A DNA stretch of 40,551 nt, from assembly GCA_018061865.1 (NCBI GenBank), contig JAGOTH010000006.1:1-40551 (forward strand). The letters are read 5' to 3'. This stretch comes from Minisyncoccota bacterium. Its GTDB lineage: Bacteria; Patescibacteriota; Minisyncoccia; Phycocordibacterales; UBA9973. Below the pieces are notes generated by a model. That model ran no database searches. It worked only from the letters and a program-made list of their open reading frames with translations, and was not told where the DNA came from. Both the position numbers and the translations under genes were made by a program. This document shows, piece by piece, positions 1-40,551 of the stretch; position 1 is the first letter of the stretch, and the number at the start of each line of letters is the position of its first letter.

Positions 1-2
1 CC

Positions 3-236
3 TTTACCAAAGGCGAAATAATAATGATGAGCCTTGGTATCGATGTATCTAAGGAAGTAGAAGGAATCGCCCTCCTTACAATTTCTTGGCCGAACGACTT
101 CGATGAAATCGAGAAGAGAACTTTTCTCGAAATCAACTCAGCCAAATCAGGGATTTGGAGAGGAAAAAATTATTATGTTATAGAACTGTTTTTAATAGAA
201 AGAATAACTTTCCTGAAACTCGGTGCCCGTAAATAA
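3..236 (+). CDS. Unknown protein, truncated by the left edge
   Basis: The frame is open through the left edge of the window, so this may be the C-terminal end of a longer protein. If it is complete, the first Met codons are at 24 and 27. About 70-77 residues are visible: a mixed hydrophilic stretch with SWPNDFDEIEKR in the middle and a basic end (FLKLGARK). No family is recognised. It is followed at once by a strong intrinsic terminator, which supports a real transcript ending here. Confidence 0.45.
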   Translation, partial: FTKGEIIMMSLGIDVSKEVEGIALLTISWPNDFDEIEKRTFLEINSAKSGIWRGKNYYVIELFLIERITFLKLGARK

Positions 237-244
237 GAGGGCAT

Positions 245-280
245 GCCCACACATCAATGTTTTGGTGTGTGGGCTTTTTT
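245..280 (+). terminator. Intrinsic terminator after the first ORF
   Basis: Stem CCCACACA (246-253) pairs with TGTGTGGG (266-273), closed further by G245-C274 and followed by a T-rich tail. It separates the left-edge ORF from the tRNA-Glu promoter. Confidence 0.85.
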
Positions 281-283
281 ATT

Positions 284-312
284 TTGCCAAAATCCCAAAA
301 AGTTGTTATATT
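284..312 (+). promoter_or_regulatory. Promoter of tRNA-Glu
   Basis: A -35-like TTGCCA (284-289) and a -10 TATATT (307-312) are separated by exactly 17 nt, about 21 nt before the tRNA 5' end. Confidence 0.6.
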
Positions 313-333
313 TCTTCTGTCTTTTCGCCAACT

Positions 334-405
334 GGCTCCATCGTCTAACGGTTAGGACACCGCCTTCTCAAGGCGGGAATCGGGGTTCGATTCCCCGTGG
401 AGTCA
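334..405 (+). tRNA. tRNA-Glu (anticodon CTC)
   Basis: A cloverleaf folds by eye: acceptor GGCTCCA (334-340) pairs with TGGAGTC (398-404); the D-arm contains GGTTAGGAC; the anticodon stem CCGCC/GGCGG carries loop TTCTCAA with CTC at positions 34-36, reading GAG; the T-loop is TTCGATT in a GGGG/CCCC stem. The discriminator is A405. The 3' CCA is not encoded. A long hairpin terminator follows. Confidence 0.95.
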
Positions 406-407
406 CA

Positions 408-447
408 ACACAAAAATCTCTTAGATTCGTCTAGGAGATTTTTGTGT
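408..447 (+). terminator. Long hairpin terminator after tRNA-Glu
   Basis: A nearly perfect 17-bp inverted repeat: ACACAAAAATCTCTTAG (408-424), loop ATTCGT (425-430), CTAGGAGATTTTTGTGT (431-447). The A-tract and T-tract arms make it usable in both directions. Confidence 0.75.
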
Positions 448-461
448 CTAGTGACTCGAGA

Positions 462-483
462 AAAAGCAAACTGCTTTGCTTTT
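462..483. repeat. Perfect 9-bp hairpin
   Basis: AAAAGCAAA (462-470), loop CTGC, TTTGCTTTT (475-483). It is the second of three hairpins in the non-coding stretch downstream of tRNA-Glu. Its T-rich right arm could act as a weak terminator. Confidence 0.5.
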
Positions 484-544
484 GTGGGAATCGAACCGGC
501 GGAGGTATATTCCGAACGAAGTGAGAAAAACCGAGCCGCGTCCA

Positions 545-595
545 GTAGTACTTTGTATTTTAGTCGCAAAATGACTAAAATACTTAGTAACTACG
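545..595. repeat. Extended inverted repeat (cruciform-like)
   Basis: Core TATTTTAGTC (556-565) and GACTAAAATA (573-582) around loop GCAAAAT are perfectly complementary. The flanks GTAGTACT and TTAGTAACTAC extend the pairing imperfectly. It lies between tRNA-like debris and a second copy of the tRNA T-arm 3' segment. Confidence 0.6.
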
Positions 596-600
596 GGATC

Positions 601-612
601 ATTCCCCGTGGA
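601..612 (+). repeat. 12-nt copy of the tRNA-Glu 3' segment
   Basis: ATTCCCCGTGGA at 601-612 repeats 390-401, the T-stem/acceptor part of tRNA-Glu. In addition, GGGAATCGAACC at 486-497 is the reverse complement of the tRNA T-arm at 384-395. Both look like relics of tRNA duplication or of an integration event. No recombinase gene is present. Confidence 0.45.
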
Positions 613-663
613 ACTACGAACCGAATTAATTATAATTCAATTTATAAAACCAAATAAAATATT

Positions 664-1251
664 ATGTTTTTTAATAACAAAAAGAAAGAGATAGACCTTT
701 ATGTAAACACTTTGATTTTTCGAGCTGAGAAAATACAAAATAAAGAAATGAGAACCTTTCTTTATGCAACATTGGCGGTAGTTGAACAAGTGTTAAAAAT
801 GCTAATTGTAGAAAAATATAATCTAGCGGAAGAATACTTACACGAAAGTAAATCAATTCAACCTTTACGAGATTTCAAAAACCAACTAGACCAACAGAAA
901 ATAAATAAAATTGGAAATTATATTTTTTTGACACTGATTTCCATCTTAGAAAATAAAATAGATTCTGTCCTTTTATTTAATAAGCTAAATTTTGATAGAA
1001 AAAATTTTAATAAAGAAATTAGCTTGTTTCTTGAGTTAGACAATGAAGAAAAAAATGTTTTTAATACAATAGAACAAAAAGCTGGGGTAGTGAATACGGA
1101 TAAATTTATGAGTTTTTACCGATGGTTATCTGAATTAATTTTAACAGAGTCGATACGAAATCCCGAAGATGTTGCCTCTAATGCCGCAGGGGTTTTATGT
1201 GAAATTATAGATACCAACTTAAATAGATTAAGAGTTTTAATTTTAAAATAA
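664..1251 (+). CDS. Unknown helical protein
   Basis: A 195-residue protein of a family I do not recognise. It is Lys/Asn/Ile-rich with alternating charged and hydrophobic residues that suggest an all-helical, soluble fold. No signal peptide, membrane segment or cysteine motif is visible. The start ATG at 664 follows a very AT-rich leader without a Shine-Dalgarno. It stands alone between tRNA-Glu debris and an esterase gene. Its base composition is more AT-rich than the core genes, which fits an accessory gene. Confidence 0.6.
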   Translation: MFFNNKKKEIDLYVNTLIFRAEKIQNKEMRTFLYATLAVVEQVLKMLIVEKYNLAEEYLHESKSIQPLRDFKNQLDQQKINKIGNYIFLTLISILENKIDSVLLFNKLNFDRKNFNKEISLFLELDNEEKNVFNTIEQKAGVVNTDKFMSFYRWLSELILTESIRNPEDVASNAAGVLCEIIDTNLNRLRVLILK

Positions 1252-1296
1252 AAAAATATTTTTTATTTATCAAATAAACCTGTAAAATAAACACTA

Positions 1297-1944
1297 ATGA
1301 CTAAAACTATACTAATCTATGGAGACTCATATACTCACGGAAAAGTTCCGGGGGCGCCAAAGCGATATTCTCGTGAAGAGAACTTTGTTGGAGTTTTAGA
1401 GAAAGAACTTGGGGATGGTTTTCGGATAATTGATGAAGGTCTCCGAGCTAGAACTCTGTCGGGAGAGAATATTTTTTTCCCAGAAAGAGATGGATTGGCT
1501 CAGTTCGGACCAATACTAGGAAGCCATCTTCCCCTTGATTTAATCTGTATTTTTCTTGGGACAAATGACTGCAATAAAACAGGAACTAAATCCGATGAAG
1601 AAATTTATCAGACTCTTTTAGAATACAAAAACAAAATTGAAGAGTGGTGTAAAAATTTAATAATAGAAAAAATTCCAAAAGTTATGATAATCGCTCCACC
1701 AATAATCAGAGGCGATCAAGTTATTCTAGACAAAGTGATAAGTGGAATATTTGACGTAGATTCTGAAGAAAAATCAAAAAGGCTAGCTCCGATTTATGAA
1801 AAATTCTGTATAGAAAACGATTGTGAGTTTTTTAACTCAGCAAAATACGCAAAAACTTCAGACGGAGAGGGGATTCACCTTGATTTGGAAAACAATACTT
1901 CTCTTGGGAAAGCGTTAGCTGAAAAAATTAAAAGTATTGACTAG
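1297..1944 (+). CDS. SGNH/GDSL-family esterase (arylesterase-like)
   Basis: A 215-residue GDSL hydrolase that probably cleaves acyl or aryl esters. The GDS block is at residues 9-11 with nucleophile Ser11 (YGDSYTHG). The block II glycine lies in DEGLRARTLSG (residues 46-56). Block III is FLGTND with Asn90. The C-terminal DGEGIHL carries His194 and an acidic partner (Asp189 or Glu191). The DEGLxxRT and SHLPLDLxxxxLGTND patterns are typical of the bacterial arylesterase/acyltransferase branch. There is no signal peptide, so it is probably cytoplasmic. The substrate cannot be read from the sequence. The gene lies in an accessory block without an obvious partner. Confidence 0.85.
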   Translation: MTKTILIYGDSYTHGKVPGAPKRYSREENFVGVLEKELGDGFRIIDEGLRARTLSGENIFFPERDGLAQFGPILGSHLPLDLICIFLGTNDCNKTGTKSDEEIYQTLLEYKNKIEEWCKNLIIEKIPKVMIIAPPIIRGDQVILDKVISGIFDVDSEEKSKRLAPIYEKFCIENDCEFFNSAKYAKTSDGEGIHLDLENNTSLGKALAEKIKSID

Positions 1945-1982
1945 AACATTCAAATGTTGTATTATAAATAAAATTCAAAATA

Positions 1983-2369
1983 ATGATAACAGTCGAGGAA
2001 AAACAAGTTTCTATTGATGTGAAAACATTAAAAAATATAATTGCAGGCAGTAAAAGCTCCCCATTTATTTTTTTGGAAAATATTAAATTTTCCAAAAAAA
2101 GCCAGAAAATCATACTAACTTTTTCCGATAATTTAATGGAAAAAGGCTACGGACCAAAGCAAGTTGAGTTTTTTTCCAAAGAGCTGAAAGACCTTGATTT
2201 AAGTATGGTGGCTTTTAATAAACTAAAAGCTTTTGGAATAAAAAAAGTAAAAGACATTATTACCAACGCTGGGGAAATAAAAGAACTCCCTCTTAGTAAG
2301 TTTGGTAGAAGAAGTAGAGAAGAATTGAAAAATTTATTTAAAGAACACAAGCTTACCATTGATTTATAA
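1983..2369 (+). CDS. Orphan RNA polymerase alpha-CTD-like protein
   Basis: A 128-residue protein. The last 60 residues (about 69-128) match the C-terminal domain of RNA polymerase alpha: LDLSMVAFNKLKAFGI aligns with the helix holding the DNA-contact residues, and SKFGRRSREELKNL aligns with the helix-hairpin-helix NLGKKSLTEI of E. coli alpha. The position equivalent to DNA-binding Arg265 reads Val, while the equivalents of Asn268, Gly296 and Ser299 are kept (Asn79, Gly108, Ser111). The N-terminal 68 residues have no recognised fold and are not the alpha assembly domain. It is a single gene with its own terminator. A role as transcription factor or DNA-binding adaptor is inference only. Confidence 0.7.
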   Translation: MITVEEKQVSIDVKTLKNIIAGSKSSPFIFLENIKFSKKSQKIILTFSDNLMEKGYGPKQVEFFSKELKDLDLSMVAFNKLKAFGIKKVKDIITNAGEIKELPLSKFGRRSREELKNLFKEHKLTIDL

Positions 2370-2370
2370 A

Positions 2371-2397
2371 CCCCGCCATTCGGGGATTTTTTATTTT
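2371..2397 (+). terminator. Intrinsic terminator after the alpha-CTD-like gene
   Basis: CCCCG (2371-2375), loop CCATT, CGGGG (2381-2385), then a T-rich run. The next promoter -35 (TTGACA at 2398) begins where the T-run ends. Confidence 0.9.
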
Positions 2398-2426
2398 TTG
2401 ACAAAATCAATATATTCTTGTATATT
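2398..2426 (+). promoter_or_regulatory. Promoter of the 57-residue basic ORF
   Basis: TTGACA (2398-2403), 17-nt spacer, TATATT (2421-2426). An overlapping TATAAT lies at 2426-2431. The start codon is at 2446. Confidence 0.75.
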
Positions 2427-2445
2427 ATAATTAAATCTGTAACTT

Positions 2446-2619
2446 ATGAACAAATTTTTTGAAAAGTCATGTTCAAAAGAAGAACGCAAAAGAAGAAAGG
2501 TGCTAAAAAATAAACACAAAAAAGAGAACCAAAAAATAACCCCAAAGCTAGTAGGTATTAGAAAAGATGAAAGGATCTACGTAGACCCTTATGGCCGTTT
2601 CCAAATGACGACATATTAA
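2446..2619 (+). CDS. Small basic protein, 57 residues
   Basis: The ORF runs ATG 2446 to TAA 2617-2619. It lies between its own consensus promoter and its own terminator, which argues that it is a real gene despite its size. The N-terminal half is very basic (KEERKRRKVLKNKHKK). The C-terminal half ends IYVDPYGRFQMTTY. No family is recognised. The charge suggests nucleic-acid or ribosome binding, but this is inference. Confidence 0.6.
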   Translation: MNKFFEKSCSKEERKRRKVLKNKHKKENQKITPKLVGIRKDERIYVDPYGRFQMTTY

Positions 2620-2638
2620 ACCACAAAATAATATTTTT

Positions 2639-2665
2639 ATCCCGGCAGAAGTCGGGATTTTTTAT
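2639..2665 (+). terminator. Intrinsic terminator before speD
   Basis: ATCCCGGC, loop AGAA, GTCGGGAT, then TTTTT. It ends the small basic ORF. The speD -10-like TAAAAT (2673-2678) follows within a few bases. Confidence 0.9.
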
Positions 2666-2685
2666 TTTATGATAAAATATTTTTT

Positions 2686-3075
2686 ATGAATCACTTCGGA
2701 GAACACATAACAATCGACGGGTACAAAGGAAATGAAGAACTACTAAATAACAAAGAAGTGGTTCTCGATTCCTTGAACAATCTTCCTTCACTTCTTGCCA
2801 TGCACAAGTTATCAGAACCAGAAGTTTACTTTGCACCAGGAAATAATGAGAAAGATCCCGGTGGATGGAGCGGGTTTGTTGTTATAGAAGAAAGCCATAT
2901 AAGCATCCACACCTTTCCAAAAAGAGGTTTCGTAAGTATAGATGTTTACACCTGCCAGAATGGACTCGACAGAGCATTTATCGAAAGCTATTTTAAAGAA
3001 AAATTTGAACTAAAGGATCTAGAAACTAATTTTATAATTCGAGGAACTAAATATCCAGAGAATAATATTTACTAA
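2686..3075 (+). CDS. speD: SpeD/AdoMetDC-family pyruvoyl-dependent decarboxylase
   Basis: A 129-residue class 1b S-adenosylmethionine decarboxylase homologue. The proenzyme cleaves itself at Glu69-Ser70 (EESHISIHTFP) to make the pyruvoyl group. The processing/catalytic His75 and Cys90 (DVYTC) match Ser63, His68 and Cys83 of the Thermotoga enzyme at a constant offset of 7. The canonical role is to supply decarboxylated SAM for spermidine synthesis. No spermidine synthase (speE) or other polyamine gene is in the window, and SpeD homologues in CPR bacteria and phages have been reported to decarboxylate ornithine or arginine instead, so the substrate is open. The gene is convergent with rmuC, with only 3 nt between stop codons and no terminator. 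Confidence 0.9.
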   Translation: MNHFGEHITIDGYKGNEELLNNKEVVLDSLNNLPSLLAMHKLSEPEVYFAPGNNEKDPGGWSGFVVIEESHISIHTFPKRGFVSIDVYTCQNGLDRAFIESYFKEKFELKDLETNFIIRGTKYPENNIY

Positions 3076-3078
3076 TTT

Positions 3079-4122
3079 TTAGTCTTCTCCTTTTTCCAAA
3101 AAGATTGGCTCGATTTCATTCGATACTCCAGAAATACGGAGAACATCTTTGTCTACCTTCTTAAGTTCTTTTCCAGAAGAGTTGTAATGATTTAGAACAG
3201 TTCCAAGAGAGCTACCGAGCTTGTTGTGATACTCCTCATAGCTCTTCAGATGCTTCCCAAGCTCACCAACTCTTTTAACTATATCTTTGGCGCTCTCTTC
3301 TATCTGCATAGCTTTTAGACCTTGAAGAACTGTCTGTAGATAAGCGAGGAATGAAGTAGGGGAGACAATGATAACTTTATACTTGCTAGCTGCTCGCTGG
3401 ATCAGATTCTCTGTGTCTTCAGTAACTGCTCCAATTTTGTTTACAATCAAATCGTAATAAATAGCTTCGTGTGGAATAAACATAAAAGCGAATTCCATTG
3501 TATTTTTTTCAGGTTGAATATACTTTGAAGTTTCAACAATTCTATTTTTCAAATCATTTAAGAAAACTTTTTCCAAACGATCTTTTTCTGCGGGGTCACT
3601 TGTTTCGCTTATTCGATTGTAATTTTCAAGAGAGAACTTGGAATCAATCGGAATTATTTTGTCTTTTACAAAAACAACCGCATCCACTATAGTTCCATCT
3701 GGAAACGGATATTGCATCTGATAACTTCCAGGAGGCATAACATTCTTCAGAAGTGTTTCGAGATAATATTCACCAAGAATTCCTCTTTGTTTTGGATTTT
3801 TTAGAATATCTTGAAGACTCTTCAGTTGATCAGTGAAAGAAACAACCTGTTTGTTGGTCTCATCAAGACGAGTGAGGCGTTCTGTGATATCACGAATAAT
3901 ATCTTGAGACTCTTTTCCTTGATAACGAACTGTTTCTGTTAGTTGTTTCTGAGATTCACCGAGTTTGGCGTCCACAGTTCTAGTGAATTCATTCATTTGA
4001 GATAGGAGAAGATTCAAACTTTCGCCATTTACAGGAGAAGAATCTGATTTTTTATTTCTAACCAAAAGGAAAACTACAGCTCCCGCCAAAAAACCTATAA
4101 CAATCCAAAGTATTTGTTGCAT
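3079..4122 (-). CDS. rmuC: RmuC-family DNA recombination protein
   Basis: About 347 residues: an N-terminal membrane segment (IVIGFLAGAVVFLLV), a coiled-coil stretch, then the RmuC nuclease-like domain (KQRGILGEYYLETLL, followed by VDAVVFVKDKIIPIDSKFS). RmuC limits inversions between short inverted repeats in E. coli. The longer reading from 4161 would have to translate through the terminator hairpin of the upstream gene, so I chose the internal ATG at 4122. It lies 7 nt after a TATAAT (minus strand, 4135-4130) and directly before the membrane segment. It converges with speD. Confidence 0.88.
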   Translation of the reverse strand: MQQILWIVIGFLAGAVVFLLVRNKKSDSSPVNGESLNLLLSQMNEFTRTVDAKLGESQKQLTETVRYQGKESQDIIRDITERLTRLDETNKQVVSFTDQLKSLQDILKNPKQRGILGEYYLETLLKNVMPPGSYQMQYPFPDGTIVDAVVFVKDKIIPIDSKFSLENYNRISETSDPAEKDRLEKVFLNDLKNRIVETSKYIQPEKNTMEFAFMFIPHEAIYYDLIVNKIGAVTEDTENLIQRAASKYKVIIVSPTSFLAYLQTVLQGLKAMQIEESAKDIVKRVGELGKHLKSYEEYHNKLGSSLGTVLNHYNSSGKELKKVDKDVLRISGVSNEIEPIFLEKGED

Positions 4123-4129
4123 AAGAATT

Positions 4130-4135
4130 ATTATA
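4130..4135 (-). promoter_or_regulatory. -10 box giving a leaderless rmuC
   Basis: TATAAT on the minus strand ends 7 nt before the chosen rmuC ATG. It lies between the upstream gene's terminator and the start codon. Confidence 0.6.
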
Positions 4136-4136
4136 A

Positions 4137-4158
4137 CAAAAAAAAGCCCCGAGGGGCT
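4137..4158 (-). terminator. Terminator of the upstream minus-strand gene
   Basis: On the minus strand, AGCCCC and GGGGCT form a tight stem (4145-4158) followed by a run of T. It overlaps the stop codon of the 4158-4628 gene. It would lie inside the N-terminus of rmuC if that gene started at 4161. Confidence 0.85.
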
Positions 4159-4628
4159 CATTTAATAACTCTGTAATAGTTTTTTGTGTTTTTCAACATC
4201 TCGTGTGCTTTTTTCAATATATCAGAAGCAATATCAGCCGACATGTGCGCTGGATCAACTCCAAATGTTGAAGTGAAAAACTTAATCTCATACCGGATCT
4301 TTTCTCCAGAGGAAATCTGTTCTTCTGTAAGCGGAATACTTCTTGCTACCAACATAAATTGTTCTTCACAGTAAGCAAACTTGTCTTTTCCTTCGTCTTT
4401 ATACCAAAAAGAAAATATAACCCGGTCTTCTTTTATGGATAATCCGATCATGGGCTTATTTTTTGCTCGGGGAATCGATATCTCCGCCGTTTCAAATTCC
4501 AAAAATTCCTGTCCGAATTGTCGGAATCTTAAAACTTCTGTCTTCTTGTTTTTTCCACTTTTGTTGAAAATTTCCTCAAATAACTCCTTGGGAATATCGA
4601 GGTATGTTCTTTTTTTATTTGTGTACAT
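4158..4628 (-). CDS. Unknown conserved-looking protein
   Basis: A 156-residue soluble protein of no recognised family. It has a mixed alpha/beta look: basic start (MYTNKKRTYLDIPKELF), a beta-rich middle (IGLSIKEDRVIFSFWYKDEG) and a helical C-terminus (ASDILKKAHEMLKNTKNYY). Its promoter is close to consensus and its terminator overlaps the stop codon, so it is a monocistronic gene. No catalytic motif was seen. Confidence 0.65.
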   Translation of the reverse strand: MYTNKKRTYLDIPKELFEEIFNKSGKNKKTEVLRFRQFGQEFLEFETAEISIPRAKNKPMIGLSIKEDRVIFSFWYKDEGKDKFAYCEEQFMLVARSIPLTEEQISSGEKIRYEIKFFTSTFGVDPAHMSADIASDILKKAHEMLKNTKNYYRVIK

Positions 4629-4646
4629 CTTTCTCAGTTTTTTATG

Positions 4647-4675
4647 ATATTACTGAAAAAAGAGCGGATTGTCAA
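4647..4675 (-). promoter_or_regulatory. Promoter of the 156-residue unknown gene
   Basis: Minus strand: TTGACA (4675-4670), 17-nt spacer, TAATAT (4652-4647), giving a leader of about 12 nt before the ATG at 4628. Confidence 0.8.
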
Positions 4676-4678
4676 ACT

Positions 4679-5398
4679 CTATTTTCCCAAGAAACTCTTC
4701 AGTGTATGAACCCAATCCTCGTCTCCAATTTGAGGATTTTTTAGTTTTTCATTTAGAAGCCACTCGAGATAGCCTTTATCTTCTTTAGCGACGTCTTCAA
4801 TATTCTTTCCTTTATGTTTTCCGAATGGAATAATTTTTATTATTGAAGGAGCTTTTGAAATAGTTATCATTTTAAGTGCAGCGTCTTCTTCACTCAAGGA
4901 TTCAGCTTTCATGAGTCTTTCTAGCTGGTGCTTAAAAAGAACTTTCAAAACTTTTATATCGTCAGATGCTTGGTGAGCAAACGCATCAACGTTAAAATCA
5001 TAGAAATATCGCAAGTATTGTAGGCTGTATCTTGGGATTGTTCCATCTTTATCAAGATATTTTTCAATTTTCATTGTGCAGATATAGTCATCAATCTCTA
5101 TATCCTCTTTCTTAAGCATTGTGATATCGAATATCGCATTGTGAGCGACAAAAACAGACTCAGTTAGATCACTTGTTAGTTTTTCCGCAAAATCAGAACC
5201 ACGAAAAGGGGGTTTATCAGCAACCATCCTGTTTGTTATGTGACAGACGGAGCTAGATTCCACAGAAATAGGAATTTCGGGTTTAAATAATTCTTCTCTG
5301 ATTTCTTCATCATCTACTTGATAAGCAACTTGGCACAAAAAATCTGCCTCAGTGTTTCCAGTTGTTTCTGTATCTAAAAATAAAAGTTTCTTCTTCAT
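4679..5398 (-). CDS. DEDDh 3'-5' exonuclease with C-terminal DUF3820-like domain
   Basis: A 239-residue DnaQ-fold exonuclease. The first acidic motif is FLDTETTG (Asp9, Glu11). The second is AHNAIFD (Asp91). The third is HQASDD (His142 with Asp147). The four acids plus the histidine of a DEDDh nuclease are therefore present. Residues about 190-232 (IIPFGKHKGKNIEDV, then YLEWLL) resemble the small DUF3820 domain often found with nucleases. The likely role is trimming of DNA or RNA 3' ends in repair or proofreading. It lacks polymerase regions. The substrate is not decidable. The nearest neighbour on the same strand is the unknown gene at 4158. Confidence 0.85.
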   Translation of the reverse strand: MKKKLLFLDTETTGNTEADFLCQVAYQVDDEEIREELFKPEIPISVESSSVCHITNRMVADKPPFRGSDFAEKLTSDLTESVFVAHNAIFDITMLKKEDIEIDDYICTMKIEKYLDKDGTIPRYSLQYLRYFYDFNVDAFAHQASDDIKVLKVLFKHQLERLMKAESLSEEDAALKMITISKAPSIIKIIPFGKHKGKNIEDVAKEDKGYLEWLLNEKLKNPQIGDEDWVHTLKSFLGK

Positions 5399-5422
5399 TG
5401 TTAAAATAATACAGGAGTTTGC

Positions 5423-5428
5423 TATAAT
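5423..5428 (+). promoter_or_regulatory. -10 box giving a leaderless yqeY
   Basis: TATAAT ends 7 nt before the ATG at 5436. No Shine-Dalgarno is present. This supports 5436 rather than 5352 as the start. Confidence 0.6.
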
Positions 5429-5435
5429 ATGGAAT

Positions 5436-5888
5436 ATGCTACACGACCAAATAAAAGAAAAAATAAAAGAATCAATGCTCGCAAGAGACCAAGTAATGCT
5501 TGCTTCTTATAGAGCAATCCTCGCTGGAATTGGAACTGAAGTTACCGGCCGAGGAATGAAGCCAAGTGAAATGTTGGATGACGAAGGAGTTATATCTGTT
5601 ATTACAAAATTAGTTAAACAAAGAAAAGATGCAATCTCTCAATTCCGAGCAGCGGGAAGAAACGACCTTGCTGACGAAGATCAAACTCAGCTAGATCTTT
5701 TCGAAACATTTCTTCCAAAGATGATGAGTGAAGAAGAAATCGAAACTTTCGCTAAGGCAAAAATAGCCGAAATGGGTGAGATTGATAAATCAAAATCTGG
5801 AATGATCCTCGGCGCGTTAATGAAAGATTTGAAAGGAAAAGCGGACGGAGCAGATGTAAAAAAAGTTGTCGAAAAATTATTAAATTAA
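5436..5888 (+). CDS. GatB/YqeY domain protein
   Basis: 150 residues that match the YqeY family, the stand-alone relative of the GatB C-terminal tRNA-binding domain (LASYRAILAGI, KQRKDAISQF, ETFLPKMMSEEEIE, GMILGALMKDLKGKADG). Family length is about 150, so the protein is complete. The frame is open further upstream, but that extension runs antisense through the exonuclease start. The ATG at 5436 sits 7 nt after a TATAAT. Function is not firmly known; a role linked to tRNA amidotransferase is assumed from homology. It probably forms an operon with the next two genes. Confidence 0.9.
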   Translation: MLHDQIKEKIKESMLARDQVMLASYRAILAGIGTEVTGRGMKPSEMLDDEGVISVITKLVKQRKDAISQFRAAGRNDLADEDQTQLDLFETFLPKMMSEEEIETFAKAKIAEMGEIDKSKSGMILGALMKDLKGKADGADVKKVVEKLLN

Positions 5889-5903
5889 CTTAAAGCTACA
5901 TTT

Positions 5904-6242
5904 ATGAAGATTTTAATTCATTGGTTAGTTCTCGCCCTTGCAGTTCTAGCGGTTCCTTATGTAATAGACGGAATACAAGTAGAAGGAGTTCTAACTGCAA
6001 TAATAGTTGCAGCGATTCTTGGCTTTATAAATACAATAATAAAGCCAGTGATTGGAATTCTTACTCTACCGATAAATATCTTAACCTTGGGAATATTTTC
6101 CCTTGCCCTAAACGCTGTTTTCTTCTGGTTTGTTGCTGGGTTCATTGATGGATTCGATGTTTCCGGTTTTACTGCAGCCTTCTGGGGAGCTTTGATAGTT
6201 TCAGCTATAAACTGGATTGGAACTAAGGTTATAGGAGAATAA
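5904..6242 (+). CDS. YvlD/phage-holin-family 4-TM membrane protein
   Basis: A 112-residue, very hydrophobic protein with four predicted membrane spans (about 3-20, 30-48, 55-78 and 85-105). The linker GFINTIIKPVIGILTLPINI is the hallmark of the PF04020/YvlD family. Some members are annotated as holins, but most are small integral membrane proteins of unknown role. Two nt separate its stop region from the downstream GTG-started gene, so the two are translationally close. Confidence 0.88.
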   Translation: MKILIHWLVLALAVLAVPYVIDGIQVEGVLTAIIVAAILGFINTIIKPVIGILTLPINILTLGIFSLALNAVFFWFVAGFIDGFDVSGFTAAFWGALIVSAINWIGTKVIGE

Positions 6243-6245
6243 TTT

Positions 6246-7145
6246 GTGTTTAATTTTTTAAAGAAAAGAAAAGTAGTTGTAACTCATGACGGAAGTTTCC
6301 ACACTGACGATGTTTTCGCCGTTGCAACTCTATCCATCTATTACAAAAATAGGATAAAAATAATAAGAACTCGTGACGAAAAGATCATGGGAAAAGCCGA
6401 CATCGTTCTAGATGTTGGAGAAATTTACGACCCAAGCACAAATAGATTTGATCATCACCAAAAGGAAGGCGCAGGAACAAGAGACGGTGGTGTACCGTAC
6501 GCTTCTTTTGGACTGATTTGGAAACACTTTGGGCTAGAAATCTGTGGAGAAGATGAAGAAGTCTTTCGATATATAGATGAGAGAGTTTGCGCAGGAGTAG
6601 ATGCAGCAGACAATGGATTTGATATACAAAAAGACTCTTCAGAAAGAAGGGTATACGAAATAGGTGCAATTCTCGGAGCTTTTAATCCTAATTGGGAAGA
6701 AGGAGAAGATGAGTATCCATATTTTATAAAAGCAGTCGCTTTTGCAAAAGGAATTCTTGAGCGAGAAATAAAAAGCGCAAAGGCTCAAATAAAAGGACGA
6801 AGGATTATTGAACAGGCTTACAAAAATTCTCCCGACAAAAGAATAATAGAAATAGACCAAACAATTCCAAGATATATATTCCAATCAGTTTTGTCAGAAA
6901 CACAAGAAGCACTTTTTCTAATAGAGCCAAGTCGAGGAGGATGGAAAGCTGAATGTATAAGAAGAAGTCCAAACACTTATGAATCAAGGAATCCATTCAA
7001 AAAAGAATGGGGGGCATTAAGAGAGGAAGAATTGAGAAAAGTAACGGGAGTTCCGGATGCAACTTTTTGTCACAGAGGGAATTTTCTTTGTATTGCGAAA
7101 TCTAAAGAGGGGGTATTGAAACTTGTTAGAGAAAGTTTGATATAA
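6246..7145 (+). CDS. MYG1/UPF0160-family DHH-type hydrolase
   Basis: A 299-residue member of the MYG1 family, related to DHH phosphoesterases. The metal-binding motifs are VVTHDGSFHTDDVFA near the start, DIVLDVG and RFDHHQKE at about residues 67-75. The eukaryotic homologue MYG1 has been described as a 3'-5' RNA exonuclease; the bacterial role is unclear. The start is GTG at 6246, with GGAG 9 nt upstream, although those bases also encode the last codons of the preceding gene. Length is normal for the family. Confidence 0.88.
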   Translation: MFNFLKKRKVVVTHDGSFHTDDVFAVATLSIYYKNRIKIIRTRDEKIMGKADIVLDVGEIYDPSTNRFDHHQKEGAGTRDGGVPYASFGLIWKHFGLEICGEDEEVFRYIDERVCAGVDAADNGFDIQKDSSERRVYEIGAILGAFNPNWEEGEDEYPYFIKAVAFAKGILEREIKSAKAQIKGRRIIEQAYKNSPDKRIIEIDQTIPRYIFQSVLSETQEALFLIEPSRGGWKAECIRRSPNTYESRNPFKKEWGALREEELRKVTGVPDATFCHRGNFLCIAKSKEGVLKLVRESLI

Positions 7146-7154
7146 TATTAGAAT

Positions 7155-7556
7155 ATGAACAAAGGGATTGAAGGATTTGCAAACACCTCTTTTGAAAATG
7201 AAGAGGAGTATCTGGATTTTAATTTTCCAGAACTGTATGTTGATACGATAAAAATTCCAAAAAAAGAAGAGAACGGGAAAATAAACTGGGAAGGAACAGA
7301 GGGAAACAATCTAATCTCTTTCCAAAAAGAATTTTTTTCTGAACACAAAAAACTATATGAACTAGCAAAAAATCACGCAGATCTACTGGCAAAGGGTATA
7401 GAGGAAAACTACAAACAAGAATACCCCGAAATCAGCGTCTCTGTCCTTTCTGACGATAATGTGTTAAAAGATACAAAGTTTTATATAAACATAAAATTCG
7501 GGGAAAAGCAGGTATACCCAATAATAACTAAATCCGCAAAGAGCATTGCTGCATAA
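7155..7556 (+). CDS. Unknown protein upstream of obg
   Basis: A 133-residue acidic, soluble protein without recognised motifs. The sequence alternates short beta-like (ISVSVLSDD, KFYINIKFGEKQVYPI) and helical (EHKKLYELAKNHADLLAKGIEENY) parts. A TATAAT at 7141-7146 ends 8 nt before the ATG, with TTGAAA 19 nt further up, so it likely starts a leaderless transcript that also carries obg. The gap to obg is 2 nt. Confidence 0.6.
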   Translation: MNKGIEGFANTSFENEEEYLDFNFPELYVDTIKIPKKEENGKINWEGTEGNNLISFQKEFFSEHKKLYELAKNHADLLAKGIEENYKQEYPEISVSVLSDDNVLKDTKFYINIKFGEKQVYPIITKSAKSIAA

Positions 7557-7558
7557 AA

Positions 7559-8524
7559 ATGGCATTTATAGATGAAATAAAATTTAACGTTGAAGCTGGC
7601 CGTGGAGGAGACGGGGTTGTTCGATGGCGTCAGGAGAAGTTCGTTCCAAAAGGTGGACCTTCTGGAGGAGACGGGGGAAACGGAGGAGACGTGTATGCTG
7701 TTGCTACTCGTGAGCTATACCACCTCGAACACTATCGTGAAAAAAGAAACCTAAGAGCTGGAGATGGAGAACCGGGAGGAAGCAAATCCCTAACTGGAGC
7801 AAATGGAGATGATTTAACTTTGAAATTCCCAGTCGGGACTGTTTTGACTGATCTTGAGAGAGACATCTCTTATGACTTGATGGACGAGAAACCTATTCTT
7901 ATTTTGAAAGGGGGACGAGGAGGAATTGGAAATGAAAGATTCAAAAGCTCTATAAACCAAACTCCAATGGAAAGCACAAAGGGATATGAAGGAGAAGGTG
8001 CAGACTTTCACGCTGAACTTCGTCTAATTGCCGATGTGGGACTTGTTGGTTATCCAAACGCCGGAAAATCAAGCCTTCTAAATTCTTTAACTAATGCTGG
8101 AGCAAAAATCGGAGACTATCCATTCACAACACTAGATCCGAACCTCGGAAGCATGTACGGAATAATCATCGCCGATATTCCAGGACTTATCGAAGGAGCA
8201 GCCGAAGGAAAGGGGCTCGGACACAAATTCCTCCGTCACATCAGACGAACAAAACTTCTACTTCACCTAGTTTCTTTTGAAAATCCAAATATGATGAAAG
8301 CCTATGATTCAATCCGAACAGAACTTGGAGACTTTGATCCAACACTTCTTGAAAAAGACGAATTAATTGTTTTATCAAAAACTGACATGACAGAACCAGA
8401 AAAAGTTGAAAAAGAATTGGAAAAATTTTCAAAACTAGGAAAGACTGTGATTGCCATAACTCTATTTGAAGAAGAAAGCGTTAAAAAGCTGAAAAAGATA
8501 ATAGAAGAAAAGGTTAAAGGATAA
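7559..8524 (+). CDS. obg: Obg/CgtA GTPase, C-terminal domain absent
   Basis: A 321-residue ribosome-assembly GTPase. The glycine-rich Obg fold fills residues 1-158 (GRGGDGVVRWRQEKF, GGPSGGDGGNGGDV). The G domain follows: G1 GYPNAGKSS, switch I DYPFTTLDP, G3 DIPGLIEGAAEGKGLG. The usual G4 NKxD reads SKTD. The protein ends after the G domain, so the OCT domain of longer homologues is missing. Obg binds the 50S subunit and couples assembly to GTP level. It is not next to rplU/rpmA as in many bacteria, although both genes are in this window. Confidence 0.95.
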   Translation: MAFIDEIKFNVEAGRGGDGVVRWRQEKFVPKGGPSGGDGGNGGDVYAVATRELYHLEHYREKRNLRAGDGEPGGSKSLTGANGDDLTLKFPVGTVLTDLERDISYDLMDEKPILILKGGRGGIGNERFKSSINQTPMESTKGYEGEGADFHAELRLIADVGLVGYPNAGKSSLLNSLTNAGAKIGDYPFTTLDPNLGSMYGIIIADIPGLIEGAAEGKGLGHKFLRHIRRTKLLLHLVSFENPNMMKAYDSIRTELGDFDPTLLEKDELIVLSKTDMTEPEKVEKELEKFSKLGKTVIAITLFEEESVKKLKKIIEEKVKG

Positions 8525-8538
8525 TTTTAAACAAAAAG

Positions 8539-8568
8539 AAAACGCATCACTAGGATGCGTTTTTTTTG
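8539..8568. terminator. Bidirectional terminator between obg and the convergent gene
   Basis: AAAACGCATC (8539-8548), loop ACTAG, GATGCGTTTT (8554-8563), then more T. It is symmetric, so it can serve both obg and the gene ending at 8584. Confidence 0.9.
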
Positions 8569-8583
8569 TTTCTTTGTTTTGGT

Positions 8584-9009
8584 TTAAAAAATGTCGCCAC
8601 TTAAGGCGTTTGAGAGAACCTTCATCGGCTTTACAAGCCGGAGCTCGAGGAAAATAATTCTTTCAATTTGGCTCATGAAGTCAGAACCAGGTTCTTTCTT
8701 TACCGCTGTGATAGTGTGGGAAAATTTATTCACGGCTTCAATGTCAATCTGATATGAAGTCAAAAGCACTACTTTGCCAAAGTTCGACAAAAGAATGTTT
8801 TTGTTTTCAATCAATTCCTTCAATGAAGGGAACTCATTCACCAATACAATGTCAAACTTCTCATCTGACTCGATGTCGTCGGATGATTTAAGAACATGGT
8901 CTTCAATATAAACACCTGTCCTTTTGGATACGGCATTCACAGAAATGGCAATCAACTGGCAAATACCAGAGTCTTTACCTAAAACAAGCGCTTTAACGTG
9001 TTTCTTCAT
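8584..9009 (-). CDS. Unknown protein, possibly receiver-like fold
   Basis: About 141 residues from the ATG at 9009. Start codons at 9027 and 9048 are also in frame, but a promoter (TTGACT, 16 nt, TATTCT) overlaps them and would place the RNA start near 9020. The order KALVLG, helix, beta, FDIVLVNEF, GKVVLLTS, TITAVKKEPG resembles a degenerate response-regulator receiver fold. The phospho-acceptor pocket is not clear, so this is a weak inference. It is divergent from gatB. Confidence 0.55.
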   Translation of the reverse strand: MKKHVKALVLGKDSGICQLIAISVNAVSKRTGVYIEDHVLKSSDDIESDEKFDIVLVNEFPSLKELIENKNILLSNFGKVVLLTSYQIDIEAVNKFSHTITAVKKEPGSDFMSQIERIIFLELRLVKPMKVLSNALSGDIF

Positions 9010-9105
9010 AAAAATAACAATTTTCATAAGAATAGCACATATATACAAAAAGTCAATTAAACTTTAAAAAATAAGCCAAATCAGCTATAATTCATAAATA
9101 TAAAT

Positions 9106-10539
9106 ATGAGTGCCAAATATTATTCAACAATCGGGTTAGAGATACACGCCGAGCTAAAGACTAACAGTAAAATGTTTTGTTCTTGCCGAAATAATCCCGA
9201 CGAAACAAATCCAAATACCAACATTTGTCCTGTCTGTATGGCACACCCAGGAGCTCTTCCTGTGCCAAACATGGAAGCAATCAAAAGTGTTATAAAAGTT
9301 GGACTTTCAATAAACGGGAATATTGCTAACTTCACAGAATTCGATAGAAAAAACTATTTCTATCCTGACATTCCAAAAGGTTACCAGATCAGCCAATATA
9401 AATATCCAATTGTCTCAGGTGGACGCCTTGGTGACTTTGATGTAACCAGAATCCACCTTGAAGAAGATACGGCTAACTCAAAACACGACCGAGGAGACTT
9501 CACTCTCGTTGATTTCAATCGAGCAGGAGTTCCACTTATGGAGCTTGTAACAGAGCCTCACACATTCGAAACACCAGAAGAAGCCGGTCGTGCCGCTTCA
9601 AAGTTCGCAAAAGAACTTCAACTTCTTCTTTGGTATCTGGGAGTGTCAGACGCAAATATGGAAAAGGGAGAAATGCGAGTGGAAGCGAATATTTCTCTTT
9701 CGTCTGACAAAGACAATTTTGGGACAAAGGTGGAGGTAAAAAACCTAAACTCTTTCCGAAGTGCAGAGCGAGCGATCCTTTTCGAGCTCGAGAGAATGAA
9801 GAAACTATATGAATCAGGAAAAGAATCAGAAATAGTTCAAGAAACTCGTGGATGGGACGAAATCAAACAAACAACTTTTTCCCAAAGATCAAAAGAGAAC
9901 GCGCAAGATTATAGATATTTCCCAGAACCAGATATTCCGAAGTTTTATCTTAAGGAAATCTTCGGTGAAAATTACGAAAAAATCGGAGAGCTTCCAGAAA
10001 CTCCAGAGAAAAGACGAACACGATTTAAAGAATCTTTTGGAATAAAAGACGAAGACATAGAAACTTATGTAAACGACCCAGAGCTTGGGGCGTGGTTTGA
10101 GGAAGTGGCAAAAATACTAAATGATAAAGAAAAAATAAAAACAGCTTCAAACTACACAACATCGGACCTTCTTGGAATTAAGAAAAATGATCCAGATGCA
10201 AAAAATCCAAAAGCTTCTAGCTTTGCTGAGCTAGTAGAGATTTTCGTAAAAAATGAAATATCTTCTCGCGGAGCAAAAGACATTCTAGCTGTTTTAACAA
10301 AAGAAGATATTTCTCCAAAAGAATATGCTGAAAAAAATAATCTAATCCAAAAAAATGACGAAGGGGCGATAAAAGAAATTGTTCAGAAAGTCATAGATGC
10401 CAACGCTTCAGTCGTTGCAGAATACAAAGCCGGAAAAGAAGCTTCAATCCAGTTCCTAGTAGGACAAGTAATGAAAGAATCGAAGGGGAGCGCAAACCCT
10501 GGAATGGCTATGAAAATATTAAAAGAACTTTTGGGTTAA
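9106..10539 (+). CDS. gatB: Asp-tRNA(Asn)/Glu-tRNA(Gln) amidotransferase subunit B
   Basis: 477 residues, normal for the family. It recognises mischarged Glu-tRNA(Gln)/Asp-tRNA(Asn) and activates it for amidation in the GatCAB complex. Visible motifs are GLEIHAELKT, the zinc-type pairs CSC and CPVC (residues about 25-45), YFYPDIPKGYQISQY, the catalytic-domain segment NRAGVPLMELVTEP, and the C-terminal YqeY-like tail (VGQVMKESKGSANPGM). gatA and gatC are not adjacent. A TATAAT at 9086-9091 gives a leader of roughly 7 nt. It likely heads an operon with the two membrane genes that follow. Confidence 0.96.
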   Translation: MSAKYYSTIGLEIHAELKTNSKMFCSCRNNPDETNPNTNICPVCMAHPGALPVPNMEAIKSVIKVGLSINGNIANFTEFDRKNYFYPDIPKGYQISQYKYPIVSGGRLGDFDVTRIHLEEDTANSKHDRGDFTLVDFNRAGVPLMELVTEPHTFETPEEAGRAASKFAKELQLLLWYLGVSDANMEKGEMRVEANISLSSDKDNFGTKVEVKNLNSFRSAERAILFELERMKKLYESGKESEIVQETRGWDEIKQTTFSQRSKENAQDYRYFPEPDIPKFYLKEIFGENYEKIGELPETPEKRRTRFKESFGIKDEDIETYVNDPELGAWFEEVAKILNDKEKIKTASNYTTSDLLGIKKNDPDAKNPKASSFAELVEIFVKNEISSRGAKDILAVLTKEDISPKEYAEKNNLIQKNDEGAIKEIVQKVIDANASVVAEYKAGKEASIQFLVGQVMKESKGSANPGMAMKILKELLG

Positions 10540-10550
10540 TATTCTAGAAA

Positions 10551-11060
10551 ATGATAAAGAAAACCAAACTATTTAAAGCCTTAAATACTTATAAAATTCT
10601 GATAATCATATTGGCTGTGATTCTTTTTTATGTTGGACTCAGATATGTCCTTGCTCCATATTCTGATTTGGACAAATTTCTAAATGATTTTATGGCCGGA
10701 TTTTTTCTTATATTTAGTGTTCTACAAATCAACACTCTAAATTCAACAAAAGAGGCTCTAAGAAAATATGATCCAATTGCAAAAAAGTTTCCTTGGTATG
10801 CTGAAGTGTATCCATTCGTTTTTCTTTTCTTTGGAGTCGCACTTCACACAAACTCAATTCCGATAATTGTTTCTGTTTTTACAATCCTAATGCTTGGAAT
10901 TCAAACCTACGGAATAATCAAAACTCTTAAAAAGGGAACCCGCGTGCTGTGTGCTTGCGCGGGAACAAAGTTCTCGATACCTCTTTCATATGTGGCAGTT
11001 ACGCAGAACGGAATTATGATAACAATGGCGGTGCTTATTATTTTATTAAATTTAATTTAA
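10551..11060 (+). CDS. MauE/DoxX-like integral membrane protein with CACAGT motif
   Basis: A 169-residue protein with four to five membrane spans (about 16-34, 46-64, 86-101, 104-123, 150-168). The segment VLCACAGTKFSIPLSYV resembles the Cys-containing CxCLG...LPL motif of MauE-like proteins, which occur near copper and mercury handling and cytochrome or amine-dehydrogenase maturation genes. The start is 12 nt after gatB and the end 3 nt before the next gene, so they form an operon. A role in thiol or metal handling at the membrane is inferred from the motif and partner. Confidence 0.6.
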   Translation: MIKKTKLFKALNTYKILIIILAVILFYVGLRYVLAPYSDLDKFLNDFMAGFFLIFSVLQINTLNSTKEALRKYDPIAKKFPWYAEVYPFVFLFFGVALHTNSIPIIVSVFTILMLGIQTYGIIKTLKKGTRVLCACAGTKFSIPLSYVAVTQNGIMITMAVLIILLNLI

Positions 11061-11063
11061 ATT

Positions 11064-11546
11064 ATGAAAAAATCTTTACTTATAATTTTGGCAGTAATAC
11101 TTTTTGGTTTCGGGCTTTATTTCTGGCAGAAAAATGATACAAACGCCCCAAAAAAGACAATTGAAGAAATGACAAGTAGGGAAGTGGCCCTCGCTTGTAC
11201 AACTGACATGGCGACAGAATTCCACATTCACCCTGAGCTTAGAATCTTCATAAAAGGAGAAGAAGTTCTCATCCCGTTCGACACAGGAATAAAAAATGGA
11301 TGTATGAACGCGATACACACTCATTCAGATAGACCTATTCTGCACGTAGAAGCCCCAGTTCAGAAAGACTTTACCCTTGGAGACTTCTTCGCTGTTTGGG
11401 ACAAACCATTTAACAGTATGCAAATACTTGATTTTGTCGCCACAGAAGAAGGGCAGATCCGAGTAACAGTAAACGGGCAAACAAGTGACAGTTATGAGAA
11501 TATAATTTTACGAGACAGAGATAAGATTGTGATTGAAGTGAAATAA
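11064..11546 (+). CDS. Membrane-anchored His/Cys-rich protein, putative metal binder
   Basis: 160 residues with one N-terminal membrane anchor (about 4-21), and the rest probably extracytoplasmic. Potential ligands cluster: Cys45, His54 and His56 (EFHIHPELRIFI), Cys80, His85 and His87 (AIHTHSDRP), His94. The pattern of HxH, an LR/LD-type beta strand, HTH, HVEAP and FTLGDFFxVW is shared with uncharacterised proteins of CPR bacteria, archaea and other environmental bacteria. It is translationally close to the MauE-like gene. Metal (copper-type) binding is inference. Confidence 0.6.
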   Translation: MKKSLLIILAVILFGFGLYFWQKNDTNAPKKTIEEMTSREVALACTTDMATEFHIHPELRIFIKGEEVLIPFDTGIKNGCMNAIHTHSDRPILHVEAPVQKDFTLGDFFAVWDKPFNSMQILDFVATEEGQIRVTVNGQTSDSYENIILRDRDKIVIEVK

Positions 11547-11548
11547 AG

Positions 11549-11576
11549 AAAATCCCAGTTTTGGCTGGGATTTTTT
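11549..11576 (+). terminator. Intrinsic terminator before gap
   Basis: AATCCCAG (11551-11558), loop TTTTGG, CTGGGATT (11565-11572), then T-run. The gap -10 TATACT follows at 11583-11588. Confidence 0.9.
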
Positions 11577-11582
11577 GTTTGG

Positions 11583-11588
11583 TATACT
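11583..11588 (+). promoter_or_regulatory. -10 box of gap
   Basis: TATACT ends 9 nt before the gap ATG, directly downstream of a terminator T-run. No -35 consensus or Shine-Dalgarno is seen. Confidence 0.5.
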
Positions 11589-11597
11589 TACAAACAT

Positions 11598-12629
11598 ATG
11601 GAAAACAGAAAAATTCGCGTTGCAATAAATGGTTTCGGTCGTATCGGAAGAGCTTTTTTGAAAATCGCTTGGGAAAATCCTGAGATAGAAGTAGTAGCAG
11701 TTAACGACCTCGGAACAATAGAGTCCCTCTCTTATCTCCTTCAATACGATACCGTATACAGAAAATGGAAAGAGCCAGTCCGACATGAAGACGGAAATAT
11801 AATTATAGGAGGAAAGCCTGTTCGGTTTGTTTCTGAGAAAGATACAACAAAACTTCCTTGGGGAGATTTCGACATTGATGTAGTTGTAGAATCTACTGGA
11901 CTTTTTACTGCATACGACAAGGCAAAATTCCATCTGGACTGCGGAGCAAAGAAAGTTGTTATCTCGGCGCCAGCAAAAGCAGGTGAAGATGCGGGAGTTC
12001 ATGGAGAGACAATCCTACTTGGTGTAAACGAAGAAAAATTTGGGACTTGCGACATAACAAGTAACGCTTCTTGTACAACTAACGCAGCTTCACCTCTGAT
12101 TTCAATTCTTCATGACGCCATCGGAATAGAGAAAGCAATCCTCAACACCGTTCACGGTTACACTGCCTCTCAAGCTCTGGTTGATGGTCCAAGTAAAAAA
12201 GATCTTCGAGAAGGCCGAGCGGCAGCGCAGAACATTGTTCCTTCTTCAACAGGGGCAGCAATCGCCGTGACGAAAGCTTTCCCTGTTCTTGAAAATAAGT
12301 TTGATGGAATTTCAGTTCGCGTACCAGTTCCAGCTGGATCTATTGTGGACATTACTTTTATTTCAAAAAGAGAAACGTCTCGTGAAGAAGTAAATGAAAT
12401 CTTAACTCACGCATCGAACGACCCTCACTGGAAAAAGATTTTTTCCGTGACGGACGAACCACTTGTTTCAAGTGATATTCTCGGCCGTTCACATGCTTGT
12501 ATCGCAGACCTCGAAATGACTCGGGTTGTAGATGGAAACTTGGTGAAAGTTATGGGTTGGTATGATAACGAAATGGGATACACTTATACACTCGTGGATC
12601 ATGTAATTAAGACAGGGAGAACAATTTAA
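11598..12629 (+). CDS. gap: Glyceraldehyde-3-phosphate dehydrogenase
   Basis: 343 residues, a full-length type I GAPDH. It oxidises glyceraldehyde 3-phosphate to 1,3-bisphosphoglycerate. The Rossmann motif is AINGFGRIGR (residues 9-18). Asp37 in VAVNDLGT favours NAD over NADP. The catalytic Cys159 is in SNASCTTN and His186 in NTVHGYT. The C-terminal helix is intact (WYDNEMGYTYTLVDHV). It starts an apparent run of five to six carbon-metabolism genes on the same strand. A small unknown gene follows after 4 nt. Confidence 0.97.
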   Translation: MENRKIRVAINGFGRIGRAFLKIAWENPEIEVVAVNDLGTIESLSYLLQYDTVYRKWKEPVRHEDGNIIIGGKPVRFVSEKDTTKLPWGDFDIDVVVESTGLFTAYDKAKFHLDCGAKKVVISAPAKAGEDAGVHGETILLGVNEEKFGTCDITSNASCTTNAASPLISILHDAIGIEKAILNTVHGYTASQALVDGPSKKDLREGRAAAQNIVPSSTGAAIAVTKAFPVLENKFDGISVRVPVPAGSIVDITFISKRETSREEVNEILTHASNDPHWKKIFSVTDEPLVSSDILGRSHACIADLEMTRVVDGNLVKVMGWYDNEMGYTYTLVDHVIKTGRTI

Positions 12630-12633
12630 CTTT

Positions 12634-12894
12634 ATGTTTGGAGGACTATTTGGATCAAAAAATGAATACGAAAATATCTTGCCACCAATTCCTGAAGAAG
12701 GAGATATTGTTGAAACTAGGGACTGTTTTAAAAACGGAGTATCCTACACAATGGATTTCATTGCAGACGGAAAAGGTGGAACTAAAAAATTGGTAAAAAA
12801 TACCAACCTAGGCCCAGCTGAACAATTAGAATTTTCAAGACAAGCTGATTTGGATAACAAAATTTACGAAATTAAAAAAGAAGAAATAAACTAA
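12634..12894 (+). CDS. Small unknown protein between gap and rpiB
   Basis: An 86-residue acidic protein of no recognised family (start MFGGLFGSKNEYE, end KIYEIKKEEIN). It is 4 nt after gap and 2 nt before rpiB, so it is almost certainly co-transcribed. No motif, signal peptide or membrane segment was found. Confidence 0.65.
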   Translation: MFGGLFGSKNEYENILPPIPEEGDIVETRDCFKNGVSYTMDFIADGKGGTKKLVKNTNLGPAEQLEFSRQADLDNKIYEIKKEEIN

Positions 12895-12896
12895 TT

Positions 12897-13331
12897 ATGA
12901 AAATATACCTAGGAACAGACCACGCCGGATTCGAGCTTAAAGAAAAGCTTAAACCTTTTTTATCAGAACTTGGACACGAAGTTGAAGATCTTGGTGCTTT
13001 TGCGTTTGACGAGAATGATGATTATCCAGATTTTATTACTCCTGTAGCAAAGGCAGTTTCAGATTCGCCAGACTCATTTGGAATAATATTTGGCAAAAGC
13101 GGACAAGGGGAAGCTATGGTTGCAAATAGACACGCGGGTATACGAGCAGGGGTTTTTTATGGAGGAAATATTGAATTAGTAAAACTTCTTCGTGAACACA
13201 ACAATTCAAATATTTTATCTCTCGGTGCAGGATTTATTTCTGAAGACGAAGCAAAAGAGGCTCTAAAAATCTGGCTTGAGACTTCTTTTTCTGGAGACGA
13301 ACGACACACTAGAAGAATCGCTAAATTTTAA
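12897..13331 (+). CDS. rpiB: RpiB/LacAB-family sugar-phosphate isomerase (Glu-type active site)
   Basis: 144 residues. It interconverts ribose 5-phosphate and ribulose 5-phosphate. The start KIYLGTDHAGFELK and NRHAGIRAG are typical. The loop that carries the catalytic Cys in the E. coli enzyme (CGTGIGM) reads FGKSGQGE here, with Glu72 at the place of the catalytic Glu75 of mycobacterial RpiB (GGSGNGE). It therefore belongs to the Cys-less subgroup. The stop codon touches the start of the next gene (no intergenic base). The Rpe-like and transketolase neighbours support a pentose-phosphate role. Confidence 0.9.
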   Translation: MKIYLGTDHAGFELKEKLKPFLSELGHEVEDLGAFAFDENDDYPDFITPVAKAVSDSPDSFGIIFGKSGQGEAMVANRHAGIRAGVFYGGNIELVKLLREHNNSNILSLGAGFISEDEAKEALKIWLETSFSGDERHTRRIAKF

Positions 13332-14030
13332 ATGAAAACAATCCCCGGAGTTTTGGAAAAAACAAAACTGGCAATACAAACAAAAGTGGCAAAGTTATAC
13401 GAGATGGGCATTCAAAATGTTCAGCTCGATATTTGTGATGGATTTTATACAAAAGAACCAACTTGGCCTTATTCAACAGAAAGTGGAGAAGAAGACGTCA
13501 TTCAGATTGCAGAAGGAGAAGACGGACTTCCTTATTGGCAAGATATAAGCTATGAACTCGATCTTATGGTTCGTGATGCGAGTAAGAACTTTGCATTATT
13601 CACATCTCTCGGTGCAGGAAGACTTACCTTTCACCTCGACGCAGAACTCGGCGAAGAAGAATCTGATTTTGCTGATTTTCTTGCAGGAATAGATAGAGAT
13701 ACGAAAGAAAATATTGAAATAGGACTAGCTATTTTACCAACCACCGAAATAAAAGACTTGGAAAAGTTTATGTCCAACATAGATTATGTTCAATGCATGG
13801 GAATTGATGAAGTTGGTTCACAAGGAATTCCTTTTGACGCGAAGGTAGTCGAGAAGGTTAAAGAATTACGAGAGGCTTATCCTGATCTAGAAATTCAGGT
13901 TGACGGGGGAGTGAATCTTGAAAATGCAAAGTCTCTTAAAGAAGCCGGTGCCGATAGAATAATTGTGGGTAGCGCAATCTGGAAATCTCAAAATATAATT
14001 GAAACAATAGAAAACTTTGAGAATATCTAA
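13332..14030 (+). CDS. Ribulose-phosphate 3-epimerase-like TIM barrel (divergent metal site)
   Basis: 232 residues. Barrel landmarks of Rpe are readable: VQLDICDG (residues 30-37) for the first acidic motif, ELDLMV (75-80) for the second, TFHLDAE near 99-105, VDGGVN with Asp191, and the phosphate-binding end RIIVGSAIW. Two positions that are metal-ligand His in characterised epimerases read Gln31 and Asp77; the two Asp ligands (33 and 191) remain. An insertion lies after the first motif (residues 40-70). Context between rpiB and transketolase argues for pentose-phosphate epimerisation, but a changed metal or substrate is possible. Confidence 0.75.
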   Translation: MKTIPGVLEKTKLAIQTKVAKLYEMGIQNVQLDICDGFYTKEPTWPYSTESGEEDVIQIAEGEDGLPYWQDISYELDLMVRDASKNFALFTSLGAGRLTFHLDAELGEEESDFADFLAGIDRDTKENIEIGLAILPTTEIKDLEKFMSNIDYVQCMGIDEVGSQGIPFDAKVVEKVKELREAYPDLEIQVDGGVNLENAKSLKEAGADRIIVGSAIWKSQNIIETIENFENI

Positions 14031-14031
14031 A

Positions 14032-14059
14032 TTGTTTTTGTATTCTAAAGAGTTATAAT
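14032..14059 (+). promoter_or_regulatory. Promoter of the transketolase pair
   Basis: TTGTTT (14032-14037), 16-nt spacer, TATAAT (14054-14059). The ATG follows 7 nt later, so the mRNA would be leaderless. Confidence 0.6.
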
Positions 14060-14066
14060 TAAACTA

Positions 14067-14936
14067 ATGGAATATTTGAGTGAAAAAAAGATTTCTCTAA
14101 TTGAAGAGAAAGCAAATAATATACGCACTTCTATTATAGAAATGCTTCTTGAAGCAGGAAGCGGACACACAGCAGGACCACTTGGAATGAGCGATATTTT
14201 TGCAACATTGTTTTTTCATTCACTAAAACACAACCCAGAAAATCCAACATGGGAAGAGCGCGACCGACTGATACTTTCAAACGGACACATCTGCCCAGTT
14301 TACTACGCAACAATGGCCCACGCAGGATACATGCCTGTTGAAGAATTAAAAACTCTACGCAAATTCGGTTCTCGTCTACAAGGGCATCCTCATCGAGAAT
14401 TTATGCCTTGGCTTGAGACGTCTTCCGGTCCTCTTGGATCAGGACTATCTCAAGCAGTTGGAATGGCTCTGGCTGACAGAATAGATAATGGCGTCCAGAG
14501 TGAAAAAACTATTTACTGTCTTCTTGGAGACGGGGAACTGAACGAAGGAAATAACTGGGAAGCAATAATGCTTGCCGGAAAAGAAAAATTAAATAACCTC
14601 CTGGCGATCGTTGACCGAAACAATATTCAAATAGACGGTTACACTGAAGACATAATGCCCCTAGATTCTCTCAGAGCAAAATGGGAAGCATTTAATTGGA
14701 GTGTTATTGAGATTGATGGACACAACATAGAAGAAATTTCTAATGCAATAAATAAAGCAAAAGCGATATTCGAAAAACCAACAGTTATCATCGCTCACAC
14801 AATTCCAGGAAAAGGCGTCAAAGAATTCGAGCGCGATTACAAGTGGCACGGAATGCCTCCGAATAAAGAGCAGGCGGATATGGCACTGAAAGAACTTCGA
14901 ACTTTAGGAGGAAAGATTAAGAGTGAGCATCAATAA
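14067..14936 (+). CDS. tktN: Transketolase, N-terminal subunit
   Basis: 289 residues corresponding to the thiamine-diphosphate PP-binding half of transketolase. Motifs: SGHTAGPLGMSD, LSNGHICPVYYA, QGHPHR, SSGPLGSGLSQAVG, and the ThDP/Mg site GDGELNEGNNWEA followed by IVDRNNIQIDG. With the next gene it transfers two-carbon units between sugar phosphates. Split transketolases of this kind are common in archaea, CPR and some other bacteria. It has its own leaderless-type promoter, and its stop is 3 nt before the C-terminal subunit. Confidence 0.95.
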   Translation: MEYLSEKKISLIEEKANNIRTSIIEMLLEAGSGHTAGPLGMSDIFATLFFHSLKHNPENPTWEERDRLILSNGHICPVYYATMAHAGYMPVEELKTLRKFGSRLQGHPHREFMPWLETSSGPLGSGLSQAVGMALADRIDNGVQSEKTIYCLLGDGELNEGNNWEAIMLAGKEKLNNLLAIVDRNNIQIDGYTEDIMPLDSLRAKWEAFNWSVIEIDGHNIEEISNAINKAKAIFEKPTVIIAHTIPGKGVKEFERDYKWHGMPPNKEQADMALKELRTLGGKIKSEHQ

Positions 14937-14939
14937 AAA

Positions 14940-15926
14940 ATGTTAAATCCTAAATTAAAACTAAATACAAAACTCTTCAACGATGACGTTGAGCAAATTC
15001 CAATCCGAAAAGGTTTCGGAGAAGGTTTGGTTTTGGCGGGAGATCAGAATGAGAATGTTGTTGCTCTTTGTGCGGACCTTACCGAATCAACTCAAATGTT
15101 GAAGTTCAAAGAAAAGTATCCAAAGAGATTTATCGAAATAGGGGTTGCCGAACAAAACTTGGTGACAGTGGCGAGTGGGATGTCTGCAATGGGAAAGATT
15201 CCATTCTGTTCTAGTTACGCAATGTTCTCTCCTGGACGAAACTGGGAACAAATTCGAACCACAATTGCATACAATGACAGACCAGTGATTGTCGTCGGGA
15301 GCCACGCTGGAATTTCAGTGGGACCAGACGGTGGAACTCATCAGGCTATCGAGGACATCGCCATAATGAGAGTGATGCCAAACATGATGATAATCTCACC
15401 CTGTGACGCTATAGAAGCCCGCAAGGCAACACTTTTACTAGCGAAACTAGGTAAGCCCGCATATCTTCGTTTAGCTCGAGAAAAGACCCCTATAATGACA
15501 ACTGAAGAGACACCTTTTGAGATAGGGAAAGCACAAGTTTTCTATGAATCAGACGGAATTCCAAATATTGGGATTGTTGCAACTGGGGCACTCGTCCATA
15601 AGGCAATAAAAGCAGCTAGAGAATTAGAAAAAAACGGAATAAAGAGTAAGGTTCTTAACATGGCAACAATCAAACCTCTTGATAAAGAAGCTGTTCTAAA
15701 ATTAGCCAAAGAAACAAAAAGAATCGTAACAGTCGAAGAGCATCAGAGAATTGGAGGACTTGGAAGTGCTGTTTCAGAATTTCTCAGTGAAAACTTTCCT
15801 GTTAAAATAAAAATGGTTGGAATCGATGATAAGTTTGGCCAATCAGGAAAGCCCGAAGAATTAATCGAGCATTATGGTCTCGGGGTCGAAGGAATTAAAA
15901 GCGCAGTTAAAGAAGTTTTAGGATAA
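14940..15926 (+). CDS. tktC: Transketolase, C-terminal subunit
   Basis: 328 residues with the Pyr-binding domain (RKGFGEGLVLAG, DLTESTQM, EVGVAEQNL-like IGVAEQNLVTVASG with the Glu that activates ThDP, GSHAGISVGPDGGTHQ) and the transketolase C-terminal domain (TVEEHQRIGGLGSAV). It pairs with the preceding gene, 3 nt away, as an alpha2beta2-type enzyme. No Shine-Dalgarno precedes the ATG, which fits translational coupling. Confidence 0.95.
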   Translation: MLNPKLKLNTKLFNDDVEQIPIRKGFGEGLVLAGDQNENVVALCADLTESTQMLKFKEKYPKRFIEIGVAEQNLVTVASGMSAMGKIPFCSSYAMFSPGRNWEQIRTTIAYNDRPVIVVGSHAGISVGPDGGTHQAIEDIAIMRVMPNMMIISPCDAIEARKATLLLAKLGKPAYLRLAREKTPIMTTEETPFEIGKAQVFYESDGIPNIGIVATGALVHKAIKAARELEKNGIKSKVLNMATIKPLDKEAVLKLAKETKRIVTVEEHQRIGGLGSAVSEFLSENFPVKIKMVGIDDKFGQSGKPEELIEHYGLGVEGIKSAVKEVLG

Positions 15927-15932
15927 CTAAAT

Positions 15933-16115
15933 ATGATTAAGAATATAATTTTTGTACTACTAGTTATTATTTTTGTTTTTTACGTAAATATTGTTCCTAT
16001 TCAAGGAGGAGGTAAAATTACAATCAAACAATCAGTAAAGGAATACGGACTGATTGAAACATTCGATGTTATATTCAGCGCGATAGGGCAGAAAATAACA
16101 GGGCTAACAAACTAA
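15933..16115 (+). CDS. Small membrane protein, 60 residues
   Basis: One N-terminal membrane span (about 4-21, IIFVLLVIIFVFYVNIV) followed by a short hydrophilic tail (IKQSVKEYGLIETFDV). It is 6 nt after the transketolase gene and just before a terminator, so it closes that operon. No family is recognised. Confidence 0.6.
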   Translation: MIKNIIFVLLVIIFVFYVNIVPIQGGGKITIKQSVKEYGLIETFDVIFSAIGQKITGLTN

Positions 16116-16121
16116 GCAAAC

Positions 16122-16148
16122 AAAATCCCGCCAAATGTGCGGGATTTT
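16122..16148. terminator. Bidirectional terminator between convergent genes
   Basis: AAAATCCCGC (16122-16131), loop CAAATGT, GCGGGATTTT (16139-16148). It serves the transketolase operon and the minus-strand gene ending at 16147. Confidence 0.88.
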
Positions 16149-16734
16149 AGTTTTCTTGTGATTGTTTTTCTAAGAATTTTGAAAATTGCATCTTGGCGCC
16201 ATAAACAATCGTTTCAAGTTTATCCAAAAAAGCAAAATCTTCTGGAGAAAGATCTTTTGGCTCTTTTTCTAAAATATCTTTAAAATCTTTTTTTATAGAC
16301 TCATTACTAGAAAAGAGAACTTCGATACCTGTGTTATTTTCTCGATAATGATGAGCAGCTTGAATAGACAAGTTTGTGTCACAATCTGAGAGTAAATTAA
16401 ACACTGTTTCTCCAATTCCTTTTATTCTGTCTTTAGGATAGTTTTCAGTTTTGATTGCAGTTACAAAATCATATAATTCACCATAAAGAGATGTCAGAAA
16501 TTGTTTTTGTTTCTCACTATAGTCATTCAACATGATAACCTCTCCTTCGTTTATGTTTTTTGAAATAGGCGTTTTTTCAATCAAGGATTTTTTCCCTTTA
16601 ATTAAATTATGAGCCTCGATTGATTCTTCCAAGTCATCGTCTCGATTGGTCAATTCTAAACCTGGCTTTTTTTCAAAAACTTTTTCTATTTCTTCTCTAC
16701 CGAAATTATTAAATTTTTCTGACATTCCAGGCAT
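16147..16734 (-). CDS. Unknown acidic helical protein
   Basis: 195 residues with no recognised family. The first 65 residues are charged and probably disordered (GREEIEKVFEKKPGLELTNR). The rest is helical (EKQKQFLTSLYGELYDFVTAI, SPEDFAFLDKLETIV). There is no membrane segment. An alternative start is Met4 at 16725. It is transcribed away from the PfkB kinase end with 26 nt between them. Confidence 0.55.
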   Translation of the reverse strand: MPGMSEKFNNFGREEIEKVFEKKPGLELTNRDDDLEESIEAHNLIKGKKSLIEKTPISKNINEGEVIMLNDYSEKQKQFLTSLYGELYDFVTAIKTENYPKDRIKGIGETVFNLLSDCDTNLSIQAAHHYRENNTGIEVLFSSNESIKKDFKDILEKEPKDLSPEDFAFLDKLETIVYGAKMQFSKFLEKQSQEN

Positions 16735-16760
16735 ATTTTGAATTAAGTTGTATTTTTAAA

Positions 16761-17753
16761 TTAAATTAGAGTTGTGGGCTTATAGTCTTCCGGAGCTTTC
16801 TGTAAAAATTCATTTATCTTGTCTTCAGTTAAAAGTCCCTTTTGTGCTCCCACGTATTGTACCACAGACATTGAATTTATTGGAGCCCACATAAGAGACT
16901 CTTCCAGTGTTTTTCCTTTTGCAAGACAAGCCGTAATAGTAGAAGAGAAGGAGTCTCCAGCTCCAGTTCTTTCATAAGGGGTATGCGGATAAACTGGCAT
17001 AAACAAATAGTTTTGTCCGTCATATGTATAAGCTCCTTTTATACCGTCTGTTATAACTACATTCTTTGGACCTAACTCTCTCATTTTTCTTAAAAGAATT
17101 TTTAGATTTTTTTCTTCTTCTCCCAAAATTCTCTGAGCTTCTTCTACATTACAAAACAAGAATTCTGTTCTTTTGTATAAGTCTGCCAATTTTTCTTTAC
17201 CAAGCTTCATCTGAAATGTTCCAGGTTGAAAAGCCAGCTTGGTCTCTGGATTTCTTTCAAGGAAAAGCATTATTTGTTTATGATATTGTTCTGAATTTGA
17301 AGCAAGAGAGCTTAAATAAAGCCATTTTGTTTTTGGAAGATCGAGAGGGAATTGATAAGGAAATTCTGTGTGTCTAACGAGAATTGTTCTTTCAACGTCA
17401 TACCATAGAACATAGTGGTAGTTTGAAGGAAGACCGAGATGAGTATGAATATAATCTGTTATTACATTATTTAGCTTTAATTCTTCAATGTTTCCTTTTC
17501 CAATTTCATCGTCTCCGATATCAGAAATAAGGGCTGATTTTAACCCCAATCTTGAAGCACAAACGGCTGCATTTGCCGAATTTCCTACAGCCCTTAGTAC
17601 CTCTGCGGACTCATAAGGCACCTTGTCTCCGAAACGAACACAGAGCTCACAGGCACTCTGGTCAACTTTACAGTGGGTAGCGGCGTCCTTTAGACGAATA
17701 AAAGGCTCAGTCACAACATCTCCTACAGCAACAAAATCTAGTTCTTTTTCCAT
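16761..17753 (-). CDS. PfkB-family carbohydrate/nucleoside kinase
   Basis: 330 residues of the ribokinase fold. An N-terminal strand (FVAVGDVVTEP), the substrate-site AVGNSANAAVCASRLG, and the C-terminal anion-hole/catalytic motif ERTGAGDSFSS with the base Asp are present, as is the second PfkB signature region (VVITDGIKGAY). The substrate is not evident; ribose, fructose phosphate and nucleosides are all possible. The position between the transketolase and aldolase operons fits sugar metabolism. A TATTAT on the minus strand (17765-17760) ends 6 nt before the ATG. Confidence 0.85.
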   Translation of the reverse strand: MEKELDFVAVGDVVTEPFIRLKDAATHCKVDQSACELCVRFGDKVPYESAEVLRAVGNSANAAVCASRLGLKSALISDIGDDEIGKGNIEELKLNNVITDYIHTHLGLPSNYHYVLWYDVERTILVRHTEFPYQFPLDLPKTKWLYLSSLASNSEQYHKQIMLFLERNPETKLAFQPGTFQMKLGKEKLADLYKRTEFLFCNVEEAQRILGEEEKNLKILLRKMRELGPKNVVITDGIKGAYTYDGQNYLFMPVYPHTPYERTGAGDSFSSTITACLAKGKTLEESLMWAPINSMSVVQYVGAQKGLLTEDKINEFLQKAPEDYKPTTLI

Positions 17754-17842
17754 AGGAAAATAATATCACACCTTGAAAAAAAGATAAGAGTATAGTATCG
17801 TTGACGATTAGAAAAGTTATTACACAATAAAATACTAAAATT

Positions 17843-18262
17843 ATGAGTAGAAAAAAGCTAAAAGAATTTGAGAAAATCAGAACGATCCTTCTACTTTCTA
17901 AAATTGTTAAAAAAATAGATTTAGAAAAACTTAATCTGGTGGTCATGGACATAAAGGACGACAAGGATACGCTTGTCAAAACAAACCTCGAATTAAAATC
18001 GATTTTGGGAATAGACATGAAGAAAGCCCAGTTCTTAAAAGGACAAAAGTTACCGACTGACATTCTGCCGGAACTACTAAAGTTTCTGCCTGCATTTGAA
18101 AATTTAAGGAGCATTCTTTCTGCTGTATTTTTTTACAATCCAGAAGAAATGACCCAACCAAAACTAAAAGAACTCGAAAGACAGATAAAGACCTCTTTGT
18201 CTGCCTTTATAAAAAATGTAGAAGAAGCTAAAAAATGCATACACGAATTACGCCCCAATTAA
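17843..18262 (+). CDS. Unknown basic helical protein
   Basis: 139 residues, Lys/Leu-rich and fully helical by appearance (KLKEFEKIRTILLLSKIVKK), with no recognised motif. A TTGACG at 17801-17806 and AT-rich -10 candidates precede it, divergent from the kinase promoter. Its stop codon lies inside the loop of the terminator that ends it. Confidence 0.6.
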   Translation: MSRKKLKEFEKIRTILLLSKIVKKIDLEKLNLVVMDIKDDKDTLVKTNLELKSILGIDMKKAQFLKGQKLPTDILPELLKFLPAFENLRSILSAVFFYNPEEMTQPKLKELERQIKTSLSAFIKNVEEAKKCIHELRPN

Positions 18263-18280
18263 GGGGCTTTTTTATTTTTT
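18252..18280 (+). terminator. Intrinsic terminator before the aldolase gene
   Basis: GCCCC (18252-18256), loop AATTAA, GGGGC (18263-18267), then a long T-run that runs straight into the aldolase -10 box. Confidence 0.9.
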
Positions 18281-18282
18281 GG

Positions 18283-18288
18283 TATAAT
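18283..18288 (+). promoter_or_regulatory. -10 box giving a leaderless fba
   Basis: TATAAT ends 8 nt before the ATG at 18297, and the terminator T-run occupies the -35 region. Confidence 0.65.
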
Positions 18289-18296
18289 AAAAACAT

Positions 18297-19154
18297 ATGA
18301 AAACTATAAAAGAAGCTTTGGCTTGGGCAGAAGAAAATCAAGTCGCACTTGGTCACTTTAATTTTTCAAGTCTAGATGGACTTAGGGCAATTGCAAATGC
18401 GGCCAAGGATCTTGGTGTTCCAGTATTGGTTGGAGTTTCGGAAGGAGAAGAAGAATTCGTTGGACTTCAAAATGCAGTAGATACTGTTAGAAACTTTCGA
18501 GAAGAGCTCGGTGTGCCAATTTTCCTAAATGCCGATCACCATTACAGTTTTGAAAAAGTAAAAGAAGCAATTGATAACGGATACGACATGGTTATAGTTG
18601 ACGGAGCAAACCTTCCTTTTGAAGAGAATGTTGCTCTTACAAAAAAGGTAGTTGAGTATGCAAAAGAAAAAGGAGGAAAAACTCTAGTAGAAGGAGAGAT
18701 CGGATTTATTGGAAAATCTTCAAAAATTATTGATGCAATTCCAGAAGGAGTCTCGAGTGCCACCATGACCAGTCCGGACGAGGCAAAAAATTTCATAGCC
18801 GAAACAGGTATTGACCTACTTGCTCCGTCAGTTGGAAATATCCACGGAATGATAAAGGGGGGAAATCCAGCTCTGGACATAGAAAGAATTACAAGCTTAA
18901 ACGAAGCATCAAGTGTTCCACTTGTTCTTCATGGAGGATCTGGAATTAGCGACGAAGATTTTCGCTCTGCAATAAAAGCAGGGATCCGAGTAATTCACAT
19001 AAACACAGAACTCCGAGTAGCTTACACTCAAGCCATAAAACTTTTCCTCGCCGAAAATCCAGACGAGACAACTCCTTACAAAATACTAAAACAGGGAGAG
19101 ACTGGAATGCAAAAAGTTGTAACAGAGAGACTAAAACTTTTTTCTCTAAAATAA
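18297..19154 (+). CDS. fba: Class II fructose-bisphosphate aldolase family
   Basis: 285 residues. A zinc-dependent class II aldolase that splits fructose (or tagatose) 1,6-bisphosphate into dihydroxyacetone phosphate and glyceraldehyde 3-phosphate. Key residues: Asp80 and the zinc ligands at His81/His82 in NADHHYSFE, the glutamates of VEGEIG, His183 in VGNIHG, His212 in LHGGSG, and the phosphate-binding INTELR near 235-240. Fructose versus tagatose preference cannot be settled by eye. The next gene starts at the base after the stop codon, so the two are one operon. Confidence 0.93.
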   Translation: MKTIKEALAWAEENQVALGHFNFSSLDGLRAIANAAKDLGVPVLVGVSEGEEEFVGLQNAVDTVRNFREELGVPIFLNADHHYSFEKVKEAIDNGYDMVIVDGANLPFEENVALTKKVVEYAKEKGGKTLVEGEIGFIGKSSKIIDAIPEGVSSATMTSPDEAKNFIAETGIDLLAPSVGNIHGMIKGGNPALDIERITSLNEASSVPLVLHGGSGISDEDFRSAIKAGIRVIHINTELRVAYTQAIKLFLAENPDETTPYKILKQGETGMQKVVTERLKLFSLK

Positions 19155-20888
19155 ATGTTTACAGAAGAATTAAAAAAAGTAATAAGAGGGGATATAGACA
19201 CAACAGAAGAATCTCTTTTTCGATATAGCCACGACGCCAGTATTTTTGAAGTAAGACCAAAAGCAGTAGTTTATCCAAAAGATGAATCTGATATAAAAAG
19301 CATTGTCAGATGGGTAAAAGATAACAAAGAAAGATTTCCAGAATTATCTATCACGGCTCGTGCAGCGGGAACCTGTATGTCTGGCGGACCACTAGGAGAA
19401 TCCATTATTTTGGATACGACTAGATACATGAATCAAATTCTAGAAATAAAAGAAGTTGCCCCTTATCAAAAAAAGATAAGGGTCGGTAGAAACGAAAAAG
19501 AAATTGAGATATCAGGGACCGCAAGAGTTATGCCCGGCTGTTTTTATAGAGATCTGGAGAAAGAAGCTTTTGAAAAAAAGCTACTTCTGCCTTCTTACAC
19601 TGCATCTAAATCAATAAACGCCGTCGGAGGAATGGTAGGAAATAACTCAGGAGGAGAACTGAGTCTACGATTCGGAAAAACAGAGAACTATGTTAGAAGT
19701 ATCCGAATTGTTCTATCTGATGGAGAAATTTATGAAATTGGAAAGATAAATAGAAATGACTACTATAACGAAATTGCAAAACCAGGAAAACTAGGGGAGC
19801 TTTATAAAACTCTTTTTGAGATATGGAGAGATAACAAAGTTTTGATAGAAAGAAACACTCCGATTGTTTCAAAAAATTCTTCTGGATATAAAATCTGGGA
19901 TTTAGTAAAAGAAGAAGGAGACTTTTTTGAATTTAATTTTGCCAATCTTATAATTGGGTCCCAAGGAACACTCGGAATTATTACGGAAATAGAATTTGAA
20001 TTAATTAGACCAAATCCATATTCCAAATTGTGTGTCATTTTCTTGAAAGACCTAACAAATCTTGGAGATATAGTAAAAACAATAAACTCTACAAACCCTC
20101 TAACTCTAGAGTCTTACGACGACACAACATTTAACTTGGCAATAAAATTTTTCGGCGACTTCCTAAAGCAAAAAGGGTTCTTCGGAACCATAATGTTTGG
20201 ACTTTCTTTCATCCCAGAATTCTTTATGGCTCTCCGTGGTGGAGTTCCGAAACTAATACTTCTCGCAGAATATGATGGCAAGAACGAATTGGAAGTTAAT
20301 AGGCTATGTCTCGATTTGAAAGAAAAAACAAAAAACTTTGATCTTAATTTTCGAATAACAAAAAGCAAGAGGGAGGCAAAAAAATATTGGACTATGCGAC
20401 GAGACAGCTTTGCGTTACTCCGAAAACATTCTGGCGACAGAAGAACAGCCCCATTCATCGACGACTTCGTTATACCAGTTGAGAGCATGCCTTTGTTTTT
20501 GCCTAAAATAAATGAAATTCTAAAAAAATATGACAAACTGCTATATACAATCGCAGGTCACGCCGGAAATGGAAACTTTCACATAATTCCGCTTATGAAT
20601 TTCAATGACCCAGAAACAAAAAAGGTCATAATGACTCTTTCAAAAGAGGTTTATGCCTTGGTAAAGGAATATCATGGCTCAATCACAGGGGAACACGGAG
20701 ACGGAATCATAAGAACCCCGTTTATGTCTTATATGTTTGAAGAAGAAATGATTAAAATTTTCCAGACAATAAAAACAGTCTGTGACCCTCAAAATATCTT
20801 CAACCCAAACAAGAAAGTTGGAACAACCTTTGAATATTTAGAGAGTCACATAATAGAACCGAAGATTGGGACCTCTCATTCTTCCTAA
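19155..20888 (+). CDS. FAD-linked oxidase/dehydrogenase (GlcD/D-lactate dehydrogenase-like)
   Basis: 577 residues. The N-terminal PP-loop FAD-binding domain shows ARAAGTCMSGGPLGESI and NAVGGMVGNNSGGE. The C-terminal FAD-oxidase domain ends with the flavin-site motif GHAGNGNFHIIPL, GEHGDGIIRTPF and DPQNIFNPNKKVG. Relatives oxidise D-2-hydroxyacids (lactate, glycolate, 2-hydroxyglutarate) to 2-oxoacids. There is no Fe-S domain or GlcE/GlcF partner. It directly abuts fba. A D-lactate role would suit a fermentative cell but is inference. The acceptor is unknown. Confidence 0.88.
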   Translation: MFTEELKKVIRGDIDTTEESLFRYSHDASIFEVRPKAVVYPKDESDIKSIVRWVKDNKERFPELSITARAAGTCMSGGPLGESIILDTTRYMNQILEIKEVAPYQKKIRVGRNEKEIEISGTARVMPGCFYRDLEKEAFEKKLLLPSYTASKSINAVGGMVGNNSGGELSLRFGKTENYVRSIRIVLSDGEIYEIGKINRNDYYNEIAKPGKLGELYKTLFEIWRDNKVLIERNTPIVSKNSSGYKIWDLVKEEGDFFEFNFANLIIGSQGTLGIITEIEFELIRPNPYSKLCVIFLKDLTNLGDIVKTINSTNPLTLESYDDTTFNLAIKFFGDFLKQKGFFGTIMFGLSFIPEFFMALRGGVPKLILLAEYDGKNELEVNRLCLDLKEKTKNFDLNFRITKSKREAKKYWTMRRDSFALLRKHSGDRRTAPFIDDFVIPVESMPLFLPKINEILKKYDKLLYTIAGHAGNGNFHIIPLMNFNDPETKKVIMTLSKEVYALVKEYHGSITGEHGDGIIRTPFMSYMFEEEMIKIFQTIKTVCDPQNIFNPNKKVGTTFEYLESHIIEPKIGTSHSS

Positions 20889-20911
20889 AAAGAGCTTTTT
20901 TGTCACAAAAA

Positions 20912-20940
20912 TTGACTTTCAGCGTTATTTTACATATACT
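20912..20940 (+). promoter_or_regulatory. Promoter of rplY (leaderless)
   Basis: TTGACT (20912-20917), 17-nt spacer, TATACT (20935-20940), then 6 nt to the ATG at 20947. This is the clearest leaderless arrangement in the window because both boxes are good. Confidence 0.8.
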
Positions 20941-20946
20941 TTACCA

Positions 20947-21585
20947 ATGAATAAACTTCAAGCAAAAATCAGAAATGTTAAGGATTCCCTTCAAGAAGTA
21001 AGAAAAAACGGACTTATTCCGGCTGTTTTATTTGGAAAAGGAGTCGAATCAACACCTTTATCAGTAGAAAAAGTGGCTTTTCAAAAAACATGGAAAGAGG
21101 TAGGTGAGTCAGGAACTATCAGCATTGAAACAGAGAATGGATCTTCTCCAGCTCTAATCAGCGAGGTTCAATACGACCCAATTAAAAATACCCCAATCCA
21201 TATAGACTTCAGAATAGTGGATATGAACAAACCAGTAGAAGTAGACATTCCTGTGTCTCTTATTGGAGAAAGTCCTGCTGTAAAAAGCGGAACTGGTGTT
21301 CTAGTTAAAGCCCTACATGAAGTAAAAGTTTCTGCTCTCCCTGGAGACCTTCCACACGAAATTGAAGTGGACATATCAGGACTTCAAAATATCGACGATA
21401 AAATATCTATAAGTGAAATCAAAGTTCCAAAAGGAGTTACTATCCTTGATGAAGCTGAGGAAACTGTAGTTATGATCGCAGCTATCAAAGAAGAAGTTGA
21501 AGAAACAACTCCAATCGACCTAACAAAGATAGAAGTAGAAGAAAAGGGAAAGAAGAAAGAGGAAGAAGCGCCATCTGAAGAATAA
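20947..21585 (+). CDS. rplY: 50S ribosomal protein L25 (CTC form)
   Basis: 212 residues: the L25 5S-rRNA-binding domain (NKLQAKIRNVKDSLQEVRKNG, GLIPAVLFGKG) followed by the longer TL5/CTC C-terminal domain and an acidic, Lys/Glu-rich tail. The frame is open upstream to 20866 inside the oxidase gene, but the conserved start MNKLQAKIR and the promoter position fix the start at 20947. The transglycosylase gene follows 8 nt after the stop. Confidence 0.95.
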   Translation: MNKLQAKIRNVKDSLQEVRKNGLIPAVLFGKGVESTPLSVEKVAFQKTWKEVGESGTISIETENGSSPALISEVQYDPIKNTPIHIDFRIVDMNKPVEVDIPVSLIGESPAVKSGTGVLVKALHEVKVSALPGDLPHEIEVDISGLQNIDDKISISEIKVPKGVTILDEAEETVVMIAAIKEEVEETTPIDLTKIEVEEKGKKKEEEAPSEE

Positions 21586-21593
21586 AAATTTAA

Positions 21594-22979
21594 ATGAAAA
21601 AAAGAGTTCAAAAATATTTTGTAGCTCTACTTGGAATAATAATGGTAGTAGGATTTTCGTTTTTTATGAGCGAAAGGGTTTTTGTGCGAGCAGAAACAAC
21701 CATATCTAGCGTTGACGCCCAGAAAGCGGCCCTTGAAGCTGAGCTTGCAAAGCTTGAGGCTGAAATCGCTGAAAAAGAGAGAGTTCTAGCCGGACAAAAA
21801 GGAGAAACCGCTAGTATCTCAAGAGACATTAAGGTTCTAACAACTCAAATCGAAAAAACAAAATTGGACATAAGATCCAAGAATTTGACGATCTCAAAAC
21901 TTCAAGACGAAATAAAACAAAAAAATTCCCACATAGGAGAGTTGGATCAAACCATAAACAAAACAAAAGACTCTCTTGCACAGTTGATTCGAAAAACAAA
22001 TGAGATAGACCAAACACCAGTTGTTCATCTTGTCCTCTCTAACTCAACTCTCTCAGAATTTTATCGAGACATTGATTCTTTTGAGGCAATAAAAAAATCT
22101 GTAAAAGCAAACATTGAAGAAATCCGCGGAACAAGAATTGAAACAGAAAAACAAAGAGAACAACTCAAAACAAAAGAAGAATTAGAGATGGACGCGAAGC
22201 AGGCACTAGAGTCTGCAAAACGAAAAGTTGAGTTAACAGAAGATGAAAAACAAAAGCTTCTCTCTGTAAGCAAAAGCAAGGAAAAAACTTATGAACAACT
22301 TCTTGCAGAAAGAAAAGCAAAAGCCGCTCAAATAAGAAGTGCTCTATTTTCTCTAAGAGATAGCTCTGCGATTCCGTTCGGAGACGCCTTGGCTTACGCG
22401 GAAGCAGCTAGTGCAAAGACAGGAGTGCGCCCAGCTTTCCTTTTGGCAATACTAACCCAAGAGACAAACCTCGGTAAAAATCTAGGATCTTGTTATCTAA
22501 AAGATCCGATTACTGGAAGTGGGGTAGGAATAACTTCTGGTTCTACAATCGCAAATGTGATGAAACCAACTCGTGATGTTGGACCATTTTTAACTATTAC
22601 AAAGGAACTTGGACGAGACCCGTATGCAACCAGAGTTTCTTGTCCAATCGCAGGACTTGGGTATGGTGGAGCAATGGGCCCTTCTCAGTTCATACCGTCA
22701 ACATGGGCAATAATAAAGACAAGAACAGCAAGTGCTGTTGGGGTAAAAATGGCTGATCCCTGGAACCCAGAACATGCTTTTATGGCATCAGCAATCTACC
22801 TCTCTGACCTAGGAGCTGGAGCGGCCACCTACACAGCAGAGAAGAACGCAGCCTGCCGATACTACTCTGGACGAGTATGTGACACCAAATCACCCCCAAA
22901 TACCTTCTACGGTAACTCCGTTATGGCCAAGGCCACCTCAATACAAGAGACCATGATTGACCCATTGCAAGGCCTATAA
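21594..22979 (+). CDS. Coiled-coil lytic transglycosylase
   Basis: 461 residues. Membrane anchor or signal at 8-30, long coiled coil at about 40-250, and a C-terminal lysozyme-like transglycosylase domain from about 260. The candidate catalytic Glu290 is in AILTQETNLG, and GAMGPSQFIPSTW (359-371) is the MltB/SLT signature. It would cleave glycan strands outside the membrane. The coiled coil shares a colinear motif (IDQTPVVHLVLSNSTLSEF) with that of the M23 peptidase at 31152-32486 (IEQQPIVHLLLGEEKISEA). EnvC/RipC-like proteins with such coils are controlled by FtsEX. It lies 8 nt after rplY. Confidence 0.88.
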   Translation: MKKRVQKYFVALLGIIMVVGFSFFMSERVFVRAETTISSVDAQKAALEAELAKLEAEIAEKERVLAGQKGETASISRDIKVLTTQIEKTKLDIRSKNLTISKLQDEIKQKNSHIGELDQTINKTKDSLAQLIRKTNEIDQTPVVHLVLSNSTLSEFYRDIDSFEAIKKSVKANIEEIRGTRIETEKQREQLKTKEELEMDAKQALESAKRKVELTEDEKQKLLSVSKSKEKTYEQLLAERKAKAAQIRSALFSLRDSSAIPFGDALAYAEAASAKTGVRPAFLLAILTQETNLGKNLGSCYLKDPITGSGVGITSGSTIANVMKPTRDVGPFLTITKELGRDPYATRVSCPIAGLGYGGAMGPSQFIPSTWAIIKTRTASAVGVKMADPWNPEHAFMASAIYLSDLGAGAATYTAEKNAACRYYSGRVCDTKSPPNTFYGNSVMAKATSIQETMIDPLQGL

Positions 22980-22993
22980 ACCTGTGCTATATT
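22965..22993 (+). promoter_or_regulatory. Promoter of rpmE
   Basis: TTGCAA (22965-22970), 17-nt spacer, TATATT (22988-22993). It is the same box pair with the same spacing as the rpmA promoter. The RNA should start near 23000, at the foot of the leader helix. Confidence 0.75.
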
Positions 22994-23006
22994 ATTTATC
23001 TAATGA

Positions 23007-23129
23007 ATCCCGTTAGAGGTCAAAAGCTTCTTTCGGGAAAATTGGATAAATTTCAGACTTATAAGTAAAAACTGAGATTAACAAAATTTTAATTTACGGA
23101 AACCATCGGTTTCCTACCTCTAACGGGAT
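23007..23129 (+). promoter_or_regulatory. Structured 5' leader of rpmE with sequestered start codon
   Basis: ATCCCGTTAGAGGT (23007-23020) is perfectly complementary to ACCTCTAACGGGAT (23116-23129). The second arm includes the A and U of the rpmE start codon (23128-23130). Inside the loop sits a perfect 7-bp hairpin GGAAACC/GGTTTCC with loop ATC (23098-23114), directly stacked on the closing arm. The loop also holds a 10-nt palindrome ACTTATAAGT. This looks like an autogenous ribosomal-protein leader. L31 leaders are known in other phyla; I do not recognise this one. Confidence 0.75.
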
Positions 23130-23340
23130 GAAAGCAGACATACACCCAACATATTACGAAAAAGCCAAAGTTTCTTGCTCTTGCGGAGCGGGTTTTACTG
23201 TCGGTTCAACAAAAGAAGACATTAAAAACGAAGTTTGTAGTAATTGTCACCCATTCTTTACAGGAAAAGAAAAGACACTAGATACAGCAGGAAGAGTAGA
23301 CCGATTCAAGAAGCGACAAGCAGCATCAAAAAAGAGTTAA
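23128..23340 (+). CDS. rpmE: 50S ribosomal protein L31 (zinc-binding form)
   Basis: 70 residues. Start [20 protein letters not shown] is typical. Zinc ligands are Cys17, Cys19, Cys37 and Cys40, so this is the C+ form that needs zinc. The start ATG directly follows the closing arm of a long leader helix and has no Shine-Dalgarno. It precedes prfA, a pairing seen in many bacteria, but a terminator-like hairpin lies between them. Confidence 0.95.
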
Positions 23341-23354
23341 CTAATGAAAGCGAA

Positions 23355-23380
23355 AAAGCGCCAAGTAAAGGCGTTTTTTC
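23355..23380 (+). terminator. Intrinsic terminator after rpmE
   Basis: CGCC (23359-23362) and GGCG (23370-23373) with flanking A and T runs, then TTTTTTC. The stem is short, so read-through into prfA is plausible. Confidence 0.7.
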
Positions 23381-23398
23381 ATTTCCTAATTTAAATTT

Positions 23399-24373
23399 AT
23401 GGAAGAACTAAACATAAAAGAATTAAAAGAGAATCCAAAAACTTTCTACTTAGCGAGCGAGCTTGAGAAGATTATAAAAAATATAGAAGAAACTAAAGCT
23501 TTATCTGAAACAGATGCTGAAATGGCGGAAATGGCCAAAGAAGAACTTACCACTCTAGAAAATACTAAAACAATAATCGGAGACCAAATAAAAGCAATTC
23601 TTGAAAGTGAAAAAGCAGAAGAAGAATTTCCAAACGAAATACTTCTGGAAGTTAGAGCTGGAGCTGGAGGAGACGAAGCTTCGCTTTTTGCTGCAGAACT
23701 CGCGGGAATGTATATCGGATATGCAAACCAAATGGGTTGGGGAGTGAAGAGACTTTCTGAGTCTGAAAGTGATGTTGGAGGATACAAAGAAGCTGTTTTT
23801 GAAATAAAAGGAATCGATGTATACAAACGACTAAGATACGAAACAGGGGTTCATCGAGTTCAGAGAGTTCCAGACACCGAAAAAAATGGCAGAATACATA
23901 CTTCAACAGCCTCTGTTGCTGTTCTTCCAATTCGTAAAAAAGTAAAGATGGAAATAAACCCAGCCGACATTGAGATGGAATATTCTCGTTCTGGAGGAGC
24001 AGGGGGACAAAATGTTAACAAGGTTGAAACAGCGGTAAGACTGATACACAAACCAACAGGAATTGATGTTCGCTGTACATCTGAAAGAACTCAGCTCGGA
24101 AACAGAGAGCGCGCAATGCAGATACTGCAAGCAAAACTTCAACAAATGAAAGAAGAGGAAGAGGCAAAGAAGTTCTCTGATGAAAGAAAAAACCAAATCG
24201 GAACAGGGGACCGAAGTGAAAAAATAAGAACTTACAACTTTCCACAAGACAGAATTACCGATCACAGAATAAAACAATCCTGGTCCAACATCCCTGGAAT
24301 TATGCTTGGAAATATAACAAAAATACTAGACGCCATCGAACGAGGAGAAGTAGGGGATAGCGACGAAGAATAA
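23399..24373 (+). CDS. prfA: Peptide chain release factor 1
   Basis: 324 residues, shorter than the roughly 360 of E. coli RF1 because the N-terminal helical domain is trimmed. The GGQ motif is in [10 protein letters not shown]. The stop-codon tripeptide PxT reads PDT ([14 protein letters not shown]), which makes this RF1 (UAA/UAG) rather than RF2. [14 protein letters not shown] and [13 protein letters not shown] are conserved. UGA codons end other genes here, so an RF2 must be encoded elsewhere. Confidence 0.96.
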
Positions 24374-24386
24374 CCTAGAATCTGCT

Positions 24387-24414
24387 TTGACAAAAGCTGA
24401 ATATTTGGTATAGT
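24387..24414 (+). promoter_or_regulatory. Promoter of the 24432 gene
   Basis: TTGACA (24387-24392), 16-nt spacer, TATAGT (24409-24414). The leader to the ATG at 24432 is about 10 nt. Confidence 0.7.
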
Positions 24415-24431
24415 CATAAAAATTGTTTTTT

Positions 24432-24932
24432 ATGAGCACAATAGCAACCCTTAGCCCAAGCGACTGGCGGACAACTAAATCCGGCCGAAGAGCAGTGGAG
24501 GTGCTTACACAGCACTTTCTTCTAATAAATAATTCATTAACCAAAACAACAAGAATTAACTTGGTCATGGAGACAAACCCTGACCCAAAAGAAAAGGATC
24601 TGAAGCTAGTAATTTCAAACCCAGCACAAAACATACTCGCCCCAATAAAAGATTGGCCACGAGTAACAGCGCTACTTACAGCTAGTGAGAAAGGAATAAA
24701 TTTATCAATTTGCCCACTTGGCAAAGACGATAAAATAGCTTTATTGGCTGATAATATTGGCCACGGCTGGTATCCACCAGTGGTGGTAAATGTTAACGAA
24801 AATAAGACAAAAATATTTTCATTGTGCCAAAACGGCAAAGTTTGGTACAAAGAAAATAAATTGGAAGAGATTCACTCTCCGATAATTAAAAAAATTACAG
24901 AAGATATTTTATTTAAAATAGCCGGATTTTAA
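24432..24932 (+). CDS. Unknown protein
   Basis: 166 residues starting MSTIATLSPSDWRTTKSGRR. No family is recognised. It has a mixed alpha/beta look with two Cys far apart and no membrane segment. The frame opens 9 nt earlier with a TTG, but the ATG is the better start. Monocistronic: consensus promoter upstream, and a terminator hairpin that contains the stop codon in its loop. Confidence 0.6.
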   Translation: MSTIATLSPSDWRTTKSGRRAVEVLTQHFLLINNSLTKTTRINLVMETNPDPKEKDLKLVISNPAQNILAPIKDWPRVTALLTASEKGINLSICPLGKDDKIALLADNIGHGWYPPVVVNVNENKTKIFSLCQNGKVWYKENKLEEIHSPIIKKITEDILFKIAGF

Positions 24933-24944
24933 TCCGGCTTTTTA
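24921..24944 (+). terminator. Intrinsic terminator
   Basis: GCCGGATT (24921-24928) and AATCCGGC (24931-24938), loop TT, then TTTTT. The stop codon of the preceding gene (24930-24932) lies at the tip. Confidence 0.88.
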
Positions 24945-24993
24945 TTTACCCCCACGCCTACTTTATTGGTGTTAGGGTTAACGCAATAAACCC

Positions 24994-25022
24994 TTGAAAA
25001 AACCTTATTCTTCTGGTATATT
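24994..25022 (+). promoter_or_regulatory. Promoter of tRNA-Ile/rsmI
   Basis: TTGAAA (24994-24999), 17-nt spacer, TATATT (25017-25022). The RNA should start a few nt before the tRNA 5' end at 25033. Confidence 0.75.
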
Positions 25023-25032
25023 CTATGGACTT

Positions 25033-25104
25033 GGGTGACTAGTTCAGTGGTAGAACGCTGTCCTGATAAGACAGAGGTCATAGGTCCGATTCCTATGTCA
25101 CCCA
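25033..25104 (+). tRNA. tRNA-Ile (anticodon GAT)
   Basis: Acceptor GGGTGAC (25033-25039) pairs with GTCACCC (25097-25103), discriminator A25104. D-arm GTTCAGTGGTAGAAC; anticodon stem CTGTC/GACAG with loop CTGATAA, anticodon GAT; T-arm ATAGG-TCCGATT-CCTAT. CCA is not encoded. The rsmI start codon is only 4 nt downstream. Confidence 0.96.
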
Positions 25105-25108
25105 CAAA

Positions 25109-25795
25109 ATGCAGACCTCTAGAAAACTGTATATTATCGCCACTCCAATTGGAAATCTTGAAGACATAACGCTTCGAGCTATTCGTATATTGAAAGAAGT
25201 AGATTGTGTTTATTGTGAAGACACCAGAACTTCCGGAATTCTTCTCAAACATTACGAAATAGACACCCCAAGAAAAAGTTACCATACTCACAGTGGAGAA
25301 AACAAAGAGAATGAAATATTATCTCGACTAGAAAAAGGGGAGAGTCTTGCGCTAATTACAGACGCGGGAACTCCTGGTATTTCTGATCCTGGAGTAATGC
25401 TTATAAAAAAGGTGATTGAAGAATTCGGTCACGAAACTGTTTCTCCAATTCCCGGAGCTTCTGCTTTGGTAAGCGCACTCTCAGCCTCCGGAGTTGATAC
25501 AAGCGAATTTGTATTCTTAGGGTTCATGCCTCATAAAAAAGGCCGGAAGACGAAAACTGAAGAAGCCTTAAGCATGGATAGAACTGTAATATTTTATGAA
25601 TCAACTCATAGAATAGAAAAACTTTTGGAAGAAATAAAGTCTGTAAATAATACTAAAAAAATAATACTAGCCCGAGAGCTTACAAAACACTTCGAAGAAT
25701 TTCTAGAAGGGACAGCTGAAGAGATCTTAGAGATTTTCAAAAACACTCCAGAAAAAATGAAGGGTGAATTCGTTGTAATAATCGAAAAGCAATAA
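25109..25795 (+). CDS. rsmI: 16S rRNA (cytidine-1402-2'-O)-methyltransferase
   Basis: 228 residues of the tetrapyrrole-methylase fold. RsmI methylates the ribose of C1402 in the ribosomal P site with SAM. Motifs: LYIIATPIGNLEDITLRAI at the start, CEDTRTSGILL, ALITDAGTPGISDPG and PIPGASALVSALSASG. It lacks the C-terminal extension of the E. coli protein (286 residues). The ATG lies 4 nt after tRNA-Ile with no promoter between, so the two share a transcript. Confidence 0.95.
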   Translation: MQTSRKLYIIATPIGNLEDITLRAIRILKEVDCVYCEDTRTSGILLKHYEIDTPRKSYHTHSGENKENEILSRLEKGESLALITDAGTPGISDPGVMLIKKVIEEFGHETVSPIPGASALVSALSASGVDTSEFVFLGFMPHKKGRKTKTEEALSMDRTVIFYESTHRIEKLLEEIKSVNNTKKIILARELTKHFEEFLEGTAEEILEIFKNTPEKMKGEFVVIIEKQ

Positions 25796-25798
25796 ATT

Positions 25799-25826
25799 TT
25801 GAAAAAAATATCATGAGGGTTATAAT
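25799..25826 (+). promoter_or_regulatory. Promoter of the small membrane gene/DUF4015 operon
   Basis: TTGAAA (25799-25804), 16-nt spacer, TATAAT (25821-25826), then 6 nt to the ATG at 25833 (leaderless). Confidence 0.7.
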
Positions 25827-25832
25827 AGACCT

Positions 25833-26030
25833 ATGAAAAAGCCAAGATTATTTTTTCTTCTAGGAATATTTTTAGTTATATTGCCGATACTCGGTTTTCC
25901 TTCTTCTTGGAAAAATCTTTTTATCGTAATCATTGGGGCATTCCTCATTTTCAATTCATATATGATGAGAAGAAATTACAAGAAAAATACCTGGCATGTC
26001 TTTGGAAAAAATAAAGAAGATAACATATAG
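25833..26030 (+). CDS. Small two-span membrane protein
   Basis: 65 residues with two membrane spans (about 5-22 and 28-43) and a basic tail (MMRRNYKKNTWHVFGKNKEDN). No family is recognised. It overlaps the start of the next gene by 35 nt in a different frame, which suggests translational coupling. Confidence 0.65.
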   Translation: MKKPRLFFLLGIFLVILPILGFPSSWKNLFIVIIGAFLIFNSYMMRRNYKKNTWHVFGKNKEDNI

Positions 26031-27210
26031 CTTTCTAAACAGAAAGAGCGGTAGTACTGTTATAATTTTTTCTATAATTGTTTCTTTGTTGATAGCTATT
26101 TTTGCTTATTTTTATATTCCTAAAATGGCCGCTGAATCCTATACTCAAGGCGACGAGATAAAGGAGAAGGGAATAGAGGAGATCGTGATTCCAGAAGAAA
26201 AAATTGTTGTATCTCACATAGAAACACCTGAAGCCGTCAAAGCGGTCTATATGTCTAGCTGGGTTGCTGGAACAAAAAGCATTCGAGACAAAATAATACT
26301 TCTAGCAGAAGAGACTGAGGTAAACGCTATTGTAATCGATGTAAAAGACTATACAGGTAAGATATCTTTCACTCCAAAAAACGGAACGCTTCTCGCTTAC
26401 GGATCAAGCGAAAGAAGAATAGCAGACATCGATGAACTGATTGAAGAACTTCATAGTAAAAATATTTATGTAATTGGACGGGTGGCTGTATTTCAAGATC
26501 CTCACATGACAAAAACACATCCGGAATATGCAGTTAAAACCGCAAGTAATAAGGATCTTGTTTGGAAAGACGACAAAGGAATAAGTTGGCTGGACGCTGG
26601 AGCTGAAGAAGTCTGGGAATATTCAGCCCTTATCGGAGAAGAGGCTTACGCTAGAGGATTTGATGAAATAAACTACGACTATATTCGTTTTCCTTCTGAC
26701 GGAAACATGCGCGACATTTATTTCCCTTATAGTGAAGGAAAGGTGAAGAGTGAAGTTATGCGTGGATATTTTGAATTTTTAAAAATGAGATTTGCATTAC
26801 AAGAAATTCCGACATCAGCAGACTTATTTGGAATGGTTACAACAAACAAAGATGATCTTGGAATTGGACAACTTCTAGAGCACGGACTCGCAAACTTCAA
26901 CTTCGTCGGACCAATGGTTTATCCTTCACACTACCCAGATGGATGGAATAATTTTTCAAATCCAGCAGATCATCCCTATGATGTAATAAAACTATCCATG
27001 GGACCGGCAATAACTAGAGCTGAGGCAATGGGGCTAACCCGAGACAGTCTTCGTCCTTGGATACAAGATTTCAACCTAGGAGCCACTTATACAGCGGAGA
27101 TGGTAAGAGCCCAGATAACAGCCCTCGATGACCTAGGAATAGACAGCTGGATGATTTGGGACCCTTCTAACACTTATACAGAAGGCGCCTTAAAGAAAGA
27201 AACTGAATGA
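25996..27210 (+). CDS. DUF4015 putative glycoside hydrolase
   Basis: 404 residues. One N-terminal membrane anchor (about 20-41), then a TIM-barrel-like domain: AVYMSSWVAGTKSI, NAIVIDVKDYTGKI, VIGRVAVFQDP, GFDEINYDYIRFPSDG, FNFVGPMVYPSHYPDGW and IDSWMIWDPSNTY. These are the signature blocks of the DUF4015 family (Pfam PF13200), proposed glycoside hydrolases exposed on the cell surface. Candidate acids are in VIDVKD and YDYIRFPSDG. Substrate unknown. It overlaps the upstream small membrane gene and is followed by ctpA 17 nt later. Confidence 0.9.
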   Translation: MSLEKIKKITYSFLNRKSGSTVIIFSIIVSLLIAIFAYFYIPKMAAESYTQGDEIKEKGIEEIVIPEEKIVVSHIETPEAVKAVYMSSWVAGTKSIRDKIILLAEETEVNAIVIDVKDYTGKISFTPKNGTLLAYGSSERRIADIDELIEELHSKNIYVIGRVAVFQDPHMTKTHPEYAVKTASNKDLVWKDDKGISWLDAGAEEVWEYSALIGEEAYARGFDEINYDYIRFPSDGNMRDIYFPYSEGKVKSEVMRGYFEFLKMRFALQEIPTSADLFGMVTTNKDDLGIGQLLEHGLANFNFVGPMVYPSHYPDGWNNFSNPADHPYDVIKLSMGPAITRAEAMGLTRDSLRPWIQDFNLGATYTAEMVRAQITALDDLGIDSWMIWDPSNTYTEGALKKETE

Positions 27211-27227
27211 TATAATTAAAAAATAAA

Positions 27228-28418
27228 ATGAATATAACTCCAGAAAAAAATAATAAAAGTTTAGTAATTCCCGCCGTTATATTTGGGTTTGTTTTGTTTT
27301 CAGTTGGATTTTTAACAGGAAATACCAAGGAGCTTGGAGCAGCTGAAAGTAACAGACCCAACATAGATAGCTTTTGGGAGGTTTGGGATTTGATTGATCA
27401 GAAATATCCAGACAGTGCAGACTATACAACAGAAGAGAGACTTTGGGGTGCAATCGAGGGTCTTGTTGCTGGAAGCGGAGATCCTTACTCAAGCTTTTAC
27501 CCACCAAAAGAATCAAGTGATTTTGAAGAATTGATTGGCGGAACCTTCAGTGGAATAGGGGCAGAGATAGACAAGGTTAACGACGTTCTAACTGTTGTCT
27601 CTCCTCTAAAAGAGTCTCCTGCGGAAAAAGCCGGACTAAAATCTGGCGATAGAATTTTGGAAATAAATGGAGAATCTACAGAAAAACTAAATGTTGAAGA
27701 AGCAATAGACAGAATAAGAGGAGAGAAGGGGACTGAGGTAACTCTTACAATAAATCCAAAAGATTCTTTTGAATTTTATGAAGTTAAAATAAAAAGAGAC
27801 ACTATAAATATCCCGACAATAGAAACAGAGGTTCGTAATGGTGATACTTTTATAATTTCTCTTTACAACTTTAATGCTAGAAGCGCGGGGGAATTTGAAA
27901 GAGAAATAAAGAACTTCGCAAAAAATTCTGAGTATAAAAACTTGATACTAGACTTGAGAGGAAATCCTGGAGGATATCTCGACTCATCAGTTTCAATTGC
28001 CAGCTATTTTATTCCAAAAGGAGAAGTCGTTGTTAGTGAAAAATACGGACCACAACATGAAGAAAAGTTTTATAGAAGCAGAGGCTACGGTGACTTGGCC
28101 GGGAAAGAGTTCCAAATGGTAGTACTTGTAGACGAAGGAAGTGCCTCTGCTTCAGAGATTCTAGCTGGAGCACTTAAGGATTACGACCGGGCAACTATTA
28201 TCGGAAAGACAACATTTGGTAAAGGGTCTGTCCAAGAGCTAATCGATGTATCCACAGAAACATCTGTAAAAATAACTGTTGCAAAATGGTATACACCGAA
28301 CGGAACATCTTTCAGTGAAGCAGGACTTGAACCAGACGTAATATCCGAGTATATAAAAGACAACGGCGAAATAGACAGCCAACTGGAAGACGCCCTGAAG
28401 TTTTTAAAAGATAATTAA
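27228..28418 (+). CDS. ctpA: S41-family carboxyl-terminal processing protease
   Basis: 396 residues. Membrane anchor at about 11-27, PDZ domain (GTFSGIGAEIDK to GDRILEINGEST), then the S41 catalytic core: NLILDLRGNPGGYLDSSVSIA, the nucleophile Ser in VDEGSASASEI, and the general-base Lys in GKTTFGKGSVQ. It cleaves protein C-termini outside the cytoplasm. A TATAAT lies at 27211-27216, 11 nt before the ATG, immediately after the DUF4015 stop, so it may be transcribed both alone and with its neighbour. Confidence 0.95.
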   Translation: MNITPEKNNKSLVIPAVIFGFVLFSVGFLTGNTKELGAAESNRPNIDSFWEVWDLIDQKYPDSADYTTEERLWGAIEGLVAGSGDPYSSFYPPKESSDFEELIGGTFSGIGAEIDKVNDVLTVVSPLKESPAEKAGLKSGDRILEINGESTEKLNVEEAIDRIRGEKGTEVTLTINPKDSFEFYEVKIKRDTINIPTIETEVRNGDTFIISLYNFNARSAGEFEREIKNFAKNSEYKNLILDLRGNPGGYLDSSVSIASYFIPKGEVVVSEKYGPQHEEKFYRSRGYGDLAGKEFQMVVLVDEGSASASEILAGALKDYDRATIIGKTTFGKGSVQELIDVSTETSVKITVAKWYTPNGTSFSEAGLEPDVISEYIKDNGEIDSQLEDALKFLKDN

Positions 28419-28427
28419 TACAACAAC

Positions 28428-28874
28428 ATGCGGGTAATATTACTGAAAGACATACAAAAAATCGGAAGAAAGGGAGAAACAAAAGAAGTTGGAGATGGGT
28501 ACGCTCTGAATTTTCTAATTCCCAAGAAATTAGCGGCCAAAGAAGGTAGCTCTGATGCAAATAGAATCAAGAAAGAGCTAGAGGAAAAAGCACAGCATAA
28601 ATTTATAACAGGAAAGCTGGAAGAAGATACAATAAAAAGTCTGGCTGGTAAAAAAATAATAATAAATTCTAAATCAAATAAAGAGGGCCATCTTTTTGCT
28701 CAAGTTAGAAAAGAAAATATTATAGAAGGAATAAAGTCAGCCTATGGAATCGAACTACACGAAGAGAATGTATTACTCGATGAACACCTTAAGACAAAAG
28801 GAGAACACGAAATAAAAATTTCTGGAAAAGCAAAAGGCTTCCAAGTAAAAATGATCGTAGAGATCGTAGACTAA
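28428..28874 (+). CDS. rplI: 50S ribosomal protein L9
   Basis: 148 residues, complete. The N-terminal domain MRVILLKDIQKIGRKGE with VGDGYALNFLIPKKLA, the connecting helix and the C-terminal domain are all present. L9 binds 23S rRNA helix 76 and helps maintain reading frame. Some CPR lineages lack L9, so its presence is a useful taxonomic marker. It starts 9 nt after ctpA. Confidence 0.95.
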   Translation: MRVILLKDIQKIGRKGETKEVGDGYALNFLIPKKLAAKEGSSDANRIKKELEEKAQHKFITGKLEEDTIKSLAGKKIIINSKSNKEGHLFAQVRKENIIEGIKSAYGIELHEENVLLDEHLKTKGEHEIKISGKAKGFQVKMIVEIVD

Positions 28875-28890
28875 AAAAACCAACCAAACA

Positions 28891-28917
28891 AAAAACCCCG
28901 ACTTTTGATCGGGGGTT
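28891..28917. terminator. Bidirectional terminator between rplI and rpmA
   Basis: AAAACCCCGA (28892-28901), loop CTTTTGA, then TCGGGGGTTTTT. It separates the convergent rplI and rpmA. Confidence 0.88.
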
Positions 28918-28925
28918 TTTGTTAA

Positions 28926-29198
28926 TTAGAGAACATTAACTTTTTTCTTTACAGAAGTTGTTCCGTCAAAGTTTATCTTTCGCGCATTTGTGAATTTAAC
29001 CTTTCCATCAACAACCGCGTATACAGTGTGATCCTTTCCAAGACGAACACCCTTACCCGCTAGGTATCTAGATCCTCTTTGTCTTATTATAATGTTCCCA
29101 GCTATTACAGCTTCTCCGTCATATTTCTTAACTCCAAGATACTTTGGGTTTGAATCTTTAAGGTTTGAAGCTGTTCCACCGGCTTTTCTATGTGCCAT
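28926..29198 (-). CDS. rpmA: 50S ribosomal protein L27
   Basis: 90 residues starting [19 protein letters not shown]. The N-terminal tail that reaches the peptidyl-transferase centre is of the standard type, with no cleaved extension. Conserved [18 protein letters not shown] is present. It has its own promoter and is separated from rplU (39632) and obg (7559), its usual partners. Confidence 0.96.
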
Positions 29199-29230
29199 AC
29201 AAAAATGATATAATTAATTTAAGTCCTAGT

Positions 29231-29259
29231 AATATACAGGAAAATCCCTTGTTTTGCAA
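29231..29259 (-). promoter_or_regulatory. Promoter of rpmA
   Basis: Minus strand: TTGCAA (29259-29254), 17-nt spacer, TATATT (29236-29231), identical in boxes and spacing to the rpmE promoter. The leader is about 26 nt. The -35 sits in a CCCTTG/CAAGGG hairpin (29246-29262). Confidence 0.75.
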
Positions 29260-29287
29260 GGGGTAAAAAATAGGAAATTCTAGATAT

Positions 29288-29629
29288 ATGGAAAAAGCCT
29301 TAAAAACAAACAAAAAGCTTGTATCTGGGCTATTTATAGGCCTAGGCATTGGCCTTCTAGCCTCTTATTTTGCCCTAAAAAGGCCTCAAAACACTCCAGA
29401 GGTCCTAATCACTGGAAATATAATTCCCCTCGAATCAATCCAAAATAACGACCTTACAATCGACGGAAAAACCCTCGGTAGATACCTAGCCAGCCGAAGT
29501 GGCACAAAGTACTATCCCGTTGGATGCAAATCGGCAGACCGAATAAAAGAAGAAAACAGAATATGGTTTTCAGATATAGAAAGCGCTGAAAATGCAGGCT
29601 ACGGCCCAGCATCAAATTGTAATTTTTAA
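29288..29629 (+). CDS. Membrane-anchored protein with Ada-like metal-binding motif
   Basis: 113 residues. Membrane anchor at about 12-30. The C-terminal YLASRSGTKYYPVGC, then RIKEENRIWFSD and AGYGPASNC, matches the short Ada-type zinc-binding module often attached to nucleases and surface proteins in CPR genomes. Only two Cys (GC and NC) are seen. The domain likely faces outside. It lies 3 nt before the next gene. Confidence 0.65.
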   Translation: MEKALKTNKKLVSGLFIGLGIGLLASYFALKRPQNTPEVLITGNIIPLESIQNNDLTIDGKTLGRYLASRSGTKYYPVGCKSADRIKEENRIWFSDIESAENAGYGPASNCNF

Positions 29630-29632
29630 ACT

Positions 29633-30058
29633 ATGCACCATGTTGCAATAATGAAAAAATCTTGGGGATTAATTCCTAAGATTTTAACAGGAGAAAAAAC
29701 CATTGAATCAAGATGGTATAGGTCAAAAATAGCTCCTTGGAATAAGGTGGCACTTAAAGATGTGATCTACTTCAAAAACTCCGGTGGATTAATCGAATTA
29801 AAGGCTACAGTATCTGAAGTTCTACAATTTGAATTCAAAAATATTTCTGAAATAAAAAATGTAATAAAAAAATATGGAAAAGATATTTGCTTAATTGAGC
29901 CAAATCCAAAGAAATGGGGGAGAGTGCCTCGATATGGAATTTTGATTAAACTAATAAATCCAGAAAAGGTGTCCAAGCCATTCAAAATAAACAAAAGTGG
30001 GTTCGGTAATAGATCAGCGTGGATTGTTGTAAAAGATATGAAAAAGATAAAGATATAA
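29633..30058 (+). CDS. ASCH/PUA-like domain protein
   Basis: 141 residues. The N-terminal MKKSWGLIPKILTGEKTIESRW and the following DVIYFKNSGG match the ASCH domain pattern (hydrophobic strand, I-x-x-G-E-K-T-I-E-x-R, D-x-I-x-F). ASCH proteins are PUA-fold RNA- or nucleotide-binding proteins; some are RNases or amidohydrolases. It is 3 nt after the Ada-like gene, which is unrelated in fold. The specific target is unknown. Confidence 0.65.
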   Translation: MHHVAIMKKSWGLIPKILTGEKTIESRWYRSKIAPWNKVALKDVIYFKNSGGLIELKATVSEVLQFEFKNISEIKNVIKKYGKDICLIEPNPKKWGRVPRYGILIKLINPEKVSKPFKINKSGFGNRSAWIVVKDMKKIKI

Positions 30059-30157
30059 CTGAGCTAAATTATATTGAGGGAATAGAAGGTTATATTTTAT
30101 ATAAGAGTCGCACAATATACCTTTTGCGACATACTTATAGCTATAAAGCTGGGCAAA

Positions 30158-30182
30158 CAAAAACCGCCCATTTAGGTGCGGT
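30158..30182 (-). terminator. Terminator of the 30207 gene
   Basis: On the minus strand, ACCGC-A-CC, loop TAAAT, GG-GCGGT, then TTTTTG. The one-base bulge makes it moderate in strength. The 148 nt between 30059 and 30206 also hold an inverted repeat GTCGCA/TGCGAC (30107-30130) and no convincing gene. Confidence 0.65.
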
Positions 30183-30206
30183 CTATTATATCTTCAATTA
30201 AAACCT

Positions 30207-31082
30207 TTAAGGATATTTAATGTTTATCTCAAACAAATTTAATTTATTTCCCAATCCTTTTTCGTATCGGTATGAATCTCCGGCTTTTATTAAAATCACA
30301 TCGTCATATTTTACTTCAAAATATATTTCATTTTCGACAATAGAATTTTCTTGAATGTAGAAAGCTCCATAACCGTCCAAAACTCTGTATATCCTTATTC
30401 CCTCTTCCACCTTTTTTAATGGATGAATTGTCTTTGCGTTAACTTCGATTAAGTTAAAGTTCAGGTTTGGATCATCTATCAATTTGTAACCACCAAATCC
30501 TTCCCGTGAAAAAGCCATTTCTTCTGTTTTTTCTATTTTCCCTGATTTAATTAATTCCAGAAATTTTTTTGGAAATTTAGAAAAATATTCTTCCACGCTT
30601 GGCCCACCTAATTCCATTTTGTCGATTTCTTCAACTGACTGTTGAAGTTCTTCTTTTGTCACCATGTTAAAAAATTCCTCTTGATCTTTGATGAAATCTT
30701 GGACATTGGGTCCAACTCCGGCATATTTATCAACAATTTCTTTAAATTCTGCCAACTTTTCTTCCGGCATATTTTTGAAATAATTTTGAATTTTTGAAAC
30801 CGCATCGAATTCATTTGGCAGATTGAATCCCTGACTTCTTAGATAATCAGTAATAAACATTGCGTTTACTGACTGATAGTGGTTTCTTCCATTAAGAAGA
30901 AAAACGTTTCCGCTAGTAAGGATATGGAGCGTTCGGTTATTTTTTAATTCTATTCTTACAACAAATCCTCCTGTATTGAAGGAGGTTTCGTCACATCTAA
31001 AAGACACAAACTTCTCTCCGAGAAAAAGATCCGCAATCTTTCTGGCCTGATCTTCCGTTAACTCATTTAATTCTTTTTTCAT
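30207..31082 (-). CDS. Unknown protein with cupin-like C-terminus
   Basis: 291 residues. The N-terminus begins KKELNELTEDQARKIADLF. The middle (about 100-200) is helical and acidic. The last 75 residues (TIHPLKKVEEGIRIYRVLDG, then GAFYIQE, VILIKAGDSYRYEKG) have the strand spacing of a cupin barrel, with the IKAGDSYRY motif near the second cupin block, but only one plausible metal-ligand His. The segment LGEKFVSFRCDET near the start has no known match. A sugar-binding or regulatory role cannot be assigned. Confidence 0.6.
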   Translation of the reverse strand: MKKELNELTEDQARKIADLFLGEKFVSFRCDETSFNTGGFVVRIELKNNRTLHILTSGNVFLLNGRNHYQSVNAMFITDYLRSQGFNLPNEFDAVSKIQNYFKNMPEEKLAEFKEIVDKYAGVGPNVQDFIKDQEEFFNMVTKEELQQSVEEIDKMELGGPSVEEYFSKFPKKFLELIKSGKIEKTEEMAFSREGFGGYKLIDDPNLNFNLIEVNAKTIHPLKKVEEGIRIYRVLDGYGAFYIQENSIVENEIYFEVKYDDVILIKAGDSYRYEKGLGNKLNLFEINIKYP

Positions 31083-31110
31083 AAAACAAAATTTTCATTA
31101 TTAAAACACA

Positions 31111-31140
31111 AAAAAGACCCAAAAGTCAATGGGTCTTTTT
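31111..31140 (-). terminator. Terminator of the cell-division/envelope operon
   Basis: AAAAAGACCC (31111-31120) and GGGTCTTTTT (31131-31140) around a 10-nt loop. It is symmetric and lies just after the stop of the M23 peptidase gene. Confidence 0.88.
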
Positions 31141-31151
31141 TGATGTGCTTT

Positions 31152-32486
31152 TTAATAGTACTTGTAACTCACTCCAGCCTTGAACATACTTGGAGTTGCT
31201 TTTGGCATGTAAAGTAATGGATCTAGATAGGCATTTGTAGCAGCTCTTGGTTGGCTTATTATCTTCCCTTTACAGCTCAAACTCTCTTTAGGTGAGACAT
31301 CCACAGCGTCTGCCGGATAAAGGCTTATGTGCAGGTGTGGGCCCGTAGAATGCCCTGTATTACCACTGTAACCTACCAACTCTCCCCTTTTGACTCTTTG
31401 TCCGGGTGTAGCTTTTATAAGTGAAAGATGTCCGTATGTGCTGGCTAGATTATTGTCATATTTTATAAGAATCCATTTACCAAAAGAAGCTCCTCGGCAA
31501 GCAAGGTCGGTATCTCCCGTACCCCCAATAACTCCGTCTGCCATGGCATAAACAGGAGTTCCGACACTTCCACCAATATCCACTCCACTGTGGCTTCCTG
31601 AGGCATATAAACGGCCAGAATCAGCAGTTTTACCGAAAGCCTGAGTGATTATTATGTTAGACATTGGCCAAGAAAGTGGAGCGGATCCGGGAGTTGGAAT
31701 ACTACTTGGATTTAAGACATAACTTAGTTGCGATTCATATTGACGAATTTCTGCTTCAAAGGCAGCTTTTAGTGCCTGCTTATCTGCCAGTGCTTTTTTA
31801 TAAAGAGACTCTTGGTTCTTTGTTGAAGTGAGCAATCTACTTTTTTCAGCAGCATTACCATCAAGAATTTTCTTTTGATCTTGAAGTTCTGATTTCAAAG
31901 AAATTAATTCACTTTTTAATTTTTCTTCAGAAGTTTTTGTCTCTTTCAAATCTTCTCTGACGCTGAACACTTCTGTTGCGTTATCTTTCAGAGAAGCTTG
32001 CAGGCTTTTCAATGAATCTATCTGGCCGAGAGCCTCAGAAATTTTTTCTTCTCCAAGCAAAAGATGAACAATGGGCTGTTGCTCAATTCTATCAATCTTG
32101 GCAATACTTTTTGCAAAAGCTTTTTTATTTTGATCAAGTAAAACATCCTTAGTTGAAATTTCTCCAGAAAGAGAAGAGATCTTGTTATTTTTTTCAGTTA
32201 TTTTCTTTTCAGTTAGAGATATTTCAGCAGACAATTTTTTCCGACTCAAATCTAGTTCTTTGACCGCGTTAGACAGCGTATGTGCCTGTCCAGACACTGT
32301 GGTTAGCTGTTCTTGATAAGCCTTGATTTCAGCTTCAATCTTAGAAATCTCATTTGTGTTATTTTCAATCTTACTCTGAATAACTTCTACAACAGACTCC
32401 CCTCTTGCAAAGTTTTTTCCAACAAAGAATACTGATAAAGCAATTATAGAAATAAGTAAAAATTTATTTTTGAATTTATTTTTCAT
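31152..32486 (-). CDS. Coiled-coil M23 (LytM) endopeptidase, EnvC-like
   Basis: About 444 residues. Membrane anchor, coiled coil over roughly residues 35-255, then a LytM domain with an apparently intact zinc site: the H-x3-D of SHSGVDIGG, YGHLSL, and HLH in GPHLHISLYP. It should cut peptide cross-links of peptidoglycan rather than only activate an amidase. I chose the ATG at 32486 over the TTG-led reading from 32498; it overlaps the murG end by 11 nt. Its coiled coil is colinear with that of the transglycosylase at 21594. It is the last gene of the operon. Confidence 0.9.
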   Translation of the reverse strand: MKNKFKNKFLLISIIALSVFFVGKNFARGESVVEVIQSKIENNTNEISKIEAEIKAYQEQLTTVSGQAHTLSNAVKELDLSRKKLSAEISLTEKKITEKNNKISSLSGEISTKDVLLDQNKKAFAKSIAKIDRIEQQPIVHLLLGEEKISEALGQIDSLKSLQASLKDNATEVFSVREDLKETKTSEEKLKSELISLKSELQDQKKILDGNAAEKSRLLTSTKNQESLYKKALADKQALKAAFEAEIRQYESQLSYVLNPSSIPTPGSAPLSWPMSNIIITQAFGKTADSGRLYASGSHSGVDIGGSVGTPVYAMADGVIGGTGDTDLACRGASFGKWILIKYDNNLASTYGHLSLIKATPGQRVKRGELVGYSGNTGHSTGPHLHISLYPADAVDVSPKESLSCKGKIISQPRAATNAYLDPLLYMPKATPSMFKAGVSYKYY

Positions 32487-33606
32487 GGCTTTCTGCAATG
32501 TGAATTATTTCTCTCGCAATCAACTCACTTGCTCCCGGCTTTAGGAAAGCCTTGGCTTTTTCACTCATCTCTTGTGCTTTGGCTGGATTTTTTATTACTT
32601 CAAAAACGGCTTGCAGAAAAACTGACTTTGTCAGATTTCCCTCTTCCACCACTATCCCCGCCCCTGCTCGTGCGTAACTATATGCATTTTTTCTTGAGTG
32701 GTCATTGTTAGATACCGCGAAAGGAACAACAACAGCTGGGATTCCCCAACCTGCAATTTCAAAAAGTGTGGACCCTGCACGAGTAACAACTAGATTGGCA
32801 CCTCCAGCTGACATTCGGAGACCCACTGGATTTAGAAAGGCAAAAGATCTGTAACGAGAAGCAAAAGGATTTCCACTTAGCGCCATATTGGCTCTACCTT
32901 TTACATCTTCATAATGTTTTTCTCCTGTCTGGTGAATTATCTGAACTTCTGGAAGTAAGTCTAAAAGACAATCAAGCACGACATTGTTTATCATATCGGC
33001 ACCCTGAGAACCACCAAGAATTAAAATTGTTGGAACTGATTCATCAAACCCGAGATAGTTCATAGAATCTTTTCTGTCAGCTTTTTGAATTGAGCTTCTT
33101 ACCGGTTGACCAGTCCAAGCGACATGATCTTTCTTTTCGAAATAATCAATGGCTTCTGGATACGAAATAGCTATTCTGTCTGCAAACTTTCCAGCCCAAA
33201 GGTTAACTCTTCCTGGAGCAGCGTCTGATTCGTGGATTACGATTGGTATTCCGAAAACCCTAGCAGCAAAAAGTGCCGGGTAGCTAGCATATCCGCCTTT
33301 GGCAAAAACAACATCGGGAAAAATAAAAAACATCTTCACGATTCCAATCAAAACTCCAATTCCCATTTTAAAAATATCAAAAAAGTTTTTTACAGATGAA
33401 TACATTCTTTTCTTTCCAGCTGGAACAGAGACAAAATTAATACCTTGCTCAAAAAGAGCTCTTTTGTCATATTCAGTTGTCGACATATAGTAAATCTTCA
33501 AATCAAAGATTTTATCTTTTTCAGCTATTTCGTTTATTTTTTCAGCAACGGCCACAAGAGGATAAAAATGTCCTCCTGTTCCACCGCCAGTAATTAAAAT
33601 TTTCAT
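32476..33606 (-). CDS. murG: UDP-GlcNAc:undecaprenyl-PP-MurNAc-peptide GlcNAc transferase MurG
   Basis: 376 residues of the GT-B fold. It makes lipid II from lipid I at the inner face of the membrane. The first glycine-rich loop is ILITGGGTGGHFYPLVAVAEKI, the second LILGGSQGADMIN, and the donor-site region reads VVTRAGSTLFEIAGWGIPAVVVP. The start overlaps the ftsW stop by 4 nt (ATGA), and the end overlaps the M23 gene. Confidence 0.96.
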   Translation of the reverse strand: MKILITGGGTGGHFYPLVAVAEKINEIAEKDKIFDLKIYYMSTTEYDKRALFEQGINFVSVPAGKKRMYSSVKNFFDIFKMGIGVLIGIVKMFFIFPDVVFAKGGYASYPALFAARVFGIPIVIHESDAAPGRVNLWAGKFADRIAISYPEAIDYFEKKDHVAWTGQPVRSSIQKADRKDSMNYLGFDESVPTILILGGSQGADMINNVVLDCLLDLLPEVQIIHQTGEKHYEDVKGRANMALSGNPFASRYRSFAFLNPVGLRMSAGGANLVVTRAGSTLFEIAGWGIPAVVVPFAVSNNDHSRKNAYSYARAGAGIVVEEGNLTKSVFLQAVFEVIKNPAKAQEMSEKAKAFLKPGASELIAREIIHIAESHEK

Positions 33607-34709
33607 ATTTTATCTGTTTGGTATCTTGAAATCTGCAGAATTAGTCCCACTGACATAAGAGCAACGAGCAGAGAGGTTCCTCCGTGACTAATAAAAACTA
33701 ATGGAACCCCAGTTAGTGGGAAAAGTCCGATCGAAGAAGAAATATTCAGAAAAGATTGGACTGTAAACAGTATAACAAGTCCAAAGACTAACAGTCTAGC
33801 GAATGAATCCGGCGAACGATACGCAATTCTTAATCCTCTTAGAGAGAACATCAGGTAAAGAGTAATTAAAACGAAGGTTCCAACAAATCCCATTTCTTCT
33901 CCAATAACAGCAAAGATAGAATCTCCGTGTGGCTCCGGCAAGTTAGTGAACTTCTGAACACTTTGGCCAAGACCTCGGCCAAAAATCCCACCAGAACCGA
34001 CAGCAATAAGAGACTGATTTATTTGCCAAGAGCTTCCCTGGGGATCACTATTTGGATGAATGAAAGTTTCAATTCTGTCTCTAACGTAACTGGTCGAAAG
34101 ACCAAAAATGATAAGCCCTACAGCCACAAAAGAAGTCATCGCTAAAACGACTCGAGTTGAAATACCAGATATAAACAACATTCCAAAAGCCGTGACAGAA
34201 ATAAGAAGAAAACTTTTTGTATCAGGCTGAAGAAGCAGGACCGTCGCCACTACGCCAAGGAAAACAATTAACGGTAATATTCCAAATTTCCAATCATTAA
34301 CTCTATGTTTTACCCAAGATAGCCAAGCGGCAAAGTAAACGACAAAAGAAAACTTCAAAAATTCTGCTGGTTGAATTGAAAGCCCAAAAATAGACAACCA
34401 ACGCCTAGCTCCTCCATGCTCAAAACCAAGACCTGGAACAAAAACTAGAGCCGTTAATCCAAGAGAAGCTAAAAATAAAAGGAAAGCGTACTTTCTCCAG
34501 ATTTTATAATTTAGTTTATAAGCAAAAAGTCCAGCTAAAATTCCCATTCCAATACCAAACACTATTTGGTTTACCAAGATTCCAGCAAACTTTGAGGCAT
34601 CTTTGGCATAAACTCCAAGAGCAGCTGAAACAAAAGAAAAAACACCAAAAATAACAAGGATGACAACCAGAGTCAAAAATATTCTGTCTGGCTCTCTCTT
34701 TGTATTCAT
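33603..34709 (-). CDS. ftsW: FtsW/RodA/SpoVE-family glycan polymerase
   Basis: 368 residues, about ten membrane spans. SEDS-family glycosyltransferase that polymerises lipid II. Conserved loops: SIQPAEFLKFSFVVYFAAW, LLQPDTKSFLL, QINQSLIAVGSGGIFGRGLGQS, and LPEPHGDSIFAVIGEEMGFVG with the catalytic-loop acids. FtsW is favoured over RodA by its place between mraY and murG. It starts 4 nt after mraY. Confidence 0.92.
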   Translation of the reverse strand: MNTKREPDRIFLTLVVILVIFGVFSFVSAALGVYAKDASKFAGILVNQIVFGIGMGILAGLFAYKLNYKIWRKYAFLLFLASLGLTALVFVPGLGFEHGGARRWLSIFGLSIQPAEFLKFSFVVYFAAWLSWVKHRVNDWKFGILPLIVFLGVVATVLLLQPDTKSFLLISVTAFGMLFISGISTRVVLAMTSFVAVGLIIFGLSTSYVRDRIETFIHPNSDPQGSSWQINQSLIAVGSGGIFGRGLGQSVQKFTNLPEPHGDSIFAVIGEEMGFVGTFVLITLYLMFSLRGLRIAYRSPDSFARLLVFGLVILFTVQSFLNISSSIGLFPLTGVPLVFISHGGTSLLVALMSVGLILQISRYQTDKI

Positions 34710-34713
34710 AAAA

Positions 34714-35766
34714 CTAACTTAACAAACTAATAATAATAGCGGTGATTGAACAAACTATAGAGATAACCCAATATCTCATTGTTATTTTTGCTCGGCTCCA
34801 ACCCAAAGCTTCAAAGTGATGATGAAGTGGCGCAACCAAGAAAACTTTTTTCTTAAAATATTTTTTAGAAATTATTTGAACTGTCGAAGAAACAGAGGTT
34901 GCAACAAGAGGAAGACCAGCGATCAAAATAATAAACACATTATCAGTCATAAAAAGTATAGTAGTAAGCGCGGTGGTCAGAGCAAGCATTCCTGTTTCTC
35001 CTAAATAAAATCTTGCAGGTGGAATATTAAACCAAAGAAAAGCCAAAATTCCTCCGAGAACTACTGTACAGAAAGCAGCAATATCTATCTGATTTTGGAA
35101 AAAAGCAATCGCTCCAAAAGAAGCAAAGACACTAGCCATAACTCCCCCAGCAAGACCGTCGATTCCATCAATTACACCAGAAGTAAATATTGCGTAGTGA
35201 GTAAAAATAAAAAATGGAATAAAAAATATACCCAAACTTATAGCTTCAGAAACAAACGGAACAGAAATAGAATTCATTCCAAGTTTGTAATAAAACCAGA
35301 AAGCTCCAATTGCTCCAATCAGGAGAACTATTAGTGTCATTGTTTTTCTTGGAAAACCATCAATGTATTTACCTGGCTTGGCAAAAATAACCAAAAGATC
35401 ATCCGCAAGTCCAACCATTGCCCCAAGTAACAATCCAAAGAATGGAATATATGTCTGACTTCTGCTGACAAAATCAAACTTTACAATTTCTTCCAAACCA
35501 AAACCTCTAGCAAGAATCCAAAGAGAGGCAGTCGTTATGAAAACCGATGCCCAAATTATTATTCCACCAACTCTCGGAGTTTTGACCTCTTCTTCGGTAT
35601 TATTTATTTTTGAAAAAGCCATGCTCATCTCAGCTTGATCTTTCCTAGCTCTCCCCTTCCAGAGCTTCTTCTTATACATGAAAGCAGTTAGTCTTGGTGT
35701 AATCAATATACCAATAAAGAAAGATACGGCGGCTGGAACAAATAGTTTTGCGATACTAAAAATCAT
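34714..35766 (-). CDS. mraY: Phospho-MurNAc-pentapeptide transferase MraY
   Basis: 350 residues, about ten membrane spans. It makes lipid I from UDP-MurNAc-pentapeptide. Visible motifs are the Asp-Asp pair of GLADDLLVIF, SGVIDGIDGLAGG, and the cytoplasmic LHHHFEALGWSRAKI. The start ATG overlaps the stop of the carboxypeptidase by 4 nt. A TATAAT ends 6 nt before it, so an internal leaderless promoter is possible. Confidence 0.96.
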   Translation of the reverse strand: MIFSIAKLFVPAAVSFFIGILITPRLTAFMYKKKLWKGRARKDQAEMSMAFSKINNTEEEVKTPRVGGIIIWASVFITTASLWILARGFGLEEIVKFDFVSRSQTYIPFFGLLLGAMVGLADDLLVIFAKPGKYIDGFPRKTMTLIVLLIGAIGAFWFYYKLGMNSISVPFVSEAISLGIFFIPFFIFTHYAIFTSGVIDGIDGLAGGVMASVFASFGAIAFFQNQIDIAAFCTVVLGGILAFLWFNIPPARFYLGETGMLALTTALTTILFMTDNVFIILIAGLPLVATSVSSTVQIISKKYFKKKVFLVAPLHHHFEALGWSRAKITMRYWVISIVCSITAIIISLLS

Positions 35767-36704
35767 ATTTTGATTATAGCAGAGAGCTCTTTATTTCTAC
35801 TGTTTAAAAACTCCTTCAACCCTTCTGAAAGAATGACCAAATCATCAAACCTCTCCATGTATCCACTTCCAAGCACGACAATCGCATATCTCTCCCCCGC
35901 CTCTTCAACCAAAACAGCCACTCCTCCACCAGAAGAATCTGTGTAGCCAGTTTTTGAAACCAAAACTTTAAAACCAATCTTATCTAATGCTTTGTTGGTG
36001 TTTAGGACAACTTCATCAGGACCAAAAAATGGGATTCTTTCGTAAGAACTCAAGAAAAAAACATCTGGATAAGTTTCGTTTATTATTTTCAACATTTTGG
36101 CAATGTCCCTAGGGCTACCAACTCCGCCAGGAAAACCTCCGTCAGTTGGTAAACCAGTCGGCGTATTAAAATAAATACTTTCAAGTTGATTATTTGAAGC
36201 AAATGAATTCATATCCAAAACAATGTTTCTGCCAATTGTCTCTCCATAGGAGCGAGCAAGAGCCGAAGTGGCATCATTCGAAGAAACAATCAAAGACATC
36301 TGAAGTAAATCTAAAGCTTTGAAATTTTCTCCTGGAGAAATAACTCCAGCTCCATACATTCTAGTGTCTGCTTCAGAAACTTTTATATCCATAGAAAGGG
36401 GTAAGTTTGAGACAAAAACAAAATCATTAAAAAGTTTGGTTATAGAAGCAAGCTCCATTGGCTTATCTGAATTTTTCTCATAAAGAACGAAATCATCAGA
36501 CAAACGAACAACGATTGCTCCTCGTGCCAAGATATCTGTATTTTCGAAAACACTTTTGGCATTTTTCTCTTCTGTCCTTCTTGTCTCTTTTTCAAAATTT
36601 GATTTGTAATTGTAATCAAAGAAAAAAGCTCCTAGTACAAGCACTAGAAAAATAAATTTTCCAATATTTAAAAATAGTTCTTTATTAATTATTTTCCGCA
36701 TCAT
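35763..36704 (-). CDS. D-alanyl-D-alanine carboxypeptidase (S11, PBP5-like)
   Basis: 313 residues. Membrane anchor at about 14-29. The penicillin-binding motifs are complete: SxxK as Ser87-Ile-Thr-Lys90, SxN as Ser141-Ser-Asn143, and KTG in VSKTGYTDSSGG. It trims the terminal D-Ala from peptide stems outside the membrane. It overlaps scpB by 20 nt and mraY by 4 nt, so it is firmly inside the operon. The C-terminal beta domain of longer PBP5 proteins is missing. Confidence 0.92.
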   Translation of the reverse strand: MMRKIINKELFLNIGKFIFLVLVLGAFFFDYNYKSNFEKETRRTEEKNAKSVFENTDILARGAIVVRLSDDFVLYEKNSDKPMELASITKLFNDFVFVSNLPLSMDIKVSEADTRMYGAGVISPGENFKALDLLQMSLIVSSNDATSALARSYGETIGRNIVLDMNSFASNNQLESIYFNTPTGLPTDGGFPGGVGSPRDIAKMLKIINETYPDVFFLSSYERIPFFGPDEVVLNTNKALDKIGFKVLVSKTGYTDSSGGGVAVLVEEAGERYAIVVLGSGYMERFDDLVILSEGLKEFLNSRNKELSAIIKI

Positions 36705-37242
36705 CCTTTACAACCTTTTCAGAAATTTCTTCCAAAGATTTTATTATTTCAGAATATTCAGGCAAATCTTCTTTCTTCGTAATACCTAAGAATGCAAACA
36801 GATCATGAGTTGGTAGGTATCTAGCCTTTCGGTTGTCTGTATCATCATTTACTCTCTCAATCATTCCTCTCAAAACCAAAGATCTGAGAGTGTAAGTTGA
36901 ATTTACCCCTCTTATGAAATCAATGTCACTTCTAGTTGCTCCATTCTTGTATAGAATAATTGCCAAAACTTCCTGTGCAGAACGAGACAAATCTCCCGCC
37001 ACTTCTTCATCAGAAATCTTTTCAATAATGCTAGAGAAATCACTTTTCGTTCTAAGAGAAACAGATTCTCCTGCCTCGAGTAGAGCAAGCCCACTTCCAG
37101 CTTCAAGTCTTTCAGATAGAATTCTAATTCCTTCGTTTATTTCTTCTGTGGAAACTTCTAACATCTTTGCTAGTTTGTTTTTTGAAACTGGTTCTGATGT
37201 AAAGAAAAGGATTGCTTCAATTTTTTTATCTATATCATTCAT
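36685..37242 (-). CDS. scpB: Segregation and condensation protein B
   Basis: 185 residues with two winged-helix domains: KIEAILFFTSEPVSKNKLAK at the start, then QEVLAIILYKNGATRSDIDFIRGVNST and GMIERV. ScpB forms the bacterial SMC complex with ScpA. It is 4 nt after scpA. SMC itself is not in the window. Confidence 0.95.
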   Translation of the reverse strand: MNDIDKKIEAILFFTSEPVSKNKLAKMLEVSTEEINEGIRILSERLEAGSGLALLEAGESVSLRTKSDFSSIIEKISDEEVAGDLSRSAQEVLAIILYKNGATRSDIDFIRGVNSTYTLRSLVLRGMIERVNDDTDNRKARYLPTHDLFAFLGITKKEDLPEYSEIIKSLEEISEKVVKDDAENN

Positions 37243-37246
37243 ATTT

Positions 37247-37999
37247 TTAATTATTATTATTTTCTTCTATTTCTAAAACTCTAACTTTGGTAATGGTCAT
37301 ATCGCTAAACGTGTCATTCTGAGTAATATCGAGAATTCCTTGTCTCATCAGCTCAAGCACGGCGAGGAAAGAAACAATGGAATAAACTCTCGCGTCTCTT
37401 TCGTCCTCAGGGTTTGGATGACGAGACAATTCGCTGAAACTGTGACTGACAGCCTCTTCTATTCTCTCAACAATACTCGCAAACATTTCTTCGATACTTA
37501 TTATTTTGCGAACGGTAACTTCTGGCAACTTTTCAACTTTTGGAACTCTTATTAGAACCGATTTAACTGATTCCAAAATTACAGACAAAGTTAATCTTTC
37601 ATCTGGAATAAATCTAGCTTCTCGATCTGGCGCTTTCTTCTGAGCAAAAAGATTTTTCCCGGGTTTTATTTTTTTGGATGTTTTTATAAAAATATTATAA
37701 AGAGCGATTCTTTTTTCTAGATCTTTGATATCTTTTTCTTCTTCATTGGTTAATTTGAGCCCTGGGAGAAGTGAGCGGGACTTGATGAGAATAAGAGTAC
37801 TGATTATAAAAATAAATTCAGAAGAAATCTGAAATCCTCTATCCCCTTTTTCTCGAACATAGTTTATAAAGTCTTCAGTGACAGCCCCAAGAGATAATTC
37901 ATTGATAAAAAGCTTCCTTTTTTCAATAAGCTCCAAAAGGACCCCAATCGGCCCCTCAAATATGTCTGATTTTATATGATATGAATCCTCTCCTTCCAT
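37247..37999 (-). CDS. scpA: Segregation and condensation protein A
   Basis: 250 residues, the kleisin subunit of SMC-ScpAB. The start IFEGPIGVLLELIEKRKLFI and SEFIFIISTLILIKSRSLLPG are typical. The C-terminal winged helix (VSFLAVLELMRQGILDITQND) is intact. It heads the operon. A TATAAT on the minus strand (38013-38008) ends 8 nt before the ATG, and a terminator lies just upstream of that. Confidence 0.94.
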   Translation of the reverse strand: MEGEDSYHIKSDIFEGPIGVLLELIEKRKLFINELSLGAVTEDFINYVREKGDRGFQISSEFIFIISTLILIKSRSLLPGLKLTNEEEKDIKDLEKRIALYNIFIKTSKKIKPGKNLFAQKKAPDREARFIPDERLTLSVILESVKSVLIRVPKVEKLPEVTVRKIISIEEMFASIVERIEEAVSHSFSELSRHPNPEDERDARVYSIVSFLAVLELMRQGILDITQNDTFSDMTITKVRVLEIEENNNN

Positions 38000-38007
38000 T
38001 AAATAGT

Positions 38008-38013
38008 ATTATA
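38008..38013 (-). promoter_or_regulatory. -10 box giving a leaderless scpA operon
   Basis: TATAAT on the minus strand ends 8 nt before the scpA ATG. The terminator of the zinc-ribbon genes occupies the -35 region. Confidence 0.65.
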
Positions 38014-38015
38014 AC

Positions 38016-38043
38016 AAAAACCCCCGCTTTCGCGGAGGTTTTT
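38016..38043 (-). terminator. Terminator of the zinc-ribbon gene pair
   Basis: AAAACCCCCGC and GCGGAGGTTTT pair with one mismatch around loop TTTC. Read on the minus strand the T-run follows, just before the scpA promoter. Confidence 0.8.
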
Positions 38044-38105
38044 AAACTTTTAATAGGGACTGGTCTGTCTACACTTCTGATAAAATAATATCCTATTAGG
38101 CAACG

Positions 38106-38282
38106 CTATCCTAAAATAAAAATCACTACTGCAATAGCAAGACCAGTAAGTACAATGAGAGCCGGGACAACATTAACACTCCTTTCTTTTTCTAGATTAG
38201 TATTATCACTTATACTCTTACCACAATCAGTGCAAAATTTTTCATCTTCCTCTATTTTATTTTTACAATTAGTGCAAAACAT
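38106..38282 (-). CDS. 58-residue zinc-ribbon membrane protein
   Basis: An ORF from ATG 38282 to TAG 38106. One zinc ribbon (CTNC, then CTDC, residues 3-20), a short linker, and one C-terminal membrane span (about 38-57, VVPALIVLTGLAIAVVIFIL). It is 1 nt after the stop of the larger zinc-ribbon gene, so the two form an operon. The arrangement ribbon-linker-span predicts the ribbon on the cytoplasmic side if the tail is anchored by its C-terminus. Confidence 0.7.
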   Translation of the reverse strand: MFCTNCKNKIEEDEKFCTDCGKSISDNTNLEKERSVNVVPALIVLTGLAIAVVIFILG

Positions 38283-38283
38283 A

Positions 38284-38868
38284 TTATTTTTTAAGTTTAT
38301 AAGCTTTAATCAACCCTATAATCAAATATATAAGCACCAGTAATTGAACAACAGTAGGACTCACAAAGAAAATCGTTAAGCATAAGCCAATAAGAATCCA
38401 TATGTTCCGAATAATATTTTTAAATTCAGATATTTTTTTCCCCAATTTAATAAACACAATACCAACTAGAATATTAATTATTAATCCAAATATACCACCC
38501 TTAGGTAAACCAGCGTCACTAAAATTAGGGTCTAAAATACCCCACACAAAAATCAAAACACCAAGAAAAATACAAAGCACCCATCCAATAGCTTTAGAAA
38601 ATCGTCCCAATTTATTAATCTCTTTCTCTAGTTTGGTTTTATCTATAGATTGATTTAAATTGCTACTAATCTTTCTCGAATCTTTACCTAGTAATTGGTT
38701 CCCACAATTACCACAAAATCTTTTTTTATCTTTTATACTTTTCCCACATAATTGACAAAAACTTATTTTCTCAGCAACAGGTGTTTCATTTATTATTTCT
38801 GAGCCACACCACGCACAAAAATTTGATCCCTCAATATTTTCCCGATCACATTTAAGGCACTTTCTCAT
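38284..38868 (-). CDS. Double zinc-ribbon multi-span membrane protein
   Basis: 194 residues. Two zinc ribbons at the N-terminus: CLKC/CAWC (residues 4-21) and CQLC/CGNC (38-56). A linker with a coiled-coil patch follows, then about three to four membrane spans (from about 94). No enzyme domain is seen. Proteins of this layout are common and mostly uncharacterised. The gene is AT-rich like the rest of the island and is co-transcribed with the 58-residue protein. Confidence 0.75.
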   Translation of the reverse strand: MRKCLKCDRENIEGSNFCAWCGSEIINETPVAEKISFCQLCGKSIKDKKRFCGNCGNQLLGKDSRKISSNLNQSIDKTKLEKEINKLGRFSKAIGWVLCIFLGVLIFVWGILDPNFSDAGLPKGGIFGLIINILVGIVFIKLGKKISEFKNIIRNIWILIGLCLTIFFVSPTVVQLLVLIYLIIGLIKAYKLKK

Positions 38869-38944
38869 ATAATATAGTTAGATATTTTATTATTAATAAA
38901 AAGATAAATTATTATAACATTCTTATCCTCCTTCGTGGGGATTT

Positions 38945-39601
38945 TTAAGTTTTAGTTTTTTTATCTGCAAAAATTTCTTCTATCTCAGTAATCCTTAAAG
39001 ATCTCTGTTCTTCTACTGTTTTTGTTATAGGTTTAAATTTTTTATACAAATCTATAGTATTAACATATAAACTAAAGGCTTTATTTCTATTAATAACATA
39101 TATATAAGCTTGATATTCCACAAATTGACAGAAAGACATTGCAATAGTTATTTGAATTATGTCTAATTTCGCAGTTCCTTTATTTAAAGCAGTCGCGATA
39201 ACTTCAAGTTTATTTGAACAATTTATTGAGAATTTAAACAATTCTGGGTTTTTATCATAAAAAGTTTTCCAATTTAAAAACTTAACCTTATTTTTCTCTT
39301 CCTTAAGTTCCGAAAAAGAAAATCCCTCCATCTCAACTGGAAGTAAATCTAAACCTAAATCTTTATTATTATAATCTACCTTTTCTCTTAAATATTCATA
39401 ACTTTCAAGAAATTCCTGAAACTTTCTTAACTCATATATAGCAACAGACTCTCTGCTAATTGAATTTTGCTCTCTGATTAATTTGATTTGCCGTAACGCA
39501 GCAAAGGCTGTATAAACGAAAATAAATGGTATAACTTTTTCAACAACAGCAGGAAAAAATTCTTCAAAAAAAATTGAGACAGGATAAAATAAAGTTTCCA
39601 T
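38945..39601 (-). CDS. DUF4760-like membrane-anchored protein
   Basis: 218 residues. One N-terminal membrane span (about 17-37) followed by a helical cytoplasmic domain (REQNSISRESVAIYELRKFQEFLESYEYLREKV has the look of DUF4760 proteins; residues about 43-76). The function of that family is unknown. A TATAAT on the minus strand (39612-39607) ends only 5 nt before the ATG, directly after the rplU terminator. Confidence 0.6.
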   Translation of the reverse strand: METLFYPVSIFFEEFFPAVVEKVIPFIFVYTAFAALRQIKLIREQNSISRESVAIYELRKFQEFLESYEYLREKVDYNNKDLGLDLLPVEMEGFSFSELKEEKNKVKFLNWKTFYDKNPELFKFSINCSNKLEVIATALNKGTAKLDIIQITIAMSFCQFVEYQAYIYVINRNKAFSLYVNTIDLYKKFKPITKTVEEQRSLRITEIEEIFADKKTKT

Positions 39602-39611
39602 TTATTATTAT

Positions 39612-39633
39612 AAAACCCCCAAAAGGAGGTTTT
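39612..39633 (-). terminator. Terminator of rplU
   Basis: AAAACCCCC (39612-39620) and GGAGGTTTT (39625-39633) pair with one mismatch around AAAA. The first T-run overlaps the -10 box of the next gene. Confidence 0.75.
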
Positions 39634-39976
39634 AGATTGAAGTTATTTTTACCTTTAGGAATTCTTGTCGGTGACCGTTTTTCTTGTGGTATCGGCTCTT
39701 TGGTTTGTATCTTAGAACGATAACCTTTGCAGATCTTCCAAGTTCTACTGCTTCAGCCTCAACTTTTGCACCAGATACGAATGGAGCTCCAACTGATACA
39801 TTGTCCCCTTCAGATTTTAGGAGAACTTTATCAAAAGATACCTTGTCTCCTTGTTTAACACCCTTGATTTTCTCAATAGTTATTGTCTGATCTGGAGTAA
39901 CCTTATATTGCTTTCCGCCAGTTGCAATAACAGCGAAAGCTCCTTCTTTAGTTTTTGATACAGTCTTTTTTGCCAT
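39632..39976 (-). CDS. rplU: 50S ribosomal protein L21
   Basis: 114 residues. FAVIATGGKQYKVTPDQTI and the C-terminal YKPKSRYHKKNGHRQEFLKVKI are diagnostic of L21. There is a short Lys-rich extension before the conserved start (AKKTVSKTKEG). It has its own promoter and terminator and is far from rpmA and obg. Confidence 0.96.
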   Translation of the reverse strand: MAKKTVSKTKEGAFAVIATGGKQYKVTPDQTITIEKIKGVKQGDKVSFDKVLLKSEGDNVSVGAPFVSGAKVEAEAVELGRSAKVIVLRYKPKSRYHKKNGHRQEFLKVKITSI

Positions 39977-39986
39977 AAGTAAGTAA

Positions 39987-40015
39987 AAGATACACGAAAA
40001 GGCTTATTCTGTCAA
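39987..40015 (-). promoter_or_regulatory. Promoter of rplU
   Basis: Minus strand: TTGACA (40015-40010), 17-nt spacer, TATCTT (39992-39987), with a leader of about 5-10 nt before the ATG. Confidence 0.75.
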
Positions 40016-40020
40016 ACAAA

Positions 40021-40046
40021 AAAGGGACCAAACGATGGCCCCTTTG
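40021..40046 (-). terminator. Terminator of the lipoprotein gene
   Basis: AAAGGGACC and GGCCCCTTT pair with one mismatch; read on the minus strand it is followed by TTTTTTG. A further hairpin ACCGG/CCGGT lies at 40053-40068. Confidence 0.75.
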
Positions 40047-40069
40047 TCCTACCGGCTAAAACCGGTCAA

Positions 40070-40498
40070 TTAGTTAGTTATTATCTTCTGATCACTGGAA
40101 AAAATATATACCGGCGGCGTGCCCATAACGTCATAGTTCATAAGGGCTTGTTCCTTAAGAACATAATAGGTAGAACCCTGTGGGTCATTATATGCCTGAA
40201 AACGAGCGAATTGGCTCTGTGGAACCCCTTTCATTATTTCCAAACAGGAGATAAAGGTGCCGGCATCCACTACAATTTTATGGGTTTCAATGCGCTTTCC
40301 ATCTTCAATTGCATCTATTCCGATCTGATAGTTAAATCCATTCAGTCCGGTTTCAGTGGTTATAACTGTTGGGGTACTAATCGAAATTACATCCCCTTCG
40401 ATAATTTCCGGTGTTTCTTCCGCATTGCTCTTGGAGCAAGAAGCGAAAGACATGGCAACCAGAAAAGCCATGCTCAAAATTTTGATGTTTTTGATCAT
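40070..40498 (-). CDS. Predicted lipoprotein of unknown family, atypical codon use
   Basis: 142 residues. A signal peptide with a lipobox-like end (MAFLVAMSFASC, Cys21) predicts lipidation and export. The mature part has no recognised domain. The style of the leader resembles Bacteroidetes lipoproteins. Codon choice (CTG, ACC, CCG, GGC common) differs from the AGA/ATA/GGA-rich genes elsewhere here, which suggests recent acquisition or a join of different DNA. The promoter is ordinary sigma-70. Confidence 0.7.
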   Translation of the reverse strand: MIKNIKILSMAFLVAMSFASCSKSNAEETPEIIEGDVISISTPTVITTETGLNGFNYQIGIDAIEDGKRIETHKIVVDAGTFISCLEIMKGVPQSQFARFQAYNDPQGSTYYVLKEQALMNYDVMGTPPVYIFSSDQKIITN

Positions 40499-40523
40499 AA
40501 TATTCTTTTTTAAATCCGATGCA

Positions 40524-40551
40524 ATAATATAACTTTTATTGAATTTGTCAA
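40524..40551 (-). promoter_or_regulatory. Promoter of the lipoprotein gene
   Basis: Minus strand: TTGACA (40551-40546), 16-nt spacer, TATTAT (40529-40524), leader about 20 nt. Confidence 0.65.

Follow-up and report, generated by a model that had tools for sequence, protein, structure and literature searches.

The gene at positions 1983..2369 (+ strand, ATG start) of the window, the whole 40,551-nucleotide stretch of DNA analyzed here and contig C3 of a 614-kb, 18-contig genome, encodes a 128-aa protein that carries the C-terminal domain of the RNA polymerase alpha subunit (alpha-CTD) as a stand-alone module. Judged from its sequence, the protein belongs among the many accessory alpha-CTD proteins of Patescibacteria and phages, a context that the earlier note on this DNA had missed. 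With a little less than even confidence, we consider it to be an accessory and probably phage-derived regulator that would dock at promoters on sigma, on regulators, or on RNA polymerase (RNAP), that would bind the minor groove weakly, and whose N-terminal domain would dimerize or add a target.

The gene was delimited by its open reading frame and its match to PF03118 (RNA_pol_A_CTD). In a Pfam profile search, positions 7 to 65 of the 67 in PF03118 matched residues 60-119 (2160..2339, + strand) with 29.2 bits (E 7.9e-7), exceeding the curated cut-off of 23.8 bits. Only the last 60 to 70 positions of the NCBIfam rpoA models matched the protein (best E 4e-7), and 28 of 30 PDB sequence matches were alpha subunits or alpha-CTD constructs, the top one being 8i23_A (E 5e-4). 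As a yardstick within the same genome, rpoA scored 52 bits against PF03118 and the next match, a 676-aa frame that is presumably the DNA ligase, scored 14.6 bits. No generic helix-hairpin-helix (HhH) family (HHH_5, LigA, ComEA) matched the protein in Pfam at E values up to 10. With PF03118 above its cut-off and no HhH family matching, the profile scores rule out a generic HhH origin of the domain, the placement that the earlier note had set against its own alpha-CTD assignment; that assignment stands, the best structural matches likewise being solved alpha-CTDs. At 128 aa, and with rpoA models matching by their C-terminal ends only, the protein lacks the alpha N-terminal domain (alpha-NTD), which dimerizes and binds beta and beta-prime, as had also been claimed. 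No sigma-70 region 4 was matched in it by Pfam.

AlphaFold2 run on the single sequence gave an unusable model (pLDDT 41.5). With 12 aligned rows as input (the 128-aa protein, the G049 protein, and the alpha-CTDs of IMG/VR contigs), pLDDT was 77, with block means of 78 to 92 in the CTD and 44 to 82 in the N-domain. VIA-align placed residues 55-127 of this model, in which the CTD fold extends to residue 127, on alpha-CTDs, best on 1z3e_B of B. subtilis (Z 10.5, rmsd 1.8 over 66 residues), and among the matches listed, 50 of 50 were RNA polymerase entries. Structure prediction, proposed by the earlier note as a check, therefore agreed with the domain assignment for the C-terminal part, although, because alpha-CTDs were already in the input alignment, this fold match is a consistency check and not independent proof. 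The N-terminal region (residues 1-59; 1983..2159, + strand) was modeled as beta-alpha-beta-beta with low to middling confidence. These ~60 residues matched no curated family, in keeping with the earlier description of a stretch without a known family, and had no detectable relatives; a weak Cas2 match (E 0.007) was taken as chance. The N-domains of the 128-aa protein and of the G049 and G029 proteins look alike by eye, but shuffle tests gave a common domain no support (p 0.31 and 0.54). No orthologue of the full protein was found among 148 relatives, GTDB contigs, IMG/VR, phages, or plasmids, sets that held no other genome of its genus.

The genome's own rpoA (L001), which the earlier note had advised inspecting, is a separate, full-length ORF whose CTD is intact and has Arg265. 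The CTD of the 128-aa protein was 37% identical to that of the G072 protein, which carries sigma-70 region 4, 33% to that of B. subtilis, 27% to that of E. coli, and 19% to that of its own rpoA. Position 299 (E. coli numbering) is Gly in 63 of 64 rpoA CTDs of relatives and Ser or Thr in 24 of 31 accessory CTDs, the 128-aa protein counted; three of the 31 are phage proteins, and four belong to other families of the order. In a tree of 63 columns, which had long branches, the protein grouped with G187 (97/88) and G072 (88/89) among accessory CTDs and outside the rpoA group. The low identity to its own rpoA, the Ser at 299, and the tree position together rule out recent duplication of the host alpha tail as the source of the CTD. 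As far as sequence comparison can tell, the CTD is nearest to accessory and Firmicutes-type CTDs, not to its own rpoA. Two other accessory proteins, L064 and L111, do resemble duplicates of the rpoA tail, unlike the 128-aa protein. Separately, the rpoA CTDs of the window's family (e.g., L001) carry this Gly at the position of Ser299 in E. coli and B. subtilis, and Cys at 269 was seen in 0 of 64; this is, by these counts, a lineage-wide change of the DNA-contact face.

When the protein is aligned with its E. coli and B. subtilis counterparts, Val76 (codon 2208..2210, + strand) falls at the position of E. coli Arg265, just as the earlier note had read it. In E. coli, R265 and N294 of the alpha-CTD enter the minor groove and K298 touches the backbone (PMC7822876); DNA binding depends critically on R265 (PMC11434276). 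In E. coli numbering, the 128-aa protein has D261, V265, N268, K269, G296, R297, R298, S299, and E302, and Asn294 is lost, Lys being read off the alignment at this position. Contact residues N268 (N79), G296 (G108), S299 (S111), and, as a conservative exchange, K298 (R110) are kept, as are D261 and E302. Family, fold, N268, G296, K298 (as R), S299, and E302 are thus common to the protein and RNAP alpha (PF03118; 1z3e_B of B. subtilis, 3n97_B of E. coli), from which it differs by the missing alpha-NTD, by R265 to Val and N294 to Lys, and by being a separate gene besides an intact rpoA. Since the R265 and N294 equivalents are lost and other contact residues retained, the minor-groove contact is probably weakened and the remaining surface kept. 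With the minor-groove Arg gone, UP-element binding by the 128-aa protein is probably weak, and protein contacts are probably more important than DNA contacts. Arg265 was present in all 64 rpoA CTDs of relatives; among the 31 accessory CTDs, it was kept in 22 and missing in 9.

Extra alpha-CTD genes were found by a PF03118 scan in 19 of 147 family genomes, a hand count that leaves out long frames resembling LigA and pieces of rpoA at contig edges and in which G017 and G187 lie below the Pfam cut-off. Across the phylum, 39 of 239 genomes had two or more alpha-CTD loci (PF03118, E<=1e-6; hand count of the table), and not all of these extras are accessory regulators, two being bL21-like ribosomal proteins (L191, L192). 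Architectures varied and comprised small proteins of 84-214 aa, proteins of ~330 and ~450 aa, and a double-CTD protein (G189). Both of the ~330/~450 aa proteins tested contained sigma-70 region 4, namely G072 (L034; PF04545 9.6e-9, PF03118 3.2e-19) and G043 (L033; sigma-70 region 4 2.3e-5, alpha-CTD 8.3e-26), and the IMG/VR phage contigs L176, L177, and L183 encode fusions of sigma-70 region 4 and alpha-CTD as well. Such fusions are possible sigma-like promoter-recognition proteins. Like the 128-aa protein, they bear an accessory alpha-CTD, that of G072 being the nearest (37%), but they have the helix-turn-helix of sigma region 4 that is absent from the 128-aa protein. Sigma region 4 is repeatedly fused to accessory alpha-CTDs in relatives and phages, and the two domains also occur together with DNA in the complex of PDB entry 3n97; a role of accessory alpha-CTDs at promoters is therefore plausible. 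Phage contig L185 encodes a double CTD, and further accessory architectures exist among phage contigs.

Four small proteins, G049 (136 aa), G029 (132 aa), G166 (136 aa), and G204 (106 aa), have an N-part of ~40-70 residues followed by an alpha-CTD, as in the 128-aa protein; however, G049, G166, and G204 keep Arg265 and G029 has Lys where the 128-aa protein has Val, and their N-parts have no significant similarity to its N-part. Among viral proteins, the model was matched best by 128-135 aa proteins of uncultured Caudovirales labeled 'RNA polymerase, alpha subunit, C-terminal' (A0A6J5MNY7, 128 aa; A0A6J5QDR9, 133 aa; A0A6J5L490, 131 aa; A0A6J5M7I6, 135 aa); the alpha-CTD label is already in use for phage proteins of equal length. 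These share with the 128-aa protein an alpha-CTD without alpha-NTD and a similar length. Unlike it, they are phage-encoded, and the likeness rests mostly on the CTD, the structural alignments spanning 71-87 columns, mostly within that domain; sequence searches of IMG/VR and phages returned no full-length relative. A literature search of partial coverage found no studies of stand-alone alpha-CTD proteins.

The accessory-regulator reading draws together a PF03118 score above cut-off, the absence of an alpha-NTD, an intact rpoA elsewhere, a CTD nearest to accessory CTDs, phage proteins of equal length and label, and an AT-rich segment beside a tRNA. The alpha-CTD module would here be unlinked from RNA polymerase and borne by a different N-terminal domain of ~60 residues, and its surfaces could dock on sigma region 4, on an alpha-contacting regulator, or on the promoter DNA backbone. 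The N-domain might supply dimerization or a second target, a guess given the low-to-middling model confidence and the lack of relatives. In bacterial RNA polymerase, the alpha-CTD serves as the docking hub. Accessory alpha-CTDs in phages and in the tiny genomes of Patescibacteria could control transcription with no need for a classical activator, and the 128-aa copy, its minor-groove residues lost, would help to tell protein docking apart from DNA binding.

That the minor-groove Arg is gone while other surfaces remain would also suit a titrating protein, that is, a free alpha-CTD that competes with that of the polymerase for activators or sigma, so that activator-dependent transcription falls, e.g., in phage takeover or in the exclusion of other phages. 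Many such proteins occur in phages, and Arg265 is missing in other accessory CTDs too (9/31), but it is kept in 22/31, which speaks against decoy action as a general role, and we would expect few alpha-dependent activators in a 614-kb genome; on balance, this role appears unlikely. A broader proposal, which we hold to be similarly doubtful, is that free alpha-CTD modules, whether alone, joined to sigma region 4, or joined to cysteine-rich or small beta domains, form a scattered toolkit common to Patescibacteria and phages and act in trans at promoters. In this branch, minor-groove binding would have been lost, and the module would act purely by protein docking, as a decoy or co-regulator of RNA polymerase.

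A promoter-like site (TTGACT-17-TATTAT; 1937..1965, + strand), identified by consensus match only, precedes the gene, and an intrinsic-terminator-like element (2371..2395, + strand), recognized in the sequence as a CCCCG stem at 2371-2385 plus a T tract, follows it. With these sites around it, the gene looks like its own transcription unit, the predicted leader of its transcript being ~10 nt. Between the promoter-like hexamers lies a perfect inverted repeat, AACATTCAAATGTT (AACATT-CA-AATGTT; 1945..1958), present as a single copy in the whole genome; inverted repeats of this kind occur in ~0.8% of 17-nt stretches of the window. The repeat was spotted post hoc, may be due to chance, and only suggests an operator. 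Its position and uniqueness would fit an autonomous DNA-binding regulator, whose N-domain dimer binds DNA and perhaps represses its own promoter at this palindrome. HhH folds often bind DNA, and Arg109, Arg110, Ser111, and Asn79 could still touch it. Both Arg265 and Asn294 are lost, however, which, together with the post hoc nature of the repeat, makes autonomous binding improbable, and alpha-CTDs are not, to our knowledge, readers of palindromes.

The gene lies within an AT-rich stretch (~27-34% G+C, or 27-32% when set against the mostly 34-44% rightward) that adjoins a tRNA-Glu (334-406). Twelve nucleotides in the 3' half of the tRNA gene (ATTCCCCGTGGA, 390-401) are repeated exactly at 601-612, 211 bp downstream, which hints at an integration site, and the AT-rich segment at ~500-2700 may be an integrated island. 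This setting, the absence of an orthologue in 148 relatives or sequence collections, and the loss of key residues would also fit the remnant of a phage gene, or of one acquired horizontally, that is decaying and has no present function, but the frame is intact and has promoter-like and terminator-like sites, fold positions and N268/G296/S299 are retained, and Patescibacteria genomes are small and prone to losing useless genes, all of which renders a remnant quite improbable. In G049, the small alpha-CTD gene is located near rmuC. The rmuC 3' flanks of 40 relatives, several of which end at contig edges, held no small alpha-CTD gene, their sole match being rpoA; conserved placement beside rmuC was thus not borne out, and the proximity in G049 may be chance.

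Other arrangements of the domain were seen alongside these. The phage proteins L186 (1360-1668) and L187 (716-1054), 103-113 aa long, carry zinc-ribbon-like cysteine pairs ahead of an alpha-CTD, and phage contig L179 carries adjacent alpha-CTD frames at 948-1199 (84 aa, nearly the domain alone) and 1186-1728 (181 aa, with a beta-rich N-part). L064 (4279-5805) and L125 (G035:C8) combine one or two rpoA-type CTDs with a helix-turn-helix resembling that of sigma-r4 and a C-terminus rich in cysteine. The bL21-like frames, L191 (2010-2552, - strand) and L192 (1371-1946, + strand), come from two other Patescibacteria and end in a C-terminal alpha-CTD-like HhH domain.
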